Source of the DNA: Bacillota bacterium
GTDB lineage: Bacteria; Bacillota; DTU030; DUMP01
DNA length: 43,002 nt
Direction of reading: 5' to 3'
NCBI GenBank assembly: GCA_030153805.1
Contig: JASKLG010000004.1
Location: 1-43,002 of the forward strand
The notes under the pieces were generated by a model. It did not search any database. It was not told the origin of the DNA and saw only the letters and a list, made by a program, of their open reading frames with translations. The number at the start of each line of letters is the position of its first letter. Position 1 is the first letter of the stretch. The position numbers and the translations under genes are program-made. This document shows, in pieces, positions 1 through 43,002 of this stretch.

Positions 1-561
1 GGGGGAGCCATACTCCGGGGCCTGAAGGACCAGGCCTAGATCCGGGCACTCTAGTACCAACGGGCTTTCTACCAACCGGCTAAGAGTGAGAAGGGCTGCT
101 TTTAGCCCTTGGCCGCTGAGTACCACTTCCTGCAGCCAACGGAAAGCTTCGTCTGCCCGCCGAAGTACCCCGGCCTCCGCATTCAATATCTCTTCCATGA
201 GCGGGCTAATAATGTCAATGTAAGTCACATGGCGAGGGATTTCGATGAGAGGAAAACGGGTTTCTTCTGCCACTGCCTTAACCTCGTCCGAGAGGCTGTC
301 TACGTAACGCTTGGTCTTCACCGCTAAAGCGGCGCAGCCCCGGGCCGCTAGGTCGCGGATCAGTTGGACCTGCGCGCGTAGGTCGTCTTTAAGACTGTAC
401 AAGCTGGTGACGATGAAATCTGAGCCTTTGAGCCACTGCACCAAGTCGGGAACTTCCATTACGGTAACGTAGCGGATCTCTCGCTCTAAACCAGCACTTC
501 CGGCTACTAAAGTAGCTTCTTTAAGCCCGCCGATGGTTAGGGCCCGTCGAACAGTTAGCAA
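1..561 (-). CDS. PucR-family transcriptional regulator, N-terminal part (runs off left edge)
   Basis: Absent from ORF track (TTG start, truncated). Reverse strand translates as LLTVRRALTIGGLKEATLVAGSAGLEREIRYVTVMEVPDLVQWLKGSDFIVTSLYSLKDD..., typical PucR N-terminal domain; upstream GGAAAGAGGG ribosome site. Confidence 0.8.
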   Translation of the reverse strand, partial: MLTVRRALTIGGLKEATLVAGSAGLEREIRYVTVMEVPDLVQWLKGSDFIVTSLYSLKDDLRAQVQLIRDLAARGCAALAVKTKRYVDSLSDEVKAVAEETRFPLIEIPRHVTYIDIISPLMEEILNAEAGVLRRADEAFRWLQEVVLSGQGLKAALLTLSRLVESPLVLECPDLGLVLQAPEYGSP

Positions 562-681
562 GCTCTGTCCCTCTTTCCTCTAACCTCAAAGGAAGTATAG
601 CGTAAAGCGGGTGAGGATGGAAGGCCGGTCGTTAACTTTTCTGGCATAAAGCTACATAAATTGGTTCAAACTACTTTTTGT

Positions 682-699
682 GTCTGAGATGGTTCAGAC
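682..699. promoter_or_regulatory. Inverted repeat GTCTGA-N6-TCAGAC just upstream of cphB
   Basis: Perfect 6-bp arms, 10 nt before the ATG at 710; overlaps direct repeats GGTTCAAAC (663) / GGTTCAGAC (691). Confidence 0.4.
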
Positions 700-709
700 G
701 GGAGGTACC

Positions 710-1540
710 ATGAGCGAGAAGGTAAAAGGGAATCTGGTGATCGTAGGCGGCGCGGAGGATAAGGAGGGCTCTTGCGTTATCCTGCGCCGCTTTCTCTCTC
801 TGGCCGGAGGAGAAAAGGCCAGGATAGCCGTACTTACTACCGCTACCGAAAAGGCAGAGGAGGTGGGCAGCGAGTATACCCGTCTTTTTTACCGCCTAGG
901 AGCGGCCGAGGTGCGACACCTGGACGTCGCGGACCGGGAAGCGGCCCGGGCCGAGGCGATGGTTGACTCTCTAAGCCGTGCCACCGGCATTTTTCTCACG
1001 GGCGGTGATCAGCTCCGGCTCACCAGTATTCTCGGCGGGACTCCCCTGGCCGGCGCCCTGCATGCGGCCGTCTGCCGGGGGGCAGTCCTGGCCGGAACCA
1101 GTGCCGGCGCCTCGGCCATGAGTGCCACTATGATTGTAGAAGGCCGCGACGAAAGCGCTCCCCGGCGTTCCATCATCGCCATGGCCCCGGGTCTGGGTTT
1201 CCTTAAAGAAGTAGTGGTCGATCAGCACTTCGCCGAACGCGGGCGCATCGGGCGGCTCTTGGCGGCCATCGCCGAAAATCCATATATACTAGGCCTTGGT
1301 CTGGATGAGGATACGGCCATCGTCTGCGAGCCGGGCGGAAGTTTTACCGTAATCGGGTCCGGGGCGTGCACGGTTGTGGACGGCGTAGGCATCCGGATGA
1401 GCAATATCTCCGAAAGCGCACCAGGCGAACCGCTCGTTCTCACCTACGTTACTCTGCACATTCTTCCGGCCGGTTACACCTATGATCTCAAACGCCGCCG
1501 GCCGGGAGTAGCTCCGTTTGAGGAAGACGAGGTTACGTGA
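710..1540 (+). CDS. cphB: Cyanophycinase
   Basis: MSEKVKGNLVIVGGAEDKEGSCVILRRF...LAGTSAGASAMS...: cyanophycinase/peptidase S51 family with GTSAG nucleophile motif; SD GGGAGG before ATG 710 (ORF track start 680 has no SD). Confidence 0.9.
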   Translation: MSEKVKGNLVIVGGAEDKEGSCVILRRFLSLAGGEKARIAVLTTATEKAEEVGSEYTRLFYRLGAAEVRHLDVADREAARAEAMVDSLSRATGIFLTGGDQLRLTSILGGTPLAGALHAAVCRGAVLAGTSAGASAMSATMIVEGRDESAPRRSIIAMAPGLGFLKEVVVDQHFAERGRIGRLLAAIAENPYILGLGLDEDTAIVCEPGGSFTVIGSGACTVVDGVGIRMSNISESAPGEPLVLTYVTLHILPAGYTYDLKRRRPGVAPFEEDEVT

Positions 1541-1589
1541 CGGGAAGAAATCTGCGTGAGGCCGAGAACTAAAATCCCGGGAGGAAAAC

Positions 1590-4232
1590 GTGAAAGGCAT
1601 GCGTATCTGCCAGCTTACCGTGTACACCGGCAAGAATGTTTACAGCCACCATCCGGTTATTAAGGTGATTGTCGATCTGGAAGAATACGCGGACAAAACC
1701 ACGGCCGAAATTCCCCTTTTCACCGACCGCCTTCTTTCGCTTCTCCCTTCCCTGCGCGACCACCATTGCTCGCGTGGCTACCCGGGAGGGTTCGTGGAGC
1801 GGTTGCACGAAGGAACCTATCTTGGGCATGTGGTGGAGCATGTGCTCTTGGAGCTTCAGACGTTGGCCGGGCTACCCGCCATCTATGGCAAGACGCGCGC
1901 CACGGGGAAACCGGGCATATATGAGATCATTGCCGAATACCGGGCGGCCGAAGCCGCCCGTGAAGCCGCCTACTCGGCCGTGGACTTGGTGAACTCTCTT
2001 CTTTCGGGCGGTGATCCACCGCGTGTGGAGGCTATAATTGCCCGGCTTCAGGAGCTTGCAGCCCGCTATGAATTGGGACCAAGCACGGCCGCTCTTGTAC
2101 GGGCGGCCCGGGAGCGGGGCCTTCCCGTACTGAGGTTGGATGATCGCAGTTTGGTTCAGATCGGCTACGGAGCACGGCAAAGGCGCATCGAGGCCGCTTT
2201 GACCTCCCTTACTTCCTGCTTGGCGGTGGACATTGCCGGGGATAAGTCACGCACCAAAGCCATTCTTTCTGCGGCCGGGATTGATGTTCCGCAAGGCTTA
2301 GTGGTCCGCTCAGAAGAAGAAGCCGTTTCTGCGCTTCGTGAACTGGGGGCTCCGGTAGTGGTCAAACCGGAGTGCGGCAATCAGGGCAAAGGGGTTTCCC
2401 TTAATCTTCAAAGCATAGCCGAGGTGCGGGCGGCCTACACTCTGGCGCGGAGCTGGGGACGGCGGGTGCTGGTGGAGAAATACATCGCCGGACGGCATCT
2501 ACGGGCTTTGGTGGTCAACGGGCGCGCAGTTGCGGTGGCCGAACGGCTTCCCGCTCACGTGGTGGGCGACGGGCGCCATAACTTGCGGGAGCTTGTGGAC
2601 ATTACCAACGCCGACCCGCGGCGCGGCGTGGGACACGAGAAGGTGCTCACCAAAATCAGCATCGACCCGGTGGTACTCATGGTTTTGGCCCGGCAGGGAT
2701 TGGACCTGGATTACGTGCCGGCGCCGGGAGAGATTGTGTATCTTCGAGATAATGCCAACCTCAGCACGGGCGGCACGGCGCGCGACCTAACGAACCGGGT
2801 AGCGCCCCACGTGAAAAGCATGGCGGAGCGCGCCGCCCGGGCTGTAGGCCTGGACGTTGCCGGGGTCGACCTGGTGGTTCCAGAACCTGAAGACCCTAGG
2901 AGCCCGGTTACGGTGATCGAAGTTAATGCCGCACCGGGCCTGAGGATGCACCTTGCTCCCAGCGAGGGCAGTCCGCAACCGGTTGCGGAAAAGATCATTT
3001 CCTACCTCTTTCCCTCGGGAGAGACCGGCCGGATTCCCATAGTTTCGGTGACCGGCACCAACGGCAAGACTACAACCGTACGCCTTATCGCCCACATGCT
3101 CTCCCTTACCGGTCGCAGAGTCGGACTGAGCTCAACCGACGGGGTGTTTATCGGCGGAGAATGCGTGTGGAAGGGGGACAATGCCGGCTACCGGGGAGCG
3201 CGCCTCATCCTGGAAGACCCCACCGTGGAAGCGGCAGTGCTGGAGACCGCCCGTGGCGGCCTCATTCGCGATGGCCTAGCTTATGACCTGGCCGATGTGG
3301 GTGTTATCACCAATATCAGCGAAGATCACCTGGGTCAGTACGGTATCGAAACCCTTGAAGACCTCGCCCATGTTAAGGCGTTGGTGGCGGAGGCCGTCCA
3401 CGACCACGGCGCGGCCGTGCTCAATGCCGACGATCTCCTGGTTGCCGGCCTCGCCGGGCGGGTGCGGTGCGAAGTTATCTTCTTCGGGCAGAGCGGCGAA
3501 AACGCCTTGATCCGGCACCACCTGACCAACGGCGGCCGGGCGGTATTCGTCCACGAAGGCAAAGTAGTTCTTGCCCGGGAAAAAGAAATCAAGCCTCTAT
3601 GCTCTGCACGGCGCATTCCCCTTACCCTGCGCGGGGCCGCCCGGCACAACCTGGCCAACGCGCTCGCGGCGACGGCCGCCGCCTGGGGGCTAGGCCTTCC
3701 GCCCAAAATCATTCGCCAGGGGCTTCTTACCTTCTATCCCAACCTCACCAGCAACCCGGGTCGCGTAAACCTGGTGGATGTGGCAGGAGTGCGTCTGCTC
3801 ATCGATTATGGCCATAACGTGGCCAGTTACCGCAGTACTCTGGAACTGGCACGAAACCTTACGAACCGCCGGCTCCTCGGAGTTATCGGTGTACCCGGAG
3901 ACAGGCCGGATGAACTGGTACGCCGGGTGGGGCGAACGGCGGCGGAGGGTTTCGACCTTCTTTTTATTAAGGAAGATGAGGACCGTCGCGGGCGTCAGGC
4001 TGGCGAAATCGCCGAACTTCTCCTGGCCGGCGCCCGGGAAGCAGGTTTTCCCAGTGAGCGCGCCCGAATCATCCTGAAAGAAGAAGAAGCCCTTCTGGCC
4101 GCTCTGGCCGAATGCCGCCGCGGCGACTTGGTGGTGATCTTTTACGAGAAGCTCGACCGTGTGCTCAAGGTAGTAAACGCCCTGCGGGCGGCCGCCATGC
4201 CTGCACCCCTGACCAATACCGGAGCCCGCTAG
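1590..4232 (+). CDS. cphA: Cyanophycin synthetase
   Basis: 880 aa with N-terminal cyanophycin synthetase domain, ATP-grasp domain and Mur-ligase domain (VTGTNGKTTT); adjacent to cphB. Confidence 0.93.
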   Translation: MKGMRICQLTVYTGKNVYSHHPVIKVIVDLEEYADKTTAEIPLFTDRLLSLLPSLRDHHCSRGYPGGFVERLHEGTYLGHVVEHVLLELQTLAGLPAIYGKTRATGKPGIYEIIAEYRAAEAAREAAYSAVDLVNSLLSGGDPPRVEAIIARLQELAARYELGPSTAALVRAARERGLPVLRLDDRSLVQIGYGARQRRIEAALTSLTSCLAVDIAGDKSRTKAILSAAGIDVPQGLVVRSEEEAVSALRELGAPVVVKPECGNQGKGVSLNLQSIAEVRAAYTLARSWGRRVLVEKYIAGRHLRALVVNGRAVAVAERLPAHVVGDGRHNLRELVDITNADPRRGVGHEKVLTKISIDPVVLMVLARQGLDLDYVPAPGEIVYLRDNANLSTGGTARDLTNRVAPHVKSMAERAARAVGLDVAGVDLVVPEPEDPRSPVTVIEVNAAPGLRMHLAPSEGSPQPVAEKIISYLFPSGETGRIPIVSVTGTNGKTTTVRLIAHMLSLTGRRVGLSSTDGVFIGGECVWKGDNAGYRGARLILEDPTVEAAVLETARGGLIRDGLAYDLADVGVITNISEDHLGQYGIETLEDLAHVKALVAEAVHDHGAAVLNADDLLVAGLAGRVRCEVIFFGQSGENALIRHHLTNGGRAVFVHEGKVVLAREKEIKPLCSARRIPLTLRGAARHNLANALAATAAAWGLGLPPKIIRQGLLTFYPNLTSNPGRVNLVDVAGVRLLIDYGHNVASYRSTLELARNLTNRRLLGVIGVPGDRPDELVRRVGRTAAEGFDLLFIKEDEDRRGRQAGEIAELLLAGAREAGFPSERARIILKEEEALLAALAECRRGDLVVIFYEKLDRVLKVVNALRAAAMPAPLTNTGAR

Positions 4233-4329
4233 ATACGGCTTCACCGGCGGGAGCCGCAAACTTAGAACAAAAAAAGAGGAGTTCTTAAGAGAAAACGCGT
4301 AATATATGAGCGAGGGAGGGGGGAAATGT

Positions 4330-5223
4330 ATGGATTTTTTCCCCGCCTGGGCCAAGGTTAACTTGGGCCTGGAGGTACGGGAAAAGCGCCCTGACGGGTA
4401 CCACAACGTACGCATGGTCAACCAGACTGTATCCCTGGCCGATCGGATTACGATTGCGCTCAGGCCCAAGAGAGAGGGCATTACCCTTAGAATAACCGGT
4501 GCCGAGCTTCCGGCAGGGGAGCAAAACTTGGCCTACCGGGCGGCCGAGCTTCTTCAGAAAAGGTGTGGCGTTCGCTCGGGAGTCCAGATTGAGCTTAGAA
4601 AACACATTCCTGTGGCTGCAGGTCTCGCCGGCGGTAGTGCCGATGCGGCGGCGGTGCTTTACGGGCTCAACCGTCTCTGGGGTCTAAACCTGAAGGCGGC
4701 AGAGCTAATGGCTTTGGCACTGGAACTGGGGAGCGACGTGCCCTTCGCCCTTCTCGGAGGTACTGCCTTAGCCGAAGGGCGGGGCGAGGTGCTGACGCCA
4801 CTCACACCCCTTCTGCCCTGCTGGTTTGTCCTGGTCCACCCGCGCATAGAGGTTTCCACCGCTTGGGCGTATGCCGAACTGGACCGGTGTCCACCGTCTG
4901 CCCGGCCCGACATCCCCGGCCTTTTGGCCGCGCTGGCAGCGGGGGACCTAAAAGGTGTGGCCGCGCACCTGGGTAACAGCTTTCAGGCGGTAATAGAAGA
5001 GCGGTACCCATGTGTTGCGGAAGCAAAAAGGGCTCTTCTGGCCGAAGGCGCTCTGGGTGCCTGCCTTACGGGAAGCGGGCCGACTGTGTTCGGCCTCTTT
5101 TCGGAGAAAATAGGCGCGGAAAAGGCGGCCGCCGCTTTAAAGGGTGAGATGGACACTTTCGTCGTCCGGCCGGTGGCGGAAGGAGCCGGGGTGCTTCCTC
5201 TTGAGGCGGTGATGGAAGAGTGA
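4330..5223 (+). CDS. ispE: 4-diphosphocytidyl-2-C-methyl-D-erythritol kinase
   Basis: MDFFPAWAKVNLGLEVREKRPDGYHNVRMV...PVAAGLAGGSADAAAVL: GHMP kinase motif; SD GGAGGGGGG before ATG 4330. Confidence 0.92.
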   Translation: MDFFPAWAKVNLGLEVREKRPDGYHNVRMVNQTVSLADRITIALRPKREGITLRITGAELPAGEQNLAYRAAELLQKRCGVRSGVQIELRKHIPVAAGLAGGSADAAAVLYGLNRLWGLNLKAAELMALALELGSDVPFALLGGTALAEGRGEVLTPLTPLLPCWFVLVHPRIEVSTAWAYAELDRCPPSARPDIPGLLAALAAGDLKGVAAHLGNSFQAVIEERYPCVAEAKRALLAEGALGACLTGSGPTVFGLFSEKIGAEKAAAALKGEMDTFVVRPVAEGAGVLPLEAVMEE

Positions 5224-5987
5224 GAAGACCCCTCAACCTCGAAGCGGCGCGCTGTCAACCTCTCTGGGAGGCCGTTTACTTAGCGTTAAGGAGTGCCATA
5301 GTCCGCGGAGACCTTCCTCCGGGGCAGCGGCTGGCAGAGCAACAACTGGCCGAGGAATTGGGTGCGAGCCGCACACCGGTGCGGGAAGCGCTTCGCCGCC
5401 TGGCCCTGGAGGGCTTTGTAGTGCTGGTGCCGCGCCGTGGGGCTTACGTGGCCGAACTTTCTTTTAAGGACATGAACGACGTCTTTGAGCTGCGTACGGC
5501 CTTGGAAGGGCTGGCAGCGGCACTGGCGGCAGAACGCATCACGGAAGAGGAAATTACGGCCTTGGAGCAGGCTGTAGCCGATTTGGCCGAAGCGGTCGAC
5601 GAAGGCGTCACCCAACGCGTGGTGGGGATCGATACCAATTTTCATGCCCTGATCTATACGGCCAGCCGGAACCGGCGGCTCATACAGATTGTGGCCAACT
5701 TATCAGATCAAATCCAAAGTTTCAGGATGCGCTCACTGGCGGCACCGGGCCGGCTTAAGGATACGCTAAACGAACACCGGCGGTTGGTTGCCGCCATCGC
5801 CAGGCGCGATGCCGCTCTGGCACGCAAGGCGGCGGAAGAGCACATTCAGCGGGCGGAAGTGAGTTTGCTTAAGGCGCGCCAGGAGGCAGAAGCCGAGGGG
5901 AGGAGTGAGATACGTGGTGGATGCGGTGGTTCTGGCGGGAGCGGCCAACACGAAAAGGCTCCGGGAAGTGAGCCGGGAACCGTATGA
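5220..5987 (+). CDS. GntR/FadR-family transcriptional regulator
   Basis: Winged HTH LAEQQLAEELGASRTPVREALRRLALEGFV plus FCD domain; ATG overlaps ispE stop. Confidence 0.88.
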   Translation: MRRPLNLEAARCQPLWEAVYLALRSAIVRGDLPPGQRLAEQQLAEELGASRTPVREALRRLALEGFVVLVPRRGAYVAELSFKDMNDVFELRTALEGLAAALAAERITEEEITALEQAVADLAEAVDEGVTQRVVGIDTNFHALIYTASRNRRLIQIVANLSDQIQSFRMRSLAAPGRLKDTLNEHRRLVAAIARRDAALARKAAEEHIQRAEVSLLKARQEAEAEGRSEIRGGCGGSGGSGQHEKAPGSEPGTV

Positions 5988-6672
5988 AGCCTTAATCCCG
6001 GTTAGAGACCGGCGAATGGTGGACTTCGTCGTGCAGGCTCTGGAAGAAAGCCCTTCCGTTGCCCGGGTGGTCGTCGTGGGCCCGGTACCGGAGCTGGAAT
6101 ATCTAAAACAGGGTAAAGTGAACGCCGTTCTTGCCTGCGCCGATTCCGCAATGGAAAACCTGCGGCGGGGCCTCGATTGGCTTAAACCCCAGGATTTCGT
6201 CCTGGTTGCAACTTCAGACATACCGCTTCTTACCGCCGCTGCTGTAGAAGATTTTCTTCAGCGCGCAAGGGAGACCGAGGCCGATTTCTACTACTCAATT
6301 GTGGAAAAAAGCGTGGGTGAAGCGCGTTACCCGGGCGTTAAACGCACATACGTACGCCTGAAAGACGGCACCTTTACCGGCGGCAATCTCTTTCTTTTCC
6401 ATCCGCGCATACTTGACCGGGCCTGGGACCTGGCGGAAAATATGGTGCGCCTGCGCAAGGAACCGCTTAAGATGTGCAGTCTCTTCGGTTGGGGATTGGT
6501 ACTCCGCCTCCTCATGGGTAAGCTGACGATTGCCGATGTGGAGCGGCGTTTCGCCGAAATCGTCGGTGCCCGGGGCAAGGCAATTGTTTCGCCATACCCG
6601 GAAGTGGGAATTGATGTAGATAAACCCGCCGACTATGAGCTCGTGCTCAGGTCCATAGGATTGGGGGGATAA
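5905..6672 (+). CDS. MobA/GlmU-like nucleotidyltransferase family protein
   Basis: GTG start; VVDAVVLAGAANTKRLREVSREPYEALIPVRDRRMVDFVVQAL; overlaps 3' end of GntR ORF by 83 nt. Confidence 0.75.
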   Translation: MRYVVDAVVLAGAANTKRLREVSREPYEALIPVRDRRMVDFVVQALEESPSVARVVVVGPVPELEYLKQGKVNAVLACADSAMENLRRGLDWLKPQDFVLVATSDIPLLTAAAVEDFLQRARETEADFYYSIVEKSVGEARYPGVKRTYVRLKDGTFTGGNLFLFHPRILDRAWDLAENMVRLRKEPLKMCSLFGWGLVLRLLMGKLTIADVERRFAEIVGARGKAIVSPYPEVGIDVDKPADYELVLRSIGLGG

Positions 6673-6676
6673 AGAA

Positions 6677-7501
6677 ATGGAGCGGCGACGCCGGGTAGAA
6701 CGGCTGGTGGCCTTAACCCGCTATCTGGTGGAACATCCCTGCCAGTTGGTTTCCCTAAGTTCCTTCGGCGAGGAACTCGGGGCGGCCAAATCCAGCCTGA
6801 GCGAAGACATATCCCTCATAAAACGCATGCTGGATAAAGAAGAAGAGGGTTGGATTGAAACTGTAGCCGGCGCGGCCGGCGGTGTGCGTTACCTTCCGGA
6901 ACTTAAAGGGCAGGCGGCCCGTGCTTTTGTTGAGTCGCTGGCCGAGGAACTTTCGCGCCCGGTCCGATTTCTCCCCGGTGGGTTCATTTACCTTACCGAT
7001 ATCATCTTCACCCCGGCCATCATGGAAGGCGTGGGGAAAATCTTTGCCGGCCGTTTTCGGCCCCTGGGGCCGGAATGGGTGGTGACGGTAGAGACGAAGG
7101 GTATCCCGGTGGCCCTCTTTACCGCCCGTGCTCTGGGCGTGCCGGCAGTGATCATCCGCCACGAGAGCCGGGTTACCGAAGGGCCGGCGGTCAGCATAAA
7201 TTACGTTTCCGGTTCTACCCGCCGCATTCAGACCATGTCGTTGCCGCGGCGTGCGCTTCCGGGTGGCGCCAAAGTAGTAGTGGTGGACGACTTTATGCGG
7301 GCAGGCGGGACGGCGCGGGGTATGCACGAGCTAATGGCGGAATTTGGGGCGACGGTGCTGGGTACCGGCGTACTCGTAGCCACTCGTGAGCCGGAAAAGA
7401 AACTAGTTCCGGACTACTTTTCGCTTTTGGTGCTCGAGGAGGTCAGGGAACAGGGACCAGAACTTAAAGTACGGCCGGCAATCTGGCTGGGAGGCGAATA
7501 G
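6677..7501 (+). CDS. purR: Pur operon repressor
   Basis: Firmicute PurR: N-terminal wHTH plus PRTase-like domain (VVVVDDFMRAGGTARGM); synteny with ridA/spoVG. Confidence 0.9.
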   Translation: MERRRRVERLVALTRYLVEHPCQLVSLSSFGEELGAAKSSLSEDISLIKRMLDKEEEGWIETVAGAAGGVRYLPELKGQAARAFVESLAEELSRPVRFLPGGFIYLTDIIFTPAIMEGVGKIFAGRFRPLGPEWVVTVETKGIPVALFTARALGVPAVIIRHESRVTEGPAVSINYVSGSTRRIQTMSLPRRALPGGAKVVVVDDFMRAGGTARGMHELMAEFGATVLGTGVLVATREPEKKLVPDYFSLLVLEEVREQGPELKVRPAIWLGGE

Positions 7502-7502
7502 G

Positions 7503-8585
7503 ATGCGCGTGGGTATTGTCGGGCTGCCCAACGTGGGCAAATCGACCCTTTTCAACGCCCTTACGCGCTCGGCGGTGCCGGCCGAGAACTATCCTTTCTG
7601 TACTATCGAACCCAACGTAGGGCGGGTGGCCGTGCCGGATGACCGGCTTGAGGCGCTGGCCGAGCTGATAAAGCCCGACAAGGTGGTACCGGCGGCCGTC
7701 GAGTTTGTCGATATCGCCGGTCTGGTAAGAGGTGCCAGCAAAGGCGAGGGCTTGGGCAATCAGTTTCTGAGCTACATCCGCGAAGTGGACGCCATCGTTG
7801 AGGTGGTGCGCTGCTTTGAAGATCCGAACGTGGCGCACGTAAGCGGCACACTCGATCCGGTGGCGGACGTGGAAACCATCGAAACGGAACTTATCCTGGC
7901 CGACCTGGAGGTGCTCGGCCGGCGTTTAGCCAAGGTGGAACGGCAGATGAAGAGCGGCGAACGCCGCTTTCAGGAGGAATATGCCCGGCTTAAGGAATTG
8001 GAAAACGTTCTTTCCCAGGGCCATCCGGCCCGGGAGGTGGCTGGCGGAGCTCTGCCGCCAGACTTGAACCTCCTTACGGCCAAGCCCCTGCTCCTCGTAG
8101 CCAATGTGGGCGAGGCAGGGCCTACGGGGAGAGAGGAAGGCTACTGGCAGGCGGTGCAGGCGGCCGCCCAGGCGCGGGGCGCGGAGGTCATCTGGCTTTC
8201 GGCGAAGCTGGAAGAAGAGCTCTGGGAACTTACGCCGGAAGACCGAGATGCCCTACTAAAGGAACTGGGCCTGAACGAGCCGGGGCTTAACCGGGTGGTC
8301 CGGGCCAGTTACCGGTTGCTCAACCTGGTTACGTTTTATACCGCCACCGGCGGTCATGAAGTGCGGGCCTGGGCCGTGCCTCGCGGTACGCCGGCGCCGG
8401 TGGCCGCAGGCAAGATCCACAGCGATATGGAGCGAGGTTTCATTCGGGCCGAAGTGGTGTCCCTTGACGATTTACTTAGGGCCGGCTCTATGGCTGCAGC
8501 CCGTGACCAGGGGCTTGTTCGCCTGGAAGGGCGGGATTACCTGGTCCAGGACGGCGATGTGATTCACTTCCGGTTTAATGTGTAA
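7503..8585 (+). CDS. ychF: Redox-regulated ATPase YchF
   Basis: [23 protein letters not shown]...[37 protein letters not shown]; YchF/OLA1 family. Confidence 0.93.
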
Positions 8586-8605
8586 TCCGAAGGAGGTATT
8601 CTTAA

Positions 8606-8995
8606 GTGAAGACTGCTATCGCTACCGACAAAGCTCCGGCGGCCATCGGACCCTACTCGCAGGCAATTCGGGCGGGGAATCTTCTTTTCACGGCCGGGCA
8701 AATCCCCATTGACCCGGCTACGGGGCAGCTTGTGCAGGGGGACATCAAGGCCCAGGCCAGGCAGGTTTTGAAGAACATTGCCGCCATTTTGGAAGTTGCT
8801 GGATCTTCCATGCAGCATGTAGTCAAGACCACCGTATTCCTGAAAAACATGAGCGATTTTGGCGCTATGAACGAAGTTTACGCCGAATTCTTCACCCCGC
8901 CTTACCCGGCGCGTTCTGCCGTGGCGGTGGCGGCGTTACCCAAAGATGTGGCCGTAGAGATCGAAGCGGTGGCTGTAGTGCCGGAGAAAGAGTAA
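8606..8995 (+). CDS. ridA: RidA family reactive intermediate/imine deaminase
   Basis: [37 protein letters not shown]: canonical RidA/YjgF. Confidence 0.94.
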
Positions 8996-9018
8996 TTTTG
9001 CCCGAAAAGATAGGAGCG

Positions 9019-9046
9019 GAAGGATTTTTTGCCTTAGAAGGCGAAT
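9019..9046 (+). promoter_or_regulatory. Sigma-H promoter of spoVG
   Basis: GAAGGATTT-N12-GGCGAAT matches RnAGGAwww-N11-12-RnnGAAT; spoVG is a classic sigma-H gene. Confidence 0.7.
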
Positions 9047-9087
9047 AGCTCGGCATGACCTAAACCTGCCAGGAAGGGTGGTGCTTT

Positions 9088-9354
9088 ATGGAAATCACAG
9101 ACATCAGGGTGCGCCCGGTGACCGGAGAGAGCAAAATGAAGGCTTATGTTTCAATAACCCTTGATGGAAGCTTTGCCGTTCATGACATTCGAGTGGTGGA
9201 AGGGCCAAAGGGCCTGTTCGTGGCCATGCCCAGCAAAAAGCTACCCAGCGGAGAATTCCGGGATATTGTGCACCCCATCAACGCAGCCACCCGCCAAATG
9301 ATGCAGGAACGAATTCTCCGGGCTTACGCCGAAGCTACGAACGGAGGAGCGTAA
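9088..9354 (+). CDS. spoVG: Septation regulator SpoVG
   Basis: [51 protein letters not shown]: canonical SpoVG. Confidence 0.95.
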
Positions 9355-9368
9355 AGCTCCTCTTCTTT
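9344..9368 (+). terminator. Intrinsic terminator after spoVG
   Basis: GAGGAGC-gtaaa-GCTCCTC followed by TTCTTT; stop codon lies in the loop. Confidence 0.5.
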
Positions 9369-9430
9369 GCGCCAGGGCGAGGTAGACTATCCGGTGCAGG
9401 GCTATCTTGCGCCCACTGGGAGGGGTTAGA

Positions 9431-10834
9431 ATGAAAGAACTGGCGGCCATCATCCTGGCGGCCGGCAAAGGGACGCGCATGAAGTCCGAGCGCCCTAAGG
9501 TTTTGCATAAGGTGTGCGGCCGGCCACTGGTGGCCTATGTGGTGGAAGCGGCCAAGGCGGCGGGCGCCGCCGAAGTGATTTTAGTGATAAACCGGGAGAT
9601 GGAAGAGGTTCGCTCTCTTTTCGGCGACACAGTGAAGTATGCCTACCAGGATGAGCAGTTGGGTACCGGGCATGCCGTGCTGGCGGCCCGGCCGGCCTTA
9701 ACGAACGAGGATAGGGATGTCCTTGTGCTTTGTGGCGATACACCCCTTCTTTCGGGGAAGCTGCTCGGCGAGCTCATAGAGGAGCATCGCCGGACGGGGT
9801 CGGCCGCGACGGTGCTTACGGCCGAGATCGACGACCCAGAAGGATACGGGCGGATCCTTCGCGGCGAGAGCGGGGAAGTCCAGGCCATTGTAGAGGAAAA
9901 GGACGCACCGCCGGAGGTTAAAGCCATCCGGGAGGTGAACACGGGCAGCTATTGTTTCGATGCGGCCCTTCTCTTCGCTGCTCTGGATGAAGTGGGAAGG
10001 GATAATGCCCAAGGGGAATACTACCTTACGGACGTGCTGGCCATACTCCGCTGTCAAGGTAGGCGCGTGGCCGCCTTAAAGGCTCCCGACCCGGCCTTAA
10101 CGCTGGGAATTAACAACCGCCTCCAGCTTGCTCAGGCGGAGGCCCTCCTGCGCGAGGAAATCCGTCGCCGCCACATGCTGGCCGGCGTTACCATTTTGGA
10201 TCCGGCTTCAACTTTCATCGATGCTGAGGTGAGCATCGGTCCCGACACTGTGATCTATCCCTTTACCATAATCGAAGGCCGGAGCAGCATCGGGCGCGCC
10301 TGCTACCTGGGGCCGGGGGTACACATAAGAGACAGCCGGGTAGATGACGGTGCCCATGTCCATCAGGCGGTTTTGGTAGAAGCGGTGGTGGGGCCGGGGG
10401 CCAGCGTCGGTCCCTTCGCCTACCTGCGCCCGGGCACAGTGTTGGCTGAGGGGGCAAAGGCCGGCACCTTCGTGGAGATCAAGAAGTCGCACATCGGGCG
10501 GGGAAGTAAAGTGCCCCACCTTTCCTATGTGGGTGATGCCCAAATTGGCTCCGGGGTCAATATTGGCGCCGGGACCATCACCTGCAACTACGACGGTTTT
10601 CGCAAAAACGAAACCATTATCGAAGACGAAGTGTTTATCGGCAGCAATACCAATCTGGTAGCGCCGGTGCGGATCGGGCGCGGGGCATACACGGGTGCCG
10701 GCTCGACCATTACGCGGGACGTGCCTCCCGGTGCCCTGGCTTTGGAGCGCTCTGAGCAGCGAACCATACCCGGCTGGGTAAATAGGCACAGGGAGAAGCT
10801 CTCTTGCGCAAAGGAAAAGGGTAAATTAGAATAG
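9431..10834 (+). CDS. glmU: Bifunctional UDP-N-acetylglucosamine diphosphorylase/glucosamine-1-phosphate acetyltransferase
   Basis: MKELAAIILAAGKGTRMKSERPKVLHKVCGRP plus C-terminal hexapeptide repeats; SD GGGAGGGG before ATG 9431. Confidence 0.95.
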   Translation: MKELAAIILAAGKGTRMKSERPKVLHKVCGRPLVAYVVEAAKAAGAAEVILVINREMEEVRSLFGDTVKYAYQDEQLGTGHAVLAARPALTNEDRDVLVLCGDTPLLSGKLLGELIEEHRRTGSAATVLTAEIDDPEGYGRILRGESGEVQAIVEEKDAPPEVKAIREVNTGSYCFDAALLFAALDEVGRDNAQGEYYLTDVLAILRCQGRRVAALKAPDPALTLGINNRLQLAQAEALLREEIRRRHMLAGVTILDPASTFIDAEVSIGPDTVIYPFTIIEGRSSIGRACYLGPGVHIRDSRVDDGAHVHQAVLVEAVVGPGASVGPFAYLRPGTVLAEGAKAGTFVEIKKSHIGRGSKVPHLSYVGDAQIGSGVNIGAGTITCNYDGFRKNETIIEDEVFIGSNTNLVAPVRIGRGAYTGAGSTITRDVPPGALALERSEQRTIPGWVNRHREKLSCAKEKGKLE

Positions 10835-10864
10835 GTACGGAAGGGATAAGGAGGAGAGTTTATA

Positions 10865-11812
10865 GTGGCGCCAGATCAGCGGCGGCTGAAGGTGTTCAGC
10901 GGCAACGCGCATCCGGAGCTGGCCCGGGAGATAGCAGCTTACATCGGTGTACCCCTGGGTGCGGCTAAAGTGGGTCGTTTTTCTAATGGGGAGATTCAGG
11001 TCGTCATCGATGAGAGCGTCCGGGGAGCAGATGTTTTCGTTGTCCAGCCGATTTCCCACCCGGTTAACGAAAACATCATGGAGCTCCTCATCATGATCGA
11101 TGCCTTCCGGCGCGCTTCTGCTCGGCGCATCACGGCGGTCATTCCTCACTACGGTTACGCCCGGCAGGACCGCAAGGCCCGTGGGCGCGAACCTATTTCG
11201 GCCAAGCTTGTGGCCAACCTCCTGGTTACGGCGGGTGCAGGTAGAATACTCACCATGGACCTGCATGCTGCGCAGATACAGGGTTTCTTCGATGTACCGG
11301 TGGATCATCTGCTGGCCGGGCCGCTTCTGGCCGAATATTTCCAGAAGAAGGACCTGGAAAATGTCACTGTGGTATCTCCTGACATCGGGGGGGTAACAAG
11401 GGCCCGTGACTTAGCCCAGCGCCTGCACGCTCCTATTGCCATCATTGATAAACGTCGTCCTGCACCTAACGTGGCCGAAGTCATGCACATCATCGGCGAC
11501 ATCAAAGGCCGGACGGTGATCATGGTGGACGACCTGATCGACACGGCTGGCACTATTCTTCTGGGGAGTCAGGCCCTTCTCGAATATGGCGCAAAAGAGG
11601 TTTATGCCTGCTGCACCCATGCCGTTCTTTCCGGACCGGCCATTGAGCGACTGCAGGCCTCCCCGATCAAAGAGGTAGTGGTCACCAATACCATTCCCTT
11701 AAGGCCGGACAAGCAGATAGAAAAGATTAAGGTGCTCTCCGTGGCGCCTATTTTCGGAGAGGCCATCATCCGTATTTACGAGGACCTGTCAGTGAGCAAA
11801 CTGTTTGAATGA
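10865..11812 (+). CDS. prs: Ribose-phosphate pyrophosphokinase
   Basis: [24 protein letters not shown]...[19 protein letters not shown]...[12 protein letters not shown]. Confidence 0.96.
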
Positions 11813-11824
11813 GGAGGGAGGTAA

Positions 11825-12463
11825 ATGACAACCGAGGTAGTTGTTGCGAAAAGGCGCTTGGCCACTGGTAAAGGGGCGAGCCACGCCGACCGGCGGGCGG
11901 GTTTAGTTCCTTTGGTCTTTTACGGTGAGGGTACCGAAAAGCCGGTGCACCTGGTGGCGCAGCGCGGAGCGATCGAAAAGCTCCTGACCGGCCACGGAGA
12001 GGGAAGCAGGGTTACCTTGCGCATTGAAGGCGAAGCAGAGTACCCGGCTATGATTAAAGAGGTCCAGTACCACCCTGTACGCGGTGACGTGATCCATGTA
12101 GACTTCCAGGGAATCTCGCTTACCAAGAAGATTCGCGCCGAACTTCCGATTGTGCTCAAAGGAACGCCACAGGGTGTGAAAGAGGGCGGCGTGCTGCAGT
12201 ACCAGCTGCGTGAGGTAGAGGTGGAGGCCCTGCCCCAGGATTTGCCTGAACATATTACGGCCGATATAAGCGGCCTGGGTATCGGGGACGTCCTCTTTGT
12301 GCGGGACTTAGAAGTGCCGCCGGCTGTAAAAGTGCTTACCGAAGGCGGCGAAGTCATCGCCACCGTCCTCGCTCCGACCAAAGAAGAGGAGGCGGAGCCG
12401 GCGGAAGCTCCGGAGGCTCCGGCTGAGGACGGCCAGGCGGCTGAAGGCAAAACAGAGGAGTAA
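11825..12463 (+). CDS. rplY: 50S ribosomal protein L25/general stress protein Ctc
   Basis: 212-aa TL5/CTC family protein with acidic C-terminal tail; conserved prs-ctc-pth order. Confidence 0.92.
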   Translation: MTTEVVVAKRRLATGKGASHADRRAGLVPLVFYGEGTEKPVHLVAQRGAIEKLLTGHGEGSRVTLRIEGEAEYPAMIKEVQYHPVRGDVIHVDFQGISLTKKIRAELPIVLKGTPQGVKEGGVLQYQLREVEVEALPQDLPEHITADISGLGIGDVLFVRDLEVPPAVKVLTEGGEVIATVLAPTKEEEAEPAEAPEAPAEDGQAAEGKTEE

Positions 12464-12469
12464 AGCCGC

Positions 12470-13075
12470 ATGAAACTCGTGGTGGGGCTGGGCAATCCCG
12501 GGCGCGAGTTTGAGGAGACACGCCACAACGCAGGCTTTCTGGTAGTAGATTATTTGGCGCGGGAGGAAGGGCTGACCTTCGGCCGTTCTGATTTCCATGC
12601 CGGTCTGGCGCACGGCCGGGTGGCCGGGCAGGAGGTGCTCCTGGCCAAGCCCCAAACTTACATGAACCTAAGCGGCCTGGCCGTAGGCGCCCTGGTGCGC
12701 TGGTATAAGCTGGATCCGACTAGCGACCTGCTGGTAGTATCGGACGACCTGGACCTGCCCATTGGCCGGCTGCGTCTGCGGGCGCGGGGTAGCCACGGTG
12801 GCCACCGTGGACTCCTTTCGATCATAAATGAGCTCGGCACCGCCGACTTTGCCAGGCTACGTATCGGCATCGGCCGGCCGGGGGAACACGAAACCGCCAA
12901 AGACAAGGTGCTCGGGACGTTTACCGAGGAAGAAGGGCGTATTCTAGACGAGGTTATTGTGGCGGCGGCAGAGGCCATCCGCACGTGGCTGGCGGAGGGC
13001 ACCGAGGCGGCCATGAATCGCTACAACGGTTTCAAGGCTCCTTCGGCGGCCGACGAAGGGGGCGGCGCCCAGTAG
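12470..13075 (+). CDS. pth: Peptidyl-tRNA hydrolase
   Basis: MKLVVGLGNPGREFEETRHNAGFLVVDYLA: canonical Pth. Confidence 0.96.
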   Translation: MKLVVGLGNPGREFEETRHNAGFLVVDYLAREEGLTFGRSDFHAGLAHGRVAGQEVLLAKPQTYMNLSGLAVGALVRWYKLDPTSDLLVVSDDLDLPIGRLRLRARGSHGGHRGLLSIINELGTADFARLRIGIGRPGEHETAKDKVLGTFTEEEGRILDEVIVAAAEAIRTWLAEGTEAAMNRYNGFKAPSAADEGGGAQ

Positions 13076-13097
13076 GCAGTTCTTCTTCTTTTTTGGG

Positions 13098-13134
13098 AAA
13101 AGGTTCCACTTCCGGTTGGAAGTGGAACCTTTTT
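13098..13134 (+). terminator. Strong intrinsic terminator after pth
   Basis: AAAAGGTTCCACTTCC-GGTT-GGAAGTGGAACCTTTT, 16-bp perfect stem. Confidence 0.85.
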
Positions 13135-13258
13135 GCATTTCTCAAAGCGGCTTCTTCGGTGAGGGCAAAGGATCGATGGCTACCACTCCGGGGTAGGTTT
13201 AGAATTCTGGATTACCTGGTGCTTTCGACGAGGGCGGCATGAGAATCCACGGGGCCGT

Positions 13259-14314
13259 TCATTCTTTTTTCTGCCAGGGCAAAAGAATAACCTTGCCGGC
13301 AGAGCTCGAACGGGCCAGTTCGATTCCGGCAGCAAAATCCTGAAGAGGAAGACGGTGTGTGATCACGGACTCCACCTGCAGGCGACCACTAACTACCATG
13401 TTCTGCATAGTTTCCCAGGTGGCGAACATAAGGCGTCCGTGAATACCGAAGATGGTAGCTTCTTTGAAAACGATGTCCGACCCAACGTCAAGTTCCAAGT
13501 TCTTTTCAGGAAGACCGATTATGGCCGCCCGGCCGCCTTTCATTAGGGCCTGAAAGGCCTGGCTCAGGGCCGTTGTATTGCCGGAAGCCTCGATAAAAGC
13601 ATCTACGCCATAACCATCCGTCAATGCTATAAGGACGGCTGCAAGGTCGTTTCCGGCCGGGTTAATGAGATGATCTGCTTCTAACTTTGCAGCCAGCTCA
13701 AGCCTAGTTGGACTGACATCAATGGCAATGGTACGGGCGGCCCCCAGCGCGCGCAGCGAAGCTAGAGCGAAAAGGCCTATGGGTCCGCACCCGAATACGG
13801 CCACGGTTTTCCCGGCCGGTTCTAAGACCTGTGCACCGCGAAAGGCCGTACCCAGTGGTTCAAAGAGGGCACCGACTTCATAAGTGACTTCCTGGGGCAG
13901 GGGCCATGCGCAGGCGGCAGGAACGCGGGCGTATTGGGCAAAACACCCTTCAGTGTGGACGCCAAAGAGCTCAAGGTTCTGGCAGATGTGCTGTCGCCCG
14001 GTGTGGCAAAGGCGGCAGGTGCCGCAGGGAATGTGGGTGTCTACGGCCACCCGGTCACCAACCACCAGATTGTCGACGCCTCTTCCTACTTCCACCACAT
14101 CGCCGGCACATTCGTGGCCTAAAATGATCGGCAGTTTGATGCCTGCGTTTTGAGCCCAACTGTTCCATTCGTAAATGTGAACATCGGTGCCACAAATGGC
14201 AGCCGCACGTACCCGGATGATCACTTCGCCGGGACCGGCAGAAGGGATGTCGCGTTCAATGAGGCGTACTCCCGGGCCGGCGCGTTCTTTAACCACAGCG
14301 GACATACGAGGCAT
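13259..14314 (-). CDS. Zinc-dependent medium-chain dehydrogenase, L-threonine 3-dehydrogenase/polyol dehydrogenase-like
   Basis: ICGTDVHIYEWNSWAQ...LGHECAGDVVEVG...CGTCRLCHTGRQHICQN...GCGPIGLFA; Tdh-like motifs, substrate uncertain. Confidence 0.8.
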   Translation of the reverse strand: MPRMSAVVKERAGPGVRLIERDIPSAGPGEVIIRVRAAAICGTDVHIYEWNSWAQNAGIKLPIILGHECAGDVVEVGRGVDNLVVGDRVAVDTHIPCGTCRLCHTGRQHICQNLELFGVHTEGCFAQYARVPAACAWPLPQEVTYEVGALFEPLGTAFRGAQVLEPAGKTVAVFGCGPIGLFALASLRALGAARTIAIDVSPTRLELAAKLEADHLINPAGNDLAAVLIALTDGYGVDAFIEASGNTTALSQAFQALMKGGRAAIIGLPEKNLELDVGSDIVFKEATIFGIHGRLMFATWETMQNMVVSGRLQVESVITHRLPLQDFAAGIELARSSSAGKVILLPWQKKE

Positions 14315-14344
14315 AGAACCGTCTCCTTTCGCGTTACTCCAAGC

Positions 14345-15637
14345 TCACTTTGCCATGAGGCTCGGGAGCCAGAGGGAGATGCTCGGGAAGTAGGTTATGA
14401 CGATAAGAGCAAGAAAAGCGGCTATAACAAACGGGATCACTGCCCGGGAAATTTCGTCCATCGAAATGCGGGCTATATTGGCACCGACATAGAGGTTCAC
14501 CGCCACCGGCGGGGTGATCTGACCGATGGCCAGGTTGACCGTCATCATCACTCCGAACCAGACCGGGTCCCAGCCGAAGTGGGCCATGACCGGCATAAGG
14601 AGGGGGAGAAGCAGGTAGTAAATGGAGATGGCATCGAGAAGCATGCCGGCGATGAAGAGGATCACGTTAATGATAAAAAGCAGCACATACTGGTTGGAGG
14701 TGAGTCCGATGGCGAACTGGGAGATTTTCTCTACCACACCCAGGGTGGTCATGGCCCAGGCGAAGATCCCAGCAAAGGCTACTACCAGCATTACCACTGC
14801 CGAAGAGACGCTGGATTCTACCAAGAGGTCGTAGAGGCTCTGCCAGGTGACTGTACGGTAAATGAAAATCCCCACAAAAAGGCCGTAGAAGATGGCAACG
14901 GCGGCCGCTTCGGTAGGGGTAAAAACACCACCGTATATGCCACCCAAGATGATAACGGGGGCGATAAGTCCCCAGAAAGCTTCCTTAAAAGCCTGCCACA
15001 CTTCGGCGAGTTTTCCGAAGCGGTCGCCGCCGTAGCCGCGTGCCACCGAGATCAAGAAGGCGGCGATGATAAGAAAGAGGCCTACTAAAATGCCCGGAAG
15101 GATGCCGGCGATAAAGAGTTTGCCGATAGATGCTCCCGTGATTACCCCGTAAACCACAAAAGCAATGCTGGGTGGGATGATGATGGCGAGACCGCTAGCT
15201 GCCGACATCAGGGCCGCAGCGAACCCCCTGTCGTAGCCCGCTTTGACCATGCCGGGAATGAGGATGGTCCCGAGGGCGGCCACCGTGGCCGGGCCGGAGC
15301 CGGAGACGGCACCCCAGAAGAGGGCGGTAATCACGGTGACGATAGCGAGGCCGCCGCGTACCGGTCCCACGAGGAGGGAGATGAGGCGGATGATTTTATC
15401 CGAAATGCCAACCTTGCCCATGAGCACGCCGGCCAGAATGAAAAAAGGGATGGCCAGGAGCGAAAACTTGGAGATGTTGGCAAAGAAGACCGGCGCGAAC
15501 ATCTGGGTGCCCAGGCCGGCGAGCGAAATTACGGTCATGCCGGCCAGGCCTAAGGACACCGCGATGGGGATACGCAAAAAGACCAACACGAAAAAGAGCC
15601 CAAGAAGGAGTACTCCAGGATCGATCGCGAGAGACAC
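14345..15637 (-). CDS. TRAP transporter large permease, DctM family
   Basis: 430 aa, ~12 TM segments, GAVSGSGPATVAALGTILIPGM and FTPTEAAAVA motifs of DctM. Confidence 0.92.
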   Translation of the reverse strand: MSLAIDPGVLLLGLFFVLVFLRIPIAVSLGLAGMTVISLAGLGTQMFAPVFFANISKFSLLAIPFFILAGVLMGKVGISDKIIRLISLLVGPVRGGLAIVTVITALFWGAVSGSGPATVAALGTILIPGMVKAGYDRGFAAALMSAASGLAIIIPPSIAFVVYGVITGASIGKLFIAGILPGILVGLFLIIAAFLISVARGYGGDRFGKLAEVWQAFKEAFWGLIAPVIILGGIYGGVFTPTEAAAVAIFYGLFVGIFIYRTVTWQSLYDLLVESSVSSAVVMLVVAFAGIFAWAMTTLGVVEKISQFAIGLTSNQYVLLFIINVILFIAGMLLDAISIYYLLLPLLMPVMAHFGWDPVWFGVMMTVNLAIGQITPPVAVNLYVGANIARISMDEISRAVIPFVIAAFLALIVITYFPSISLWLPSLMAK

Positions 15638-15655
15638 ATTAACACCTCCGCACCA

Positions 15656-16141
15656 TTAGCCGTTGCTTTTTTCACGGGCTCCAAGTTCGCGTACCTCTTC
15701 CCAGGTTGATTGAATAACCCGTAAAAGCATAATTAGGGCCCCGAAAGGTACGGCCAAACCGAAGATCCACATGGGTAGAGCCATAGAATAAGTAGTCATT
15801 TGGTTTTTGTACTCTTGAACTACCATACCTACTCCCTGAGCGAAAAGGAGCAAGAAAAGCACGGTGCCGGCAAAGCCGGAGAGCACGGCCACAGCCTTCT
15901 GCCAGCGCTTAGGAAAGAGGTTGGTGAGAAAAGTTACTCCTAAATGTGAGCGTTTGCGGAAGGCAATCGCACCGCCGAGAACCGTGATCCAGACGAAGAG
16001 ATTGACTACTAGCTCCTCGGTAAAGGCTAGAGAGCCGTTAGTGAGATAACGCACAATTACGTTAAGGAAGGTAAGAACACTGATAAAAAAGAGGAGTACG
16101 GCGCAAAGGTACTCTTCCAGCTTATCCAGGACGTTCCACAC
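15656..16141 (-). CDS. TRAP transporter small permease, DctQ family
   Basis: VWNVLDKLEEYLCAVLLFFISVLTFLNVIVRYL...; SD GGGAAAGGGTGG before GTG 16141, so the ORF-track start at 16201 (inside a hairpin) is unlikely. Confidence 0.85.
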   Translation of the reverse strand: MWNVLDKLEEYLCAVLLFFISVLTFLNVIVRYLTNGSLAFTEELVVNLFVWITVLGGAIAFRKRSHLGVTFLTNLFPKRWQKAVAVLSGFAGTVLFLLLFAQGVGMVVQEYKNQMTTYSMALPMWIFGLAVPFGALIMLLRVIQSTWEEVRELGAREKSNG

Positions 16142-16179
16142 AAAATTCCACCCTTTCCCGACCTGACTTGTGGCGGAAA

Positions 16180-16205
16180 GGGGGTGCCCAGCCGGGAGCA
16201 CCCCC
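16180..16205 (-). other. dctP-dctQ intergenic stem-loop
   Basis: GGGGGTGC-N10-GCACCCCC, 8-bp GC stem without T tract between the binding protein and permease genes. Confidence 0.6.
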
Positions 16206-16220
16206 GTAAACGGCTTCTGG

Positions 16221-17288
16221 TTACTTCGCTGCTTTAGCTACGGCCTCTTCGAATCCCTTAACAATTTCGAGGCCTACTTTTTCCGCGTACTTCTCATATA
16301 CGGGCTTTACCTTTTCTTTAAAGACGGCGATTTCTTCCGGCGTCAGATCGGTTATAATCATCCCTTGTTGTTTCAAGAATTCAATACCCTCGGCAAGCCC
16401 CTCGCGGCTGATTTGCTTCTGGTAGGCCATGGCATCCTCGGCCGCTTTCTTTAGCTGTTCTTGGATGTCCGGTGGGAAGCTGTTCCAGACGTCTTTGTTG
16501 ACGGCTAGGGCGAGGGCGTCGTACGAATAGTGCCAGTTGGTAAGGTATTTCTGCACTTCATAGATCTTGGTGGGGATAATGATACCTACGATGGGGTTCT
16601 CCTGGCCGTCGATGGTTCCTTGCTGCAACGCAGTGAAAACCTCACCCCAGTTCATGGAGATGGCGTTGGCTCCGAGGGCCCGCATGATATCGATGTACAT
16701 AGGCGTAACCACGCGCATCTTTAGGCCTTTGAAGTCATCCGGCGTCTTGATGGGACGTTTATTGTTCGTTACTTCACGGAACCCGTTCTCGCCCCAGGCC
16801 AGCCCCACCATGTTGTACTTCTCCAGGGCCTTAAACAGCGGGTCGGCGGCGCCGGCCTCAATGGCGGCATCTACTGCCTCATAGCTGGGAAAAAGGAAGG
16901 GCAGGCCGAAGGCGTCAAACTCAGGAATAGTGGGAGCGATGTTGATGGTGGAGTTAAGCATGAAGTCGATGGCGCCGCTCTGCACCATTTCTGCCTGGCG
17001 CATCTGATCGCCGCCGGTGAGCATGGCGTTGGGGTAAACCTTAATGTTAACTTTGCCGCCCGTGTATTCTTTAGCGAGCTCGGCGAACTTCATACCACCC
17101 TGGCCCCATTTCGTTTCTGGAGCCACGTTCATGGTAAGCTTATATTCGTTCTTAAGCTGCGGGGCATTGCTGCCCTCGGCCGGTTTCTCTTCGGCCGGTT
17201 TGCTGCCTCCGCCGCTGCAGCCGGCGGTAAAAACGAGGAGAGTTAGAACGACGGTTATAGCCAGCACACGGCGAATTGATTTGTCCAT
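16221..17288 (-). CDS. TRAP transporter solute-binding lipoprotein, DctP family
   Basis: MDKSIRRVLAITVVLTLLVFTAGCSGGG lipobox; DctP fold motifs (KVYPNAMLTGGDQMRQAEMVQSGAIDFML). Confidence 0.92.
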   Translation of the reverse strand: MDKSIRRVLAITVVLTLLVFTAGCSGGGSKPAEEKPAEGSNAPQLKNEYKLTMNVAPETKWGQGGMKFAELAKEYTGGKVNIKVYPNAMLTGGDQMRQAEMVQSGAIDFMLNSTINIAPTIPEFDAFGLPFLFPSYEAVDAAIEAGAADPLFKALEKYNMVGLAWGENGFREVTNNKRPIKTPDDFKGLKMRVVTPMYIDIMRALGANAISMNWGEVFTALQQGTIDGQENPIVGIIIPTKIYEVQKYLTNWHYSYDALALAVNKDVWNSFPPDIQEQLKKAAEDAMAYQKQISREGLAEGIEFLKQQGMIITDLTPEEIAVFKEKVKPVYEKYAEKVGLEIVKGFEEAVAKAAK

Positions 17289-17293
17289 TCTGC

Positions 17294-17312
17294 GCACCCG
17301 GCTTTCGGGTGC
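17294..17312 (-). other. Hairpin between Shine-Dalgarno and start codon of dctP
   Basis: Minus strand GGAGGTGAA-[GCACCCG-AAAGC-CGGGTGC]-GCAGA-ATG. Confidence 0.6.
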
Positions 17313-17340
17313 TTCACCTCCTTTTTTTCGGCCATCCTAG

Positions 17341-17406
17341 GCGAAACCCATGACCCCCTGACTTGCACTTCTAGTTAGATTACCGGTCATGAATACCCCC
17401 TTTCGC
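17341..17406 (-). other. Three-tier inverted repeat in the dctP 5' leader
   Basis: Minus strand GCGAAA...CATGACC...CTaACT/AGTcAG...GGTCATG...TTTCGC; no following T tract. Confidence 0.5.
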
Positions 17407-17426
17407 GGTCAGCCACCTGGCTGGCG

Positions 17427-18398
17427 CTAACAGATTTCTTTTACTGCTGCTATGATGTCCTCTACCTGCGGCAGCATCAGGGGCTCCAGAGCTGGGCTGA
17501 ACGGGACCGGCACGAACTTAGCGCCAACGCGCTTAATTGGTCCATCCAGGTAATCGATTATTTCTTCGGCTACCACTGCAGCCACTTCCGACCCCACGCC
17601 GCCGTTCTTCGTGGCTTCGTGGGCGATCACCAGATGCTTTGTCTTTTTCACCGAAGCGAAAATAGTTTCCTTGTCGAGGGGTACAATGGTGCGAAGGTCG
17701 ATGACCTCGGCTTCAATACCCTCTTCAGCCAGTTTTTCTGCGGCCTTAAGGGCTTTATGGAGGGTGATGGAGTAGGAGACGATGGTAACATCTCTACCTT
17801 CCCGCACCACCTTGGCCTTGCCGATGGGCACGAGGAACTCGCCGTCCGGCACCGGCCCCTTCATGCGGAAGAGGTCCTTGTTTTCAAAGTAAAGCACAGG
17901 ATTGTCGTCCCGGATGGCGGCTTTCAAGAGGCCCTTGGCGTCCGCCGGGTTGGAAGGGATGACCACTTTCAGACCCGGTACGTGTACAAACCAGGCTTCC
18001 AAACTTTGGGAATGCTGGGCGGCGGCGGAACGAGCCGCGCCGTCCGGGGCGCGTAGAACCATGGGGACCTTGCACTGGCCGCCGAACATGTAACGAATCT
18101 TGGCCATCTGGTTTACAACCTCGTCCATGGCCACGGTGATGAAGTCCACAAAGTGCATGTCCACCACCGGGCGCATTCCGGCCAGAGCAGCGCCTACGCC
18201 GGCGCCGACGATGGCCGTTTCGGAAATGGGGGTGTCGCGTACCCGGTCGAAGCCGAATTTTTGCGGCAGTCCCTTAAACTGGCCAAAAATGCCGCCCTGG
18301 CGCGCGATATCTTCTCCCATAAGGAATACCCGGTTGTCGCGCTCCATCTCCTCGGCCATGGCTTCCATAGTTGCTTCGGCGAAGGTTATTTCCCGCAT
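17427..18398 (-). CDS. TPP-dependent 2-oxoacid/acetoin dehydrogenase E1 component, beta subunit
   Basis: MREITFAEATMEAMAEEMERDNRVFLMGEDIARQGGIFGQFKGL...GARSAAAQHSQSLEAWF; AcoB/PdhB family; start overlaps end of alpha gene. Confidence 0.9.
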   Translation of the reverse strand: MREITFAEATMEAMAEEMERDNRVFLMGEDIARQGGIFGQFKGLPQKFGFDRVRDTPISETAIVGAGVGAALAGMRPVVDMHFVDFITVAMDEVVNQMAKIRYMFGGQCKVPMVLRAPDGAARSAAAQHSQSLEAWFVHVPGLKVVIPSNPADAKGLLKAAIRDDNPVLYFENKDLFRMKGPVPDGEFLVPIGKAKVVREGRDVTIVSYSITLHKALKAAEKLAEEGIEAEVIDLRTIVPLDKETIFASVKKTKHLVIAHEATKNGGVGSEVAAVVAEEIIDYLDGPIKRVGAKFVPVPFSPALEPLMLPQVEDIIAAVKEIC

Positions 18399-19375
18399 GC
18401 TGCTTCCCCGCTTTCTACGTAGAGATCTTCGAATAACTCTTCCGGAGCCGGGAAGGGGCTCTTCCTGGCAAAGTCTACCGCTGCCTCGATGTCTTCCCGT
18501 ACTTGGGCTTCAATTTCGGCCAACTCCCTTTCGGTGAGCCGGTTTGCACCCAGGACCTGCTGCCGGAAATTCTTCAGGGGATCGTCATTTTCCAGGTGTT
18601 CCTGAACTTCCTGGCGCGTCCGGTAAAGCTCCGGGTCACCCACGAAGTGGCCTTTGATCCGGTAGGTTTTCGCCTCAAGGAGGGTGGGGCCGCCGCCCGA
18701 ACGAGCGCGCTCTACGGCCGCTTGAGCGGCTTCATAGACCGCAAAGACATCGTTACCGTTGACGACCACACCCGGGATGCCGTAACCTATGGCCCGGTCG
18801 GCGATATTCTCCACCGAAGTGCTAGTGCGGTAAGGAGTGGTTGAGGCATACTGGTTGTTTTCACAGACAAAGACTACGGGCAATTTCCAGACGGCGGCCA
18901 TGTTTAGTCCTTCATGAAAAGTACCGCGGTTGGAGGCCCCGTCGCCGAAGAAGCAAACTGCTACCTGATCAGTACCCATAAGCCTGGCCGCCAGCGCTGC
19001 TCCTACCGCCAGGTTAAAACCACCGCCGACTACGCCGTTGGCTCCAAGCATGCCGATGGAAAAATCGGCGATGTGCATAGAGCCGCCTTTGCCCCGGCAG
19101 TAACCGGTGCGCTTGCCGAAAATTTCGGCCATCATTCGCTTGAGGTCGGCGCCCTTGGCGATGGTGTGTCCGTGGCCGCGGTGGGTGCTGGTGATGTAAT
19201 CGGTTTTCCTGAGATTGGCCATTACTCCGGTAGCCACTGCTTCCTCGCCGATGTAAAGGTGAACGAATCCGGGGATTTCGCCCGCCAAGAAGAGGTCGTT
19301 GACCCTTTCTTCAAAGGAGCGAATCGTATACATGGTCCGGTAAAAACCTTTAAGCTGTTCTTGCGAAAATTCCAA
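18386..19375 (-). CDS. TPP-dependent 2-oxoacid/acetoin dehydrogenase E1 component, alpha subunit
   Basis: FGDGASNRGTFHEGLNMAAVWKLPVVFVCENN TPP-binding motif; AcoA/PdhA family; TTG start with GGAGGTG SD. Confidence 0.9.
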   Translation of the reverse strand: MEFSQEQLKGFYRTMYTIRSFEERVNDLFLAGEIPGFVHLYIGEEAVATGVMANLRKTDYITSTHRGHGHTIAKGADLKRMMAEIFGKRTGYCRGKGGSMHIADFSIGMLGANGVVGGGFNLAVGAALAARLMGTDQVAVCFFGDGASNRGTFHEGLNMAAVWKLPVVFVCENNQYASTTPYRTSTSVENIADRAIGYGIPGVVVNGNDVFAVYEAAQAAVERARSGGGPTLLEAKTYRIKGHFVGDPELYRTRQEVQEHLENDDPLKNFRQQVLGANRLTERELAEIEAQVREDIEAAVDFARKSPFPAPEELFEDLYVESGEAACGK

Positions 19376-19475
19376 AACCTACCGCACCTCCTTGCAACTG
19401 AAAACGGCCTTTTTCTGCACTTTTTTGGTAAAGGGGAAAGCGGCCGGCCGTTATTCGCACTTAACTATGAGGGCA

Positions 19476-19491
19476 TGCAAGGGTTGTGCCA
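19476..19491 (-). promoter_or_regulatory. Sigma-54 (-24/-12) promoter for the E1 alpha/beta operon
   Basis: Minus strand TGGCACAACCCTTGCA matches TGGCAC-N5-TTGCW, 100 nt upstream of E1 alpha start. Confidence 0.85.
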
Positions 19492-19565
19492 GTAAGTTTG
19501 GAAGGTTTCAGCAGAAAAAACAAGGGGGCTTTTACCCCTTAGCTCTTTTCTAGAGTGTTCCCTAC

Positions 19566-19669
19566 TGCTCAAATTTTGCGCAGTGCAGCAGCCGGGAAAA
19601 TGGAAAAGCTGATCACGGCAGGAATTCATGGCTCTGCTCAAAAATAGGACAGTGCACAAAATTTGAGCA
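19566..19669. promoter_or_regulatory. Two dyad upstream activating sites for the AcoR-like activator
   Basis: TGCTCAAATTTTGCGCA (19566-19582) and TGCACAAAATTTGAGCA (19653-19669) share TGCnCAAAwTTTGnGCA; half-site TGCTCAAA also at 19635. Confidence 0.65.
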
Positions 19670-19687
19670 TAGACAGCTGCCGGCCCC

Positions 19688-21655
19688 TTAACCGGCACGA
19701 ATGTGGTACTTCTTAAGCTTGTTATAGAGTGTGTTCCGACTGATCTTAAGGAGGCGGGCGGCCAGAGATATGTTACCGCCTACCGCCTGAAGGGCCTGCT
19801 CAATAGCTCTTTTTTCCAGTTCTTCGATTGAAAGCGGCTCACTGAAGACAGGTCCTGCCGCCTGCTGATGCTTCAGGAAGCGTAATACTTCTGCCGCGCT
19901 GATCTCTTTTCCGCGCGCCATATTTACAGCCCGCTCAATAACATTCTCCAACTCGCGCACATTCCCTGGCCACGGGTACGAGCGCAGGATTTGCAGTGCA
20001 CCGGGGCTGAATGAGTGTACTTCGTGACCTAGTTTGCGGCTGATCTTCTCAGTAAGCCGTTCCACCAAAAGGTCCAGGTCGCTGCCTCGCTGCCTTAGCG
20101 GGGGTATAGGGATGAAGATGACGTTGAGCCGGTAATAGAGATCGCGCCGGAAATTGCCCTGCTCCACTTCGTAGGCCAAATCCTTATTGGTGGCAGCAAT
20201 GACGCGCACGTCGCAGTCAATATAATGGGTGCCTCCCAGGCGTACTACCCGGTGTTCCTGAAGCACGCGGAGGAGTTTGGCCTGCATATCGAGAGGCATG
20301 TCGCCGATTTCATCGAGAAAGATGGTTCCACCGGAGGCCAGCTCGAACTTCCCAGGCCGGCCGCCGCGCGAGGCTCCGGTGAAGGCGCCTTCCTCGTAAC
20401 CGAAAAGCTCGCTTTCAATAAGCTCGCGCGGCAGGGCGGCACAGTTTAGGGCTACAAACGGCCCCTCACGCCGGTTACTGGCATTGTGGATGGCCTGGGC
20501 GAAAAGCTCCTTGCCGGTGCCGCTTTCGCCCTGCAGCAGCACCGGGGAGGAACTTTGCGCGGCGATCTTGGCCAGCCGCACGCATTCTGCCATTTCCCGG
20601 CTCTCGCCCAGAATATCGGCGAAGGTGAAGTTGGCCGTAGCTCCGACCATCTGGTTGACCATTTTGCGCACGCGCTTAATCTCGCGGAAGGTGTCAACAA
20701 CGCCGGTAAGATTGCCATTTTCGTCGCGTATAGGGACGGCCGTCTTAATAAAATGCTTGAAGCCAGTTCCGGTCTTCACCATGAACTCCCGGTCTACATA
20801 GCCCTGGCCCGTCTCCAGCACGGAAAGCACCACCGGCCTGAAGTCCACGATGTCTCCGATGTACTGCCCGATAACCTTTTTCGGATCGACCCCAAGGATG
20901 CGCCCGCCGGTGGCGTTCATATACGTGATGTGGCCGGTGCGGTCGATGGTGAGGAGGCCATCGGACATGGACTCCACGATGGCTTCTTGATATTTGTGCT
21001 GCAGCTTGATCTCTTCTGCTGCTTGGCGCATGGCCAGCTGACCTTCGATGGCGCGGGCTGCAGCCACAACCATGCCCAAGGTATGAGGGTGAACGGCTTC
21101 GAGGACGCCCGAGACGTTGAGCGCTCCCCAAACTTGCCCGTCTGGCCCCAAAATGGGAGCGGCCGAGCAGGCAAAGGGGTGATGGGCGCGGCAATAGTGT
21201 TGGTATCCGGCTACCTGTACAGGGATTTTCTCTCTGAGTGCCGTGCCGATCGCCGTGTTACCCACGGTATTCTCGCGCCAGACGGCGCCGGGCACGAAGT
21301 TAAGCGCGCTGGCCGAGGCCTTGAGGATGGCCGGATCGCCGCGCACCTCGATCACCACGCCTTCCCTGTCCACCAGGACCACGGCAAAACCCGAGCCCTG
21401 CACAAACTCGTACAGGCTGGTCAGAAAGGGCCGTGCCACCTCGAGCAGGTCGGCATTGGCTGCAAGGCGTGCGGCATACTCCGGCGGCGGGAGGACCTCA
21501 TGGCAGAAACCCCGTTCCGGGTCCACGCCCAATTGCCGGCAGCGTTGCCAGGCCTGAGCCACAAGGAGCGGCACCTCGGAGAGCAGCTCTCCCCGCTCAA
21601 TGAACGTTTCCCACGCTTCCTTCAGGTTGCTCACGGGAGGCTGCACTACAGGCAT
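19688..21655 (-). CDS. Sigma-54-dependent AcoR-like transcriptional activator (GAF-PAS-AAA+-Fis HTH)
   Basis: [18 protein letters not shown] Walker A, GAFTGA sigma-54 loop, PAS domain, C-terminal [20 protein letters not shown] Fis HTH. Confidence 0.92.
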
Positions 21656-22113
21656 TACCTTCCTATCCCCCCTATGTTCAAGGTTTGCTAAGATTAGCGT
21701 TTTCTCAGTTTATTTCTTTAGATTCGTTCTACTCTAGGAAGAATCCTCCCTGACTCCGTAGTAACTTTTCCAGGATGGCTCTCTTGGCGTGTGGCGAAGC
21801 CGGAGCAAAAAGTTCGGCGGCCGAGAATGATTTTCTGACTACATGTAGAATAAATTCAAGAGCAGCTAAGTGAGCGTTGAACTTTAAAAGTGTATCAATT
21901 GTACCTGGTGAATATTACCTAATGTGGGTAAATACCGAAAATGAGAACGCACCTATAAGGGCTCCGGCGAGCGGCGACGTGCGCTTTTAGGCGGACGGCT
22001 TCTGGAAGCGGCGCGGCTTATACCAACTGCACTGCATTGCCCAGAGGCACTCCTACATCATTATGGCTGGCGTAGGAGGAGCCGGCGGGGCTTTAGAGAC
22101 GGGGGGAGGCTTC

Positions 22114-23142
22114 TTGAGCGTAACCATCAAAGACATTGCCCGGCTGGCGGGCGTATCCCACACTACTGTGGCACGCGCCCTTAACGGGCAACCGGGGGTG
22201 AGCGAAGAGACTCGTGCGCGCATCGTGGAACTGGCCCAGCGGCTGCGCTACCAGTCCAACGCCCTGGCGCGGGGGCTGGTGACCCGCCGCAGCCAAAGCA
22301 TAGGCCTCTTAGTGCCTGATATGGCCAACCCGTTTTACGTGCAGGTGGCTAAGGGCATCGAGCAGGTGGCGGTTGAGGCCCACTACAGCTTAGTTATCTG
22401 CGACTCCGATCACGACCAGCAAAAGGAAATCAAGTACGTCCGTTTCCTCCGGGAAAAGCAGGTAGACGGCATGCTGGTGGTCCCGCTCCAGAAAGAAAAA
22501 CAGCATTTTGTAGAGCTCTGCCTGGATGGTTTTCCTTTCGTCTTTATTGACCGCTATTTTCCCGACCTTCCCGTCCCCGGCGTCGTGAGCGACAATTATG
22601 GCGGGGCCAAGAAGGCCGTAGAGCATCTCCTCCAGCTTGGTTACCGCAGGATTGCTTTTCTGGTAGGAACAAGAGGAGGGTATGCGGCAGCGGAACGCCT
22701 CCGCGCCTACTGTGACGCTCTTAAAGGGGCCGGTTTTCCGGTGCGTGAAGATTACGTGCTGGAGACGCGGGGCGGTTATGCCGACGGCTACCGCCGGGCG
22801 CAGGACCTACTGCACCTGTCCCCGCTTCCCGAGGCCGTTCTGGCCGCCAATGATATGGTAGCCCTGGGGGTCATGCGCTACTTTGCCGAGCGGGGAGTGC
22901 GCATCCCTGAGGAAATGGCGCTGGTCGGCTTTGACGATATTGATTTTGCCGGCATGTTACCTGTACCTCTTACCACCGTGCGCCAGCACCCCCGGGAAAT
23001 CGGCCGCAAGGCGGCAGAGCTTCTTCTTGATCTCGTTGAGGGCCGGCGTGAACGTCAAACTTCGGGACAGGCAATCGTATTCCCAACGGAATTGGTGGTG
23101 CGAAATTCGTGCGGCGTGCGCCGCGACGCACCGCAAAGATAA
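22114..23142 (+). CDS. LacI-family transcriptional regulator
   Basis: SVTIKDIARLAGVSHTTVARALNGQPGVSEETRARI HTH plus periplasmic-binding-like domain; GGGGGAGG SD before TTG 22114. Confidence 0.9.
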   Translation: MSVTIKDIARLAGVSHTTVARALNGQPGVSEETRARIVELAQRLRYQSNALARGLVTRRSQSIGLLVPDMANPFYVQVAKGIEQVAVEAHYSLVICDSDHDQQKEIKYVRFLREKQVDGMLVVPLQKEKQHFVELCLDGFPFVFIDRYFPDLPVPGVVSDNYGGAKKAVEHLLQLGYRRIAFLVGTRGGYAAAERLRAYCDALKGAGFPVREDYVLETRGGYADGYRRAQDLLHLSPLPEAVLAANDMVALGVMRYFAERGVRIPEEMALVGFDDIDFAGMLPVPLTTVRQHPREIGRKAAELLLDLVEGRRERQTSGQAIVFPTELVVRNSCGVRRDAPQR

Positions 23143-23146
23143 ATAA

Positions 23147-23171
23147 AAGGACCCGCCGTACGCGGGTCCTT
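23147..23171. terminator. Terminator hairpin between converging lacI-type and sleB-type genes
   Basis: AAGGACCCGC-CGTAC-GCGGGTCCTT. Confidence 0.65.
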
Positions 23172-23175
23172 GAAC

Positions 23176-23847
23176 TTATTTAGCGAAAACGTGGTTGCCG
23201 ATTTGTGTTACAACCGGCCGGGTATAAATCCACGGCGACCAGGCCGTAGCCGGATTGTAGAAGTAGAGGGCACCGCCTGTGGGGTCTACACCAGATAAGG
23301 CATCCAGAGCCGCCCGTATGCTTTCCTCGTCCGGTGCTTGGTAAAAAGTCCCGTTCATGATTGGCTCAAAGGCATCTGCTTCGTAAAGGACACCTTCTAA
23401 GGTGTTCGGGAAACGCGGATCGCGAAGGCGATTGAGAATCACGGCTCCTACAGCCACTTTACCTTCGTAGGGTTCTCCCTGTGCCTCGGCATGGATCATT
23501 TGGGCCAAGAGCTGTACTTCGCGGCTTGAGGCACGCGGCGTACCGCGGGAAGCCAGAGTCTGGGTAGCTTGATACGATTGGGAACTCCTGTAGGGAATGG
23601 TGAGCACGTCGCCCGGATAAATCCAATCCGTCCAGATGTTGTTGGCCCGGCGTAGCTCCTCCACAGTTACGCCGTATCTCTGACTGATAAACCACAGCGT
23701 GTCGCCCGGCTGCACGATGTACGCCTGAGCTGCGGCAGAAGCAGGCGCAACGAAAACTAGAAACGCAGCTAGGCCGGCGACAATACCTTTCCTTTCCAGC
23801 ATCAAGTTGAACTTCTCCGACATGAACCGTGTTACTTTTTGCAGCAT
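23176..23847 (-). CDS. LysM-domain cell wall hydrolase, SleB family
   Basis: Signal peptide, LysM (YIVQPGDTLWFISQRYGVTVEELRRANNI), C-terminal SleB hydrolase_2 domain (LLAQMIHAEAQGEPYEGKVAVGAVILNRL). Confidence 0.92.
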   Translation of the reverse strand: MLQKVTRFMSEKFNLMLERKGIVAGLAAFLVFVAPASAAAQAYIVQPGDTLWFISQRYGVTVEELRRANNIWTDWIYPGDVLTIPYRSSQSYQATQTLASRGTPRASSREVQLLAQMIHAEAQGEPYEGKVAVGAVILNRLRDPRFPNTLEGVLYEADAFEPIMNGTFYQAPDEESIRAALDALSGVDPTGGALYFYNPATAWSPWIYTRPVVTQIGNHVFAK

Positions 23848-23869
23848 GTGTATCGCTCCTTTCCTTCAC

Positions 23870-23984
23870 TCGCTTCCGGGGTTAGTTCCGGGTTAGGACC
23901 GAAGGATGTCCCTCTCCTTAAGGAGATTCACCCGCCGCAAGAGCGGCACTTCCCCCGTACCTCCCCAAAGGGAGGATTCAGCAA
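23870..23984 (-). promoter_or_regulatory. Cyclic di-AMP (ydaO/yuaA) riboswitch aptamer
   Basis: Minus strand TTGCTGAATCC..GGTACGGGGGAAGTGCC..GGCGGGTGAATCTCC..GGAGAGGGACATCCTTCGGTCCTAACCCGGAACTAACCCCGGAAGCGA carries the conserved GAAUCC / ACGGGGGAA / GGGUGAAUCU / AGGGA / ACCCG / CUAACCCCGGAAGC blocks and a P1 pairing TTGCT/AGCGA. Confidence 0.9.
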
Positions 23985-23986
23985 AG

Positions 23987-24016
23987 ACAACCCGACGCTG
24001 CCCGTCAAGTTGTCCA
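23987..24016 (-). other. Stem-loop directly 5' of the c-di-AMP aptamer
   Basis: GACAAC-TT-GACG-ggcag-CGTC-gg-GTTGTC. Confidence 0.5.
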
Positions 24017-24027
24017 AGGCTGTAACA

Positions 24028-24056
24028 ATGATAACAGATGAGGCCTGCCTTGTCAG
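24028..24056 (-). promoter_or_regulatory. Sigma-A-type promoter for the c-di-AMP riboswitch/sleB transcript
   Basis: Minus strand CTGACA-N17-TATCAT. Confidence 0.55.
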
Positions 24057-24187
24057 GGGCGAGGAAGCGAGAAGAGCCTGCCCGGTTAGCGGTAGTTGGG
24101 CGTGAGGTACAAGCAGCGGCCTGCGGCGCAACGAAGGATGTGCTTCCGGCAGATAAAAGGGCCCTGGGAGTAAACTCCTAAAAAATA

Positions 24188-24206
24188 AGGCCCTCTACCA
24201 GGGCCT
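24188..24206 (-). terminator. Terminator downstream of the 24205-24408 ORF
   Basis: Minus strand AGGCCCT-GGTAG-AGGGCCT-TATTTTTT. Confidence 0.65.
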
Positions 24207-24408
24207 AAAGGCTGAGGATCATTTGTACAGTTTCCCCGTCGTAGCCCACCATGACCTCCCGTACCAGATCCGGTTGGACTACTTGACTGAGTTTACTTCT
24301 GGAGAGTTGGAGGAGATCAGTAGCGGAGATGTCTTCCAAAAGCTGCCGCTCATGCTCTTCTACCGAGAGGGTCACCGAAATTAAACCCTTAACTGCGGTA
24401 AGCTCCAT
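24205..24408 (-). CDS. Small hypothetical protein (67 aa)
   Basis: MELTAVKGLISVTLSVEEHERQLLEDISATDLLQLSRSKLSQVVQPDLVREVMVGYDGETVQMILSL; followed by its own terminator. Confidence 0.5.
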   Translation of the reverse strand: MELTAVKGLISVTLSVEEHERQLLEDISATDLLQLSRSKLSQVVQPDLVREVMVGYDGETVQMILSL

Positions 24409-24436
24409 GCCAACTTAACCCCCCAACCCAAGCGTT

Positions 24437-24667
24437 TTATTTTTTAGCTTCCGCTTCGCTCACCCCTCGAGTTTCATCGCCGGCCCCGGACATGTCGGCC
24501 TGCAGCTGGGCGATGAGTTCATCCAGCCTCAGAGAAAGCTCGTAAACAACCGGTGTGCGCAGTTGGGACGGATTGGAACTGACCAGGCGGTAGAGCTTTT
24601 CCCGGAGGGCTTCGATCTCTTGATCGAGCTCGCGCAGCCGCCGGGGCTTCTCACTCACAACCTTCAC
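24437..24667 (-). CDS. Spo0E-like aspartyl-phosphate phosphatase family small protein
   Basis: LREKLYRLVSSNPSQLRTPVVYELSLRLDELIAQLQ resembles the Spo0E helix hairpin with S-x-x-L-D motif; GTG start chosen after GGAAAGGGG. Confidence 0.6.
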   Translation of the reverse strand: MKVVSEKPRRLRELDQEIEALREKLYRLVSSNPSQLRTPVVYELSLRLDELIAQLQADMSGAGDETRGVSEAEAKK

Positions 24668-24774
24668 TCCGCTCGCCCCTTTCCTGCGATCTATGTCAAT
24701 ATTATACAATTATGGTAAGAAGAATCCAAGAGCCGGCATATAAAAACTTACTTAGAGGTTTGCTGGGACTAAAC

Positions 24775-24803
24775 TTGCACCTCTTTATTGCCCCCGATAT
24801 AAT
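24775..24803 (+). promoter_or_regulatory. Sigma-A promoter of mfd
   Basis: TTGCAC-N17-TATAAT. Confidence 0.75.
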
Positions 24804-24820
24804 AAAGTAGGCGGAAAGGG

Positions 24821-24852
24821 CGAGGCGCCGGAGTTTGCGCCTCGTTGCTTTT
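24821..24852 (+). terminator. Terminator/attenuator-like hairpin in the mfd 5' leader
   Basis: CGAGGCGC-N8-GCGCCTCG followed by TTGCTTTT, between the promoter and ATG 24880. Confidence 0.5.
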
Positions 24853-24879
24853 ACTTGACTCCCGATAGGGGGGAAAAGG

Positions 24880-28383
<3,504 letters not shown>

Positions 28384-28439
28384 AGCCTTGGCGATGCCGA
28401 GTCGTGGTGGCCAACGAAAAAATTAAGGGGGCAAATTTG

Positions 28440-29363
28440 TTGAAAAAAAGGGTGTTCCTGGCGGCGCTGGCTACGGTGCTGATTTTGGTTTCCGGGTGCG
28501 GCGGCGACCGGGTAGTAGGTACGGTCGGCGGCAAAGAGTTACGCGAAACGGATGTAGACAGGCGGGTGGCCATAGGCTCTCTCCTTATGCCTGAGCTGGA
28601 CGTGAGCCAAGTGCCGCGTGCCGGCGTGGTAGACCAGCTCTTGGAGGAAGAAATGCTGCTTACGGAAGCTGAAAATCAGGGGATCACGATTGAACCGGAA
28701 AAAGTAAAGGCGGCTTGGGAGGAACTTTACGCCGGCCTTATGGCCCAGTACGGAGATGCCGAGAAACTGGAGGCGGCGCTCAAAAAAGCCGGGATAACAG
28801 AGAGCGATCTGAAGAAAGTACTGGCAGACAACCTCAAGCTGGCGGAGCTTTACCAGAAGGTGACGGCCGACGTCAAGGTAAGTGCGGATGAGGCCGAGCA
28901 ATACTACCGGGAAAACTTGGCAGAGTTTGAGGTACCGGAACAGGTCAAGGCCAGCCACATCTTGGTGGCAGAAGAGAAATTGGCTGAGGAAATCCGCAGT
29001 CGGCTCCTCAAAGGTGAGGATTTCGCTGAGCTCGCCAGGGAATACTCCATAGACCCCGGTTCTAAGGAAACCGGCGGCGAGCTGGGATACTTTTCGCGTG
29101 GCCAGATGGTGCCTGAGTTTGACCAGGCGGCCTTTGATACTCCGGTCGGCGAGCTCAGCCCGGTAGTGAAGTCTAGTTTTGGTTTTCACATCATTAAGGT
29201 TGAGGATAAAAAACCTGCCCGCACTTTAAGTTTTGCCGAGGTAGAGGAGGTACTGACGAAACACCTGGAGGACCAAAGAAAGGCCGACAAATTCGCAGCC
29301 TTTATGGCCGATCTCAAGGAAAAGCTCAAGCCTCAAAACAAACTGCAGCCGTCGGCTTCCTGA
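28440..29363 (+). CDS. PrsA/SurA-like peptidylprolyl isomerase lipoprotein
   Basis: Lipobox LVSGCGG; parvulin domain VKASHILVAEEKLAEEIRSRLLKGEDFAELAREYSIDPGSKETGGELGYFSRGQMVPEF; SD GGGGG before TTG 28440. Confidence 0.88.
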   Translation: MKKRVFLAALATVLILVSGCGGDRVVGTVGGKELRETDVDRRVAIGSLLMPELDVSQVPRAGVVDQLLEEEMLLTEAENQGITIEPEKVKAAWEELYAGLMAQYGDAEKLEAALKKAGITESDLKKVLADNLKLAELYQKVTADVKVSADEAEQYYRENLAEFEVPEQVKASHILVAEEKLAEEIRSRLLKGEDFAELAREYSIDPGSKETGGELGYFSRGQMVPEFDQAAFDTPVGELSPVVKSSFGFHIIKVEDKKPARTLSFAEVEEVLTKHLEDQRKADKFAAFMADLKEKLKPQNKLQPSAS

Positions 29364-29398
29364 ACGCGGCACTTTTCCCCACTCCTCATGGCAAAAAT

Positions 29399-29428
29399 GA
29401 ATAAAAGTGTCAAAATCACTATATACTA
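29399..29428 (+). promoter_or_regulatory. Sigma-G-type promoter of spoVT
   Basis: GAATA-N18-TATACTA resembles GnATR-N17-18-CATnnTA; spoVT is sigma-G dependent in Bacillus. Confidence 0.6.
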
Positions 29429-29474
29429 TCTGTGTAGAGATTCCCGGATGAAGCGGGGAAAAGGAGGGGTGGGA

Positions 29475-30032
29475 ATGAAGGCGACGGGCATCGTTCGACG
29501 CATCGACGACCTGGGACGTGTGGTTATACCCAAGGAGATTCGCAGAACCTTACGCATTCGGGAGGGAGACCCTCTAGAAATATTTGTAGACCGGGAAGGG
29601 GAGGTTATCCTTAAGAAATACTCCCCCATCGGCGAACTCAGCGATTTTGCTCAGGAATACGCAGATTCCCTCGCTGAAGCCGTAGGACACATCGCCTGCA
29701 TTGCCGATCGCGACACCATCATCGCCGTGGCCGGAGCCCCTAAGAAGGAGTTCCTTAACAAGCCGATTAGCCCCGCAGTGGAGAAGGTTATGGAGGAACG
29801 CCGGACGGTTCTCATCAACAATCCAAAAGAGAACAAGTACTGTAAGGATTGCGTGACTGAGGACGACGACTGCCGCTTCAGTGCCGAAGTTATCGCCCCC
29901 ATTATCGCCGAAGGGGATCCTATCGGGGCCGTAATACTCTGCTCCAAGAACCCCGATGTAAAAATGGGGGAGTTGGAGGTGAAGCTCGCCGAAACGGCTG
30001 CCGGCTTCCTGGCCAAGCAAATGGAACAATAA
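29475..30032 (+). CDS. spoVT: Stage V sporulation protein T
   Basis: MKATGIVRRIDDLGRVVIPKEIRRTLRIREGDPLEIFVD AbrB domain plus C-terminal GAF-like domain; follows mfd/prsA. Confidence 0.95.
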   Translation: MKATGIVRRIDDLGRVVIPKEIRRTLRIREGDPLEIFVDREGEVILKKYSPIGELSDFAQEYADSLAEAVGHIACIADRDTIIAVAGAPKKEFLNKPISPAVEKVMEERRTVLINNPKENKYCKDCVTEDDDCRFSAEVIAPIIAEGDPIGAVILCSKNPDVKMGELEVKLAETAAGFLAKQMEQ

Positions 30033-30049
30033 AGCGACGGGGTAAAGGT

Positions 30050-30079
30050 GGGACCGGGTTTAACGCCGGTCCCCTTTTT
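30050..30079 (+). terminator. Terminator after spoVT
   Basis: GGGACCGG-N8-CCGGTCCC-CTTTTT. Confidence 0.8.
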
Positions 30080-30119
30080 GGTATAATGAGGAAGTGGCCC
30101 GGGAAGGGAGAGGTGGGCA

Positions 30120-31711
30120 TGAAAAACAACCGGTCGCAATCCTTCCTCGGCGGGGCGGCCATCCTAGCCGCGGCCGGAATTATAAGCAAGGTTTTCGGCG
30201 CCGTTTACCGCATTCCGTTGGCGCGCCTCATCGGTGCAGAAGGTATGGGCCTTTACGGCATGGCCTACCCGCTGTACACCATGATTTTGGCTCTTTCGAC
30301 GGCGGGCGTGCCGGTGGCCATATCCAAACTGGTGGCCGAGAAGCTGGCTCAGGAGAAGCTGGGTGAGGCACGGCAGGTTTTCCGCGTAGCCCTAGAAGCC
30401 CTCTTCGCTTCCGGGTTGGCCTTTAGCCTTCTTCTTTTCGGCTTAGTGCACTTTATGGTAGGGCATGGTTTCCTGCGCGATGCCCGTGCCTTCTGGCCGG
30501 TGGTGGCCATCTCTCCGGCCGTTTTTCTGGTGGCAGTGGTGTCGGTTCTCCGCGGCTATTTCCAAGGCCAGCAAAACATGCTGCCGACGGCAGCATCTCA
30601 GGTGCTGGAGCAAATTCTTAGAGCGGGCACGGCGCTCCTTTTGGGTTACCTTCTTATTAGGCGCGGGGTTGAGTTCGCGGCCGCCGGCGCAGCGTTTGGT
30701 GCAGTGACCGGGGCGGCGGGCGCGCTGGCGGTCCTTCTCTGGTATATGAGAAGAGAGGGTCTCACCTTTAGAGAAAGGGTGGAGCCGGGGGCACGCTGGA
30801 AAATCCTGCGTAACGTATTCAGCCTGGCCGTTCCTGTGTCCCTCGCCGGCCTGGTGATGCCCATTATGCAAAACTTGGACGTGATCATCGTCCCGCGCCG
30901 TTTGGAAGCGGCCGGGTACGGCGTTCGCGAGGCAACGGCTCTTTTTGGGCAGCTTTCACAAATGGCGGCCACCTTGATCAATCTTCCTACCATCATAACC
31001 GTGGCCTTGAGTGTGAGCTTGGTGCCGGCCATCTCGGCCGCGGTTGCCGGCGGGGATAAGGCAGTACTTAGGGCGCGTATGGAAACGGCGCTTCGGTTGA
31101 CGGTTCTCCTTGAACTTCCGGCCTTTGTCGGGCTTTTCGTCCTGGCCCGGCCGGTTATGGCGCTTCTTTACGACCTGCCCGCTGCTGGGACGGCGCTCGC
31201 CTCCCTTTCGGCCAGCTGTCTCTTCCTCGGTCTGCATCAGACTACGTCCGGGATTCTGCAGGGTTTAGGCCGTACGGATATCCCTGTGCGCAGCTTGCTG
31301 GTCGGAGCGGCGGTCAAAGTGTTCTTAACTTACGTCCTTACGGCCATTCCCGCCCTCGGCATTCGGGGGGCCGCCTTGGGTACGGTGGCCACCTTCACCG
31401 TGGCTGTGCTTTTTAATTCCCTGGCCATCGATCGGCTGGTCGGTTTTCCCTGGAATACCCGGGAGCTGGTGCTCAAACCCGCTGCAGCCGCCATAATTAT
31501 GGCCGCCTGCGTACAAACCGGATACCGGCTCTTGCTGCCGCTATTGGGGACGAGCCTTGCGACGGTTTCGGCTATCGGGATTGGTGTGGCATCTTACGGA
31601 TTGGCCCTTATCGTCGTTCGCGCTGTGCGCCCAGAGGACCTGGAGCTATTGCCCGGGCCGGTTCGTGCCATTGCCCGGTATCTCCGGGTGCCAAGCCCTG
31701 CAAGGAGGTAA
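30120..31711 (+). CDS. spoVB: SpoVB/MurJ-like polysaccharide (lipid II) flippase family protein
   Basis: MOP-family membrane protein GGAAILAAAGIISKVFGAVYRIPLARLIGAEGMGLYGMAYPLYTM; SD GGGAGAGG before ATG 30120. Confidence 0.88.
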
Positions 31712-31715
31712 GAAA

Positions 31716-33254
31716 ATGGCCAAGATCACTGTGGTCGGACTCGGACCGGCCGGCCTGGACCTGGTTCCACCCCGGTCACGGCAGGCACTGGAGGCGGGCC
31801 CCCTTTATCTCAGAACGGCCAGGCATCCGGCGGCCGAAGAGCTCTTATCTTCCGGCCGCACGGATATACGGAGCTTTGATGATCTTTACGATAAAGCGGA
31901 AAGCTTCGAAGCGCTCTACGCTCAGATAGTATCCGAACTCATTCATGCCGCCGGGAAGGCCGATATCGTCTATGCCGTGCCCGGCCACCCCTTGGTGGCC
32001 GAGGACACGGTGCGCCGCCTGCGGGAGCTGGCTCCGTACTCCGGGGTAGAGCTGGAGATAATCCCGGCGGTGAGCTGCCTCGATACCATCTTCATCTCCC
32101 TCGGCCTCGACCCGGCGGCGGGGCTCGAGGTGCGCGATGCCCTTACCTTTGACAGCAAGCCCCTCAACCCGGCCGTCCCTCTTCTCCTTCTCCAGGTATA
32201 CAGCCGGCTCGTAGCGGGAGATGTTAAGCTGAGGCTCATGGAAGTTTACCCGCCTGAGCATGCCGTAAAGCTGGTACGGGCGGCAGGAGTCCCCGGCGAG
32301 GAGGCCGTCGAGGAGCTTCCCCTCTACGAGCTGGACCACCGGCCCTGCGACCACCTCACCAGCCTGTACGTGCCGCCTATTCCTGCAGCGGAGCCTCACC
32401 GCTACCCGCTGGACCCACTGGTCGAGGTCATGGCTGCTCTGCGCGGCCCACACGGTTGCCCGTGGGATAAGGAACAAACCCATGCACTTCTCCGCCGGTA
32501 CCTCATTGAGGAGTGTTATGAGGTCATTGAAGCTATTGATGAGAACGACATGCATAAACTCCGGGAAGAGTTGGGAGACTTACTTTTACAGGTGGTCTTC
32601 CACGCCCGCTTGGCTGAAGAGACCGGGCACTTCAATATAAACGATGTTATCCAGGGAATTGTGGCCAAGATGATCCGGCGTCACCCGCACGTTTTTGGTG
32701 AGATTCGAGTGAAGGACTCCTCTGAGGTGCTGGCCAACTGGCAGGAGATTAAACGCCGGGAAAAAGAAGAAGCAGGCGAGATCCCAACTGCTTTGGGCGG
32801 TGTGCCGCGTGCTCTGCCGGCACTCCTTCGAGCCTACAAGGTTCAAGGGCGGGCGGCACGGGTGGGTTTCGACTGGCCGAACGTGGAGGGTGCCTGGGAA
32901 AAGGTAAGAGAAGAGATGGAGGAACTGAAGGCGGCCGCTGCCGCCGGCGATAAGACGGCGGTGGAGGAGGAATTAGGAGACCTCCTTTTTGCGGTGGTCA
33001 ACGTGGCACGTTTTCTCAAGGTGGAGCCGGAGCTGGCGCTTGCCACTACCACCCGTAAGTTCGAGGAGCGGTTCGCTTTCATCGAACAAGCCGCCGCTGC
33101 CATGGGGCGACCACTGAACGACCTGACCCTGGATGAGATGGATGCTCTCTGGGAAAAAGCTAAAGGAATGGAAAAACTTTCTTCAGCCCCGCGAAAGCAG
33201 AAGGATATTGGCTTTTCTTGGAGAATAGAAGAACAAGGTGACAGGGACGAATGA
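31716..33254 (+). CDS. mazG: Nucleoside triphosphate pyrophosphohydrolase with N-terminal SAM methylase-like domain (YabN/MazG)
   Basis: N-terminal tetrapyrrole methylase-like domain, C-terminal tandem MazG domains (RGPHGCPWDKEQTHALLRRYLIEECYEVIEAID); AAGGAGG before ATG 31716. Confidence 0.93.
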   Translation: MAKITVVGLGPAGLDLVPPRSRQALEAGPLYLRTARHPAAEELLSSGRTDIRSFDDLYDKAESFEALYAQIVSELIHAAGKADIVYAVPGHPLVAEDTVRRLRELAPYSGVELEIIPAVSCLDTIFISLGLDPAAGLEVRDALTFDSKPLNPAVPLLLLQVYSRLVAGDVKLRLMEVYPPEHAVKLVRAAGVPGEEAVEELPLYELDHRPCDHLTSLYVPPIPAAEPHRYPLDPLVEVMAALRGPHGCPWDKEQTHALLRRYLIEECYEVIEAIDENDMHKLREELGDLLLQVVFHARLAEETGHFNINDVIQGIVAKMIRRHPHVFGEIRVKDSSEVLANWQEIKRREKEEAGEIPTALGGVPRALPALLRAYKVQGRAARVGFDWPNVEGAWEKVREEMEELKAAAAAGDKTAVEEELGDLLFAVVNVARFLKVEPELALATTTRKFEERFAFIEQAAAAMGRPLNDLTLDEMDALWEKAKGMEKLSSAPRKQKDIGFSWRIEEQGDRDE

Positions 33255-33267
33255 GGAGGGATAGTTG

Positions 33268-33543
33268 GTGAACAAATCCGACCTGGTGGGCGTTGTAGCT
33301 GAGAAGAGTGGTCTTACCAAAAAAGACGCGGAAAAAGCCGTAAACGCAGTTTTTGACGCCGTAACTGAAGCTCTAGCTGCCGGCGAGAAAGTGCAGGTAG
33401 TTGGTTTCGGCACCTTCGAGGTCCGGGAACGGGCCGCCCGTAAGGGCCGCAATCCGCAGACGGGAGAGGAAATCGAAATTGCTGCGGCCAAGCTCCCGGT
33501 GTTTAAGGCAGGAAAAGGGCTGCGGGAGACGGTCAGTAAGTAA
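33268..33543 (+). CDS. DNA-binding protein HU
   Basis: [36 protein letters not shown]...[12 protein letters not shown]. Confidence 0.95.
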
Positions 33544-33559
33544 CCTGGAATTTAGTCTT

Positions 33560-33581
33560 AAGGCGGCCGTGCGGCCGCCTT
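33560..33581 (+). terminator. Terminator after HU gene
   Basis: AAGGCGGCC-GTGC-GGCCGCCTT followed by a short T-rich run. Confidence 0.6.
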
Positions 33582-33616
33582 ATTGCATCAAGCGACGAAC
33601 CTGGAGGAGGCTTTCG

Positions 33617-33898
33617 ATGCGCCTCGACAAATTTCTAAAAGTGGCGCGTCTGGTGAAAAGGCGCACTTTAGCTAAAGAGGTATCTGATCAGGGCAGGATT
33701 CTCATCAACGGGCGGGTGGCCAAGCCGGCGAGCGAGGTCAAGAGCGGGGATACCCTTGAGCTCACCTGGGGCGGCCGGCGAGTCACGGTAGAAGTGCTGG
33801 CGACGCCCGAAACTGTGCCTGCTGCTGAAGCGAAAAACTTGTACCGCGTAATTAAAGAAGAACCGCTCGGTACCGGACAGGCGCCGGAGGGGGAGTAA
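33617..33898 (+). CDS. rqcP: S4-domain RNA-binding protein RqcP/YabO
   Basis: MRLDKFLKVARLVKRRTLAKEVSDQGRILINGRVAKPASEVKSGDTLEL; synteny. Confidence 0.9.
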   Translation: MRLDKFLKVARLVKRRTLAKEVSDQGRILINGRVAKPASEVKSGDTLELTWGGRRVTVEVLATPETVPAAEAKNLYRVIKEEPLGTGQAPEGE

Positions 33899-33953
33899 GC
33901 GTAAACACAGCCGACCATACTAAAGGCAAGGAAGCTCTAAGGGGGTTCTAACT

Positions 33954-34937
33954 ATGATCCGGAACCGCCGTTTTCTTGTCTTGGTGATTTTCTTTCTGCT
34001 GGCGGCCGCTTCGGGATGCCTGCGCCGCCCCCAGCAGTCTCCTCTTCCGTCGCCGGAGAAAAAGCCACAGGCTACAGGGCCGGTGGAAGTGGCCCGTTCA
34101 GGGCGCGAGCCGACGCTGTCCCTCTACGATAACCAGACCGGGCAGCGCCTTAGCATTAAACTTGAAGACTATGTGGCCGGTGTGGTGGCCGCGGAAATGA
34201 ATCCTAAGTGGCCGGTGAATGCTTTGGCGGCACAAGCCATCCTTGCGCGGACCTTCACTCTACAGGAATTGGAAAGTAAAGGCGGCACGCGTGCCTTACA
34301 CGGTACCGACGTTTCGACCAAAGTGGAAGAATTTCAAGCCTACGATCCAACCCGCATAAATGATAACGTGCGCCGCGCGGTAGAGATGACCCGTGGCGAA
34401 GTGGCCACCTATGGCGGCAAGTTCATCCGCGCTTGGTTCAGCGCCTATGCCGGCCCGCGTACAGCTGTGGCTAAGGAAGGCTTGGCTTTCAAAGAACCCG
34501 AGCCGCCTTACATTCAAAGCGTGAAAAGTCCGGGCGTTCGGTACGCTCCGCCGGATGATAAGAACTGGACCGTAACCTTTACCCGTTCGGAAATAGAGGC
34601 CGCTCTAGCCAAGATGGGCCTTAAGCCGGGTGGGGGGAACACGGTAAGCATAGTAGAACGCGGCCCTACCGGGCGCGCCGTGACCCTTAATGTGTACGGA
34701 ACAAAGGTTAACGGTGCGGATTTTCGGGTGGCCATCGGCAACACGCGGCTCAAGTCCATTCTCATCGACGACATCACAACGAGTGGGGACCGGGTTGCGT
34801 TCCGCGGACGAGGTTACGGTCACGGGGTGGGCATGTGCCAGTGGGGTGCTTATGCGATGGCCAAGGAAGGCAAAAGTCCGGAGGATATCATTCGCTACTT
34901 TTTCAAAGGAGTCAGAGTCGAACGGCTGTACCGTTAG
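33954..34937 (+). CDS. spoIID: SpoIID/LytB-domain protein (stage II sporulation protein D-like)
   Basis: LEDYVAGVVAAEMNPKWPVNALAAQAILARTFTLQELESKGG...GRGYGHGVGMCQWGAYAMAKEG. Confidence 0.9.
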   Translation: MIRNRRFLVLVIFFLLAAASGCLRRPQQSPLPSPEKKPQATGPVEVARSGREPTLSLYDNQTGQRLSIKLEDYVAGVVAAEMNPKWPVNALAAQAILARTFTLQELESKGGTRALHGTDVSTKVEEFQAYDPTRINDNVRRAVEMTRGEVATYGGKFIRAWFSAYAGPRTAVAKEGLAFKEPEPPYIQSVKSPGVRYAPPDDKNWTVTFTRSEIEAALAKMGLKPGGGNTVSIVERGPTGRAVTLNVYGTKVNGADFRVAIGNTRLKSILIDDITTSGDRVAFRGRGYGHGVGMCQWGAYAMAKEGKSPEDIIRYFFKGVRVERLYR

Positions 34938-34974
34938 TATTCGGGGCAGCTGCAACTTCAGCCAAGGTTTTTTC

Positions 34975-35017
34975 GGGTCCCAGGGGTTATTTGCGAGACA
35001 CCCTGGGCCCTGCTGTT
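34975..35017 (+). terminator. Terminator-like hairpin after spoIID
   Basis: GGGTCCCAGGG-N15-CCCTGGGCCC-TGCTGTTTT. Confidence 0.5.
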
Positions 35018-35036
35018 TTAAGACTGTTTTCTGCCT

Positions 35037-35066
35037 GTCATGCCGCGTGATCACCACGCATATCAT
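35037..35066 (+). promoter_or_regulatory. Sigma-E-type promoter of yabPQ
   Basis: GTCATGCC-N14-CATATCAT resembles sigma-E consensus; yabP/yabQ are mother-cell genes. Confidence 0.55.
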
Positions 35067-35135
35067 ATATAGAAATGAAATGGAATCTTAACACCCGGTC
35101 CGGCGCGAACACCGAGCGGCGGGGGAGGGAAGAAT

Positions 35136-35411
35136 ATGGACCTTAGAAATGAGGAACATCGTATCATATTACTCAACCGGGAAAAGTTGGAGGTCAGCGG
35201 CGTCCGTGGCGTGGCCAGTTTCAACGATAGGGGAATTGTTCTCGAAACTAACATGGGAATCCTTCGTTGCAAGGGTCAGGGGTTGCACATCAAACAGCTC
35301 AGCCTCGAGCAGGGCAGAGTGGAGGTTGAAGGCGAAATCGCCGGCCTGGAGTACGGGGAGACAGAGGAAGAAAGAAAAAGCAAAGGAATCCTAGCACGCC
35401 TTCTGAAATGA
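35136..35411 (+). CDS. yabP: Sporulation protein YabP
   Basis: LRNEEHRIILLNREKLEVSGVRGVASFNDRGIVLETNMGILRCKGQGLHIKQLSLEQGRVEVEGEIAGLEY; YabP/YqfC family. Confidence 0.92.
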   Translation: MDLRNEEHRIILLNREKLEVSGVRGVASFNDRGIVLETNMGILRCKGQGLHIKQLSLEQGRVEVEGEIAGLEYGETEEERKSKGILARLLK

Positions 35412-35426
35412 GGGGAGAGGTGAGGC

Positions 35427-35903
35427 GTGCCCGAGAGCGAACTTGCCACCCTGGGCTGGACTTTGGCCTGCGGAGCCGGTTTGGGTTTGCTTTTCGACCT
35501 TTGGCGGGCCTACCGCGCCGTTCTAAGTCCGGGTTGGATCATAACTTCTTTAGGCGACCTCATTTATTGGGCTTTGTCGGCTTTGCTGGTGGCCGGGTCT
35601 TTACTCATCATCAACTACGGGCAGGTCCGCATGTATATTTTTCTCAGCCTCGGGCTGGGTTTCTTCAGTTATCAAGTCCTCCTGAGCCCCTTTCTGCGCC
35701 GGCCTATGCGCCATTTGGTGCGCCTATCCTACCGTTGGGCAGAGAGAGTGTTACGTGTTCTTACCCTGCCCATCTGGTTACCGGCAGCTGTTGGGCTGTG
35801 TTTCGGCAGGGGGGTCACGGCGGGAAGCCGGCGGGTAGTAAGAAAACTCGCCCGGCTGGCGAAAAGAAAAATCGAATTAATTCGGCCTAAAAAGAAGCCT
35901 TGA
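35427..35903 (+). CDS. yabQ: Spore cortex biosynthesis protein YabQ
   Basis: Multi-pass membrane protein with YabQ pattern (GLGLLFDLWRAYRAVL...GDLIYWALSALLVAGSLLIINYGQVRMYIFLSLGLGFFSYQ), follows yabP. Confidence 0.88.
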   Translation: MPESELATLGWTLACGAGLGLLFDLWRAYRAVLSPGWIITSLGDLIYWALSALLVAGSLLIINYGQVRMYIFLSLGLGFFSYQVLLSPFLRRPMRHLVRLSYRWAERVLRVLTLPIWLPAAVGLCFGRGVTAGSRRVVRKLARLAKRKIELIRPKKKP

Positions 35904-35974
35904 ACAGAAGGAAAAACGCCGCCGCTGCCGAAAAAGACAAGAACAAGGCTTAGTGAAAGACGAAGCGGCGTGAG

Positions 35975-36340
35975 GTGAAAAAGGTGGCATTTGCGCTCCG
36001 GAGCAGGCCGAGGCCTAGAGCCCTTGATGTACCTTGGCAGAAGAAATCCAGAAGGAAAAGAAAGTTTAGCTGGACCAAGGCCGTCCTCTTGAGCCTTGTG
36101 CTTTACTTCGCTTACTCGTCTTCTAAGCAGGTGCAACTGGCGCTTGAACTTCGGGCAAAACTAGACCGGGTGAACAAGGAAATTGTTGCTACCCAGCAGC
36201 GAACGGAAGAACTGCGCCGGGAAATAGAGTACCTTAAGAGCGATGCCTATGTAGAAAAAGTGGCCCGCGAAGAACTCGGTTTGGTAAAACCGGGAGAGAT
36301 CATTTTTATGCCCGCCGCAAAGCCGGATAAAAACCGTTGA
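35975..36340 (+). CDS. divIC: Septum formation initiator DivIC/FtsB family
   Basis: Single TM plus coiled coil and YVEKVAREELGLVKPGEIIF signature. Confidence 0.88.
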   Translation: MKKVAFALRSRPRPRALDVPWQKKSRRKRKFSWTKAVLLSLVLYFAYSSSKQVQLALELRAKLDRVNKEIVATQQRTEELRREIEYLKSDAYVEKVAREELGLVKPGEIIFMPAAKPDKNR

Positions 36341-36366
36341 CAGAAAAAAGGGTTGACAGTTATAAT
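36337..36366 (+). promoter_or_regulatory. Consensus sigma-A promoter of yabR, overlapping divIC stop
   Basis: TTGACA-N18-TATAAT; a second TTGACA lies at 36353-36358. Confidence 0.8.
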
Positions 36367-36406
36367 ATTTCTGTTGGAGACAATATTAAGGAGGAAAGGC
36401 TCGCGC

Positions 36407-36808
36407 ATGGCTTTGGAGGTAGGCAACATTGTCGAAGGCGTTGTCACGGGTATCACGCATTTCGGTGCCTTCGTTACGTTGCCGGGTGGTCAGACGGGAC
36501 TCGTGCACATTTCTGAAGTAGCGGACGCTTACGTTCGGGATGTTAAGGATTATCTCAAGGAAAACGACAGGGTAAAAGTTAAGATTATCAGTCTGGACAA
36601 AAACGGTAAGATCGGTCTTTCTATTCGCCAGGTTACGCACGAGGGTCCGCGCCGCCGCCATCGCGATGCGCGGCAAGCGAACTTGAGTTTTGAAGACAAA
36701 CTGGCCCGGTTTTTGAAAGAGAGCGACGAGCGGCAGTCGGATCTGCGCCGCAGCGCCGAGGAAAAGCGCGGGGGCAGGGGGAGCCGCCGCGGGCCGGAAA
36801 TCTGGTAG
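36407..36808 (+). CDS. yabR: S1-domain RNA-binding protein YabR
   Basis: MALEVGNIVEGVVTGITHFGAFVTLPGGQTGLVHISEVADAYVRDVKDYL; S1 domain; synteny. Confidence 0.92.
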   Translation: MALEVGNIVEGVVTGITHFGAFVTLPGGQTGLVHISEVADAYVRDVKDYLKENDRVKVKIISLDKNGKIGLSIRQVTHEGPRRRHRDARQANLSFEDKLARFLKESDERQSDLRRSAEEKRGGRGSRRGPEIW

Positions 36809-36834
36809 GCCGGGCCGGCGAAAAAGGCGAGTGG

Positions 36835-36861
36835 GGCATCCCGGTAGCAGGGATGCCTTTT
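36835..36861 (+). terminator. Terminator after yabR
   Basis: GGCATCCC-N7-GGGATGCC-TTTT. Confidence 0.8.
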
Positions 36862-36888
36862 CTGCTTTTAATGAGGAGGTACATTAAG

Positions 36889-37794
36889 ATGCGGTTTGCG
36901 GCCATCGATATCGGAACTAATTCTACACGGCTTCTTGTGGCAGAAAAGGCCGATGACAGCCTCAGAACGGTGTGTCATGAACTGGCGACCACCCGGCTGG
37001 GCCAAGGGCTGGGGCAGAGCAACATTTTGCTGCCGGAAGCCCAGGAGCGCACGGTGCGGGCGGTAGCCCAATTCTTGGACCTGGCGCGCTCTTTGGGCGC
37101 GACCCGGTTTCGCCTTTTTGCTACAAGTGCCGTGCGCGATGCAGCCAATCAGGAGGAGTTTTTGCGCCGCGTAGAGGTCGCAACGGGATGGAAGCCGGAG
37201 GTACTCAGCGGTGAGGACGAAGCCTACCTAAGCTACCTCGGGGCCACGCGCGCCTTGGGCCTTAAGGGATTGGTCCTCGTTATCGATGTGGGCGGAGGAA
37301 GCACGGAGTTTATTTGGGGCGCAGGGAGCGAGCTCTATGCGGTACACAGCTTAAAGATAGGCGCCGTCCGCCTCACAGAAGTTTACTTCAAGTCGGACCC
37401 GCCGTCGGAGGAGGAATGGTCTGCCTTGGTAAGAGCGGTGGGCCGGGCCCTGGCTCCGCTCAGGGCGCACTGGCGAGGCCGAACGGGGCAGGCTGTGGCC
37501 GTAGGCGGTACGGCCACCACTTTGGCCGCGGTGGCGCAAGGCCTGTCTTCGTACTGCCCGGAGAAGGTCCAGGGGTACTACCTTTCGGCAGAAAAGGTTA
37601 GGGCTCTGGCGGAAAGGTTGGCGGCGCTTTCCATTAGAGAAAGGGAGCAGATCGTTGGGATTCCGGCCGCACGGGCGGACATCATTGCGGCCGGAGCCGG
37701 TATCTTGGCCGTGGCCGTAGATGAACTCGCCCTAAGCGGCATTACCGTAAGCGACGCAGACCTGCTCCTGGGGTCGCTCTATTCTATAGCCTGA
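36889..37794 (+). CDS. ppx: Ppx/GppA exopolyphosphatase family protein
   Basis: MRFAAIDIGTNSTRLLVAEKADDSLRTVCHELATTRLGQGL...VIDVGGGSTEFIWG. Confidence 0.92.
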   Translation: MRFAAIDIGTNSTRLLVAEKADDSLRTVCHELATTRLGQGLGQSNILLPEAQERTVRAVAQFLDLARSLGATRFRLFATSAVRDAANQEEFLRRVEVATGWKPEVLSGEDEAYLSYLGATRALGLKGLVLVIDVGGGSTEFIWGAGSELYAVHSLKIGAVRLTEVYFKSDPPSEEEWSALVRAVGRALAPLRAHWRGRTGQAVAVGGTATTLAAVAQGLSSYCPEKVQGYYLSAEKVRALAERLAALSIREREQIVGIPAARADIIAAGAGILAVAVDELALSGITVSDADLLLGSLYSIA

Positions 37795-37875
37795 TGAGCG
37801 TGATTTCTGTCCGGCCGGGAGGACAAAGCATAGCCTTGGGCCGTTTTGGAAACCCTAAGGCAGGGTGACGAAATA

Positions 37876-38007
37876 GTGGAGGAGAAAAACATTACTAAGC
37901 CGAAGGAGAAGCGCCAGCTGGTTGGAGTGCGCAAGGAAGACCTAGACCGCCTCCGTGGCCGGCGCCGAATTTATGATCCTGAACGCGGGCCGGAAAACAA
38001 AAGCTAA
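37876..38007 (+). CDS. Small basic hypothetical protein (43 aa)
   Basis: Below ORF-track cutoff: VEEKNITKPKEKRQLVGVRKEDLDRLRGRRRIYDPERGPENKS; GTG start, weak AGGGTGA site; charged repetitive composition. Confidence 0.4.
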   Translation: MEEKNITKPKEKRQLVGVRKEDLDRLRGRRRIYDPERGPENKS

Positions 38008-38069
38008 ATTCGCCTAAGGGCTTATAAACTTTCGGGTTTTGGCACAAGCTAGCAACGGAGGTGAAACGC

Positions 38070-38477
38070 ATGCCAGACGAAAAACAGGCCGGTGAGGGAG
38101 GCAACAATCAAGTGCTTCGCCATGACCGGGACATGGAAGGAGTAGGTTCTTGGGTCAGCCACATCGTGCGCTTTGTTGTTTCGGCGCTGGTGCTCATGCT
38201 GGTGGGTTATATTGTTCCTGGTTTCAGCCGTTTGACCTTTGGCACCGCGCTCCTGGCGGCCGTCGTGATTGCGCTCATCGGGTACGTAATTGAAGCCATC
38301 GGCGGCCGGCAGGTTTCGCCATACGGGCATGGGATAGTCGGGTTCATTGTTTCCGCCATAGTTATCTACGCGGCGCAATTTGTGGTACCCGGTCTAAGGG
38401 TAACCATCCTGGGTGCCCTGTTGGGAGCCTTCGTCATCGGCATCGTCGATATGTTTGTACCGACGAAGGTCAGATAG
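38070..38477 (+). CDS. Phage holin family (YvlD-like) membrane protein
   Basis: Four hydrophobic segments: IVRFVVSALVLMLVGYIVPGFSRLTFGTALLAAVVIALIGYVIEAI; SD GGAGGTG before ATG 38070. Confidence 0.75.
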   Translation: MPDEKQAGEGGNNQVLRHDRDMEGVGSWVSHIVRFVVSALVLMLVGYIVPGFSRLTFGTALLAAVVIALIGYVIEAIGGRQVSPYGHGIVGFIVSAIVIYAAQFVVPGLRVTILGALLGAFVIGIVDMFVPTKVR

Positions 38478-38482
38478 ACGCA

Positions 38483-38516
38483 GCGGGTCCGGCAGAAGCC
38501 GGGCCCGCAAAATTTT
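38483..38516 (+). terminator. Terminator after holin-like gene
   Basis: GCGGGTCCGGC-AGAA-GCCGGGCCCGC-AAAATTTT. Confidence 0.65.
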
Positions 38517-38517
38517 C

Positions 38518-38546
38518 TTGACGGGCATCTGCTCCAAATGTATAAT
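38518..38546 (+). promoter_or_regulatory. Sigma-A promoter of thiamine operon
   Basis: TTGACG-N17-TATAAT. Confidence 0.85.
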
Positions 38547-38552
38547 GGGAGC

Positions 38553-38640
38553 AAAAGGGGAGCTGGAAATGTCCGGCTGAGAGGGGACCGGTGGGTCCCG
38601 ACCCTGTAACCTGATCTGGGTAATGCCAGCGTAGGGACCA
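38553..38640 (+). promoter_or_regulatory. TPP (THI element) riboswitch
   Basis: GGGGAGCTGGAAATGTCCGGCTGAGAGGGGACC...GACCCTGTAACCTGATCTGGGTAATGCCAGCGTAGGGA: canonical conserved core. Confidence 0.97.
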
Positions 38641-38663
38641 TAAGCTAATTGCCGAGGGCCTTG

Positions 38664-38698
38664 AAGCTGCCTTGCCCGGAAAAGGTAAGGCAGCTTTT
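38664..38698 (+). terminator. Terminator (expression platform) of TPP riboswitch
   Basis: AAGCTGCCTT-N13-AAGGCAGCTT-TT. Confidence 0.85.
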
Positions 38699-38730
38699 GT
38701 TTAGTCTATTTAGAAAAGGAGAGCGATAGA

Positions 38731-39021
38731 ATGCCGGTAGTTAACGTGGCTTTGGAGGTTCTGCCGGTGGTGCCGGAAGAGCGCCTGTATCCGGTAGTGG
38801 ACAAGGTAATCGAACTTATTCAAGCTTCCGGTGTGAAGTACGAAGTTGGTCCCATGGAAACCACCATGGAAGGCGAACTGGACGAACTACTCGAACTCGT
38901 TAAGAGGGCTCAGGAGCTCTGTATTAAAGAGGGGGCAGCACGCGTTGTTTCCCTGGTCAAAATTGACTACAAGCCGGAAGGCGTTACCATGGCCGAAAAG
39001 GTCGGCAAATACCGGCGGTAA
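38731..39021 (+). CDS. Thiamine-binding protein family (MTH1187/YkoF-like)
   Basis: VVNVALEVLPVVPEERLYPVVDKVIELIQASGVKYEVGPMETTMEGELDELLELVKRAQELCIKEGAARVVSLVKIDYKPEG. Confidence 0.9.
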   Translation: MPVVNVALEVLPVVPEERLYPVVDKVIELIQASGVKYEVGPMETTMEGELDELLELVKRAQELCIKEGAARVVSLVKIDYKPEGVTMAEKVGKYRR

Positions 39022-39025
39022 CTGG

Positions 39026-39763
39026 GTGGCGGCGGCATCTTTTTGCTCTTTTCTCCTCCTTTGGGAGGGAACCGTACGCTTTTTCAAGATCGAGGCGTGG
39101 CTGCTGCCGGCACCTACGGCCGTGCTTGCCGCTTTGGGCGAAGGCTGGCCCCTTTTTTGGAAGCACACGTTTGTCACCTTATATGAGTCCCTCATGGGCT
39201 TCGTTTTGGCTGTGGCGCTGGCCCTCGCCCTGGCCTTAACCATGGACGCCCTGCCTTTAGTGCGCCGGGCGCTGTACCCCCTTTTAGTTACGACGCAAAC
39301 CATACCGATAATCTCGGTGGCGCCGCTTTTTCTCATTTGGTTCGGCTACGGGCTTCTGCCAAAAGTACTGGTAGTGGTTTTGGTATGCTTCTTTCCTGTG
39401 GCGGTAAGCCTTCTCGAGAGCCTGGCGGCGGTGGATCCCGATCTCATCGATCTTCTCCGCTCTATGGGGGCGGGCCGGATGGCCCGGCTCCGGCTGGTAA
39501 AGTTGCCGGCGGCCCTCCCGGGCCTTTTGTCCGGGTTAAAGATCGCGGCCAGTTACAGCATAATGGGAGCGGTCATCGGCGAGTGGCTGGGCGCCCAGGC
39601 AGGTCTGGGCTACTACATGACCCTTTCGCAGCGCTCCTTTGCCACGCCGCGGGTTTTCGCCATAATACTGATTATCACGGTTCTCAGCCTGGCTTGGTTT
39701 AAAGTAATTGAGATAGCTGAGCGCCTTATTATGCCCTGGCAGCGACTTAGAAGTGAAGAATAA
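39026..39763 (+). CDS. ABC transporter permease for thiamine/HMP precursor (ThiX-like)
   Basis: GTG 39026 chosen over ORF-track start 38846 (out of frame through the upstream gene); BPD permease motif EWLGAQAGLGYYMTLSQRSFATPRVFAI. Confidence 0.88.
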   Translation: MAAASFCSFLLLWEGTVRFFKIEAWLLPAPTAVLAALGEGWPLFWKHTFVTLYESLMGFVLAVALALALALTMDALPLVRRALYPLLVTTQTIPIISVAPLFLIWFGYGLLPKVLVVVLVCFFPVAVSLLESLAAVDPDLIDLLRSMGAGRMARLRLVKLPAALPGLLSGLKIAASYSIMGAVIGEWLGAQAGLGYYMTLSQRSFATPRVFAIILIITVLSLAWFKVIEIAERLIMPWQRLRSEE

Positions 39764-39782
39764 CCTTGAGGGGGAAGATTCA

Positions 39783-40793
39783 ATGAAAAAAGTCTTTCTA
39801 GTGCTTTTGGCTCTATCTGTGGCTGCGGTCTTGCTCGGCGGCTGCAGCTCGCAGGCGGGTGGTGACAAGACGGCGCCGGCAGCCGAGGCGCCCGAGGAAC
39901 TAACCAAAGCTACGGTTCTCCTCGATTGGACGCCCAACACCAACCATACGGGGCTTTATGTAGCCCGAGATAAAGGCTTTTACAAAGAAGAAGGCCTGGA
40001 CTTGGAAATCGTTGGACCGATGGAGGGCAGTGTGGCCCAGCTCGTAGCCGCCGGTAAAGCCGACTTCGGTGTGAGCTACCAAGAAGAAGTGACCAACGCC
40101 CGTGTGGCCGGTATCCCGGTGAAGGCCATTGCCGCCATTATCCAGCACAATACTTCCGGTTTTGCCTCGCCTGTAGAGAAGGGCATTGAAACCCCGAAGG
40201 ATTTCGAGGGCAAAAAGTATGGCGGCTGGGGTTCACCTATGGAAGAGGCCATGATCAAAGCCCTGATGGAAAAATACGGAGCCGACTTCCAAAAAGTGCA
40301 AATGATCAACATCGGCTCGGCGGACTTTTTTAGCAGCGTAAAAAAGGATATAGACTTTGCCTGGATCTATTGGGGCTGGACCGGTATCGAGGCAGAACTG
40401 CGCGGGATGAAGCTCAACTTCATTAAACTGGTGGACGAAGACCCGGCCCTCGACTACTACACCCCGGTTCTCATCGCCAGCGAGAAAACTCTGGCCGAAA
40501 AGCCAGAGCTGGTAAGAAAGTTCCTAGCGGCTACCAGCCGCGGTTACCAGTTTGCCATCGCTCAACCGGAGGAGGCGGCCAATATCCTGACCGGTGCCGT
40601 ACCAGAGCTGAACAAGGAGCTGGTGCTGGCCAGCCAGAAGTACCTGGCCAAGGAATATCAGGCCGATGCGCCGCGCTGGGGCGAGATGAAGGCGAGTGTC
40701 TGGAAAAAGTACGCCGATTGGATGTATGAGCGCAAGCTCATTGAAAAAAATATCGACCCCGAGGCGGCTTTTACCAATGAGTTCCTGCCCTAA
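39783..40793 (+). CDS. ABC transporter substrate-binding lipoprotein, NMT1/THI5-like (ThiY-like)
   Basis: Lipobox LLGGCSS; TKATVLLDWTPNTNHTGLYVARDKGFYKEEGLDLEIV. Confidence 0.92.
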   Translation: MKKVFLVLLALSVAAVLLGGCSSQAGGDKTAPAAEAPEELTKATVLLDWTPNTNHTGLYVARDKGFYKEEGLDLEIVGPMEGSVAQLVAAGKADFGVSYQEEVTNARVAGIPVKAIAAIIQHNTSGFASPVEKGIETPKDFEGKKYGGWGSPMEEAMIKALMEKYGADFQKVQMINIGSADFFSSVKKDIDFAWIYWGWTGIEAELRGMKLNFIKLVDEDPALDYYTPVLIASEKTLAEKPELVRKFLAATSRGYQFAIAQPEEAANILTGAVPELNKELVLASQKYLAKEYQADAPRWGEMKASVWKKYADWMYERKLIEKNIDPEAAFTNEFLP

Positions 40794-40905
40794 TAAAAAT
40801 CCCCATAACACTGGCAGCGCTTCTCATTGTCCCTGAGGCCCAAGCGCCAGGCCTTCTTGTCATAACCGGTATCGCCGCTTTCACACCGGAAGGCAGGGAG
40901 ATAGC

Positions 40906-41639
40906 TTGCTTAAAATCCAGGCCACCAACCTAAAAAAACGTACGGCAACTTACTTACCCTGGACGATGTGAGTGTGAGCTTGTCTGAAGGAGAATTTGTC
41001 GCCATTATCGGCCCGAGCGGCTGCGGTAAGAGTACCCTTTTCAACATCATCTCCGGGCTACATTTGCCGGATGCCGGCAAGGTCTTCATCGACGGCGAGG
41101 ACTACACCGGTCGCACAGGGCGGGTAAGCTATATGCACCAGAAAGACCTCTTACTTCCCTGGCGCACTATCCTGGATAACGTCTGCCTTCCGCTTATAGT
41201 AAAAGGCCTGAGCCTAAAGGAGGCGCGCGCTCGGGCCAGGCCGCACTTCGAAGCCTTTGGTCTGGCCGGCTTTGAGGAGCATTACCCGGCGCAGCTCTCC
41301 GGCGGCATGCGCCAGCGGGCGGCACTTTTGCGCACGTACCTTTTCGCCAGCGACATCATGCTCCTCGATGAACCTTTTGGTGCTCTGGATGCCCTGACGC
41401 GCCGAAAGATGCAGTTCTGGTTGCTGTCGACATTGAGCAGGTACCAGACCTCGGTGCTCCTCATAACCCACGACGTTGAGGAAGCTCTTCTGCTTGCCGA
41501 TCGGGTGTATGTGCTGAGCGAGCGGCCGGCGAGGGTGAAGCTGGAACTTAAGGTAGACTTGCCGCGCCCGCGCTCAGAAAAGACGCTGACGGCGCCGGCT
41601 TTTGTTGCCTTAAAACGCCGGCTTCTTGAGATCCTATGA
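40906..41639 (+). CDS. ABC transporter ATP-binding protein (ThiZ-like) with an N-terminal frame interruption at an A7 tract
   Basis: SD GGGAG then TTG 40906: LLKIQATNLKK | TYGNLLTLDDVSVSLSEGEFVAIIGPSGCGKSTL; the frame changes by -1 at AAAAAAA 40932-40938. Walker A/B, LSGGMRQRAALLR signature. Confidence 0.88.
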
Positions 41640-42346
41640 CCACGGGGGCGAAGGAAGTGACCTTTTTTGATCCCATCGCAGCGGAGTACGACGACTGGTA
41701 TAAGACCCCGGTCGGCCGCTTCGTCGATGAAGTGGAGACCAGGTTGGCGTTTGATCTCTTTATCCCGCGCCCGGGTACCCACGTACTGGATGTAGGTTGC
41801 GGCTCCGGCAACTTCAGTTTGAAGCTGGCGGCGATGGGCTGCCGGGTAACGGGAATCGATATTTCCCCGGCCATGCTGGCGCTGGCCCGGAAAAAGGCGG
41901 GGGCCGCCGGCCTGTCCGTGGAGTTTCTGGAAATGAATGTCTATGCGCTCAAATTTCCGGCGGCAACGTTCGACGCCGTCTTCTCCATGGCCTGTTTTGA
42001 GTTTATAACAGAGCCGGCCAAAGCCTTCGCCGAGATGTGGCGCGTACTTAAACCCGGCGGGGACCTCCTTATCGGCGCTATTCACCGCGACAGTGCGTGG
42101 GGCAGGTTTTATCGCGAAGAAGCGCGTAGACCAGGTTCCGTTTTCCGCCATGCCGTCTTCAGATCGCGTTCGAATCTGGAAAACCTGGCGCCGCAGCACC
42201 TTATCCGTATTGAGGAATGCGTTTTCATTCCTCCTACGGCCCCGCCTGAGCGTTTCAAATGGGAAGAAGAAAAGCGTTTGGCCGGGACAGAGCGCGGTGG
42301 GTTCATCATTGCCACCTGGCATAAACCGCCGGCTACCGGCTCTTGA
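41636..42346 (+). CDS. Class I SAM-dependent methyltransferase
   Basis: HVLDVGCGSGNFSLKLAAMGCRVTGIDISPAMLALARKKA. Confidence 0.9.
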   Translation: MTTGAKEVTFFDPIAAEYDDWYKTPVGRFVDEVETRLAFDLFIPRPGTHVLDVGCGSGNFSLKLAAMGCRVTGIDISPAMLALARKKAGAAGLSVEFLEMNVYALKFPAATFDAVFSMACFEFITEPAKAFAEMWRVLKPGGDLLIGAIHRDSAWGRFYREEARRPGSVFRHAVFRSRSNLENLAPQHLIRIEECVFIPPTAPPERFKWEEEKRLAGTERGGFIIATWHKPPATGS

Positions 42347-42371
42347 CTAGGGCCGGGGAGGCGGGTATAAT
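42343..42371 (+). promoter_or_regulatory. Sigma-A promoter of tRNA pair, overlapping methyltransferase stop
   Basis: TTGACT-N17-TATAAT. Confidence 0.8.
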
Positions 42372-42405
42372 AAAAATGTCGCGGCGGAATTGTGCCGCGA
42401 AATAG

Positions 42406-42482
<77 letters not shown>

Positions 42483-42492
42483 AAGAACACAT

Positions 42493-42569
42493 GGCGGCGT
42501 AGCTCAGTTGGTTAGAGCATGCGGTTCATACCCGCAGTGTCAGGGGTTCGAGTCCCTTCGCCGCTACCA
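42493..42569 (+). tRNA. tRNA with CAU anticodon (elongator Met; Ile2 not excluded)
   Basis: GGCGGCGTAGCTCAGTTGGTTAGAGCATGCGGTTCATACCCGCAGTGTCAGGGGTTCGAGTCCCTTCGCCGCTACCA folds as a cloverleaf. Confidence 0.93.
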
Positions 42570-42763
42570 GCAGTATCCAAACCCAGGTCAGCTGGGTTTA
42601 TTTTTAATGTTACCTCTATGTGGTCCTCATGCACGGTTACACGTTCGCCAAAGGCGCCGATGGCTTTCCTTAGCCGTCGGCGCTTTATCCGTTTCGGCCC
42701 GAAAGGCACGCCGGCGGAGGTTTTCCGTGTAACCTGTCGGAGAAGCAAGGGCGCAATGGCCAC
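42570..42763 (-). pseudogene. Possible remnant of a site-specific recombinase C-terminus abutting the tRNA
   Basis: GPKRIKRRRLRKAIGAFGERVTVHEDHIEVTLKIN resembles serine-recombinase tails; remainder of the ORF reads through the tRNA. Confidence 0.3.
42579..42606 (+). terminator. Terminator after tRNA pair
   Basis: AAACCCAG-GTCAG-CTGGGTTT followed by ATTTTT. Confidence 0.75.
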
Positions 42764-42870
42764 CTGACTGGCCTGCTCAACTTAACTTTTCGTAAGAAGT
42801 TGTTTCCGAGAACATAAAGGGCTCCTTCCCCTCATAAGCATGAACTAGAACGGCGAGGGGAGGGCGGAGG

Positions 42871-43002
42871 ATGCACTTCACCGATTGCATCTTCCTTACG
42901 GCTTACAAAGAACATTTACTGCATTGCAGCTTGGCCGGGCAGTTCGTGAAGTACCGCCACGTAAATGAAGACTGGGCCTGCGGCGGCTGCCCCATTCCGG
43001 AC
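42871..43002 (+). CDS. Partial Cys-rich hypothetical ORF running off right edge
   Basis: ATG after GAGGGGAGGGCGGAGG: MHFTDCIFLTAYKEHLLHCSLAGQFVKYRHVNEDWACGGCPIPD, open to the end of the window. Confidence 0.5.
   Translation, partial: MHFTDCIFLTAYKEHLLHCSLAGQFVKYRHVNEDWACGGCPIPD

Follow-up and report, generated by a model that had tools for sequence, protein, structure and literature searches.

The window analysed here, a 43,002-nucleotide stretch of a draft genome of the phylum Bacillota, includes a c-di-AMP (ydaO/yuaA) riboswitch directly upstream of a gene for a cell wall hydrolase. The aptamer abuts the Shine-Dalgarno (SD) sequence of this gene. According to the original prediction, P1 closes upon ligand binding and thereby occludes the SD. 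The features of the locus are listed in Table 1.

Table 1. Coordinates of the riboswitch unit within the window.
Feature	Position	Strand	Basis
c-di-AMP (ydaO/yuaA) riboswitch	23856..23993	-	RF00379, 57.9 bits
P1 5' arm (core UGCU 23983-23980, extended UUUGCU)	23980..23985	-	RF00379 alignment
P1 3' arm (core AGCG 23874-23871, extended AGCGAG)	23869..23874	-	RF00379 alignment
Aptamer hairpin loop UCCUUCG, pseudoknot 5' strand	23900..23906	-	inverted repeat; invariant in orthologues; family covariation
Pseudoknot 3' strand UGAAGGA, first copy of tandem AAGGA-AAGGA	23862..23868	-	inverted repeat; orthologues; family covariation
SD GGAAAGGAG, 8 nt before ATG	23856..23864	-	direct reading
Secreted LysM + Hydrolase_2 (SleB-type) cell wall hydrolase, 223 aa	23176..23847	-	Pfam
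Putative promoter CTGACA-N17-TATCAT (-35 24056-24051, -10 24033-24028, TG upstream of -10)	24028..24056	-	pattern scan; kept in four orthologous leaders
5' stem-loop GGACAACUUGACG-GGCAG-CGUCGGGUUGUCU, 13 bp, near predicted 5' end, abuts P1	23985..24015	-	fold and orthologues
Terminator-like hairpin, hydrolase gene end (monocistronic unit)	23147..23171	-	hairpin scan
Terminator-like hairpin of upstream gene, setting that gene apart from the riboswitch unit	24188..24206	-	hairpin scan

The aptamer is matched by the RF00379 covariance model over its full length (model positions 1-134) with 57.9 bits and an E value of 5.4e-11, against a gathering score of 38 bits, and it is the only such match in the genome (a 1.7-Mb draft, about 90% complete). 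The core blocks GCnGAAU, CGGGGGA, GGGUGAAU, AACCC, and CUAACCnCGnAnGCG are present in the RF00379 alignment and in the orthologues. The identification of a c-di-AMP riboswitch from its conserved blocks on the minus strand is thus borne out by the covariance search that had been proposed as its check. The ORF directly downstream is the expected LysM/SleB hydrolase, with Pfam matches to PF07486 (1.7e-32) and PF01476 (1.5e-17), and its start codon lies 23 nt past P1. A CdaA-type c-di-AMP synthase of 271 amino acids is encoded in the same genome, adjoining a YbbR/CdaR-like ORF that is named from its own sequence. The locus itself is an ordinary added example of a known riboswitch type.

The predicted promoter is sigma-A-like and would place the transcript start at about 24021. 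This exact pattern has a single match in the window, and 100 shuffles gave none (a generic sigma-70 scan of 3 kb would by itself give 1.1 matches by chance); CTGACA-N17-TA(T/A)CAT stands at the equivalent place in all four orthologous leaders. The additional stem-loop 5' of the aptamer retains its outer eight pairs in the four orthologues, with one pair varying as U-G, C-G, or U-A; its nearness to the predicted transcript start suggests a role in 5'-end protection or P1 insulation. Between the aptamer and the 3' end of the hydrolase gene, the hairpin scan found no terminator-like or U-tract hairpin. The intrinsic terminator of a terminator-type ydaO platform is absent between aptamer and gene, and the idea of one concealed within the leader or the first part of the gene was rejected. 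Three ORFs overlapping the riboswitch (23459-23869 and 23928-24131 on the minus strand, 23839-24105 on the plus strand) lack Pfam matches and were likewise rejected as genuine genes. In all of these respects (promoter, extra stem-loop, missing terminator, and misleading ORFs) the original prediction agrees with the present analysis.

Two ORFs lie between mfd and the riboswitch unit: a Spo0E-like ORF (24437-24709, minus strand) and a 67-amino-acid ORF with no Pfam match (24205-24408, minus strand). The order mfd, Spo0E-like ORF, small ORF, riboswitch, and hydrolase is also found at loci L003 and L005. A LacI-type gene (22063-23142) lies between the hydrolase and a sigma-54 activator in the window and is missing there in L003 and L005. 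Elsewhere in the window, a TPP riboswitch (RF00059, 38546-38651, plus strand, 58.8 bits with a gathering score of 54.3), in whose alignment most of the outer P1 pairs are non-standard, precedes genes for an ABC permease, an NMT1-like binding protein, and an ATPase (38846-41639) that probably serve thiamin-precursor uptake. Positions 680-4232 of the plus strand hold two neighboring ORFs that, judged from sequence alone, resemble cyanophycinase and cyanophycin synthetase.

The 3' arm of P1 ends at 23871 (core pairs) or 23869 (with two extra pairs), which leaves a gap of 6 or 4 nt to the SD; the originally claimed spacer of 5 nt is a fair estimate of this length. However, the nucleotides of the spacer belong to the 3' strand of a pseudoknot that the original prediction missed. 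The loop UCCUUCG is complementary to the tail UGAAGGA, and this pairing is taken to be the loop/3'-tail pseudoknot known for RF00379 aptamers (the crystallised RNA has ACUCCUUCG and CGAAGGAG at the corresponding places, and a stable pseudoknot was described; PMC5393176). In the window lineage, the tail GAAGGAAAGGAG holds two tandem copies of AAGGA, of which the first pairs with the loop and the second is the SD core. The SD includes an 8-nt match to the anti-SD (GAAAGGAG, 23863-23856). Positions 23863-23862, and also 23864 if the helix is extended, are shared between the SD and the predicted pseudoknot strand, so that the two overlap, whereas P1 has no base in common with the SD. Since the strict overlap is only 2 nt and the SD core AAGGAG lies outside the pseudoknot, occlusion would be largely steric. 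In the window lineage the pseudoknot/SD arrangement thus has a weak-overlap form.

Computed helix energies of -8.0 kcal/mol for the pseudoknot and -10.3 kcal/mol for SD:anti-SD make competition between the two helices plausible. A search of the draft assembly for the 16S 3' end gave no match, the rRNA probably being missing, and the anti-SD sequence used for the pairing is presumed from general knowledge. SD accessibility from nested folding, a method blind to pseudoknots, differs between orthologues and was set aside. Two other pairings were considered and rejected. In one, the P4 5' arm would sequester the SD (CUCCUU 23925-23920 with AAGGAG 23861-23856); this would break the aptamer, and the match is lost in orthologues that have CUCUU or UUUCC. 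The other, a perfect 9-nt inverted repeat that joins the P1 3' arm (23877-23869) to 24071-24063, reaches to the 5' side of the promoter, is missing from the orthologues, and is taken as chance.

RF00379 is carried by five of the eight genomes of the family. Besides the window genome, the orthologous leader is found in two genomes of the same genus (G001 and G002) and in one of another genus (G006), with RF00379 scores of 50-58 bits in this lineage; the leader in the public record JASKKP010000004.1 aligns identically to that of G002. The four leaders show no difference between CUAACC and the CG that follows the SD (CUAACCCCGGAAGCGAGUGAAGGAAAGGAGCG), nor from GGGACAUCCUUCGG into UAACC. The hydrolase coding sequences diverge immediately past this conserved leader (the ORF was read directly for G000, G001, G002, and G006). 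All four orthologues have the same pseudoknot sequence, which therefore does not covary within the window lineage. A genome of a third genus (G003) has a canonical aptamer of 96.7 bits, followed by a terminator and then by a glycine-betaine binding protein (OpuAC).

For covariation across the phylum, loops and tails were exchanged among the 75 top-scoring RF00379 loci in 500 swaps. Own pairs averaged 15.4 and swapped pairs 13.1, with a maximum of 13.8 in the swaps; the tail 3' of P1 is thus part of the aptamer, not free spacer. Terminator-like hairpins lie near or past the aptamer in 62 of these 75 loci, and the genes behind terminator-type loci are radical-SAM/aminomutase, octopine-dehydrogenase-like, OpuAC, TrkH, and similar genes. 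Among the 75, a start codon within 23 nt of P1 is found only in the four window orthologues and in L127, a locus of another family. L127 (RF00379, 105.9 bits) resembles the window leader in the absence of a terminator, in a start codon 19 nt past P1, and in its target, a wall hydrolase; it differs in the hydrolase domain (LysM with NlpC/P60), in a TTG start, and in a pseudoknot that stops just short of the SD. Downstream of its LysM/NlpC gene lies a NiCo riboswitch (RF02683, L127:1128-1210, 51.8 bits).

The pattern of an aptamer, a purine tract, and an ATG was then searched in 399 genomes, with the ORFs checked and most loci also checked against RF00379. Together with L127, this yielded 35 abutting leaders under 19 family labels, the four window orthologues counted in. 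All 35 precede secreted wall proteins, as judged by domain or by start and layout (LysM in 17, NlpC/P60 in 15, Hydrolase_2 in 14, 3D in 1, and CAP in 1). The original prediction implied more of an isolated case than this: across 19 families, the arrangement is repeated in front of wall-enzyme genes. In 34 of the 35 leaders, at least 3 nt of the SD are shared with the 3' strand of the pseudoknot (e.g., CACCUUUU with GAAAGGUG in L223 and UACCCUUC with GGAGGGUA in L240), an overlap that is partly expected because both helices are sought in one short purine-rich tail. The swap test is for this reason the stronger evidence: own pairs reached 14.4 and swapped pairs 12.5 among the 35 leaders, and none of 1000 swaps attained the own value. 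By this measure, loop and SD tract covary in abutting leaders. At L223, where the abutting riboswitch (1394-1530) precedes a wall-enzyme gene, an OLE RNA (RF01071, 512-1091, 423.8 bits) lies about 300 nt upstream.

Because the first comparison group had been selected by score, a second sample was drawn as two sets by core pattern only, stratified by CAA/CAG, so that no prevalence can be read from it; it has several loci in common with the first sample and is not fully independent of it. Among its 93 loci with a clear ORF, the start codon (chosen by script, and uncertain at L334) lies within 30 nt of P1 in 32 and farther away in 61. Wall proteins follow all 32 abutting aptamers (NlpC/P60 in 20, LysM in 17, Hydrolase_2 in 10, and 3D in 1) versus four of the 61 distal ones (three with 3D/G5/DUF348 domains and one CAP), a contrast with a phylogeny-uncorrected Fisher p of about 7e-21.

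The window aptamer departs from the common form just before CUAACC, where it has GGAA in place of GUCAG; CAG at this place, with CC after CGGGGGA, is common in the family and does not define it. The window lineage has GAA or AAA before CUAACC, lacks the CC, and carries an extra CCGC/GCGG hairpin. In the score-selected sample, CAG is present in 71 of 71 loci outside the lineage. In the second sample, CAA precedes CUAACC in 23 of 32 abutting versus four of 61 distal aptamers, and the CAA-bearing abutting aptamers have lost the CC as well. CAA with missing CC thus looks like a coupled structural subtype, with which the window lineage is grouped, and the CAA/CAG difference was rejected as proof of an altered ligand. 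At another locus, L283, a CAA-type c-di-AMP aptamer is followed immediately by an apparent second aptamer (...GCCGAAUCCCAGUCAACUGGGUACGGG...) and then by a CAP-domain protein, a possible tandem arrangement.

The favored reading of the window leader, with a probability of about 70%, is a translational OFF switch in which c-di-AMP locks P1 and the pseudoknot and keeps the 30S subunit out; ligand binding, direction, and the effect on translation are those that we infer for this RNA. The leader would be transcribed from its own sigma-A-like promoter, c-di-AMP made by CdaA would bind the ydaO-type aptamer, and P1 would close. The loop would dock on the UGAAGGA just 3' of P1, and the docked pseudoknot, whose stability here presumably depends on the ligand, would take two to three SD nucleotides and fill the space directly 5' of the SD. 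The 30S subunit would be unable to settle, and the LysM/Hydrolase_2 wall enzyme would not be made until c-di-AMP falls, the pseudoknot opens, and translation begins. From the original claim, control at translation rather than by a terminator has the support of the sequence and of the 35 leaders; as the element that would occlude the SD, P1 alone is incomplete, and it is the pseudoknot strand that overlaps the SD.

The main rival is transcription attenuation without a canonical terminator, in which the bound aptamer stops or pauses RNA polymerase or exposes untranslated mRNA to Rho. Such control is reported for rpfA of Streptomyces coelicolor and S. venezuelae, a wall hydrolase gene with a ydaO leader that lacks a canonical terminator (PMC10117811, PMC9960051). 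In the window leader and its gene, no U-tract hairpin lies between the aptamer and the gene end, and the invariant SD-proximal block and the covarying loop/SD pairing of the 35 leaders fit control of translation, not termination; attenuation is accordingly unlikely. It is quite unlikely that closure of P1 by itself hides the SD, with the pseudoknot a merely constitutive structural part. Such a reading would suit the 4-6 nt between P1 and the SD and the presence of the pseudoknot throughout the family, including terminator-type members, which means that the pseudoknot is not by itself an expression platform. Yet for the majority of abutting leaders this strand is no spacer but coincides with the SD, and in the window leader the SD shares bases with the pseudoknot and none with P1.

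The missing CAG and CC could weaken c-di-AMP binding by the window aptamer or, as a variant aptamer, suit it to another ligand, and the uniform CAG of the score-selected loci outside the lineage and the low scores within it speak for such a change. This is nevertheless very unlikely as an account of the locus: the coupled loss is common, being found in 23 of 32 abutting aptamers of other lineages, those scanned score well over the RF00379 cut-off, two genera of the family have kept the core, and CdaA is encoded in the genome. That the leader is an ON switch, or a riboswitch that has decayed and lost its function, is extremely improbable. The OFF direction is one that we infer for the window leader by analogy with other family members, but PMC9960051 describes c-di-AMP riboswitches as OFF switches, the same direction would follow from ligand-stabilised pairing over the SD, and the leader is conserved in four genomes.

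The translational OFF switch proposed here can be compared with several known systems. By covariance model, the window leader shares its aptamer with the ydaO/yuaA riboswitches (B. subtilis ydaO/kimA; T. tengcongensis, structure 4QLM), and it shares the loop/tail pairing motif with the crystallised RNA (PMC5393176). In contrast to these, it has no terminator, its pseudoknot 3' strand enters the SD, GGAA replaces GUCAG, and a 4-bp hairpin is added between CGGGGGA and GGGUGAAU. The one experimental precedent found in the literature for translational ydaO control of a wall-enzyme gene is nlpC of C. glutamicum, where the riboswitch changes the protein level and not the transcript level, and where pairing of CTCC with GGAG of the ribosome binding site (RBS) was proposed (PMC9960051). 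This leader, likened to the window leader from its published description, is of the ydaO type, precedes a wall hydrolase, lacks a terminator, and is a translational OFF switch by experiment (PMC9960051); it belongs to an Actinobacterium, and its target is NlpC rather than a LysM/Hydrolase_2 protein. The ydaO-like riboswitch of Streptomyces rpfA also precedes a secreted wall hydrolase without a canonical terminator, with transcription termination reported (PMC10117811, PMC9960051), unlike the proposal for the window leader. A review places ydaO among the docking riboswitches able to occlude the RBS (PMC10907184). In preQ1-III and other translational preQ1 riboswitches, a ligand-stabilised loop/tail pseudoknot lies beside or over the SD, as proposed for the window leader (PMC10907184, PMC9410914), and a preQ1 riboswitch with only partial SD overlap controls 30S binding (PMC9410914). 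The aptamer and ligand of the preQ1 riboswitches are unrelated to those of the window leader.

C-di-AMP connects turgor with the cell wall, and if it directly switched translation initiation of a wall-cutting enzyme, the route from this signal to the control of lysis would be short. Within the phylum, aptamers that sit on a start codon precede wall enzymes almost exclusively, and the SD makes up half of the aptamer pseudoknot. This provides a concrete rule, open to testing, to tell which c-di-AMP riboswitches control translation, together with a structural reason, and the rule agrees with C. glutamicum nlpC. The evidence leans toward two kinds of c-di-AMP riboswitches in the phylum: a terminator type for transporter, osmolyte, and metabolic genes, and a translational type, with the pseudoknot on the SD and often with CAA and no CC, for secreted peptidoglycan hydrolases, of which the window leader would be a weak-overlap form. 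It is this wider proposed split, with translational switches for wall hydrolases and terminator switches for transport and metabolism, that deserves to be pursued.
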